64,000 nt of DNA from Halichondria panicea (lineage: Eukaryota; Porifera; Demospongiae; Suberitida; Halichondriidae). Where the stretch lies: contig NC_087379.1 of the NCBI RefSeq assembly GCF_963675165.1, positions 3,907,442 to 3,971,441 on the forward strand. Direction: 5' to 3'. This document shows positions 1 to 64,000 of this stretch, piece after piece; position 1 is the stretch's first letter; each line of letters starts with the position of its first letter. The translations under genes and the position numbers were made by a program. The notes beneath the pieces were generated by a model, which saw only the letters and a list, made by a program, of their open reading frames with translations, searched no databases and was not told the DNA's origin.

Positions 1-3000
1 AACTCCTTGTATATCTGTTTGCATCACAAAAGACTGATTGATTGGATCCAACCCCGACGAAAATATTTTCCATAGGGCTGAGAAACACTTCATATTCAGC
101 TTCTGTAAAGAGATCGAGTGATCTACTGTGAGTTACAACTTTGATTAGGAACTCACCCCGTGCCTTGATAGTAACATAAGCAGATCTTTGGGTTATCTCG
201 TCTCCAGCTTGCCCTGTGCAAACGTACCTTCCACTATCATCGTCAGAAATGTTTGGTATTAGCAGTCTAATATCAGATGAGGACTGAAGAACCTAAAACC
301 AAACAATAAATAATCTGTACCTGCATGTTAATAATTATTATGTGTACCTCAGCTTGTTGTGGTAGCTTTAAATTATCGGCGCGTCTCCATTGGAATATTG
401 CACTGGGAAAATCACTGGAATACCTACAAACTATTTCCACAGATGAATTTAGTGCAACCTCAAAAAAATCCTGTTCAATGTCCACCCTGACAGCAGGGTC
501 TATAGTTAAAAATAAGACATACATTTTATTAATAATTATTATAATTATATAACACGTACCAACAATGTCAACATAAGACGTGTCTCTGTTAATAACTCCA
601 CGATCTGTATCGTTCACTGTACAGGTATAAGCCCCTCTGTTTAGGTTATTTGTTTCCATTATAGACAGAATAGAAACTGTCACCGAGTCCATGACAAAAG
701 TATTCAAAGGTAGTGGGCCATCATTAAAAGTCCACCTGAACAAACAAAATCTTAATCAGATTTCCCAAATGAAAATTCAACAACGTACTCAATAATAGCA
801 GGGTTCTCGGCAGAGCAAATAAGGTCATTGTTACTGCCTCTGGGAAATTTTGCTTCTAGAGGTGTCAATTTGAGCATCAAGTCTTGCGTGGGATCTATAT
901 AATTATTTAGATAGAAATGACAACAACGTGTAGCCCAGAAAACTCACCATAAAACTCTATTTTCACATTGGTTACAGCACTATACCTCTCGCTAGGAGTT
1001 TGTGCCAGGCAAGTGTACACACCAGCATTTCCCTCTAGTCCATCCACTACTGTGAGTACAGAGCTAAAAGCAGAGATTTCAGTTACAGCAGCATTAGCTG
1101 GTAGATCAGCCCCATTGAAAGTCCAGTGAATTGTAGCAGAGCAATTGACTGTACAGTACAAAGTGAGTTCAAGACCTGGAGATATACTTGTAGCACCGTG
1201 TTCAATTTGGATGCGCAGCGGACTCTCTCCAGGCAAAGCAGGTGCTACAGAGTAAGAAACCAGTCTGCAGACAGCATGTATAAAATTAATGCGTAACATA
1301 CCAACAACACTTTGGCAAGTTATGTTCCTTGTGGCTGGAGCCTCACATTTAATCCCGCCTGCAGTACACATGCACCTCAAACATTTTTCCATCTGTGCTC
1401 TAGTCTCAATTACTTTGTTTAACACAAATGCATTAGTAAATGCTTCAGCAACACTTCCACCTAGGGGCAAATATTATAGTAATCAATGGTTAGTAAATTA
1501 AAAGTCGTATCTTCCAAAATCTTCACGTGACATTCATAAATGCACTTACCCTGTCGCAACTGCCCAATATCCCAAACTGCTCCACTGAGCTCCAAGGCAA
1601 GGTCAGTGTAATCAGTGTTGGTGCTTCCATGAGCACTGTCTGGTATTGGTGATCCTACTCCAGTAATTACTCTAAAGAGAGACCGAGCTGAAGGATCGTA
1701 GATAAATACATTTGCTTTACTGTCAATCCCTAGTCCTCTGTATTCGTTGCCAGAAAATTCTTGATTTACAACAGCGTTTAGAACAATGCCTTCATTTCGC
1801 ATTGCTCTTAGGAGACTGCTTCGTGTAATGTTGGCATTAAGGACATCTCTATCCTCATCAGTAATTAGAATAAATAGCCTGGCACCATCTCGAAAGTGGT
1901 ACGAGTCAATAGCAACTTGCAATGCACTGTAACCATCCTCTTGTCTGCCTCCGACCGATAGATTCATTGTGAATTCCGAAATGTTGTCTGCTGTTACAAA
2001 CAATTCATTAGAAGAGGAGGTCAGTACCCTCGCTATGTTGAGTTCATTAATGCAATCATCTCCAAATCCTACTAAACCAAAATAGTTTCGTGCACTAATT
2101 CCAACACCCACATTTTGCAGACTGTGATCAAGAGCTTTTATCATATTGGGAATCCAAGCATGTTCCATTGACATTGATCCAGATTCATCTACCAACAGTA
2201 TCACATCAGCAGTCCTGTTTGTTCGGAGAGATGACAACACTTCACGAGATTTTCCAAGTACTAAATAAGTTCCGTCATCCAATTTACAGCGCCTGTCTAT
2301 TGGAGAGATAAACATTAGTAATAATTGTACTATGACTGACAAATCTCTTTACCAACTCTGAGAGATGCTTCTGCAGAAAATGTGAGAGTTCCAAGAGTTA
2401 CTGTGCAAACATAGGGTCCCTCAGACAGCTCAGTTACCTCTGCCACAAGCAACATGTTGCTCTGTATATTGATTAGAGAACCATTGGGATAGCTCCAGGA
2501 GATAGAAATATTTGAAACGTTCGGGGAAACAACGCATTCAAAGTTTACTTCACTTCCAACTGTCCTAAGAGTGATGGCCGGTACCACATTAACTGAGATG
2601 ACTGTATTACAGAGAAATGAAATACAAGTAATTGATTGCTCTTAATTACATTTATACCTTCAGCTGCACCGGAGCACTGGTCCAGGCTACGATTATTGGA
2701 CACGCAATCCTCTTCTGGAACTTCACAAATGCAGAGAAAGCATTCTCTCAAAACAGACATCACCTCTTGCACTTTAGCTGCTGTAAAAGCATTTGTGAAA
2801 GCTTCAGCCAAACGACCTTGCTCTCTAAGCTGGTTCAGGTCCCATGCTGCCCCCCCAGTGGCATGTGCAATAGTGGCATAGTCCTCGTACGAGTTTCCAA
2901 AGCTGAAAAATGGTGAATTGTTTGGTATTCCACCTTCGAATAAGCTGAAGAGTGAGGGGCTGCTTTCATTGAACAGATACGCTGTACCATTGGCTCCAAG

Positions 3001-6000
3001 ACCAAGAGTGAACGAGTGATCATTAAGTGGGTCGCTAAGATATCCTTGGTTTAGAATAACATTGAGCATAAAGCCGGAGTCTCGAATTTGTGTCTCAATA
3101 ATATTTTTGGTCAAGTCTGGTCGCAAAAGGCTACGATCTTCATCTGTTATTAGTATGAGTTGCTTTGCTGTTCCAGAACGAGTCTGAACTGAGGAAATAG
3201 CGTGCTCAATGCCAGCGTACCCATCCTCCAAAGCACCTGAAAGTTGGAGATTACTAGCAGCAGCAACAAACTCATTTGGAAGAGCTAGTGTCGATAGTGT
3301 TATACCACCAATGGCATTGAAGTCGTTTCTTCCAAATCCAACAAGAGAAAACATATTTTGTCTCACGCCTGCACCAACCCCCCTCTCTCTGAGAGCCTGG
3401 TCCAAGAGATATACCTCTTTCTGTATCCATGAATGCTCCATTACCATTGAACCAGATTCATCAACAATAAAAATTATGTCGGCTGCAGCTTCGGATGCTG
3501 GACCACTGGCAAGGAATCGTGTGGAATAGAAGTACTCTCCTTGCTCAAAAACTTCATTTATATCACCTCTACATACGTATGGTAGATCTACAGAAATGGA
3601 AGTGATGTGCTTACATGTACTTGAAGCTCCAAAAAGATACACTGTGATCAAGACTGCACTACTTTTATTTGAATACAATCATGCCAAACTCAAATGTTTC
3701 ACTATAATCATTATTACGGTAATTATACTACTATACTAAGCTTCTCACCATCAAAAACCGTTACAGTGGCAATTTCTTCAGACAGTGTTGTTCCGTACAG
3801 TCTTGACTGAAGCTCGCACCTATAATCACCAGCATCTCCACTTTGAACATTGTCAATGGTAAGTGTTCCAACTCCACCACTGGAAACAAGGTGGTACCGA
3901 GGATTAGCTCGAATAGGTTCTAGATTCCTTCGCCACGATACGAATGGAGGAGGGTAGCCTCTACTTGTACACGTAAGCGTAACGGTATCCCCTTTAGTGG
4001 CTGACTCATTTTTCGGCATATTAATCACAGTAGGAGGACCTACAAGTAGAAAAACATCACAAATTGTTGTATATGGTACCATGCCCTCTCGAAAATTCAC
4101 CCATCCTCTCAAAGTTTTTGCACAAGCGTATTTTAACTTGACAATACGCCCACCCAGAATGAAGAGTTTGAGCATGTGCAGTAGCTAAACGCCACATGTT
4201 CACTTAGTGAAGAAATAGCCTAGAATCCAGGCAAATAGGCCTGGATTCGAGGTTAGAGAAGAAAGCAAGTTTTAGGTAGTAGCTAGCTAGACTCAACTCC
4301 TTGCTGGACCAAGATCAGACATATAATTTCTCTGTGTGAATCTATTTGCCCTATATGCAGGAGAAAGGGACACAAATCTGAGAACAAAGTCATCACCCAG
4401 GCCAATTTTGCAGGTTAGCTTTCCTTGGTTTTCTGAAACAGAGTACCTGATAGCTCTAGGAGTATGACCTACAACTTTTGTCCATCCTTCGGGAAGTTCC
4501 TGCTGCTACACCTGACGAGCAACGAATAGAGTCATGCAGATCGAGTCCACTTCTTCATGTTCATTCTTTAATATCATGAATGCTTTTCATAATTATACTC
4601 ATGCTATATAACAAAGTTGTTGTCAATACAATGATTTTCATAGATGTACCAGCCTCGATTTGAGGCCGCGGGTGGGCGTATATTCGAGTGAAAACTCGCC
4701 ATGGTTCATTATCACCTATTTCCATCTTACGATGTGATTACCGAGAGGGGGCTGAATGAGGGGCCCCCAAACACTTATTGCTTAATGTTAACTGCAGGGG
4801 CTCGCGATTATAATTATGCCCAGTCTCCTAATAAGCCTAGCAGAAAACGGTGGGCGTATTTTCGTGAGGGTACGGTAGCGCAAGGGACGACATAAGAATT
4901 CCAAGTTATAAAAGTACTGTACTAGTGGTCAAAACATCTATTAATAATTATGTCCACTCAGCACTTACCACATTCACTTTCATCTTCACCATTCGTACAG
5001 TGCTGCAAACCATCACAGAGATAAGTAGAAGGCATGCACTCATCGTCACAAATGAAGTGGTTATAGCCACACGGAACAGAGTCAGTTTGTATACCTAACA
5101 GACAAGATCTACGTATAAAATTTAACACTGATAATTTACACTCACCACAGATTTCATCTTCCCCATTATTGCAGTCTTCTATACCATCACAAAGAGTGTA
5201 TAATGGCAGACACTCGTCTTCACCAGGACAACTACAATTTTGGGAGGAACCATTGCATTCAAAATCGGTAAAAAAAACATTACAACGGGAATTAATTAAA
5301 GTTGCTAGGATTTGCCAGGGAATACCAACAAAGTGATAAAAAAACGGCTGTACATTATTCCGTTACAATTAATTATTCCTCTACTTGTTAACTGATACAT
5401 GTAACTGTGTGATTGTTGAAGGTATATGAGTGTTGGGAGAAGAGGTTGGACATGCATCATCATTCATCTAATGTTCTTTGCTCACGTTACCATAGATACT
5501 GAACAATTGTAAAAAAAGAAATGGCTATACCTCTGGCTTTACTGCTGTGTCGTCTGTAGGTCAGTTAATCAGCTAGACTATAGATCGACTGGCTGGCAAG
5601 AATCTAGTAAGCTAATTATGTCACTATTAACTCGATAGAATGGAAGGGGTTGCTAAAAGACCAGGTTGCTTAGTTTAATATTCAAAAAAGTGTAAAGTAG
5701 AACCATCGGTAGAACCTCGATTATCCGGCTCAGCAAATTATATTATAACCGAGTTAAAGTTCAACTAATAATCCTTAAATGCGCATGCTCAGATGACCAC
5801 GTGCCCTCAAATTGCATTACCTGCTGTTTATATTAAAGGTGGATCTGAGGCATGGCTTATCCATTTGATTATCTGGCATATTCAGTTATTCGGCCTGCAT
5901 GCCTCTGAAACTAAAGTGTCTGGATAATCGAGATTCCATTGTAACTGGGCTAAGGGGCTGTGTAAAAAGAGAGATCACAGTATATAATTATAATTATAGT

Positions 6001-6963
6001 AAAATGTACGCAATTAAGTACGCAGAATGGTACCTGTATTCAGCAAGTCTGCACCCAGTCGTCAATGTGCAGAAAATTTCATCAAATCCATCAGAGCAGT
6101 CGATAACACCATCACACTGGCTGCTGGCATTGATGCACGAGCTGTTAAAGCATTCAAATTGATCCGAAGAGCACTTTCCCAGTCCTAAAGTACACATTAA
6201 ATTTTGTTAAAAAAATAAGCTTATTGTTGGCTTACCAACTCCATTGCTACTGCTATAGGTCAGAATCTGCAACATGATTAGTGAACCACAAATTAGTAAT
6301 TAACACGTACAATGTTTACAGTAGGGCCCTCAGATGTATTACACAAGCAGAAGTCAGCATCTGGCTGAAGACTAAAAAGTTAACACATGAAAGAGAGCTA
6401 GCTAGCTGTCAGTCATCTTCTATGACCGCACAGAACTAGTCAATCACTTAGTGCAATTATAGATGACATTAATTTATCTATCACAACGGCCACAAAAGGT
6501 GCGACGGTGTCACTTATAAACTAACAATGCAGACTGCAGACGTTTTAACATGCACCTGCATGTATGTCCTCAACAAATTTGAGCAAAAAACATAGCTGCA
6601 GTACAATTAAGATACAGCTACCGAATGAGGTTTTACCGACACGCACAATTATTAAATAATTGTGGGCGGAGAGTCACTTTTCTGCTACTAAGTAGGCTTA
6701 CTTACAACGAGAGCTACACTGAGTAAAAAATATACTCTTCCTTTGCATTAATTTACTATAATTATAATTATGCAAAACTGTGAGCAAAATCATTAACCTC
6801 ATTCTATACAGAATAATTATAGATATAATAGCAATGTCACCGACAGAGCTAGATCTAGAAACAATTATTTTTGCATAAAACAACTCACCGTCGACTCGAC
6901 AGCTAATATTAATAGAGCCCCAAAAAATAGTAAGATCAACAAGCTTTGGTCATAGCAGGCCAT
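1..6963 (-). CDS. Modular LDLa / Ig / vWA secreted or cell-surface protein (3' end outside window)
   Basis: Sixteen exons on the minus strand give about 1271 residues before the left edge: 6963-6889, 6266-6236, 6184-6034, 5231-5146, 5094-4969, 4039-3749, 3587-2658, 2601-2353, 2296-1550, 1460-1302, 1244-948, 894-789, 735-560, 499-348, 292-157, 102-<1. All junctions are GT-AG and in frame. Residues 1-25 are a signal peptide (LLILLFFGALLILAV core). Three six-cysteine LDLa repeats follow (about 38-156), then an Ig domain (157-253), vWA (about 290-500), a CxxCxC-type cysteine patch, Ig (564-646), vWA (about 660-880), another cysteine patch and at least four more Ig-like segments. Both vWA domains keep the MIDAS core VDESGSM, so metal-dependent ligand binding is plausible. 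Most introns between modules are phase 1, as expected of shuffled extracellular domains. A role in adhesion or recognition is inferred from the architecture; membrane anchoring cannot be judged because the C-terminus is missing. Confidence 0.87.
4216..4255. mobile_element. 40-bp hairpin element (TAGCC family) with 9-bp target duplication
   Basis: The element runs from TAGCCTAGAATCCAGGC to GCCTGGATTCGAGGTTA and folds on itself. It is flanked by GTGAAGAAA (4207-4215) and GAGAAGAAA (4256-4264), a 9-bp duplication with one mismatch. It lies in the intron between the LDLa and first Ig exons of the modular gene. The ends match copies at 20855, 40960, 54808 and 58693. Confidence 0.75.
4645..4895. 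repeat. Intronic sequence with degenerate inverted ends
   Basis: This part of the 930-bp intron 4040-4968 holds GGTGGGCGTATTTTCG near its right end and GGGTGGGCGTATATTCG near its left end. I see no protein similarity; it is probably an old dispersed element. Confidence 0.3.
5448..5655. repeat. Fragment of the dispersed element seen whole at 20940-21405
   Basis: Shared tracts include AGAGGAGGTTGG-like ends (here GAAGAGGTTGGACATG), GCTCACGTTACCATAGATAC, and CAAGAATCTAGTAA followed by ACTCG.AGAAT. It lies in an intron of the LDLa/Ig/vWA gene. Only the left part of the full element is present. Confidence 0.55.
5705..5950. mobile_element. pogo-like MITE, degenerate
   Basis: The left end reads GAACCTCGATTATCCGG and the right end GGATAATCGAGATTCCA, an inverted pair of the kind seen at the ends of pogo/Tigger-type non-autonomous elements. 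The internal sequence has no coding potential. It is intronic in the modular receptor gene. Confidence 0.55.
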
Positions 6964-7124
6964 TCTCTGTGATTCAAACTGCAGCAACAGCGAGATTTAG
7001 CTAGAATTAATATTAAATAGAATGGAGACTGCAGCCATAGCAATACAAATTATGATCTTTACCTATAAATGTGTACAACAATCTGACCACACAAATAATT
7101 ATAACACAAGAAAGTCTGCAACAG

Positions 7125-10100
7125 TTACTGAGACATAGTAGCAACAACTATCATTAGATGACAGTTATCAGAAGCGCTGCTAAGTAAATCAGGAGCAACG
7201 CGTGAAAGGTGTGCTTGGGAAAATGGACAGGGAGGGAAGATGTGTAGTACAAAGCCACCCTACAAGGAACAAAACAGTGTTTAACTTCCAAACACTGAAA
7301 CAGTTTATAATGACACTAGCAAGCAAACAGAGGTACTACACACCTGAGGAGTGGATGCAGGTACATTTATGATACCAGCAGCCTGTTTCTGAATGAGGTA
7401 TGTGATAAAGGTGTTCTTTAGTGCATTTGTCTGAGTGTGGACATCCGATGCATCCCTCCCACATGGTAGTGCCAGCAGCAGGCAGTGCTCACCGTCACTC
7501 TAATGAATAAATACAAAGTGTAAAATGACTTTGATAGACAACAGCAAGAGACGTGTACATGATACTGACCTGAATTCGCCTCCCCACGCCCTCAAGCTGT
7601 GTTTTCTCCAGCCTCATTCTCTGAGCAATCTTAAGTGTGGGTGTGTGTTGCTCAGCTGGCTGGGGGAGACTCAGCTTGGCAAGCTGGACATTCCCACTCA
7701 GAAAATGGAGCTGAACTGCAGCATAGTCATTCTTCAGTGTGAGGTGTCCTTGCCACATCACAGGGTAACGTCTAAAAGAAAAACATAAATAGAATAATGA
7801 AACAAGTTTACAAGCTGCGCTGTGCTAATGCCTCTCGCCATGTTATGCTTTCACTCAAGCGTTATATAGTAGAGGGAATAAGCCTCAACATGGTAGTTGC
7901 AAGATGGTCTAGATCTCTCTTCTTCACACTATTTATGTTTGGCTATCACAGACTGAGAGAGGATCAAGATCAATAATGAAAGTTTGCATTTATACTTTAG
8001 AATGATACAAGATCTGTTTCACAGAAAGTCAGTGTATATATAACTATCTATCTATAACTGAGAATAAAGGACCCATCTACTGTTATCTATTGTATAATTA
8101 TGGTATCATTGTAGTGTTTTGTGGCTTACCAGGATCTCAAGAAAGAAGAAAATTGATTCTTCCTGGATCAAGGGTTCAAAATGGATTCTCTCACACGTAG
8201 GGATGAGGGCGCATGCGCATTAGATCCACAGGCATAAGGGGTGTGTCTGCAAGAGGTCAAGTACACAAATAGCTACAGCTATTTCGTGAGCGCACGTATA
8301 GTATCTATAGTATACTTTTACAGATGTTTTAGGTGTGAATGTGTGTACTAGCTAGTTCCTGGTGATTTTGTCTTTTGACTCTCTGACTCTTGCAGCTAAC
8401 AAAAAGCTAGCGCTTTAGTGCAAGGCAAACTCATAAGTTGAATATAAACTTTATGCGAACAGATGATGCTACAAAAGATTCTGGAGAGACTACAACAGCC
8501 TTTACTGTAGCCGTAACCGGAGAACAAAGCTTTAGTTCGCAAATCCAAGAATCAAATCCTAGAAGCCTATAGAAGCTGTTAGTTTTCGTCGCATTGCAAC
8601 CGTTGAGCAGTTACAGCTAGAATACACACACAAACAGACACAGTCAGCTATACCGTATCCCTCGTGCGGCTACGCCTCGAGGCATTATTATGCCAAAACC
8701 AAGATGTATAATATAATACCGTAAATATAATAATATAATACCGTAAAGCAGGTAATTTTTGTTGGTGCAAATTTTCGTGTAAAAAATATTTGTAGAGTAA
8801 CATAGAATCTATTGTGGTAAGTCGTAGTTTTAATTTTCGTACGATGCTCTTCAATATGAAACTTCCACCATACGAAAATAACCTGTTATACGGTACTTAA
8901 AATTATTGCACATGTATAGTATAATTATTATAACATATTACGCACGTATACATAATTATATACCGTATAGAGGGTAATTTTCGTAGGGCAAAATATTCGT
9001 GGTTTTTGTGGTTGAAGGTCTGACCACGAATATTTTACCCACAAATGAAGCGACCTTGCCTACCTTTACCTGCAGTGCAAGCTCCAACCACGAAAATATT
9101 ACCCACGAAATGTCTCAATATTGCTGAATCACGAATATTTTGTCCCCCGAAAATTACCCGCTATACGGTACTCGAGAGTTATAGGTAGAAATACACAATG
9201 TAACGGCATATGCAGGGTTCTGCCTACAGTGGTCGTTTAGGTAACTACTAACCACCTCTAGATATTTTCCAACCACCACTCAACGTTTTCGACTACTGCT
9301 ACATGTATGCTATAATGCACTGGCTAGCTAGCTAGCTAAGCTTACCAGATTTTACTGTCTTGATGTAGATATATAGAGCTAACTAAGCTTTCTTTACTGC
9401 GCATGACCAGAACATTTAATAGACTGCAGTATGGCTTAACAAGAGTTCGAGGAGTACTGCAGCTAGCTAGCTAGCTATACTCTGCCTTCAAACAGAGAGT
9501 TGGACCACCTGCTAAGGGAAAGACAAGCTAGGAGAGTGAGCAACTGGCTACAGAAGTAAGCACCATAGACTCCAGACTGATGCAAGTAAAACAACAATGC
9601 ATACATTTTTTTCAACTGTATACTTACAACACAATCATGCATGTTCAAATTTGTGTCCCCCTTCCTGTACACCCTCCCCCCTGCATCCCTGATATGCAAT
9701 CTTCGGGATTGTGACGTTTTTTAAAGTACAGTACATGTACCTGAGGAGGTCTAGCAAATTATCTTGATTCTGTTCAGAAGGGGGTTGTTTGTTTTTGGGT
9801 GCTGGTGGATCTACAGGTCTCTGTGCAGGACTTTGTTTAGTGTCCACTCCAATAGAAAGTGGGGCATGAGAGCGGTAAGGTGAGCAATTCCCACTGTCTG
9901 AATCTGCACATACATGTACATGTAATTAGTTAATGCACTACAAAATTATACTTTAATGCAATGTGAATGCACAATATACAGTAATGCACATCAGTAGGAG
10001 TGATGTGTACCTTTGGGTGGTGGGTAGGGAGGAGATTTTGGACGTAAATCCTCCATTTTGCGACGCTTACACTCAGATTTATCCTCCTTAGCAGTACCTA

Positions 10101-13100
10101 TGGACACAGTGAGTGCATACAGATAAATGAGGGTTAAACTAACCAACCCGATCCCCAGCAATCGCCACCATTCTGGTGAGTTATCAGTGTATATACCCCG
10201 ACTTGGGGTCTGTATCATAGCAACTGGGTGGGGTTTAACTACACATCCTCATAAACTCCTTGCCTTGAACATGCTTTCATTAACCAACCCGATCCCAGCA
10301 ATCACCTCTATTCCGACGAGTTATCAATGTATAGAGTGTTTACTGCAATAACTATTCTTTCCAGCCAGTACAACTCTGCCCTTATAGTCTAAATTATCCT
10401 GGTTCCACCGAACAACAGACAAAGCTAAGTCAGGTTTTATATGCTCAGAGGTAGCCATATTTTTTTTACAGTGTATTAACGCTTCAATCTATACTGTATG
10501 TTGTTAGAAGTGATGATCTCTTTCCATAGTTAACCACATACTACACGCATCATGTGGCATCACATGGTACGGTATGCAGTGATATGTTCATCATTCAACA
10601 CTAATTGATCCTAACCTGATTCTCGGTACTTGGTTTTAGGAGAAGGTGTTCTGCTAATGTACCCTCTCTTCCCACGTCTCTGGTGAGGAGAGCTACCCCT
10701 TCCATCCACAGCAGGGGACTTTTCACGCTTGTACTTAAATGTACCAGGGGACCTTCGAGGAGAGGAGAGACTGGGAGTACGGTGCCTGGGACGTTTGCGG
10801 TCTAGACAGGGAACAAGCAGCACATGCATTAGTGATAATGTTTTACATTATGCAGGGAGAAACAAGAACGCTGGATTCTGGCCAATCTATGCAGAGCTCA
10901 CCTGGAGACCTGGGAAAAGGTGGGGAGATGGAATGCTGATGTCGGTGAGAGGGGGAACGGGGGGAACTTCGGTGAGAGTATCTGCTGCTCCGAGTTGGCT
11001 CGTTTGGTGGAGAGTCATATCGGTGACGAACATGAGTTTCCTTTACTCTAGGAGATCGGGGTCTGTAAAGAACACAGAAGTGCATGTGTATAACGTTACA
11101 ACCCTACATTCAAGGAAGTGGTTAACTGTTAGATGTATACCACCATGGAATGAATGTTTAAAGTTTCATGGATTCTTGATACTACATAATTACATGTATA
11201 CTTAATCATTATGAAGTAAAAATTCTGTGGTAATAATAATCATCCATACTACATGTACTTACCTTGGAGATGGTGGTTTTCCCTTGAATACAGGAGAAGG
11301 GAATCTCTGAGGACTCTTGGAATGTCTGTGATGGAATCGAGATGGTCCAGGGGAGTAGGGTCGAGGTCTACGATGTCTCATTCGTTCATGCTGCTCTGGA
11401 GAAGAGTCTTTGTAGCGGGGCCTTCTTCGATGACCCACATAACCACTTACAGGCGGAGGGGGAGATGGAGAGTTGGGGCCACTAAGGTAGCGCTTATTTG
11501 AACGAGGGTCACGGGAACGCTGCACCTCCTTACGTGGCACACCATCTTGATCAACTTGATACCTTATTGGGATGTGTTTGGCCTGTTTGGTTCTGACTGC
11601 AGATCTCTTTTCAATGTCTCTATCAGACTCAGAAGCTACTTCATGTGGGGAGGGTTCTCTTGGAGGCAGCATCATCATACATGTACCTTTCTCTACTATC
11701 TCAACATCTTCCTTTTCAGAATTTTTAAGCTCTGATACTAGATTTTCATTATTGTCAGAGCTTTTGAAATCCTCTCCACTGCTCCAGTCACTCTCTACTT
11801 GTAAAGCAGATAACGATGACTTTTTAACAAGAGGGCTTTGAGGAGTATCAACGATAAGTTCTTCGTCTACTGGTGACTTGCAACTGGGTTCTTCTTCTAC
11901 CGAGTCTTTCCTGTTAGGTAGTTGTGGTACTTTCATGGCAGGCAAAGGTGGGGCAGGTGGTTTTTTATTAGCTTTGTTAAGCTTGTCACCAGAGTGGGAG
12001 GAGTCAGATGAAGAAGCTGGAGGAGAAGCAACCTTAGGGTTATTCTCTACTGAGGGTTTGGCAGGTTCCGAGACCAGTTGATCCTCACAGTCGCTTTCCT
12101 TCGATACAGCCTCGCTCAGCTTTTTCTTCTTGGCATCACTGCATGGAATAATATAATTTGTGACTATAGTACACAATGTTGTGTGATTATTACAAAGGTT
12201 GCGAGTGCTTATGATAAATTATCGCAAGATAAGATCGCAAAATTCTATAATTATTGTTACTTGTGTGAAATCAGCAATGATCATAAAATTAAATAGCGAA
12301 GTGTCCAATTTTCTGCTGATTTGGCTCATTCGCAACATCTTTTCACTAATAGAAACTAGTCGGAAAAAAATTAATGTTTGCAGCATGTTAAGATTGGCCG
12401 GGATCACAAAAAGGGTGGAAAGCAGGAGAGAGCCATTTGTTAATCACATGAACTCTTACAAAATAACATAGAACGAGAAACTTACTTATTAAAAAAGCGG
12501 TGAAAATATAATGCGGTATTAATTTTTTAATTGCAATTGCAATCAATTTATGTCGCTGGAAATGTTACAGTAGTGATTTTAATGACAATAATTATTGCTC
12601 TCAGTTACGTAACACACACACGTATATTATTCGTCCACACACAGTCATTACATAATGCAGTGTTTTAATTTTTGAATGCAACAAAATTTAATTAGTTATT
12701 ACAGCGTGTTAAAAATTACACTGTATTGAGGTAATGCCTGAGGGCTGCAGGTATTGCACAATAACTAATACAGTAGATTATCCGGACTATTTGTTCCAGA
12801 GCTAACTGAATATGCCGGTCAAGCAAAGGGATAAAACACGCCTAGTTCTGTACATAGTCCATTGACCAACAGCAGTGCAAATGTAGGGTAAGTGGTCATC
12901 TGCACAAGTGCTGATAACAAACACGCCTATATTCATGGTAACTGGTGATGCTCATTGAAGGGACATGCTTTTTCGTGCTTGTTAGTTTAACTTACACTCC
13001 GTTGCAGGTAAATTAATTTTGCACTTAGTACACACATGATATTATGAATAATACAATGTATTTCACAGACTGAATGCCAGAAACTAGTCACTTTCAGGGT

Positions 13101-16100
13101 TTCATCTAGGATTAAAAGTTTGGGGGGGGAAGGTTTACGCATGCCGCAAAATGTTTGGCCACTCCCATATTTGTTGACCACACCTCCTATTACATGCTAG
13201 TGCATCACAGTACATCTAGTTACATATTGCACATCATAGACAGTACTAATGTGATGATGTTATTATTCTACAAACATTTTGGGGGGGGAAGGTTCACCCC
13301 AGCCCCCCCCCACTAGATGAAACCCTGACTTTACTCGGTTCTGGAAGTCTTAGAGGATCTATAGGTGTGTCTGTGAAGGACAAACATTTTTCTTCCTGTT
13401 ATAACTTTCTTCTATGACCAGTTTGACTTCTTGAACACAGCCACAGGAGCGTATTCATGTACATGTAACAATTAAGGCAGCACATTTTAGCGCCATTAAG
13501 GATTAATTTTTTCCATTTTTGTTCCTATGTACATGTACATGCACTAAATACTTGCGTATATGAGACAGGTACAGCATCTCACAATACTGTACACATACCT
13601 ATCAGATTCTGATTTTTTGCATGGTGACAGGTTCTTTTTGGGCTTTTCCTTGGACTTCTGCGTGGTTTTTAGCCTCTTTCCACTGTTCTCATCACTCAAG
13701 GACGCCTCTACACAGAAAATCATCGATTAATCAATGCATGACTATAGCAAATTACCAGTTTTATACATTTGTACATACATGTAGTGCTAATTGTATATAA
13801 TTTATAGTATGTATAATAATTATGTAGTGCTAATTGTATACATCCTACCCACCTCCGCTCTCTTCTGCTCCTTTCTTGCTTTTACGTTTCTGTTTCTTCT
13901 CTGCTTTCTTGTGCTTCTCCTTCTTCCTCTTCTTGTGACTAGAATCATCTGACTCGCTGCTGGATTCACTGGAGCTGCTCTGTTTCTTCTTGCTCTTTCT
14001 CTTCTCCCTCTCCTTATCCCAGTCTCTCTTCCTCTTGTATGCTGCCAATTCCTCCTCGTAGTCATCCTCATACTTCCCACCAGGGTATGGGGGCATGCCC
14101 ATTGGTACTATAGCAATGAAAGGCTATAGTTAGAATTAATGTAAGTATACCAAGCCTGATACATAAATATACACACACTGTAAATGTACTTACCAGGATG
14201 TCCCCTACCGGGATGAAAGGGGGGCCTTCCACCATAGTAGCCCATTCCCCCATCCATGTACGGGTCATACATATAATCAACGGGTAGTCCTCCTGGAGGG
14301 TGGTAGCCACCACGTCCCATCATCATAGACATTCCTCTAGGTACCATCATACCCCCTCTGAACGCAGGTTCCATTATGCCTGCCAAACCAGATGATTTTA
14401 TGGTTGGAAGTGCAAGAACAATAGGAATTCATATGCATATAATTATACTGTGCATGTACGTGCATGTGTACAATTGTACCAGGTCCTGGTGAGTATATTC
14501 CAGGTCCAGGGGGATAGGACTGGTGAGCCCCCTCTACATGTATCTCGAGCCTGTCCATTTGAGAGAAGAACGCGGCTCGAGCATCACGATTAGCAAAGTC
14601 AGTCTAAAAATTAATCAAGGTAGGACATTGCATATACATTGTATGTACAAGTATTGCACATTAACACACAGTACTACATATGACTTTGTACTAGTAGATT
14701 AAAAACGTATTTCACATGTGTGTGTACAGGAATTGAAAAGAAGTTCAGTACACATCTAACCATGAGTTTCTTGCTGCTTCCAATGTGAGCACCTTTGACA
14801 GCCTCTAAAGCTTTCCTGGCAGAATCAATGGAGTCATACTGGACCATGGCACAGTTGCGCTGGTAGTCGAGGCCAAGCCGAATCACCTGTTTCGGAACAC
14901 GTAATAACTAAGATATTGGTGACTTACAATAATTATATGTATGTCACTGGGGGGGGGGGGGGGGGGGGGGGGGTATATAGTGTTCAATCATACCTTCCCA
15001 TATTTATTCATGTGCTTCTCTAGTTGTTGTCGAGACGTTCCGGCGTCTACACCATCCACCCACAGTTGCTTGCTATTGGTGCCCTTACCAAAGCCAACCT
15101 GGTCAGAGGACATCACAAAATTAATGATAAACCTAGGGTATTGGTATTAAATTTGTAAGAGAATGTTAAACATTATGAGGCTAGAGTGACCGCTGTTTCT
15201 TGATCACAATAGATGTTCCATCGTATCAGGAGCCCCTGTTAAAAAGACGGTGCATGTCTGTAGATCTAAGCTGGAAACGTGCCTGCCTGGCCTCAGGAGT
15301 GTCTGTGCCTTGATTAAAGCTCTGGGCTGCTGTCTGCATTGATTTCATGTTGTGCACTCTAATTATGCTGAAGGAGGCGAGTACACAACCGAATAGAAGT
15401 TTATCGCAATATACAGCTCCGCTGGACTTAAGCACAGGCATTACTGTGCTTGACAAAAGTCATCTGCTGTACAAATTACTCGGCATGCCTATAATTATGA
15501 CTCAGAAGTCCCCATCTGAGCTGCTCTGATCGTCTGTGTGTCCTTTCTGAGCTGTATGCACAAGGATGTAGTCACATACACCGTAGCCTATTGCGCATGT
15601 GCAATCTCACGTACATGTACACGTAGAAGTCGGTATAAAAGATAATGAGTTCCAAAATCAAACATTGTCCCGGTCCATGCACATGTACTGTACATACATT
15701 ATAGATCACCCCCCAAAACTGTCAACTTGCCTTATTCACCAAATAATTATAATCCCCGACAAAATTACCCACCATACAGTACATATCATTATACATGGTA
15801 GCAGAAAATTCTCACTCGAATGTTGTTTCCTTTGATGTTCTGGCCATCCATGTACTTCTTAGCAACAATAGCACTGGAGAGGTCGTAATAGAGCACAAAG
15901 CCATACGTTGCTGTCCCACCCATTTTCTTTATCTCCACATCCTGAGAGCAGCCACATGAAAAAGATACGAAAAAAGTGAATTATTATACCATACAGTTAA
16001 TTGGAATGTTGCTAAAGATTTTAACTTCATAATTTTTCTGAGTGGTTTTCCCGACAATTCATAATTATCCGCTAGTGTAATAAATGTACCTGTAACTACA

Positions 16101-19100
16101 GATAGAAAATTAATATTGTATTCATTGGATACTAATAGTTACACGGTCAAGGACTTCGTACAGAAAGAAAGCCATGTACATTTCGTAACACTGATCTGAA
16201 ACCACGCTGTATAAGCCAGTATAATTATACTCACCAAAATAGTGCCATATCTTTGGAATGCATCACGGACATCGTATACACTAATATTTTTGGGTATATT
16301 CCCAACAAACAGTGAACGAGTTGCTTGAGGGTCAACTTCCTCAAACCGGACAGGCTTGTTTCCATGTGAGGACACAGCCGGCTCATCTCTACCACCAGGA
16401 GGGAAGTCTAAGCGAGTGCATGGGGAGAGTGAAGATGCACACCCTAATGTAATTTATCGGACACATCTAATTATCCAGACAGCTGGTGCTTTAATTTACA
16501 TTTGTTTTAAATATCAGGACAATACCTTGAAAATTTAAGATCACATTCCAAGCAACGTAGCTGTACCATTAAACCGCATGCAGCTGCATGCCTGTTGTAA
16601 CTATTCCGGACACTACATGTATTTCACATTAAATTTACCAAGTGAAACAAAACAGTACATCAGAGCTATATATACTAGCTATAGTCACCATACGTTCTCT
16701 CCCCTTTTCAAGTATGGCGCGCGAGACTAATGCAAACGATATTGTACAGTGTACTACATGGTACATACCATCAGTATCCAGTGGAGTGACTTTAATCTTG
16801 TTACCGAAAAGGACAATTCCTTGTGTCTCCTGACAAGCTTGCTTGCACTTGTCGCTTCTATAAGTGTAAAGAAATACAGCACCTATCACATACATGTGTT
16901 TCGTAGTAAAATATTTGTAAGTACATATGCTAAAATGTTATGAACACTCCATTTAACAAGTAGTCTAGCACAGCGATGCTCAAATGCCTCGAGCCCACCA
17001 TGATGTTTTGTTTCGATCGAAAAGTATTGAGTGTTAAATGTAAGAGGAGCTTAGTTGTGTGTAATTATGGTAGTTTATGTTTTATATGGCATAACAAGAC
17101 CTCATGAAGAAGAAATGAAATGTGACAACGAGAAAAAGAGGTGGACGTATTTTTATTCAATTAGTATAAGTTCAAGAGTCAACAGATTTTCGCCAGTGAA
17201 AATAGAAATCTGATTGCTAGAGATGACCTTGAAGGATAGAAGTGCAGCAGAGCATTTTTGGTTAAGTACATAAAAGCAATTGAAACATTTCTACCATTGC
17301 ATAAGGTGATAAATAATCTAGCATGGCAACAAAAGGTGGTTGGGTATGTGTCGGGTTTATATACAGTAGACTCAAACATCTTTGGTCCAGAGCCAGGTCG
17401 GATGTAAATAACGTGACTTCCTGCCTGAAAGGCGTGATCAATTAATCACAATTTAGCAATGATATTATTGCTGCCTCGAGGCAAGTGGCAGTTCCGGGCA
17501 CTCAGATTGGTCAGTTACCAAGCAGAAATTAGTCACGTTAATTACTTTCGATGTAAGGAATGCTACGTTCGATACTCGTCTCTTTTTACTATGGACTCTT
17601 GATAATACTGGTAAAAATCTCAGCTTACTTCTTAAACTTTACCACAGCCCATTTATCTGAGTCATCTCCATACATCCTTATCTCAGCAGAAGATGAATAG
17701 CGAGTGTATTCATAGTAAAGCCCATCTTGAAGGACCCTCTCTGAATTATGTGTAGACATTAATCGGGTTAACAAAACACCTACATATACCTGGTCGCTTA
17801 GGAAGGCCTAAAATCTTCAGGACAGTGTACTCTTTCTTTTTTGTAGTGTTGTATTCTAAGCCAGTGCCAGATGAGGAGCTGCTCTCTACATCACTCTCAC
17901 TGTCGGAGCTACTGGACGAGCTAGAGAAATACAGTGTGCAAGCGATCAGTCAACATTACAATGACATATGTACATTAATAGATGTACACTGTACATGCAC
18001 CACCAACAAAATGGTGCATACTCTAGTAGTATGTAGAAAATGATACTATTTATTGTAATGAACTACAGAATAACGTAATAACGACACACATGATTCATGA
18101 TGGAGTCTTTTTGGTCTTGAATAAACATCACCTTACCTGACTACGATATTAACAAACACGCATGCAAGAGTTCAGCTTGCTTCCATCAGCATAGAAATAG
18201 AGGGTCCATCTTGCTCGTCCAATTGACGAGATGAGCAATTCACAATCACAATCTTGTCTGTACGATACACTTTGAACCTAGTAGCCACTATCTACAAGCC
18301 ACTTGGTCTTGGGCAATACTTCTACTATTGTGTGCTCAACAAACCAGCACATTCAATCTACCTATAATACACTACACCAGCACTACACGACAAAGAAATA
18401 CCGCATATCTTGATACCTTTGATGATCATTGCTTTTTCTATCTTCCACCACCTCATCATCATCAGACAGCTTCTTTTCTTCAAACTTCTCTGACTGCTTG
18501 GACTTAAAGTTTGTACGCAGCTCCTGCCCATTCAGTTTATGCTTGGCTTCCTTAGCTTCCACTGCACTTCTCACATCAAAAAAATCAACAAATGCAGCCA
18601 CTCCAATCTTGGGATACTTTTGTGGCAGTATTTTAACTCCTTCCACCTTGCCAAACCTGGTGCAATTATCACAGCATAGCTGAAAATCACAAACTAGCTT
18701 GTAAAATGTAGTATGTTCGTTTATACACTACAAATTTTGCAAAGTAGGACTAAAATTATTTATATGCAGCTGGTTCCAGTACAATGCGCCCAAAAAAAGT
18801 TGGTGCCCACACATGTATATTTTTGAGAACACTAACAATATTTTTGGCACTTAATGCTAGCCTCAAGGCCATGCTGTTCCTTGAGGTTGATACGGTACAT
18901 GTAGCTCCACTCTAATTACGTAAATGCCTGAAAAATTATTCCAGAAAAACATTAAACTTTGGGTTGGCGTTATAAGTTCTTCTTATTGTCCACTACATCA
19001 GAATTTATGGCAGTACACCTCCGAGAACGAGGGTGAAACCCCAAGGCCAAGCATGGTTTATGTTGCAGTAAATTCGAGTTCAACGAGTACAGTAACTCGG

Positions 19101-19566
19101 TTTTCCCACCACAAAAGTTTTAACACAAAAAGAGTAGAGTACCTACTTCTTCCAAATAAGGCCCCCTATAATAAGGCGTCACCTGGACATTAATTTTATC
19201 CCATAATTATAGCACCACATAAATTCATTGGTCTTGTTTTGCATACACTAGCTTCGAAAGCGCAATTATTAAAAATACCGTATACGTAGACTCAACCACA
19301 ATTCATCACAACATCGCACGGTGCACTTACGTACATACATACCCCTTTCACACTATACTACAATGTACATGTACCTACTACTTTCCCCATACAATGTAGA
19401 TATTAAAAATTGTCTATTGCATGCTGGAGCTAGCTAGAGGTAGATCTACAACGTCTCACTTCAAAAAGTACTCCTTGATTTTGGGTTCGTCTATTGTGTC
19501 AGGGAGTCCTCCTACCCAGAGGTGTCGTGACTCTTTTATAATAGTGGTAGATACAGGAGCTGCCAT
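7125..19566 (-). CDS. SPEN: SPEN / split-ends family transcriptional co-regulator
   Basis: Twenty-one exons: 19566-19460, 18656-18417, 17920-17790, 17740-17629, 16854-16769, 16407-16235, 15941-15816, 15098-14994, 14886-14761, 14603-14480, 14379-14194, 14107-13853, 13707-13599, 12138-11263, 11062-10902, 10801-10616, 10097-10011, 9903-9741, 7771-7570, 7499-7344, 7259-7125. They sum to 3846 nt, a closed frame of 1281 aa. RRM1 (about 13-82) starts ESRHLWVGGLPD; RRM2 spans about 146-222; RRM3 (about 254-326) contains TRSLFVGNIPKN; RRM4 (about 331-402) ends at DFANRDARAAFF, a SPEN hallmark. The middle is glycine/proline-rich, then Lys/Ser/Glu- and Arg/Ser-rich. The last ~165 residues are the SPOC domain (RRYPVMWQGHLTLKND, KIAQRMRLEKTQLEG, LLLALPCGRD). 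The family binds RNA through the RRMs and recruits repressor or activator complexes through SPOC, in the nucleus. The protein is about a third the length of vertebrate SPEN, most of the difference being in the central region. Several introns carry MITEs. Confidence 0.95.
8508..8687 (-). repeat. Antisense fragment of the ~520-bp GCCTCGGTGCGC repeat
   Basis: Read on the minus strand it matches the 5' part of copies at 21415 and 32233, including the GCCTCG..GCGAGG start, a GTGTGTGTCTG tract and TTCTATAGGCTTCTAG. It lies in the 1.97-kb intron before the SPOC exons of SPEN. Confidence 0.6.
8739..8895. mobile_element. TACCGTA-ended inverted-repeat MITE (family D)
   Basis: Ends TACCGTAAAGCAGGTAATTT and AAATAACCTGTTATACGGTA form a terminal inverted repeat; TA at each end suits a TA target site. 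The interior is itself partly self-complementary. It is intronic in SPEN. Confidence 0.65.
8961..9170. mobile_element. TACCGTATAG-ended inverted-repeat MITE (family D)
   Basis: The 210-bp element has ends TACCGTATAGAGGGTAATTT and AAATTACCCGCTATACGGTA. Nearly the whole length can fold back, with internal copies of CACGAATATTTT on both arms. Same family as 23037, 43270, 55500, 56056, 59432 and 60587. Confidence 0.8.
10139..10338. repeat. Short duplicated segment in a SPEN intron
   Basis: ACCAACCCGATCC followed by CAGCAATC and then GAGTTATCA..GTATA occurs at 10139-10195 and again at 10281-10338, about 140 bp apart. Between the copies there is an unmatched ACTTGGGGTCTG tract. No coding signal was recognised. 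Confidence 0.5.
12139..13598. other. Largest mid-gene intron of SPEN
   Basis: A 1460-bp intron between the long charged exon and the preceding one. It holds AT-rich unique sequence and one clear inverted-repeat element (13094-13328). No exon was found in it; the short reading frames here have no supporting splice signals. Confidence 0.6.
13094..13328. mobile_element. 235-bp MITE with 16-bp perfect terminal inverted repeats
   Basis: Starts TCAGGGTTTCATCTAG and ends CTAGATGAAACCCTGA, an exact inverted pair. A TTTGGGGGGGGAAGGT motif occurs twice inside. It has no coding capacity and lies inside the 1.46-kb SPEN intron. Confidence 0.75.
14949..14973 (+). repeat. Poly-G run (~25 bp)
   Basis: Uninterrupted guanines in the SPEN intron between the exons at 15098-14994 and 14886-14761, just downstream of the donor on the minus strand. 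The exact length is likely to be polymorphic or a sequencing estimate. Confidence 0.8.
16447..16620. mobile_element. Fragment of the family-B MITE (TTTATCGGACAC)
   Basis: It shares ATTTATCGGACAC, TCAGGACAATACCTTGAAAA, GCATGCAGCTGC and ATTCCGGACAC with the complete element at 29858-30258, but has lost the outer ends. It is intronic in SPEN, 5' of the RRM3 exon. Confidence 0.6.
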
Positions 19567-19759
19567 AGCTGGCTCAGCTCAGCTAGCCTATTAAAAACAC
19601 ACTCAGCTAATAAAAAACGTATGTGTACATGGACGTACGTATATGCATCACATGTGCACGTGCAATAATAATTATTATAGGTAATGAGCGCTCAGACATT
19701 TTTTTGAAAGAATAATTTTATGGTATATAGAACATTTTATACACATGTACACATAAAGT

Positions 19760-20000
19760 TCAAAGTTCTTCCCTAGCGGTCTGACCTTCGGCAGCTGCCA
19801 GGGTCAGGTTCCCTTTGTAAATTGGTTTAGCAAAAGCTGATCTGGTTCCTCGTATGCACATAATTGCTGATCGAATGATGGTAAAACTTAGCCGACATCT
19901 TATCCATCCCATGACAATAGAGTATGGTTTTTCTTGTTTTCTTGATAGCATGTCTGCTAGTCTTTTGTAGAACGTTGTTCCTTCCTTTCCCATGCTGCCT
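19760..20000 (-). pseudogene. Retroelement ORF remnant (C-terminal fragment)
   Basis: A 77-codon minus-strand frame encodes a basic peptide with MGKEGTTFYKRLADMLSRKQ and RCRLSFTIIRSAIMCIRG. The FYKRLADML...WIRCRLSF...RSAIMCIRG pattern resembles the end of ORFs I associate with animal retroelement polyproteins. Only this tail is present; the element class is not certain. Confidence 0.45.
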
Positions 20001-20071
20001 GTAGTTGAGAATATTATATGAGAGGTGTAAACACACCATGTTCTAGTACGCTTTGAACTCTTTGATTATGC

Positions 20072-20098
20072 CTCGGTGCGCATGCGCAAGCGAGGTAT
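20072..20098 (+). repeat. 5' terminus of the GCCTCGGTGCGC repeat, interrupted by a LINE
   Basis: GCCTCGGTGCGCATGCGCAA followed by GCGAGGTAT is the start of the ~520-bp repeat seen at 32233. Here it stops exactly at the poly-T (LINE poly-A) at 20099, so the retroelement inserted into it. The rest of the repeat resumes at about 21410. Confidence 0.6.
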
Positions 20099-20845
20099 TT
20101 TTTTTTTTTTTTTTTTTCTTTAAACAATATTTGATACAGGGAAGGACAAAAAATAGCTTATTATAGCTAATGGTAATGTCAACCTAAAAAACAGAAAAAC
20201 AAGACATAACAGCACAACAGAAATTATTAAGAAAAAGAAAAAAAAACAGAAACATAGAATACAACACAACAAAAACAAAACAAGCAAACAAAACGAGGAC
20301 AACAATAGTTTAGTTAGTGCTACGTACTAAAAAGACAATGTAATTTCTTTTTAAAACTAAAAGAAGATGTACTATCTACAATAAACCTAGGTAAAGTATT
20401 CCAGTGAGTAATAACTTCTATAAAAAAAGAAGACTTGTGTGCAATAGTGCTTACATATGGCTTAAAAAGTGGTTTGGAGTGCAGGAAACGGGGTGAGGGG
20501 TGAGGGTGAGGCATGAAAAGGTTGGAGGGTATGCATGAATTGTTATTAAGAATATTATAGCATACTTTTAGTTTTTGTATTTTCCTTCTGATCGTAAGCG
20601 GCAACCAGTTTAGTTCTTCTAGTAGGATATTGTACGGTTCCTTCCATTTTCCCGTGATCACCCTGCCAGCGAACTTCTAAACATTCTCTAGGGCCAAGTT
20701 ATCAACTGAGCTCCTAGGGTCCCAGATCGCACAGCAGTACTCTAGTTTGGGGAGGGTAGTGGTCTTATAGATTTGGTGTCTTAATTTTGCCGGGGCATGA
20801 CGGAGGTGCCTATGCATCATGCCAAGTTGTCTTTTGGCCGATTTG
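20099..20845 (-). pseudogene. 5'-truncated non-LTR retrotransposon (LINE) with poly-A tail
   Basis: On the minus strand this begins within a reverse-transcriptase C-terminal region (KLRHQIYKTTTLPKLEYCCA), continues through ITGKWKEPYNILLEELNWLP and THWNTLPRFIVDSTSSFSFK, and ends at a run of about 20 A (plus-strand T at 20099-20119). The THWNTLP..FKKKL tail is typical of CR1/L2/jockey-like elements. One in-frame stop lies just before the KFAGRVITG segment, so it is dead. Confidence 0.75.
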
Positions 20846-20854
20846 CACACGGAC

Positions 20855-20913
20855 TAGCCTCGATTCAAGGCCGATTAAAATACGTATTTTAATGCGGCCT
20901 GGAATCGAGGCTA
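20855..20913. mobile_element. 59-bp hairpin element (TAGCC family) with perfect 9-bp target duplication
   Basis: It starts TAGCCTCGATTCAAGGCCG and ends CGGCCTGGAATCGAGGCTA around a self-complementary AAAATACGTATTTT centre. CACACGGAC flanks it on both sides (20846-20854 and 20914-20922). There is no room for any coding or internal sequence. Confidence 0.85.
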
Positions 20914-20939
20914 CACACGGACCTGATGTGGGTCGGTAG

Positions 20940-21405
20940 CAGAGGAGGTTGGCCACGCGTCATCAATCATGTGACATTCCTAAGGTCTCTGCTCACGTTA
21001 CCATAGATACCGAATAACTGTAATAAAAAAGTTATGGATACTCTTGCTTTACTGACTTGTAACACCGGACTAGCTGTGTCTGTTGTCTGGCTGGACCAAG
21101 ATTAGCTAGACTATAGGGTAGAGTATAGTTTAGCAGTGCTGTATGAAGCTTGCATTGTACTGGCTGTCAAGAATCTAGTAAACACTGTATGCACTGATAA
21201 CTCGCCAGAATAAAGGGGATCGGTGGGGATCGGGTTGGTTAATGAAAGTTTTATATCAAAAGAAGCCAGCGAGGCACATAAAGTTTGCCTTCAGTCTCTA
21301 ATGACCGTGCAACACCAGCTAAAAGTTTACATAGAACTCATTTGTCAATTTTTGTGCCAGCTCAGCAAAAAAAGTGGTGCACGTGATCGTGTCCAACCTC
21401 CTCTG
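20940..21405. mobile_element. 466-bp inverted-repeat element with 9-bp target duplication
   Basis: Ends CAGAGGAGGTTGGCCACG and CGTGTCCAACCTCCTCTG. The flanks carry GGTCGGTAG at 20931-20939 and again at 21406-21414. A 9-bp duplication suits Mutator-type transposition. No transposase ORF is present, so it is non-autonomous. Confidence 0.75.
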
Positions 21406-21414
21406 GGTCGGTAG

Positions 21415-21912
21415 TGTGTTTGTGTGTCTGTCTGTCTGTCTGTCTGTGTAGACTGCTACAGCTGCTCAAGGATGAATCAAGTGCAAGTAAGAGTTTCTAT
21501 AGGCTTCTAGTCATGTTTACTTGGATTTTAATTCGTGGATTTGCAAAATAATGCTTTGTTCTCGAGTTATACCTAGTTTTGCTTACTTGGAATGCCATTG
21601 CAGCCTTTTCAGAAGAGCACGTAGCCAAACTTGTTTACCGAGTGTTGCTACTCTACTTAGTAGTTAGCTCTGCACTAAAACGCCAGCTATTGGTAGCTGC
21701 AAGAGTGAGAAGAGAGCTGCAAGGCTCTGCTAATGCAGCAGCTAGACTTGAACTTTTGGCATAGATCGTTTTTAACAATAATAATGGTCGATCATTACCC
21801 ACTCTGTGAGTTTTTGCATGCAGCAAAATAATTATCAAAGCTATTAGTAGCTTTATGTTATGTAGCTTTGGCATCTTCACCGAGGCATCAGCACCTGCGG
21901 TGCTTTCATTGT
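21415..21912 (+). repeat. Copy of the ~520-bp GCCTCGGTGCGC repeat (family C)
   Basis: It carries the TCTGTCTGTCTG tract, GTAGACTGCTACAGCTGCTC, TTTCTATAGGCTTCTAG, TTCTCGAGTTATACC, the TTGGTAGCTGCAAGAGTGAG block and the end ACCGAGGCATCAGCACC..CGGTGCTTTCATT. Other copies are at 29396, 32233, 39968 and 48535. The short frame inside is not conserved between copies. Confidence 0.75.
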
Positions 21913-22233
21913 ATTAGTAAAACCAGTAGGTTTTACGCATTTGGGTGAAATATTCTCACATCATAGATACTATAAATTACATCCAGGAAAGCGTTTTGTG
22001 TTGGGTTCCAGAAACCACGTGCTTTGATGTCAAGGCGAGCCTCGTCACCAACAATTGCTGATCTGTAGGCAAAGGTTTCTCCACTCAGAGGCTGTAGGGG
22101 CGGTTCTGTTGCCACATTATGGCAGACTTGAGACAACAGATTAGCAGTTACATCTATGATAGGTATACCACAGTACTATGTATAAATTACGATGTAGCGG
22201 GAATTATAATTTTCAGGGGGGGGCAAAACACCC

Positions 22234-22918
22234 ACTACGGTGATCACAGCGATTACATACATTACCGGTGATTACACATTACGGTGATTACAGTGATTAC
22301 ATTCATTACGGTGATTATACATACATTACGGTGATTACACCCATTATGGCGATTACACCCATTACAGTGATTACGTACATTACGATGATTACACCCATTA
22401 CGGCGATTACACCCATTACAGTGATTAGTATAGTATGGCTAAGAGTGCAATATGGGATTAATAGCGCAAGTAACAAGCAATGGCAAGGATACTAATTGCA
22501 CAAGGCGCAGCCGAGTGCTATTAACTTTGCCAGTGCTTGTTATGAGTGCTATTAATCCCTTATTGCACGAGTAGCCATATATACTGTTGATTGTTAATCG
22601 TTTGTGATGCAGTTTTAAGGACATTTTTAGCTGCAGTTTCAGTGAAAAAATTAGCCGCGGCCGTTATTTGAACGTGCGGTCGTCAAGGCAGTAATTGCAC
22701 GTCGTTAATGACGACGTGCAATTACTGATACGCGATTAATCGAATCACAGTGAATAATAGGACAACATGCAATTATATACATTACGGTGATTACACCCAT
22801 TACGGTGATTACATACATTACGGTGATTACACTCATTACGGTGAATACATACATATTACGGTGATTACACTCATTACGGTGATTATACTCCCATTATATA
22901 TACACCCATTATGGTGAT
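22234..22918 (+). repeat. Minisatellite (CATTACGGTGATTACA-like), interrupted
   Basis: Imperfect 16-18 bp units (CATTACGGTGATTACAC, with CATTACAGTGATTACG variants) run from 22234 to 22430 and again from about 22777 to 22918. The gap is occupied by a family-F element, which appears to have inserted into one array. Confidence 0.8.
22432..22776. mobile_element. Family-F foldback element inside the minisatellite
   Basis: It begins AGTATGGCTAAGAGTGCAAT. Its first ~140 bp form a hairpin (GGGATTAATAGC... against GCTATTAATCCC), followed by GATGCAGTTTTAAGGACA and TACGCGATTAATC. It matches the copy at 51150-51480 over its whole length. Confidence 0.7.
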
Positions 22919-23036
22919 TCATGACTTACGTACTGCATTGTCTTAGTGCTTTCACTTTCTAGATACACTTTACATGCATGAGCCCACTACAGGTATTTAA
23001 TGTGTTGTCTTATGTTATTCCATAGATACTATAAAT

Positions 23037-23267
23037 TACCGTATAGCGCGAAATTTTCGAGGCACTTATATTTCGTGGATTGGCCTCTAAAAGCATTTCG
23101 TTGCACAATGTTCGTGGAATGACTGCTTACCGGAAGCCACGCCTTTAAATCTTTGCACGTTATAGCAGATAAAAGATAAATTTTTATGGACTTAATTTTC
23201 GTGTAGGATTGCTAACCCATGAAATTTGCGAAAATTAAGCCCCTCGAAAATTTCGCGCTATACGGTA
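23037..23267. mobile_element. Family-D MITE with 26-bp perfect terminal inverted repeats
   Basis: The ends TACCGTATAGCGCGAAATTT and AAATTTCGCGCTATACGGTA are perfectly inverted and extend further inward. The interior contains ATTTCGTGGATTGGCCTC and the AGCCACGCCTTTAAATC tract. It is very similar to the element at 55500-55729. Confidence 0.85.
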
Positions 23268-23274
23268 CTTAATG

Positions 23275-23437
23275 TGGTGGGTAATTTTCGGGGAGCAAAA
23301 CATTTGTGGTTGAGCAGTATTTAGTTAATTCGTAGATAACAATTTTGTGGTTGCGTCGTTCAGGTAAGATAAGGTTCGTTCAACCACGAAAATCACAAAT
23401 ATTTTGCCCCCCGAAAATCACCGCTATATACGGTAGT
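23275..23437. mobile_element. Second family-D MITE, left end degraded
   Basis: GTGGTGGGTAATTTTCGGGG on the left pairs with CCCCCGAAAATCACCGCTAT on the right, ending TATACGGTA. It directly abuts the preceding element. Confidence 0.65.
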
Positions 23438-23796
23438 ATCTATGGTTATTCAATGCCTGCGATTGCAGAATTAATTTTATTGATTTTATAATTATAATAC
23501 ATAAAAATTATACATAAACATTCACTCGGACTCACAAAATTGAGCATTTCAGAATCAATGCAAAATTGAGAAAAATATGTGGATAAAAAATAGGTGAGGT
23601 GAATATAATTAATCTATAAAAAGAAAAAAATAATATGTCAACGATCAATTAAAATCTGCCAAGGCTTATGCACAAAGAGCTAATGAACGTGCAGCTAGCC
23701 TTGTCCACAGGCCAATAATCGAGCAGACGGACAATCCGCCTGGGTACAAGGCTACATTAACACAAAAATTTGAGTTTTCGACAATAATATTAATTA

Positions 23797-26700
23797 TCAA
23801 GGTTTCTTTTCTCTTACTTGCTTGGCATATTTTTCAGCAAACTCATAAAAGTGTTCTTTTGAATGGAATGTAAGCTGCTTGTTAAGTCCATCAGGTTGTA
23901 AGGTACGATGAACAGCGATATGCCACACTTCTTCAGAGTAGATTAAGCCAGGATCCGAAACTGTGAACAGACGAATCATCCAACCTTTTGCATCAGGGAG
24001 GTTGTACTTGAGCTCAAATTCAAGGGGAGATAATTTTTTGTGAGGTTTCTCATACAGCTGATGGAACATCTGCACTATATCGTAAAAAGCAATTTTTGAC
24101 TTGGCAGTGTAGCATTTGCAAGCATGATCCATGTGATTAAAGTGATAAATCCCAGCTGAATTGGCAAATGCAGCTAAATTGGCATTCCCCATCTTCTTAC
24201 AGAGCACTGTCTCCAAGGTAGGACTAAACCAGCCACTTTTCCGGGTAAACTCCAATTGTGAGCTGTACTTGGCGGGTGGAACTGGTTCAGCTGATTTAGG
24301 CATTGGCAGGGCCTATAAACAACAATTACTATTTGTAAAGGAGAGACAAAAACATTTCCTACAATTATGATAAATATACGCAAACTATATATGTACCTCT
24401 GGCGGTAGTGGTGCAGGTGGTCTGCTATCAATGTCAGTATAGGTGGGAGAATCTGACAAGTGGCAGGTTGAAGATGAGCCGTGGGTACAGAGAATAGTTG
24501 GTTTATGTGGTGGTTTAAGTTTTTTCTTAGGACCAGGTGGCTTTGATCTAAAGAATGAGTTCTCATAATGTTATGGAAGGGTATAGCCTAAATCCATAAC
24601 CTATAAAACCGTCTGGTTTGCATGTACCCCGGCCACATACACGTACTCTCAATGAAACTTGTACAATAAGAATTTACCTTATTCGGTAATTAACCCCTCG
24701 TATTTACTGGGACAAATTCAACCATCTTGGAAAGAAAAATTATTGTACCTTGTTTGGGTTAGGGTTCGTACTGATTTTACGGGAGCTGGAGGACTTTTCG
24801 TTCTAGGTGGTCGTGGAGGGGGTGCGACTTCACGTACATCTTTTGGGGGAACCGGCATGGAGTGATGGGAACGTTGCTTCCTCTGTTCATGGTTTGGTTT
24901 CTTTTGCTCGCATACAGGCTGATACAACAAATAAAAATATTATACAGGCATCGGGGAAAGGCAAGCATGGAAAGTGGTGAATGACAAATATTCTGGGAAT
25001 ATAATACATATATTAATGTTTACCATTCACCAACAGAGACGTTTTTATGTTACATCCCTAAATCAAACAATGCATGTGCTCTGATAAACAAATAGGACCA
25101 GTAATCTACATAATTATCGTTCAGTGTTACAATCAAAGAGTAATTGTGTGGTTTAATATAATAAATCTAGTCACAGATACGTAGCTGTGTAAGTGTGAGG
25201 TGCATGTACGTATTCCCTGACTGCGACAAGTAAGTGATTGGAATAATTAAACCACGTTACAGGCCCGAATTTTAACCCACACGTAGAAAAAGTTTGGCCA
25301 GGAACGAGGTTAGTTTGGAATCAGCTAAGCCTCTTTAATATCGCAAACTCGTGAACACCATAGAGCTATATGAGTTATACTCATCCATAAATTATAATTA
25401 AACGAGTACTCCAGTGCTTTAATATTACTAAATATCTGGACAATACCTTGAAAAGTTGAGTTACATTCATAAACGACAAGTAAGACTTAGAGTGCTGCAG
25501 TTAGATAGCTTTGAGTAGCTACATGTAGTTTTAGATAGCTAACTGTTCTATTAAACCATAGATAGAGTAGGAGGGGGATTGGAACGGAAGTGATTCACGT
25601 GATGTTTTACAATGAAGTCTACGTAGTGGCTCTGGGACCATCCATGTATCTCTTCATAACTCCGCAAAAGCCCAGGAAACTTATTGTGTCCAATGCATAC
25701 ATATCAGAGCTACCCCATTACTGAATCACATGCCCCCTGATAGTAGGTATCAATTGGAAACGAAGAAAATATGACCTTGATTGCCGTGAAGTAGCTAGAG
25801 GTACACAGAGCGCTTTTTCATGCTTGCGCGTGTTCCTATAGTACCTTTGATATAGCTAAGGCTGTGTAACTAAATAGTGTCCTGTGTCCCAAATGGCCTC
25901 AGCATGAGATGAAAGTTGATGTTTAGCAGCAGAACTGCTCGTGGACTTCTTACAGAGAGCAAAACAATTCTCTTGAATTATTTGATCATATGTTTAGCCC
26001 TCGTGTTAGAAAGTAAGCCTCGATTAAAACCACGGAGATACGCGGATGGTACTTCCGTTTCCAATCCCTCTCTACTCTATCTATGATTAAACTTAACTAT
26101 AGCTCGCACGCAGCTGCTTGCTTGTTCTAATTATTCCGGACACTTTGCAAGCTCTATAAAAGTCTTATACCCAGACAATTTCTAGTTTACTTTGTGTTAT
26201 TATGTTGACAATGAATGAATTGAATTTCATACAGTCATTATGGGAGAGGAGCCTATAATGTAAACAGAAGTCTATCTGATGGTTTGATGAATGATCTTCA
26301 AGGATAGAAGCAACTGCATGTAGATCTACAATGTAGAGGTTTATAAGCATTCTTGTTAATAAATAATTAAAAAAGAGTTGTTAGCATTGTAGTTACTGGC
26401 TTACCAGGACTTATGAAAAGAAGAAATGTTGTATATTCCAGCTGTCTCAGGATCTCACACACGTGGGATTGAATGCGCATGCAGAGCTCACTTCCTCATC
26501 ACTTTGCATAAAAGATTAATAGCCTATAATTATATGTCTGGTGTCTCCTCAAGAGCACAGCTTGCCATATTACCAGAGGAGGTACGACACGCATGCCTCG
26601 ATTTAGCAATTAGCCACTGAAATAACGTTGAGCGTGGGAGGATAATCGAGGCATAATTCCGCCCACGCTCAACATTATTGCAGAGCTAGAAGAGCAAGGT

Positions 26701-27893
26701 TTGGGTGATATGCTTCTGTATATTCTTCTTTCTCCATGTACACACATCATTATTGCTCAGTAAAACTTTAATTGATTAAATAATCTCAATTAGAGATGTC
26801 TAGACTGTGCCCATACGCCAGCTTTCGTTCACAAAATGCACAGGTCAAAGATCATTATGTCCCACAGTATTACATTAATTACTGCATAGGGAATTGAACA
26901 CTACCAGCTACTGGAATTGTTTTTAAGGCATAATTATACTTGTACAAGAAGAACTCTTTACCATACCATAAACACAATTCTCCATCTTAAATTAAAAACT
27001 CTTTGGCATCTTGCCTGAATTTCCCACCAACTTGAAGCAGTACATCCATCAGTAATTTAATTATGCATGAGAAAGCTTTACACTTTGCAGCATTCCAACA
27101 ACATGATGTATTATCGGACCATACAGAACACATTAGACCAATTTTCAAAGTAAGGACATTTCTATTGCCTATACATACGTATTACCATTAATTTAGTAGT
27201 ATCCAATCCAAAAATATTCCCGGCAATTAGTGGATGTAGTCCATACAACTTAGTTGAACACGACACTTGAGTGTCTGGTAAACTTGCTTCTACTTGCGGC
27301 TGTTCCCAAATGAAAGATGACAAGCAATTCTACTTGCTTTCATACTAAAAGCAAGGTATATAGACTCTATCTCATAGACATTAATTTTGCTTTAATAATG
27401 CAAGCTTAAATATAAACAAAAGCGATTACCCCGTCAAAGTTTTCATGTCAGGTTATGGAGAAAGCACTCTAGTGTATAGTACACACAAATTGTGCACATC
27501 TATACACATCTATACACAATAAACATTGAATCAATGAAACAAATTAATAACAGTGGATAATTAACATTGCCACTGCTGTCGCTCAAAACATTACCTTTAG
27601 GAAGTTGATGGGTATAACACCTCTTCTTCCCGCACTGTTTTCTCCCAGGTACCAAAACACCACATTGCATGGTTCCAGCACTGTGATAACATCCCCTACA
27701 CTGAATGGCAGATCATGCGCAGTCTCACCTGTGTAGTGAAAATATTAACCTCTGCAAGTATTTTTAAGCCTTGGTTCTTGCCTGGAAAATCTCTTATTGC
27801 CACATATTTGGAGTATGGAGGAACAGGATTGAGATTTTCTTGAGTAATGTGATTGTCGTCTCCCCGCAAATCTTTTGTTGTAGCCTCAGCCAT
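23797..27893 (-). CDS. SH3-domain, proline-rich protein with an unrecognised C-terminal domain
   Basis: Five exons: 27893-27782, 27728-27595, 24918-24749, 24547-24397, 24312-23797, giving 1083 nt and 360 aa in a closed frame. The SH3 domain (about residues 28-82) reads YVAIRDFPG, then ETAHDLPFSVGDVITVL, then VFWYLGENSAGRRGVIPINF, including the ALYDF-, W- and PxNF-like positions. Residues 83-195 are rich in PPRPP and PPAPV motifs, possible SH3 ligands. The last ~165 residues (from PAKYSSQLEFTRKSGWF to KYAKQVREKK) form a compact-looking domain I do not recognise. Intron 1 is GC-AG: CCAG|GCAAGA is the only donor that rebuilds the SH3 fold. An upstream in-frame ATG exists at 27941. A cytoplasmic adaptor is inferred; partners are unknown. 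It lies head to head with the polo-like kinase gene. Confidence 0.83.
25390..26165. mobile_element. Family-B MITE split by a family-A insertion
   Basis: The left part (25390-25556: GAGTACTCCAGTGCTTTAAT, GGACAATACCTTGAAAAGTT, CTGTTCTATTAAAC) and right part (26086-26165: GCAGCTGCTTGCTTGTTCTA, ATTCCGGACAC) align with continuous sequence in the intact element at 29858-30258. The element at 25557-26085 fills the gap. All of it is intronic in the SH3 gene. Confidence 0.75.
25557..26085. mobile_element. Family-A inverted-repeat element, 529 bp, 7-bp target duplication
   Basis: It starts CATAGATAGAGTAGGAGGGG and ends CCCTCTCTACTCTATCTATG. ATTAAAC flanks it on both sides, while the family-B copy at 29858-30258 shows the empty site (CTATTAAACTTAGC) with one ATTAAAC. 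The interior has no open frame of note. Confidence 0.85.
26575..26685. repeat. Composite inverted-repeat fragment
   Basis: It starts AGAGGAGGTACGACACG, like the element at 52776, and is followed by a second fold pairing AACGTTGAGCGTGGG with CCCACGCTCAACATT. It probably consists of two superimposed old elements in the long intron of the SH3 gene. Confidence 0.45.
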
Positions 27894-28361
27894 ACCATGT
27901 ATACCGGTATTACCAGAGATAAACCGAGGTTCAGCCAACAAGAAAACTTAGATCTACCTAGTACATAACGTATAGCGTGTAATTTTCGTGAGGCAAAATA
28001 TTGGTGGTTTTCGTGGTGGTTGGAGGCTGACCGTGTGACATCAGAGTACTATTGGGGAGGCGTGGCTTTACGTATGAAGCCCTAGGTAATTGACCACACC
28101 CACATAGTGATCTGATTGGTCACACTGCTCATGTGAACAGTCAGAATTCAAACAGAATTGGATCTTCCCAGACTGTTACTCACCACTGCGCCTTACACAG
28201 CACCCGGTACCCGTGTTGTCAAGCACTGCTTTCCTAAACTGTGTCTGTTTGGTGAGTGTGGCTTAAGAAGTTGATTTAAGTCATTTAAAGCTTGTTTGTT
28301 GGACTCAATTGAGTTAAATAACGGTCACCCTTCTTTTCGTTGAACAGTCATCGGAACAAAA
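27894..28361. promoter_or_regulatory. Head-to-head spacer between the SH3 gene and polo-like kinase
   Basis: Only 468 bp separate the two divergent start codons, so both promoters must lie here or overlap the first exons. The left part (27967-28041) is half a family-D MITE. I see no convincing TATA box; the right half contains two tracts that could bear either gene's transcription start. Confidence 0.5.
27967..28041. mobile_element. Half of a family-D MITE
   Basis: CGTATAGCGTGTAATTTTCG followed by GAGGCAAAATATTGGTGG matches the left arm of family D; the right arm is missing. It sits in the shared promoter interval. Confidence 0.65.
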
Positions 28362-33185
<4,824 letters not shown>

Positions 33186-33395
33186 CTCTTTCAATAATTA
33201 TCATATTAAGTATTTGATTTTAACAGTACACAGTACAGGACATGCACACTGTAGGTCTCTTTATGTGCACTTTCTATACCTTGTACTTCTGTAGCTAGCT
33301 AGATCCTTTATATAGGTCATAATGTGTAATTTTGTCACACCAATGTTCTAATTAAACGTAAGACTGTTACGGTATGTGTCTAAATTAATTGAAAA

Positions 33396-39348
<5,953 letters not shown>

Positions 39349-39590
39349 AATAGTCTTGAGTTAAGACTAGATGAACACAATATCACGTCTGCCATTTTAT
39401 GTTTGCTTACTGCCGTACAGTGTATAATATAATTGTGTATCTGCATCTGTACTGATGAGATCATTCTTGTACTTTTTGAATGTCATATGTCAGACCTTTC
39501 CTATTATTTAGCTATTTGATCTGATTCCTATTTTGTTGATTCATAATTATGCAATACTAACAGCTATTAAAATGTTTTGCAACCAACAGT

Positions 39591-39614
39591 GTGCGTGTGT
39601 GTGTGTGTGTGTGT
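39591..39614 (+). repeat. (GT)n microsatellite
   Basis: About 11 GT units, 3' of the CRK stop codon. Confidence 0.85.
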
Positions 39615-40044
39615 CTGCTCAACAACGGTTGTAATGCGAGTACACGCAACTACTAGGCCTCTAAGCACGAGATTTTTGGGGGATTTTGACTCGTGAATCA
39701 GAATCATGCGTAGCAACATTTGTTTGTGGAAACCTTCTGCCTTGCACACTAGAGAGCTAGTAGCTACATGAGCTGCAAACGCTTCGCTATACCCAAAGCA
39801 GCAGTCACTATGTACTTTGCATTCGTCCCTTTTTTCTCACTGGTAACAAACCTGCTGCGTAGCCTCGCAAGTACGTACTTGATTCGTTAATTGTTTTATG
39901 AGTGTAGAGTTCACTTTTTTGCATGTGCATATAATGTACACCTGAGTATACTGTAATATTGTAATTATGCCTCGGTGCGCATGCGCAAGCGAGTTATACG
40001 GTAGTCTATTTATGTGTGTGTCTGTGTCTGTGTAGACTGCTAAA

Positions 40045-40455
40045 CATGAATAATTCATGAGAATTGTTTTTGCCGTCTGTAAAAAAAGTCTACAAGCAGT
40101 TCTACTGCTAAACATCAACTTCACCTCATTTGTGAGAAAAAAAGTGAATTTTTTCCAACAGTGGTAAAAAACACTGTCTATTAATTCATTCCTTACTTTT
40201 ACTGCATCTTCATCACCAGCTAGTAAGTATCACCTCCTACTTGCTATGACTTTGATATGGCTACTGTGTCGACTAAGCAGAGTTTCACTAAGAAGTTTAC
40301 TGTTCCACTTTCTTTGTTTATTAATAATATTGGCAGTACGCATGGTTCAGCCATAGATTGAAGAGTCTAACTCTTCAATCTATGGTTCAGCGGAAGTGAC
40401 GTTTTCACTAGCAGTCATGTAAGCGTTCCAATCCCTCTTTCTTTACTATCTATGG
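40045..40455 (-). mobile_element. Family-A remnant (one terminus lost)
   Basis: ATGAATAATTCATGAGAATT and CAAGCAGTTCTACTGCTAAA match family-A interior; the right end CAATCCCTC..TACTATCTATG is intact and stops at the family-C junction GATCAAT. The left terminal repeat is absent. Confidence 0.65.
40352..40384. mobile_element. 33-bp hairpin with family-A ends and 7-bp target duplication
   Basis: CATAGATTGAAGAGT, then CTA, then ACTCTTCAATCTATG: two perfect 15-bp inverted arms with a 3-bp loop. GTTCAGC flanks it at 40345-40351 and 40385-40391. Its ends equal those of the ~520-bp family-A elements, so it looks like an extreme deletion derivative that still moved. Confidence 0.85.
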
Positions 40456-40659
40456 ATCAATAAACTGTGAGTTTCTATAGGCTTCTAGTAACGCAAAATA
40501 ATGCTTTGTTCTCGAGTTATACCTGCTTTTGCTTCGTTGGAACGCCATTGCAGCCTTTTCAGAAGAGTGCATAGCAAAACTTGTTCACCAAGTGTTGCTA
40601 CTCTACTTAGTACTTAGCTCTGCACTTATTGGTAGCTGCAAGAGTGAGGAGAGCGGCTG

Positions 40660-40868
40660 GACCAGCCGTTCGTTATCTGAAAGAACGCCTGGTCTAGTTC
40701 CAATGTACAACTCGTCTAGCTGAGTCAGCGTTTTACAGCATCATAATGATATCCATGGCTAATACACCTTGTGCGGCCATTTATCGATCCAAGAAATTCC
40801 TAGACCAATTAGACAAGTTGTACATTGGAACTTGACCAGACGTTCTTTCAGACAACGAACGGCTGGTC
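40660..40868. mobile_element. 209-bp inverted-repeat element
   Basis: Arms of about 55 bp: GACCAGCCGTTCGTTATCTG... on the left and ...CAGACAACGAACGGCTGGTC on the right, with TTCCAATGTACAACT inside each arm. It is non-coding and is inserted in the family-C repeat. Confidence 0.75.
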
Positions 40869-40959
40869 TCGAGAGGCTACCATTCATTTAGACGGGGATT
40901 TTTGACATTGATTGTTTTTAACAACAATCATTACCCATTCTTTGAATTTCTCTGCCTGC

Positions 40960-41010
40960 TAGCCTCGATTCCAGGCCGCACTCCTTGTTGAGGCCTTGTG
41001 AAGGAGGCTA
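40960..41010. mobile_element. 51-bp hairpin element (TAGCC family), perfect 9-bp target duplication
   Basis: Starts TAGCCTCGATTCCAGGCCG and ends GGCCTTGTGAAGGAGGCTA. TCTGCCTGC flanks it exactly on both sides (40951-40959 and 41011-41019). The uninterrupted family-C copies read through at this position. Confidence 0.85.
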
Positions 41011-41321
41011 TCTGCCTGCATGTAGCAAAATTTATAAAAATATTCAAAACTATTGCTATCATAGCTAGTAGCTTTATGTTATGTAGCTTCGACACCTCCA
41101 CCGAGGCATCAGCACCCGCGGTGCTTTCATTTTTTTTGTAATTGTTGTTGATCTCTTTATCGGACAATCGTGCTAGATACAAAATATTTAACTTGGTGTA
41201 TAGAGTCAGCAATCAATATTTGGGCCCATCAATTATTGGATGAAATTGCATGCAAGCAGAAGTGGTCCTCTCACAGACAATGGCCAAGGGCTAAGTACAA
41301 CTTCCTAAGTGCAAGTCTTAC

Positions 41322-41370
41322 TACCGTATAGCGGGTAATTTTCGTGGGGTAAAAACTCGATGGTTTTCTT
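41322..41370. mobile_element. Left half of a family-D MITE
   Basis: TACCGTATAGCGGGTAATTT followed by TCGTGGGGTAAAA matches family D; the right arm is missing. Confidence 0.6.
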
Positions 41371-41696
41371 CAGTAAAAATTTCATTTAGTTTACATTCAT
41401 CATTTTCATCCGCTATTAATTGTCAGGTTGCACAGGTTTGAATTCTTGCATACCCCTTTCCTGTTCAATCGCACAATCTGGAACAGTTCCATCACTTTAG
41501 TTTGCATCTGAGCCCAACCCACCAAAATTAGCTTGATTTTATCGCCGCCCCCAATGAAGTGGCTATGGCTTAGTAGAGATGGGCGTGGGTCAATGGCTGT
41601 GCACAAAGTAACCATCGATTTTATGCCTTGCTGCTGCCTCGATGGAAGTATGTGTGGCCTTTAAAAGCTGCACTCTGGTCAACTAAGCTGCTTAGC

Positions 41697-42007
41697 TAGT
41701 TGGGCGTGGCCTCGACCGTCTCCTGACGGGAGGTCGGGTTGCAAGCCTATCTGGGATTTGTTCTGCAGCATTATGTAACACTGCCATGAATATTCTTCTT
41801 CTCAAGTGGGTGTTAACTGACATGATGACGTGATAAACCACAGCATAATGCATGCTGTTTTGCAACTAGATGCAAACGGAAGTGTAACCAAGCACGTGAA
41901 AAATACTGCAATCTGATAGGGCGCCACTATAGTGGCGCTAGAACAAATCCCAGATAGGCTTGCAACCCAACCTCCCGTCAGGGAGACGGTCGGGCCATGC
42001 CCAACTA
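41697..42007. mobile_element. 311-bp MULE-like MITE, ~68-bp terminal repeats, 9-bp target duplication
   Basis: Left arm TAGTTGGGCGTGGCCTCGAC ... TATCTGGGATTTGTTC; right arm is the inverse, ending GGGCCATGCCCAACTA. CTGCTTAGC flanks both sides (41688-41696 and 42008-42016). Long terminal repeats plus a 9-bp duplication point to Mutator-like transposition. It has no ORF. Confidence 0.85.
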
Positions 42008-42414
42008 CTGCTTAGCAAGCATGTAGACTATTGTAGTGCTTGTGTCCACTTGTAAGTGCCTGTGTACACAAATGGCTTGCTGCTTCCTCTTTGAAAATAT
42101 TATATGGCTGCCAAGATAGTCCAGAGGGTCTACCAATGGATACTACATGCTGTATAGCTGGTTTTAAACTTTCTTTTTTTTAAGTGTCCTAATTGAACAG
42201 ATCAGCAGAACTTCAAAGGATAATCGCATTCATGATACTATCCAATCTGCCAATATCATGCAACATTCACAAGTTGATAGCACGCTCCCTCCCAGATTGT
42301 TGTTGTAAAATTTACAACAATTTGACCAGTAAAGGGATACTATAGCGTACAGTAAAGGTTGACCAATCCATATTGTTGCTTTTGTCATCTTGTACAACTG
42401 ACATACAACTGACA

Positions 42415-43150
42415 TTCTTATAGGAAATAGTGTGACTTTCCCAGGTCCTTTATTTCGAACTGCTTTGCCACAGCATTCTTCACTTCTTGTAACTGTGCAT
42501 CAGTCTTTGCAGCAAAGAAATAATCGACACCCATGCATTTACGTACACCAACTCATCCAGTGCCCGTGTAGTATAATAATACACAAAGCAGTATATTTGA
42601 TTGTGTGAATCCAATTTTTGTGAGATAAGTATTGTGTGCCAGTTCTAACACTGAGGTAATTGCTCCAAACCGTAAAAGCTTGCAAACTAAAATGTTGGTT
42701 GAGCCATGCACCACCTGCTCCTCAAGATTGCTGTTGATAAATGTTGCTATTTGGAGTCCCCAAAATAAAATGTTGGTTGAGCCCATGCACCACCTTGCTC
42801 CTCAAGATTGCCGTTGAGAAATGTTGCAGCAGAGCCATGCATGCATATCTATTTGATGTACTTTGAGTCCCCAACTGCATGGGCAATGCCAACAATACTC
42901 AGGGATTCCTGAATGCAAAATGTTTCATCATAATTTATAGTCACTTACAAACTTTTGAGTAAGTCCCGGTGCAACCAGTCTTGCTTTATAGCCTTCAATT
43001 GTATCGTCTGCAGGCAGTTCTCATCCTGTATAATCATACCACTGACCTTTTTTCGTCCTGAGGGTAGCTCCACCAGCTCCTATTGTTGTCTTTGAGAGAC
43101 CTCTTTTCTGTATGTGTTCATCGCATTTCTCTTGAGATTGCTTCTTTATA
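42415..43150 (-). pseudogene. Ty1/copia-like reverse transcriptase relic
   Basis: On the minus strand, EGYKARLVAPGLTQKF (near 42960-43020) and, further on, FFAAKTDAQLQEVKNAVAKQ then FEIKDLGKVT (near 42430-42540) match the order of conserved copia polymerase motifs (YKARLVAKGFxQ, ..FxMKDLG). The frame is broken by stops between them and about 450 bp of unmatched, internally duplicated sequence intervenes. No LTRs or integrase were found; it is dead. Confidence 0.65.
42690..42830 (+). repeat. Short tandem duplication within the copia relic
   Basis: AAAATGTTGGTTGAGCC followed by ATGCACCACC and GCTCCTCAAGATTGC occurs at about 42689-42732 and again at 42768-42815. Confidence 0.65.
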
Positions 43151-43269
43151 TATACATGTACAAGGTAGGTTCTTGTGGCTATAATTTTAGTGTCCAGTTT
43201 ATTTTAGGCTCTGATAAATAATTATGCTGGGAGTAGTTTGAATTTCTTCATTTGGTAAAAATCGTAACA

Positions 43270-43471
43270 TACCGTATAGCCGGTAATTTTCGGGGGACAA
43301 ACCAATTTATGGTTAAGCAATATTATTTTAGTCACTTCGTGGATAATATTTTTGTGGTTACTGCTTGCACTGCAGGTAAAGGTTGCTTCATTTGTGGATA
43401 AATATTTGTGGTCTGAGCTCCACGAAAACCACGAATATTTTGTCCCCCAGAAAATTACCGGCTATACGGTA
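43270..43471. mobile_element. Family-D MITE
   Basis: Ends TACCGTATAGCCGGTAATTT and AAATTACCGGCTATACGGTA, perfectly inverted; internal CACGAATATTTTG pairs with its counterpart on the other arm. Its right end directly touches the family-E element at 43473. Confidence 0.8.
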
Positions 43472-43472
43472 A

Positions 43473-43863
43473 TACAGTAGACTGTCGTTAATCCGGTCAC
43501 CCTTAGGACAGTGCAGCTTGGCCGGAATAGCGATCGAGGTGGCTGTATTTCAGAAAATAGCCGCTGCTTAAAAACGACCTTACCTTGAATCATTTTGCGG
43601 TTCTTGTCTCGAGGATATGAAGTTCTCTATTTAAGTGTAATCCAACTTTATTTGCCAAACTGTAAAAATTACATCGGAAACCTAGTTTGGGGCAGCTAAC
43701 ATTGGCCAGTATACAGAATATAGCGAGTGGCCGTCCTTCAGAATGAGTTTTGTGCAGTAAACATCTAGCTAGCAATCCGTGCTAAACCAATTAATAGCCG
43801 GTATGTCGAGGTGGCTGTACTTCAGAGAGCTGGAATAGCGAGAGTCTACTGTATAGACTTTCG
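43473..43863. mobile_element. pogo-like MITE (family E)
   Basis: The 391-bp element starts TACAGTAGACTGTCGTTAAT and ends AATAGCGAGAGTCTACTGTA. Internally TGGCCGGAATAGCG and GCCGGTATGTCGAGG motifs recur. It is related to 60810-61242. Confidence 0.75.
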
Positions 43864-44347
43864 AAATTAGAAACCTATATTATTATAAAGATTGGCACCA
43901 TGCACTTTGTACACAGGTGTCCCGTTACAGGACGTTTACCACCTCAAAACAGGCCATGTAGAAGCCTGAAAACGCCCTGGAGAACGTGTATCATGCCTGT
44001 ATCATGCTAGCAATAATCATCATCATGCTTCACCGTAAGTCATACCAAACATGAGAAAGAAGACAATTAAACAATGTGATCATTATTGTCCAGACGCCAA
44101 ATATTTTCTTGGAAAAATAATTATAATCCCCACCAAATTTTCTAACATGCACTGTATACATGTATATACAAAAATAGCGAAAACGATGGCTTATGCAGTC
44201 CTTTCAAAGCTCCCTAAAGATAATTATTATGCTCCCTGATGGTTTAATTAATACCTAAGTCTCAAAATCAGCTGTTTGTTGACCTCGATAACAGATCGAT
44301 CAAGCCGTTCATGATATCGAGGCAGTACAAGAGCACTGACTTTTGAT

Positions 44348-44680
44348 TGTATCTCTGCTTCTGAGCAAAATCGGCGAAAATAAAAGTTGACCCCCTGCAA
44401 AATAAAGTTTTAGACTTACAAACACTAAAAACTAGTAGTCTGACCTTATACCTTATACCGTTACTTCAAGCTTAGTTGTTAGTGCCTGTAAGCTTATTTT
44501 GCAGGGGGGGGGGGTAAAATTTTAATTTTGCTCAGAAGCAGAGATACAAGTACAAGTCAGTGCTCTTATACTAGTAGCCTCGAGCGGCTTTTCAACGCAC
44601 AGCTGGCCTCAAGACTTGTATCTCTGCTTCTGAGCAAAATCAGCTATTAAATTTGACCCCCCCCCCCCCCCCAAAGCCTA
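44348..44680. mobile_element. Inverted-repeat element plus a partial second copy upstream of TPI
   Basis: GTATCTCTGCTTCTGAGCAA at 44348 pairs with TTGCTCAGAAGCAGAGATAC at about 44530-44549, enclosing TTGACCCCCTGC and GCAGGGGGG. A partial second left arm starts near 44617. C- and G-runs lie inside. It ends about 250 bp before the TPI start codon. Confidence 0.65.
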
Positions 44681-44933
44681 CAGGCACTAAACAACTTAGT
44701 CTAGTCCTCCTAATTAGTGACCTTAATTAATAAGCTAAGGTCAAAATTAATGGTTCCAGCCCCTCCTCTGGGAGCAGGAAGGCGTGGTCTGCAGCTAAAC
44801 ACGTGACGGGGCGCCATGATGATGCCATGCGTGTCCAAAGCCTTTTGGCAACCTGTATACCAGTCAGTGCAGTACCGAGGTGCAGTACAGCGAAGCAGTC
44901 AAGCCTCTGTAAAAGTATTATCATATCAGAAAG

Positions 44934-49535
<4,602 letters not shown>

Positions 49536-50384
49536 GAATTAGAAGATTATTAATGTTTGCTGTCATGTAGAATCTGTGCGAGGGACATGTCAAAGGTTTT
49601 GGTCCCCACTCACTTTTAAATGTCAACTTGTCATAATTAAACCGCAGTTGCAAATCTGCTACATTGTACATAGTCATTATTGCTGATGTCACATTATTTG
49701 AGGTCAAAGTTTGTTGTTTTGCTGATAATGCTAAAATGCAGCTAGCTAGCTAACCTGAACCTAGCCTCTTGTTTCAGAATTATTATTGTATTCTCATTTG
49801 AAACTTCAGTTTACAGCTTTGTGTAGTGTTGTCAATAGTGTAGTGTAGATCTGTCACTTGTCAGAGGCGAGTCCCAAGTAGCCAGAAACTGTTGAGGAGT
49901 TCAAAACAACAGGCTGCTATGTAAGTTTTCTCTGGGTACATGTATGTGTAGTGGATTCACACTTGTCTACTGAGTATAGAGATTTATCTAGTTGACGACA
50001 ACATTGCATTTCTAAATTCCATAATATCTATTAAAGGCTACACTTAACTTTCTAATATAAAATAATTATGAAGCCAAAGGATTGAAAAATTATGTTGGAG
50101 ACCTGGTGTCACTTATTTAGAGGGTCGCACAATCTAATTGGAGGTAGCTCTACTTGCCTCGATTTCTAGCCGCTTAAAAACGTGTATTTTCCAGTGGGCT
50201 AGAATCAATGCTAGAGTGTCGCTATACATTTTACCTCCATTTAGGATGCGACATTAAAAAATAACTGTCACCAGTACGTTGTCACTACTTTTAGAGGTCA
50301 GAAATTTACCTAAGCTCGAGAGTGTCACCTTAATTAAGGTCTTCCAATAAATAGAATGTGAGCATAATTGCTAATTTCTATAGT

Positions 50385-50530
50385 TAAAGAGTGCAATAAT
50401 TTTATAGGATTAATAGCACAAGTAACAAGCAATGGCAAGGCTTCTAATTGCACGATCGAGGCGTAGCCGAATTAACCTTGCCAGTGCTTGACTTGTTCAT
50501 GCACTCTTGGTGCTACTATAGTAACCATAC
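50385..50530. mobile_element. Family-F foldback element, partial
   Basis: GATTAATAGCACAAGTAACA and CAATGGCAAGG pair with CCTTGCCAGTGCTTG and a degraded right arm ending ACCATACTA. Confidence 0.6.
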
Positions 50531-51149
50531 TATTGGTGATTAGCGTATACATTCTAATTACCGCCCACAACAAAATATAAAAAAAATTTCGAGGTTGGTT
50601 CAATTAGGGCAGTGCATAGCAAAAGAGCAAGTTTGGACACTTTCCAAAAATTAAGGGGCATGGTAATAGTTTAGTAATGACACGATTAGGGCTAAGAGTG
50701 CAATATATAATATATTATATGGGATTTAATAATAGCATGAGTAACAAGCATCAACGATTATCTGTAGAATAGCTCTTGACTGGTAATAGATCTATTACCC
50801 TCTGCAAGTAGCAATATTCTAAAATAGTGTATAGAATCTCTACACAGGACAAGCATTACCTAATTGAGTTCACTTGTTTCTTTTTTCCAATGAAATTCAG
50901 CTTGCATGGGATCTCTAGTCTAGCTACACTATATAGGTGAGCGTCATTTGCTCCTAGTGAACTCCACAGGAAATTTCCCCATCATGATGTAGCAAGTACC
51001 AGCATATTCTTGATATTTCTCTTGGCACATGACCAACCACATCTGCTGGTACAGCTTTATATATGGCTACTGCAAGGTGATCCTCAGCGTTATTAGATAT
51101 GGGCGGTTCTGCAGAGAACTGCATCATCATCACGACTAGTATAATTAAT

Positions 51150-51480
51150 AGTATGGCTAAGAGTGCAATATGGGATTAATAGCATGAGTAACAAGCAATG
51201 GCAAGGATACTATTAACCTTGCCAGTGCTTGCTATGAGTGCTATTAATCCCTTATTGCATGAGTAGCCATACTAATCGTTGTGATGCAGTTTTAAGGACA
51301 TGCATTTTTAGCTGCAGTTTCAATGAAAAAATTAGCCGCAGCCGTTATTCGAACGTGCGGTCGTCAAGGCATTAACGACGTGCAATTACTGCCTTGACGA
51401 CGTGCAATTACTGATACGCGATTAATCACTGTACGAATCCCAGTGAATAATAGGACAACATGCGATTAAGAAATCAATAG
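51150..51480. mobile_element. Family-F foldback element, near complete
   Basis: TAGTATGGCTAAGAGTGCAA on the left and TTGCATGAGTAGCCATACTA at about 51257-51276 form arms of about 58 bp. The tail (GTTTTAAGGACATGC, ACGTGCAATTACTG twice, ATGCGATTAAG) matches the copy at 22432-22776. Confidence 0.7.
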
Positions 51481-52047
51481 TATGGTTACATTTGTTCCTT
51501 CTTGTTTTGCATACAATAGTCTTGCAAACGGAATTATTAAAAAGCGGCACCTTCATTTAGAAGAAGTATCGTATACGTAGTTGATGTAATTTTACAGCTC
51601 CAGAAATAATAATTATATATCACTGTGGAGTGGCGCACTTTTAGAACCTAAAAAAGTGCGTTCAATCCAAGCTGGTACTTAAATTATAGTGGGACTTTAT
51701 GCGCTATACAGTTAGTGTAGTGTCGAGAAGTACGCATTATGCACACTGCAGGATCTCCAGTTTTAGATTTTTGGTATTTTTATTTTACAGCTATCAAATG
51801 CATGCATGTAATAATAATTAGTTGAAATAACTGTTGGCGCTTTTTAGGACCTAATAAATTGCATTCAGTCTGAGATGGCGCTGTAATTAAATTAACTACG
51901 GTACGGTAGATAGATTAAAATGGCCCAAAACGCATAATTTTATGTCGCTGGTTTATTGTCCAATACCCAAGTGGCTAGAGTTTTGCGTTAAATAAGGGTA
52001 ACTTGTTGCTGTGTGATTAATATCGCCGTGTATTGTATCCCCTCAAG

Positions 52048-54213
52048 GGATGATCAGCCCAGTGAGACAGATCGACTGATAGGCCTTCAAAAGAAGACTG
52101 ACACTGTAAGTGTGTGCAAACAAAGCTTGCATGAGTATAGTTTTAGGGATAAATTTCTAGCCTTTTTACTATAAATAGTATGTGTAATAATATACAGTGT
52201 GTTTTTATATCATTGGGCTAGCTTGTCAAAGAGTTTATTATTGGTTCTCATTGCCTGCATGGCCAGATAAAACGTAGTATAATTTATTTGAGATTCTGGC
52301 AAAGTCTTTGATTGGTGAATGATAATCTGTTATCACAAAGTAATTACTGTGCCAGTGGGGTGAGCAGTGCAGTGACATGCACCTACATGTATAGTGTCAC
52401 AATCAGATACTTGTGTGTAGGTTGCAAGCAAGGCGAAGAGTAATCTTGAGAAGATTATAAGAAGGGGAGAGAACGTGGATGACTTGCAAGACAGAGCAGG
52501 TAAGAAGGAATGGAAAAATCCCAGTATAATCATGCTGACCATTATTTTGCTCGCATGGACAACACTAGTCAGTGAGTGGCTCAACATTATAATAGCATAA
52601 TACTGGCCATAATTATAACAGTAAAACTATCTGGCATAGCAGTAATAGCAGCATCGTACAACTGTATAATATTGCATGTTGCGTTGTTGTCTTGCAAACT
52701 AGCCCAATAAAAAATGTGGTTGTGTCTGCCTGGCCATGCAGATGCAATACGGCACCAACACTTTCTTCTCATGCCGAGGAGGTACGACACGGGTACCTCG
52801 ATTATAGGCTTGATTAAGCTTGGACATGCAAACTTCAACAGTAAAGTCATAGTTGTATGTGACTAATTTTAGCCTAATCGAGGTACTCGTGTCGGACCTC
52901 CTCTGCTTTCTTCTGTGCCACTTCAAGTCCTCATTATAAACTATTACAGAGAATCTGAGACATGCTTCTAGCGTGTTTGAAGTTGGTTCTCACAGATTAA
53001 AGAGAAAGTATTGCTGGCAAAACATCAAGGTGAGGTGCATGCCTGTATGGGTGATGGCTTTGCTATTCATGCAGGACTTAGCCTTGTTGTTACCAGGCCA
53101 ATTTTCTCTAATGGAACGCTATGTCGAAAATTATTTTTCTCCATTCCATTTTATAGAGGTTATACAGGACTATGCCTAGGGGTAGTCCTTATCCCCCCAT
53201 TTACACGATTGTTTGTATGCCTAATCTTTCTACATAATTATTCTCATCATATTAAATGTTGCGTTATTATTTGTTAGTTCGTATGTCTTCTCTATGCTCA
53301 GAAGTCATTTATACTACGTATTTAGTCCCTCCAGTCCTGCATAAACATCGATATAATTATTCATACATAATTATAGACATATAGAATCCCGATCGAGGTT
53401 GGGCTTAGCAATATACGTACCTTGGTTAATCACTGGGGTGTTTGAGACTCCAGAGTGAAATGTGTAAGCAAGGCTGACGTTTGAACCTCTGTTGAATCAC
53501 TGGCGTAATCGGGCTTACTACACAACTCTGTGTTTAATCAAGGAGATATTCGATACCTCATATTTATCCACGGCATGCACTCATGTCTACATGCAGTCGT
53601 CATGCATGGCTGTCTATATTGCCCTAACTGCCATTGTCCCTGCCCAATTGTTCACTAATATAATGTCAGCTGGCGGTCACCACTCACTAGTGATTTTTTG
53701 TGCTACATTACTACCCCCCCCCCCCCCAAAGAATTATAATTATATTGGTAAGCCATTCTTTTACTATCCTTCTCTGTCACGTGCAGTTATGGATTATCCT
53801 GCTGATTGTTCTGTTGGTTATAGTAGTGGTTTTGATAGGTGAGTTGTAAGATCTACTGTGAATTGGTTCAAGGTTTACAGGAGGTAACGTTAACTTACTA
53901 TTATAATACGAATGCTCTTCCATTAGTATAATGACTTTTAACTGCTTTAATAAATGCATGTCTTTTAATAAATGCACGTCTTTTAATCAAAGCTTCCTTT
54001 AATCCGAATGTTGGGGTATAATTATGTTTCTGCTTGATGTTGAGCATCAGTAGATCGATATACTGCCATGATCTGTAATTTGTATTTCTTACCCTTTTCG
54101 TTCAGTTACAATTTTTTATACGTTAGATAATTAACGTTTATGTCTTGGTGCCATAAGTCTCTTTCTATACACATGCAGTTGCATTGGTTGTTGCTACTCG
54201 TCCCAAGTCGTGA
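52048..54213 (+). CDS. Brevin-type R-SNARE (VAMP/synaptobrevin-like), copy 1
   Basis: Exons 52048-52105, 52421-52499, 52950-53029, 53787-53838, 54179-54213 encode about 101 aa if the first two bases of the start codon come from an upstream exon (AT + G, then DDQPSETDRL). The SNARE motif spans about 20-72, with the ionic-layer arginine at Arg35 (SNLEKIIRRGENVDD); then KRKYCWQNIK and a C-terminal membrane anchor (LWIILLIVLLVIVVVLI, then VALVVATRPKS). There is no longin domain, so it belongs with the short brevins, which pair with Q-SNAREs in vesicle fusion. The exon phases (2,0,1,0,1) are the same as in the two downstream paralogs. The 5' exon is not located; an AT|GTGAGC at 50356 is only one candidate. 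Confidence 0.82.
52776..52903. mobile_element. 128-bp inverted-repeat element in an R-SNARE intron
   Basis: GAGGAGGTACGACACGGGTA on the left pairs with TACTCGTGTCGGACCTCCTC on the right; CTCGATTA/TAATCGAG continues the arms. Related to the ends at 20940 and 26575. No clear target duplication is seen. Confidence 0.65.
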
Positions 54214-54592
54214 ATACAATCAGTACGATCTCTGGCTGGTTTCTATAAGTTCCAAAGCCAATGGCGCACATAAAATTAGCTCTGTTGTCAGTAATAGATT
54301 CACATCCGGTGTTTTTGTGTTCCAGTTCATCTAGAATGACTTTTTTTTCACATGTGTGTTTGTGAACTTACGTGCTTTTCATGTTGTTGGTGTTGTGTTA
54401 TCGTTATCCTGCATCCATTCTGCTTTTAGTATCTGAAAGTCTATAATTATTATATCCCAATGATAAGAAGAACGCAACACACAACCCTGAGTAGGACTTA
54501 GTACAAATATTCACAACACAAACATTTAATTGTAAACTGATTGTGCATGCATGTGAGTGGGCATTACATAACCTGTAGTGTGGTTATAGCTA

Positions 54593-55019
54593 TCTCATGA
54601 ATCAGCCGCCCTTCTTTTGGGAAGACCGTCTGAGCATTCTTGTGTTAAAGTTTTATATGCCAAGACAATATTCTATCTTGACCAATCAGATTGAATAAAT
54701 CCAGTCAGGTGATTAAATTGGTCATACGCATGGTAAAACGCTTACTACAGTCATAGAAGCTAGCGCTTAGGCATAGAATTAGCACCACATGCATGCAAAA
54801 CACAAACTAGCCTCGACTCCAGCCCCTTCAATAGTGCGGCCTGGAACACAAACCAGATTGTTGAATTCATTAAAGAGAGGATGCCATGGGCGCGTAAGGT
54901 CACGAATTTGGCCATTGGTTTTGTGAGCAATCAACATTCCATTGTGAAATGACCTCAAGACAAGAGTGCATGTTCATACCGTCTTCCCAAAAGAAGGCCT
55001 GGGCGGCTGATTCATGAGA
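54593..55019. mobile_element. 427-bp inverted-repeat element
   Basis: TCTCATGAATCAGCCGCCC and TTCTTTTGGGAAGAC on the left match GTCTTCCCAAAAGAA and GGGCGGCTGATTCATGAGA on the right. A TAGCC hairpin (54808-54844) is nested inside. No target duplication was found. Confidence 0.7.
54808..54844. mobile_element. 37-bp TAGCC-family element lacking its outer right arm, 9-bp target duplication
   Basis: It starts TAGCCTCGACTCCAGCCCC and ends GTGCGGCCTGG, missing the last ~12 bases of the right arm. AACACAAAC flanks it on both sides (54799-54807 and 54845-54853). Confidence 0.65.
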
Positions 55020-55152
55020 CAAAACGTGGTATGCCATAATTATATAGGTCAATGATCGATTGCTGTACGTAATTAATCCTCCTGGGACCAATTATTTAAA
55101 TATTTATACAGGAAAAGCACCACAGTGCAAGCTATATAATTGTGCATGCTAT

Positions 55153-55266
55153 AGGGCTTGGCAAATTATATGCTAGCTACGGCTAGGGCTTGGCAAATTA
55201 TGCTAGCTACGACTAGGGCTTGGCAAATTATGCTAGCTACGACTAGGGCTTGGCAAATTATGCTAG
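55153..55266 (+). repeat. Tandem repeat, ~30-bp unit x 4
   Basis: Unit AGGGCTTGGCAAATTATGCT plus AGCTACGACT is repeated about four times with few changes; the first unit has an extra AT. It is recent in appearance and non-coding. Confidence 0.85.
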
Positions 55267-55499
55267 CACAATTTTTGGAATACAGGGATCGAGCTAGCAA
55301 CAAGCATAAATGGGCACTTAATTAGCATAATTAATTTTGATCCTCAGAGTCTGGTAGACCTAATTTCACATCTTATAATGTAACTATAGATAGACATCTA
55401 TTACAATAGATCTGTACTGTAAGCACTAGCCACTAAGCACTAAGCAGGCATGGAGGAGTATTTTCTCTTTCGGCACAGAGAATTATTCACTTTCTGTAA

Positions 55500-55729
55500 T
55501 ACCGTATAGCGCGAAATTTTCGAGGCACTTATATTTCGTGGATTGGCCTCTAAAAGCCATTTCGTTGCACAATGTTCGCGGAATGACTGCTTACCGGAAG
55601 CCACGCCTTTAAATCTTGCACGTTATAGCAGGTAAAGAACGATTTTCGTGGACTTAATTTTCGTGTAGGATTGCTAACCCACGAAATCCACGAAAATTAA
55701 GCCCCTCGAAAATTTCGCGCTATACGGTA
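55500..55729. mobile_element. Family-D MITE, near twin of 23037-23267
   Basis: Ends TACCGTATAGCGCGAAATTT and AAATTTCGCGCTATACGGTA are exact inverses. The interior (GGCACTTATATTTCGTGG, AGCCACGCCTTTAAATC) matches the 23-kb copy almost base for base. Confidence 0.85.
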
Positions 55730-56055
55730 CTACCTCAGCTATAGCCTCGGTCCCGGGCCGATTTTTTTTGTATTGATAGCACTACCTGAGGTAGCCTCCC
55801 AGCCTCGTTGTCTCTAGCTAGTATTTTCAATTAGTCATTTAGCTAGTATTTTCATTCTCAAAAAGTCAGTCTATTAAACTGGGCACACCAATGGAATAAT
55901 AGGCTGACTTTTTGGGAATAGAATATCATAAAAAGCATAATTTGCCAAGGCCTAGCTACGACTACAAATTAAGCAACAATAATTTATATTTGCATGCATG
56001 CAGACTGCATTTGATTGTTGTAGCACAGAGAGAACTCTAATTGGAGGTTTCGTAA

Positions 56056-56247
56056 TACTGTATAGTGGATATAATTATATTTCGAGGGTATAAATTTTCG
56101 CAAAATGATCGCTAAAATGTTGGCAGAATAGCAACCTTTCTGCAGCACGCATGCAAGTCGTGGGTATAAATTTTGCAGTTACATGCATGCTTATCAGCAA
56201 AAACCACGCGAATATTAATACCCTCGAAATATATGCACTATACTGTA
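56056..56247. mobile_element. Family-D-related MITE, TACTGTATAG ends
   Basis: TACTGTATAGTGGATATAAT on the left and ATATGCACTATACTGTA on the right with TTTCGAGGGTATAAA / CCCTCGAAATAT inside each arm. This subtype is shared with 60587-60772. Confidence 0.65.
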
Positions 56248-57000
56248 GTTTGGAGAAGTTCGCATTAACCATCAACTACTGTAATACAGAGGTATGCAAA
56301 CTGACGGGCTATAATTACTGCTAAAAAGGGGTGCCACAGCTTATTATATATTTGGGGGGGTGTTGCTGTAGGAGATGTACGGTAACATATGAGCCGGGGA
56401 GTATTATGCAAGGGTACTTTAAATTTTGCAAAGTGTTTCCAACTTAATGCACCTATCAATTATATATATTCCCATGTAGGGGAAGTGACAACCCATAATT
56501 AGTGACCTTTGCTCCGGTCATGCATGTATCATGCATGTATCAGCTTTGTACTTTCCCCTGTGTTACCACCATTCCCATAATTATTTTGAGTAGGCCGCAA
56601 TTTTATTTGTCTACAATAAGAAATTACCAAAGAGAACAATAAAAAAACTGTCTGCATGGTTCAGTACTTGCAACTGATGTGAGACGCTTTGACATATATT
56701 TATAAATTTTTACTTTGGTTCAATTAAGCCGTTGAGAATTAATGCATTCAATGTGTGGTTTGTGGTTAATTGGTTATAATTTAGATCCCATTTGAGTGTA
56801 TTTAGCAGGGAACTATGAGCTATAGTACCGGTACTATAGATTGCTCTGGGCTACAAACTACAACATTGCACATAAAATTGTATTGTGATTTACAAGAAGA
56901 TACATGTAATAACATAAAAATTATTGTAGCTAGATGCTTTGTCTAGTAATATAATAACAGAACTAGAATGAAAGAGAGAAGCTCTAGTTTCTTTTTTTGA

Positions 57001-57265
57001 CTTTGTTCGAGAGTAGTAGGAGACGCTCGTTTTTTGGGCAGTGTGCTGTGCTTTTTTGCTGCAAGGCTGCATGGGGGAGGAGCTGGATGTATGGAAGTGC
57101 TGGGATTCAGCTTTGGCTTCTTCCTAAAGTTCCTTTCGCTTTGTTCAAGAGTAGTATAGGAGCCGCTCGTTTGCTGGGCTTGTTTGCTGCAAATTATAGC
57201 TTAGGTGTCTTCCTTTCGAGTAGTACGAGCCGCTCGTTTCTTGGGAAGTGTGCTGGGCTTGTTTG
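57001..57265 (+). repeat. Three imperfect copies of a ~95-bp unit
   Basis: Units around TTTGTTCGAGAGTAGTAGGA, CGCTCGTTT, TGGGC..TGTGCTG and GCTTTTTTGCTGCAA occur near 57001, 57135 and 57205. A 122-codon frame crosses them, but its sequence (Ser/Phe/Cys/Gly-rich, no domain) looks like a by-product of the repeats. Confidence 0.6.
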
Positions 57266-57539
57266 CTGCAAAACTGGGGGAGGAGCTGGATGTTTAAGTT
57301 TTGTGGGTGGAGCTAGGACTATAATTTTGTCCATCCGGCAAACTGAGGTGAAGGAACAGGGTTGACTTGAATAGAGACCACAGATTTAGTAGAGACACAG
57401 GATGCCAACTTCAGATATTAGTTTTCAAAAGAATAATGATGCAGTTGCTAGGTTGGCTGTTTATATAGGTTGACTGTTGCTAAGCTAGTGCATTTCTAGT
57501 AGCCAATAGGTTTTGGGATCTAAATCAGTTAGAACATGT

Positions 57540-57645
57540 GCATTCGGTATCTATGGTTATAGTGTCCCTCATCCCTCGGACTAAAGCCCTCGAGCTTTGG
57601 GACACTATAACACATAGATACCTCATGCCCATGTTCTAACCATAA
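57540..57645. repeat. Imperfect palindrome
   Basis: GGTATCTATGGTTATAGTGT pairs with ACACTATAACACATAGATACC across a CCCTCGGACTAAAGCCCTCGAG centre (split here: CCCTCGGACTAAAG, CCCTCGAG). It could form a hairpin of about 90 bp and is probably a small foldback element. Confidence 0.55.
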
Positions 57646-57785
57646 CATAGTTGACCTATGCATGGACAATCGTTCTTTCAGTTTTGTTAAAACTCAAGCG
57701 AAAACCTTCATAACTCAAATCTCTCAATGGCGGTAGTACATATTATTAGAAGTCACTTAAGACACCCAGAAGGACACTCATAAGT

Positions 57786-58335
57786 ATAGGATATACCACA
57801 CCTAAGAGGAGGATATATAGGGTGCATATCCTCCGAGTAGGTGTGGCATATCTGACTTATACCACGTGATCGCAGCACTATAAAAGGACCTCCCCCTAGC
57901 AACAATTCAATCCACGATGCAGACTGCAAAAAAGAACAAGACTATGCCGGATTTTGCAGCCGTCAAAGAGCTAGTTGAGCAACATGTTGACTCCTACAGA
58001 TGCTCAAGAGCTTCCTTGGTCCAAGCGTTGACCATTCGATGTCCCCTACTGGAGTTGCAAGCTCTTCTTGGATAAAATGTATCTAAACCGCGCCCATGGA
58101 CCCGTGGAAGCTTAGCCATCTTGTTGGAGAGCACCTTCCGTGTTTCTGCCGTCGCTTTGAGTCTTAGTACTGTCAAGCATGGCTCTTTTTTCTTTGCTTA
58201 CTTTCTTGAACAAATGAAAAAACTAAAAAACAACTTGAAAAACTGTGCATGCCTGGGGCTGTATGCTAATATTCTATATATCCTACAGCTGTTGACCAAT
58301 GAGATCAATTAGTGGTGACGTAAGTGTGGTATAAT
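57786..58335 (+). mobile_element. ~545-bp repeat with TATACCACAC ends, a TATA-like box and a short frame
   Basis: It starts TATACCACACCTAAGAGGAG and ends TAAGTGTGGTATA. Near the left end GAGGAGGATAT pairs with ATATCCTCCGAG. CACTATAAAAGG precedes, by about 40 bp, an ATG-started 51-codon frame (57918-58073: MQTAKKNKTMPDFAAVKELV and so on). A related copy lies at 62587-63162. It is probably a non-autonomous DNA element; its coding status is uncertain. Confidence 0.6.
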
Positions 58336-58692
58336 TAAGTAAATACACTGTCAAAACATCGATGAAGGCTTACTTCGAGACAAAAACGTATATCCAACAG
58401 GCTTATAAGGAAAGAAGAATCGAGCAATGATCAAAACTTATAAGAAAGTAGTAACTATAGTAACAATTAACCCAACACCAGACACAAGCATCACATTCTA
58501 GCTTAAAAAGAAGAAACTTGACAGGTCCAGCATATAACCCCTCCCCTGAGAATAAAAACTAACACAAAACAAGAATTACACAATTATAGCTCACACTCAA
58601 TAATCACCTAGCTTGCCCCTATAGCTTTCCCAGCCCGATTTTTCTCTAATAATAGGCAACGATTATGTAGCTACGGGTAGTCTATTACAACC

Positions 58693-58750
58693 TAGCCTCG
58701 AATCCAGGCCGATTAAAATACGTATTTTAATCGGCCTGGTCTCGAAGCTA
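58693..58750. mobile_element. 58-bp hairpin element (TAGCC family), 9-bp target duplication
   Basis: Starts TAGCCTCGAATCCAGGCCG and ends CGGCCTGGTCTCGAAGCTA, with the self-complementary centre AAAATACGTATTTT. Flanks ATTACAACC (58684-58692) and ATTGCAACC (58751-58759) differ at one base. Nearly identical to 20855-20913. Confidence 0.8.
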
Positions 58751-59109
58751 ATTGCAACCCTACACTATGAAAATAGAATGCCCACATACATCAAAGGTAT
58801 TTTATTCGTGGATGGTGTGCATAGCTCATGCTATTGAAAATGGGACTTTCTGTTAACATGCTCCACACATCTGCTGATGTTTGTGATTGGGGTTTGTTTT
58901 GTTTTGGTAAGTAACCTTTAAATCATAAGAATGCAGTATGTGAAGTTTTCATGTTCACGTTAGGTTTCAGTTACAGGAACCTACTGTATGCTAGATTGAC
59001 ATAAGGTCATCAACAAAGTTCAACTGGAACAGACTACAACTAAAATCGTGTCTTGGTGGCTGGCGCAGATAAAGCCTGGAGTATAATAATACACGGCATT
59101 GTATTCAAA

Positions 59110-61660
59110 ATGTGAGTTGAATGTTGTATATGTTAGCTATCAGCAGCAACTGTGTATGTGCACATTTGACACAGGGCCTTACAAGACTCTGAGGTGACTC
59201 ACCTGATCAAAACTACCGAGGAGGTATAATTATATAATTAATGTCCCACCATGCGTGTTCTAAATGTGTATAATGTAATTACAACTTATTAGGTCAGTGA
59301 ATACCTGTAGCATTATCAGCTAGGAGCTAATGAGGGTTGTTATACATATAATTATATTCACATTTCTCAAGCGCTTACGAAGGATCACTGTTGCATTCTG
59401 CCATTTTCCCCCAAAGCAATTTGGCAAATAATACCATTTAGTGGGTAATTTTTGCGGGGTATTTTTGTGGGCAAGCTAGCTGACCTCAACAAAAATTTCA
59501 CTCACGAAAACGTAGGCGTGGTTTACCATAACGCATGCATTGCAGCACGTAATGAAATTGTGATGTGAATTGTGATTATTGTAATGTAATTGTGCACACG
59601 TAATGAAGCAAACACTACTCACGAAAATTACCCGCTATACGATAATAATAATTATTGTGTTCCATACACTACTAGATCAAAGGGAAAATGGTTCAAAATA
59701 TGACCAAACTAGAAGAAAGACAAACCAACTTAGAAAAGCTTGACGACAAGGCTAGTGAGTTGATTGATGATCACAATCATGTTGTTAAACTGCATGTATA
59801 ATATGTATAATAAATCCATAAAAATGTTGCAATCTAACTACAGAAGCACTAAAGGAGACAGGTGATGAATTCAAAAAAGGTGCGACTAAGGTTCACGAGA
59901 AAAAGAAGTGGGAACATTACAAGGTATATAATAATAACAAAATAATCATTAAATGCTGGAATAATAAATGTTTCATTTTAACAGTTATGGATGATTCTGA
60001 TATCCATCATTGCTATAATCATCATTGTCATCATTGTCGTAGCAACACTGATTGGTAAGTTGTAAGCCCGCAGCCATACGTACGTATATGTGCATGTACA
60101 GTTTACTTCCTTGTTATGGCATGACTTCCCACTGCATTATACATACAGTTAATAACCTCCAAATTTTGAAGCAGAGCTTTTTCCCCTCTTTTTAGATCTA
60201 TGGTGGGAGGTTCATTCAAATTGGGGTGTATCAAAAGCTTTCAACTATTATGTAGCTAACTCGCTGAAAAATCTATTGAGTTACAGTATGATTATAGTAC
60301 CATAATTATTAGACATATTGAAATATGGGTGTGGTTTCCTATTATTTTGTCTGCAGAGTTAGTCAGTGGGAGCACATAGCTTGTCTGCTCGTGGGAGGTT
60401 GCATTTCAATCAGTGCCATAGCTAGTGTTATTAGCTCTTGTGAATGTCTTTTACCTCCATTATATCATAGCGCCAAAAAATGTTCAGTGGTGCACAAATA
60501 ATCTGTTCGGCACTTAATTACATTGGAGTGGCGCTTAGCATAATTATAAAAATTAACAGATACCTGTTCAAGGCTACGTATAATTATACCGTATAGTGGG
60601 TATATTTCGAGGGTATAAGTGTTTGCAGTTTTTGTTGATTAATGCATGCACAATGAACATTTATACCCATGAATCCAAAATCGCATGCATGCAAAAAGGC
60701 TGCTATTCCGCGCAATTGTCTTTCTGCATCTTTCCGCAAAAGTTTATACCCTCGAAATACACCCGCTATAATAAGTAAATCAATTGTACATATTATAATA
60801 TAGCCTGACTACAGTAGACTCTCGCTATTCCGGCTCCCTGAAGTACGGCCACCTCGATATACCGGCCATTTGGCTTGGCACGGAATGCTAGCTATATGTT
60901 TACTGCACAAAACTCACCCTGAAGTACGGCCACTCGCTATTCCGGTTACCGGCCAGCGCTGGCTGTCCCAAACAGGACTTTCAATGTAATTTTATACGTG
61001 TATTACGGCTGGATATGACGTTTTGGGTGTGGTTTAGCAAATAAAATTGAATTACACTTAAATAGAGAACTAAATGATTCATTATCCTACATTATCCTCG
61101 AGACAAGAACCGCAAAAGTAGTCATTAAATTCGAGGTAAGGTCGTTTTTAAGCCGCGGCTATTTCCTGAGATGCAGCCACCTCGCTATTCCGGCCAAGCT
61201 GCATGGTCCCAAGGGTGACCGGATTAACGAGAGTCTACTGTATACGTTATTTAAAAAACGTTTACTTGGCACTCAACGTAAGCAACAAAATGTTGGCTTG
61301 GCGCTACTAAGCGGTATTTGCATTATTAATTTAAAAGTTTGGCCTGTGTGCAAATTGAAAGTGAATGTGACATACGTTGTGGCAGATTTGACGTATATAT
61401 AGCTCTCTCCCTTACCAATCCTACAATGCAAACATTTTTACTACAATGTACAGTCGTGTAGTACTCTGTAATTATGTTAGGACAACCTACGCGTAATCAA
61501 CTTACCCCTAGTGGCTACGCTGCCACAAGGCTTACTCCCCCCATTTTGTTTGCCACCACCATTAATCATCTTCTTATGTCACTGCGCATGTTTCACCCTT
61601 ATATTATTTCCTATTTTCACAGCTTTGTTTGTTACGAAGCCCTGGGAGAAGAAACACTAA
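59110..61660 (+). CDS. Brevin-type R-SNARE (VAMP-like), copy 2, start codon split by an intron
   Basis: Exons ..59110-59111, 59175-59223, 59676-59754, 59844-59923, 59985-60054, 61623-61660 give 318 nt and 105 aa. The initiator is built from AT (59110-59111, followed by a strong GTGAGT donor) and G (59175): MALQDSEVTHLIKTTEE. No in-frame ATG exists in exon 2 before the SNARE motif. The SNARE motif (about 18-72) has the ionic-layer Arg32 in KLEERQTNLEKLDDKA; then KKKWEHYK and the anchor LWMILISIIAIIIIVIIVV, ATLI, and the short tail ALFVTKPWEKKH. The last intron (1.57 kb) holds MITEs of families D and E. Membrane fusion is inferred from the family; which compartment is not readable. Confidence 0.85.
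59432..59644. mobile_element. Family-D MITE (intron of R-SNARE copy 2)
   Basis: TACCATTTAGTGGGTAATTT on the left, AAATTACCCGCTATACGATA on the right. The arms are less perfect than in other copies, suggesting an older insertion. Confidence 0.65.
60587..60772. mobile_element. Family-D-related MITE (last intron of R-SNARE copy 2)
   Basis: TACCGTATAGTGGGTATATT with TCGAGGGTATAAG on the left; ATACCCTCGAAATACACCCG with CTATAATA on the right. Confidence 0.65.
60810..61242. mobile_element. pogo-like MITE (family E), 433 bp
   Basis: Starts TACAGTAGACTCTCGCTATT and ends GATTAACGAGAGTCTACTGTA (last base shared with the TA site). CCTGAAGTACGGCCAC occurs twice inside. Same family as 43473-43863. Confidence 0.75.
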
Positions 61661-62093
61661 CAGTGATACATTATTTACAGATGTATAGAGATCTAGTATA
61701 TAATAATTATTACATCCATGTACTTGTGCATCCCCATAATTAGAGTTTTCAGTTTTCAGTACAGATATTACCAGCTTAAGTTTCTCTTTGCAAATGCTGT
61801 AGTTTTTAAATCAGTTCATGAATTCAGCAACATGTTTTGTCAACATCACTGAATGATCAGTTGGACTAAAAGGAAAGAGAACTGTAGATCTATTGTCATT
61901 AACTTCCTCTGTATTTTATATTTGTATAATTGTTATTAATAGTCATTTGAGTATAACTATACAGTTCAAGCCACAGTCATCATCATAGTGGCATGATTAT
62001 GAGATGATTACGAGAGACTTTTATATTGAGACATCATACTGATATAATTATTATTTAACTGAAGTGACAACCTACCTCCCCTCATGTGAGTTA

Positions 62094-63584
62094 TGTGTAT
62101 ACCATGTATATTACTGGAATCCGGATGCTCATGCAATGTGAATTCAGGGATGGTGCCAAAGAAACAACAAGGTTGACAAAGCTAACAGGAGACACACGTG
62201 AGGTTAGGTGTATTGTACAAATAACAAGATCCAATTTAGGCCATACATTGTAATAACTTTTATTAGTTTGGGGCCTTACCCCAATAATTTGAATTGTCCC
62301 TTATAATTATACCCGTGGGTTAATTGACTATAGATCAAATACCAGATGGAAAAGAACATCACGAGTATTACTGACCGAGGCGAATGTCTGGATACATTAG
62401 GAGGAAAAGCTTGTACGTTTGTAGATTTTATAGTAAAATGCACCATGCTGTCCATGCATGCATATACTGTATGCGAAAAAATAATTATGCTGTGTTGACC
62501 ATGCAATATATTTAATTTTAAGGCTCTGAAAACGTTTGCTAGCGATTAGCTTATTTCCTTGATTAAAAGAAATTGTAGGATATGCCTGGACGGATATACC
62601 ACACCTAAGAGGAGGATATGCACCTCCGCTACCGTGGTTACTCCGAGGGGTATGTAACCATGGTAGCAGAGGATATATAGGGTGCATATCCTCCGAGTAG
62701 GTGTGGCATATCTGACTTATACCACGTGACCTATAAAAGGACCTCCCCCTAGCAACAATTCAATCCACGACGCAGACTGCAATTAAAAGAACAGGACTAT
62801 ATGCTGGATTTTTCAGCCATCAAAGAGCTAGTTGAGCAACACGTCGACTCCTACAGATGCTCAAGAGCTTCCTTGGTCCAAGCGTTGACCATTCGACATC
62901 CCCTCTGAAGTTGCAAGCTTTTCTTGTATCTAAACCACCATGGACCCATGCATGGAAGCTTAGCCATCTTGTTGGAGAGCAGCTTCCGTGTTTCTGCCGT
63001 CGCTTTGAGTCTTGGTATTGTCACGTATGGCTCTTTTCTCTTTGCTTACTTTCTTGAACAAATTAAAAGCCTAAAAAAACAACTCTTGAAAACTGTGCAT
63101 GCCTGGGGCTGTATGCTAATATTCTATATATCCTACAGCTGTTGACGTAAGTGTGGTATAACGCTGATTATTAATTGTGCAATATCGAGGTGACATTTCA
63201 GCCACTTGCATAAAGAACCGTGCAGCACTAGGGTGTAATTATGGTCAGTACCCAACTTATTAGTCAGCTCCTGCAGCGTCCATGAGCTCTGAAGCTGGAA
63301 CCTTTAAGAAAGGAGCAAGGCGATTAAAAACGCAGAAAAAGTGGAGCAACAGGAAGGTAACTTTTCACTATACCCTTATGTAAGTACGCTAATCATTTTT
63401 ATCATTAATTTTACATGCAGCTGCGAATATGTTTGGCTATTTGCATTCCACTATCGATCATTGCAGTACTTCTGGTTGCTGCTTGCGGTGCAGGTATTTT
63501 ATACTATATAGTGCTGCATTTAGGTAATGATTACGTTATTATCTACTGACAGCTTTGGTGATTCTCAAGCCTTGGGATAATTGA
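62094..63584 (+). CDS. Brevin-type R-SNARE (VAMP-like), copy 3, start codon split by an intron
   Basis: Exons ..62094-62095, 62148-62202, 62334-62412, 63277-63356, 63421-63493, 63553-63584 give 321 nt and 106 aa. AT (followed by the donor GTGAGT at 62096) joins G at 62148 across a 52-bp intron: MDGAKETTRLTKLTGDTRE. The SNARE motif (about 20-73) keeps the ionic-layer Arg34 in NITSITDRGECLDTL; then RRLKTQKKWSNRK, the anchor LRICLAICIPLSIIAVLLV with AACGA, and the tail ALVILKPWDN, similar to copy 2 (ALFVTKPW). The exon layout and phases equal those of the two upstream paralogs. Intron 3 carries the repeat at 62587-63162. Confidence 0.83.
62587..63162 (+). mobile_element. Second copy of the TATACCACAC-ended repeat (in R-SNARE copy 3 intron)
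   Basis: Starts TATACCACACCTAAGAGGAG and ends GTAAGTGTGGTATA. It shares the TATA-like CTATAAAAGG and the AGAGCTAGTTGAGCAACA tract with 57786-58335, plus an additional inverted GGTAACTACCATGG-like segment near the left end. The short frame's first ATG is changed to ACG, but a downstream ATG keeps most of the same frame. Confidence 0.6.
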
Positions 63585-63787
63585 ATATGATGATGTAAGA
63601 ATTACGTCATCAATTCAGTATAACCAAGTAGGACGACTGCACAAGGACAAGCTCAAAAGGACTGATAATTTTTTATGTAACGTCGTGTTTCATTGCTTGA
63701 TTTGATTGCTCAAACTTCTTAGCAACATGCACATAGTATGGATAGACTATACCTCAGTTGCATCGTAGATCTATGGTTGCATGCATG

Positions 63788-63812
63788 CGAGAGAGAGAGA
63801 GAGAGAGAGAGA
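63788..63812 (+). repeat. (GA)n microsatellite
   Basis: About 12 GA units, 200 bp after the stop codon of the third R-SNARE gene. The remaining sequence to the right edge shows no recognisable gene. Confidence 0.85.
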
Positions 63813-64000
63813 CATTCTGCATGGTGAACCACTTCACAATAGGTGTCTTCATCAGAGAATTCTGGTACAGATAATTATTTCAAAGTATCTTCCAGGTGCC
63901 ATCATCTGGAAGGGGAAGTGTCCACTCCGACTTACTTGGCAACAACTTCAACTATATAATTGAAGGGCTCCGGTAAAGAAGGGCTATTAAACAATATTCA

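Follow-up and report, generated by a model that had tools for sequence, protein, structure and literature searches.

Ultra-short hairpin elements with 9-bp target duplications in the genome of the sponge Halichondria panicea and their probable origin from an AcademH-like transposon system

The window analysed here, a stretch of 64,000 nucleotides of the Halichondria panicea genome (contig NC_087379.1, positions 3,907,442 to 3,971,441 of the forward strand), contains open reading frames of which two match von Willebrand A (VWA) models and one a protein kinase model, the kinase match and one of the VWA matches scoring below Pfam's cut-offs. It also carries five ultra-short hairpin elements of, in order of position, 40, 59, 51, 37 and 58 bp, each with 9-bp flanking repeats, all of which had been proposed in a preliminary description of this DNA and were found in place on direct reading of the window. 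These elements, their flanking duplications and one longer relative are as follows:

4207..4215, + strand: left target duplication GTGAAGAAA (from the sequence)
4216..4255, + strand: ultra-short hairpin element of 40 bp, each 9-bp end with a single mismatch (from the sequence; paralogous empty site L055)
4256..4264, + strand: right target duplication GAGAAGAAA, 8/9 against the left copy (from the sequence)
20846..20854, + strand: left target duplication CACACGGAC (from the sequence)
20855..20913, + strand: ultra-short hairpin element of 59 bp with intact 9-bp ends on both sides (from the sequence and a scan for target duplications and terminal inverted repeats)
20914..20922, + strand: right target duplication CACACGGAC, 9/9 (from the sequence)
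40660..40879, + strand: longer relative (~228-bp family), left end lost, no duplication seen (from sequence comparison)
40951..40959, + strand: left target duplication TCTGCCTGC (from the sequence)
40960..41010, + strand: ultra-short element, 51 bp, with a decayed right end, inside another interspersed repeat (from the sequence)
41011..41019, + strand: right target duplication TCTGCCTGC, 9/9 (from the sequence)
54799..54807, + strand: left target duplication AACACAAAC (from the sequence)
54808..54844, + strand: ultra-short element, 37 bp, right end without its outermost ~11 bp (from the sequence)
54845..54853, + strand: right target duplication AACACAAAC, 9/9 (from the sequence)
58684..58692, + strand: left target duplication ATTACAACC (from the sequence)
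58693..58750, + strand: palindromic ultra-short element of 58 bp whose arms are of two types (left ATCC, right GACC-type) (from the sequence)
58751..58759, + strand: right target duplication ATTGCAACC, 8/9 against the left copy (from the sequence)

Shared inverted ends had been attributed to all five copies; the elements at 40960-41010 and 54808-54844 are less regular than claimed. The right end of the former is decayed and reads AGGAGGCTA, and the latter lacks TCGAGGCTA, yet adjoins an exact 9-bp repeat. Among the five window copies, both 9-bp ends are intact only in the element at 20855-20913, which was also one of three matches at a duplication length of 9 in the de novo scan of the window; units near-identical to it are present at many sites of the genome. 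The longer relative at 40660..40879 has a right end of the same kind (TCGAGAGGCTA) and a subterminal stem, GACCAGCCGTTCG, in common with the hairpins. At 54808-54844 and at locus L060, about 11 of the outermost bases of one end are missing and the duplication still abuts the shortened element (an exact 9-mer in the window; 8 bp, GTAGTCAC, at L060), as if the end had been cut back as far as the stem-loop by an incomplete excision.

Other small elements were noted in the same stretch. Two elements with unrelated ends, of 466 bp (20940-21405) and 311 bp (41697-42007), are flanked by the 9-bp duplications CAGAGGAGGTTGG and TAGTTGGGCG, respectively. Besides, a 33-bp perfect hairpin at 40352-40384 (CATAGATTGAAGAG...CTCTTCAATCTATG), with the 7-bp duplication GTTCAGC, corresponds in miniature to the 514-529-bp elements at 38250, 25557 and 45715. 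This hairpin has 18 exact copies genome-wide, 17 of them 31-35 bp and one 56 bp long, against none in the control, so that ultra-short stubs seem to arise from a second group of transposons in this genome as well. The centre of the 56-bp copy (G000:C9:1367844-1367899) contains telomere-type repeats, (TTAGGG)n.

The preliminary description had proposed a genome-wide search for inverted pairs of the ends, and in 131.5 Mb (39 contigs) hundreds of copies were obtained. Exact pairs TAGCCTCGA...TCGAGGCTA occur 945 times at a length of 30-60 bp, 11 times at 18-29 bp and 208 times at 61-91 bp, with zero matches to the reversed-pattern control in each class, these counts including segmentally duplicated copies and some of the 208 rows spanning two neighbouring elements. 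The arms among the 50 matches listed are of the types TTCCAGGCC, TTCAAGGCC, ATCCAGGCC, GACCAGGCC, GACCAGCCG and ATCCACGCC, and in these matches the left and right arms are often of unlike type.

If the hairpins had been transposed, consistent 9-bp duplications were expected throughout the genome, and this expectation was borne out. After copies with shared flanks had been merged, an exact 9-bp duplication was present in 39 of 65 short copies and a duplication with at most one mismatch in 50 of 65, compared with 15 of 12,796 at the latter threshold in a null made by shuffling left and right flanks; the same 65 copies include one exact 8-bp repeat and no exact repeat longer than 9 bp. The sample comprised 31 of the 40 best-scoring similar places (including the window's own) and part of the 50 listed exact pairs, with tandem neighbours each counted once, and since it leans to intact, near-identical copies, older copies are expected to do worse. 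Inclusion required at most one mismatch per 9-bp end and 40 flanking bases to either side, and because of these limits the window copies at 40960 and 54808 stand outside the counts.

Only some of the copies are explained by segmental duplication. Merging reduced 76 short elements with flanks to 65, the 11 dropped being seven elsewhere with shared flanks and four (L001, L003 and two in L006) that duplicate or overlap the L083 and L084 places, while at least two related pairs (L034/L035 and L083:2029/L084:5763) are still inside the 65. Segmental duplication as the whole explanation was excluded by the exact 9-bp repeats at unrelated flanks. The 15 copies without a clean 9-mer include an irregular window match at 38652, a 44-bp element (L050) and a 19-bp element (L044). 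Inspection by eye showed, at L042 and L067, an exact 9-mer that an additional TA at one end has shifted out of place, and, at L025, L037 and L040, a similar shifted repeat with one mismatch; the surplus TA or TAG between end and duplication at these loci perhaps reflects slippage at the cut. Stubs of 23, 27 and 28 bp, the shortest, are rare; two 28-bp copies (L030, L064) lie in one shared repeated segment with an 8-bp repeat, and two 23-bp copies stand in tandem (L045).

An empty-site comparison, also proposed beforehand, was made with paralogs in the same genome, and the element-free sites show the target once. The target GGTCAAGTT of L077 is single in the ~228-bp family (e.g., L058, L059, L061, and L062), and that of an element of L083, GCAACTTCC, is single in L001, L003, and L084. 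Locus L055 provides the comparison both for the window element at 4216, with a single target (TAATGAAGAAA followed by GG), and for the two elements of L008, where one site is a single GCTACTACC and the other is slightly altered. At window position 40960 the element is absent from paralogs of the host repeat, but these have small indels at the site, and the duplication is not cleanly shown.

Elements standing next to each other were also found. The pattern TCGAGGCTA-N(0-20)-TAGCCTCGA occurs 79 times in the genome (control 0), and among the 50 of these places listed there are 39 distinct spacers, 14 of them 9 nt and six 4 nt long; were all 21 spacings equal, 14 of 39 at 9 nt would have a probability of about 1.5e-9. 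At L045, L083, and L105 the same 9-mer flanks the group on either side and also separates its elements; it is present twice at L028 and L106, and once, between the two ends, at L107 and L108. Moreover, L083 differs from its paralogs L001, L003, and L084, which contain a single element, by a second element plus one 9-mer, and this together with the 9-nt spacers indicates that a new element can insert exactly into the duplication of a resident one. The double P elements of Drosophila offer a parallel for this tandem re-use. At L045:118-221 (G000:C8:5737067-5737170), elements of 40, 23 and 23 bp are separated and flanked by four copies of the 9-mer GTAGTACGG.

The same ends border a number of longer elements. 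In the ~228-bp family, exact 9-bp duplications were found at L058 (AGATCTGGC), at L061 (AAGAAAGAA) and, with a shortened right end, at L062 (ACCAGGCCT); the duplication is not clean at L059, and L057 and L060 each lack one end. Elements of 516 bp (L086, duplication AGTAAATGG) and 1,065 bp (L083, duplication ACTCAGTTC) follow, with further 1,065-bp copies at L093 (GATTTATGA) and L096 (GTACAATCA), and a similarity search with the 1,065-bp element gave 96-100% identity over up to 361 bases at the 40 places scored. A 1,089-bp element at L093 shares these ends but lacks a clean duplication, its repeat being 8 bp long and shifted by 3.

Through the beginning of a RecQ-like gene that is part of the 1,065-bp family, a 5,643-bp element was found (L095:577-6219), with the same 9-bp ends and the exact 9-bp duplication GTGTTTACC on both sides. 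Its open frames match DUF6589 in two frames (E 2.7e-31 and 1.9e-15) and zf-AD below the cut-off of that model, and the opposite strand encodes, convergently to DUF6589, a helicase with DEAD, Helicase_C and RecQ_Zn_bind domains whose best PDB matches are WRN and RecQ; a PDB search with the longer DUF6589 frame gave no match. An internally deleted copy of 3,145 bp is flanked by the duplication GTATGTGTG (L094), and L102, with frames of the same kinds, has a single end, the second not being found within the stretch read. Genome-wide there are 92 matches to DUF6589; of the 41 RecQ rows outside the 1,065-bp family, 18 have one of these matches no more than 3.5 kb away. Judging from these sequences, the partner of the hairpins is most likely an AcademH-like candidate element with DUF6589 and a RecQ helicase, and not a Mutator element. 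At L103:3799-5066, open frames of DUF3504 or phage-integrase-like type, which we take to be a Crypton-like tyrosine recombinase, adjoin a copy of the DUF6589/RecQ type.

It had been stated that the hairpins have almost nothing inside; what they do contain is mostly the stem-loop that lies subterminally in the ends of the parent. Longer elements have such a stem-loop 0-4 bases inward of the 9-bp terminus, its inner arm mostly resembling GCCTGG, and most of the ends tested read TAGCCTCGA and then, within a few bases, a CCAGGCC...GGCCTGG-type stem-loop. When 12 ends of six elements from five families were compared with shuffled sequences, at most 15 of 500 shuffles reached the observed stem at eight ends and 40, 105, 119 and 260 of 500 at the other four, which are thus weak, the shuffles keeping base composition only and the two ends of the 1,089-bp element being identical and hence not independent. 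The common ultra-short forms consist of the outer parts of both ends joined, with one stem-loop between two termini of 9-11 bp. A 55-bp stub at L084 is exactly the outer ends of L095 joined at a 2-bp overlap, with no clean duplication in this copy. Two 23-bp elements and one 27-bp element have clean duplications and no stem-loop, and may represent later deletions.

These features suggest that the hairpins probably derive, by extreme internal deletion, from an AcademH-like DNA transposon system and would be moved in trans. The end signal would consist of the 9-bp terminus and the stem-loop, and a deletion would fuse the left half of the stem-loop at one end with the right half of that at the other or, alternatively, would take place between repeated GGCCTGG arms. 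Because the stem-loop reads nearly alike from either side, such a deletion would leave one stem-loop completing both ends, so that a single stem-loop may plausibly serve both ends of the ultra-short unit. The stub would still be recognised, cut out and inserted via a 9-bp staggered cut, with the DUF6589 protein as the putative transposase and the RecQ helicase possibly helping to open or fold the ends. More tentatively, the hairpin could be a minimal transposon with a two-faced end, complete with a single stem-loop and two 9-bp termini, and perhaps moved through a folded intermediate (a cruciform or a single-strand hairpin) opened by the RecQ helicase, which, if true, would explain how ends are paired in units too short to loop as double-stranded DNA.

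It is quite conceivable, though short of probable, that for the transposase the outermost ~18-20 bp of each end are enough and that the hairpin is an accident of inverted repeats meeting, and the stem-loop may be a by-product. In agreement with this explanation, 47 of the 50 clean copies are at least 36 bp long, i.e., at least 2 x 18, and the 55-bp classes (L031, L036) pair only 9 and 8 of 18 inner positions. However, long elements have a stem-loop inside a single end (the eight of 12 ends mentioned above), which the symmetry of the two ends cannot explain.

Sequence identity among the copies bears on whether the short unit moves by itself. An identical 58-bp sequence occupies 20 of the 65 sites (shared flanks merged) and has clean duplications at 17 of them; one 59-bp sequence occupies five of the 65 sites and a second 58-bp sequence three, all clean. 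In addition, a 47-bp class with one core (CCGTATTTTAATCGG) and unlike arms occurs at four sites (L032, L040, L070, and L071), with exact duplications at L032, L070, and L071, and a reverse-type variant of it at L027. Since the identical 58-bp sequence is present at 20 sites, 17 of them clean, the tiny unit itself most likely moves. No parent element with exactly the GATTAAAATAC arm that the 58-bp class carries was found. An unlikely alternative is that elements of full or medium size were inserted and then collapsed in place, in the manner of a solo LTR, the stub never having moved alone. The resulting duplications would look identical, the stem-loops turn the two ends into local direct repeats, the shortest stubs are rare (the 11 exact pairs of 18-29 bp), and a 72-bp stub at L104, without a duplication, consists of an entire end of the 1,089-bp type, stem-loop included, and the last 11 bp of the other, all of which would fit such a collapse. 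Nevertheless, the 58-bp identity at 20 sites requires either multiplication of the short unit or repeated collapse at the same base, and the 47-bp core at its four sites and the L027 variant demand likewise. We regard the hairpins, which at about 36-59 bp are as extraordinarily small as had been claimed, as a real, abundant and apparently recent population of ultra-short transposed units.

The suggestion of a Mutator-type transposase acting in trans stands in part, as the units are non-autonomous, have 9-bp duplications and are presumably mobilised in trans, but the Mutator type itself was not upheld. A Mutator-like element (MULE) transposase moving the hairpins has in its favour that 9-bp duplications are typical of MULEs and that the genome contains MULE transposases, with 31 PF10551 matches, some in long open frames. 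The reading covered 22 of these 31 matches, and ends on both sides together with a matching duplication were present at none of the 22 loci (1.5 to ~4 kb read on each side), nor was the autonomous MULE with the same ends, which had been envisaged, found among them. One exact end lies 1.6 kb downstream of the MULE at L049, and in ~8.4 kb upstream of it (L063) there are only look-alikes with one mismatch, without its duplication; the MULE at L052 has a left match with one mismatch and an exact right match, flanked by 9-mers that differ. Several MULE copies do no more than harbour nested hairpins, and where a MULE family (L047/L053) was compared for its boundaries the flank was repeat-rich. The candidate with both ends and the duplication was found elsewhere, at L095, and we consider a MULE source improbable. 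Replication slippage, assembly artefact or segmental duplication in place of transposition has practically no chance of being correct, since, even though some copies share flanks, exact 9-bp duplications at unrelated flanks (against 15 of 12,796 in the null) and precise empty sites refute it for most copies read.

The internal-deletion reading suggests a natural way in which a full transposon could become a tiny mobile stub, by collapse of the ends onto a shared hairpin. A length of 36-59 bp is far below that at which double-stranded DNA bends easily, and these units therefore provide a test of how nearly touching ends are paired. Moreover, the system combines a candidate coding partner and empty sites with hundreds of natural end pairs that differ stepwise in length, so that direct measurement could show how little of an end suffices as a signal and what the RecQ helicase contributes. 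Repeat annotation with length cut-offs will miss this ultra-short class.

Among known systems, miniature inverted-repeat transposable elements (MITEs), which include Stowaway, Tourist, hAT and Mutator MITEs, span roughly 50-800 bp. The hairpins resemble them in being non-autonomous and non-coding, in having terminal inverted repeats, a constant target duplication and a high copy number, and in sharing their ends with a coding element (L095), but differ in that practically nothing lies between the ends and that they are at or below the low edge of this size range, with the 58-59-bp class at the edge and those of 36-47 bp below it. The hairpins and MULEs have the 9-bp duplication in common, whereas these ends with that duplication occur in a helicase-bearing element and in no MULE read. 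Bacterial REP palindromes are moved by a REP-associated transposase through single-strand chemistry that is not known to leave a target duplication; they, too, are hairpin-sized non-autonomous units moved in trans, and the 9-bp duplication sets the sponge hairpins apart. In titles and opening parts of abstracts, a body of sources that leaves subscription literature and Repbase reports mostly uncovered, no report of transposed units of this size in animal nuclear genomes was found, and DUF6589 is named in no paper of the literature searched. According to the available part of one report, repetitive hairpin-forming elements occur in sponge mitochondria, with the mechanism left open there (PMC2800124); these elements and the yeast GC clusters are of similar size and shape and also stand in tandem, but they are mitochondrial. 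The closing comparison is with AcademH, a lineage of Academ DNA transposons (Kojima, 2020, Mob DNA 11:15, as cited in PMC10045372 and PMC10799480). Derivatives of 36-59 bp, stem-loops at the ends and tandem re-use of duplications go unmentioned in the available portions of these AcademH descriptions. The likeness lies in two features by which, in the accessible text of PMC10045372, AcademH is described: duplications of 9 or 10 bp, as opposed to the 3 or 4 bp of AcademX, a difference that the paper connects with the helicase and nuclease of these lineages, and an encoded helicase. On the sponge side, GTGTTTACC flanks L095 and 39 of 65 short copies have exact 9-bp duplications, and L095 encodes the DEAD/Helicase_C/RecQ_Zn_bind helicase that matches WRN and RecQ in the PDB.
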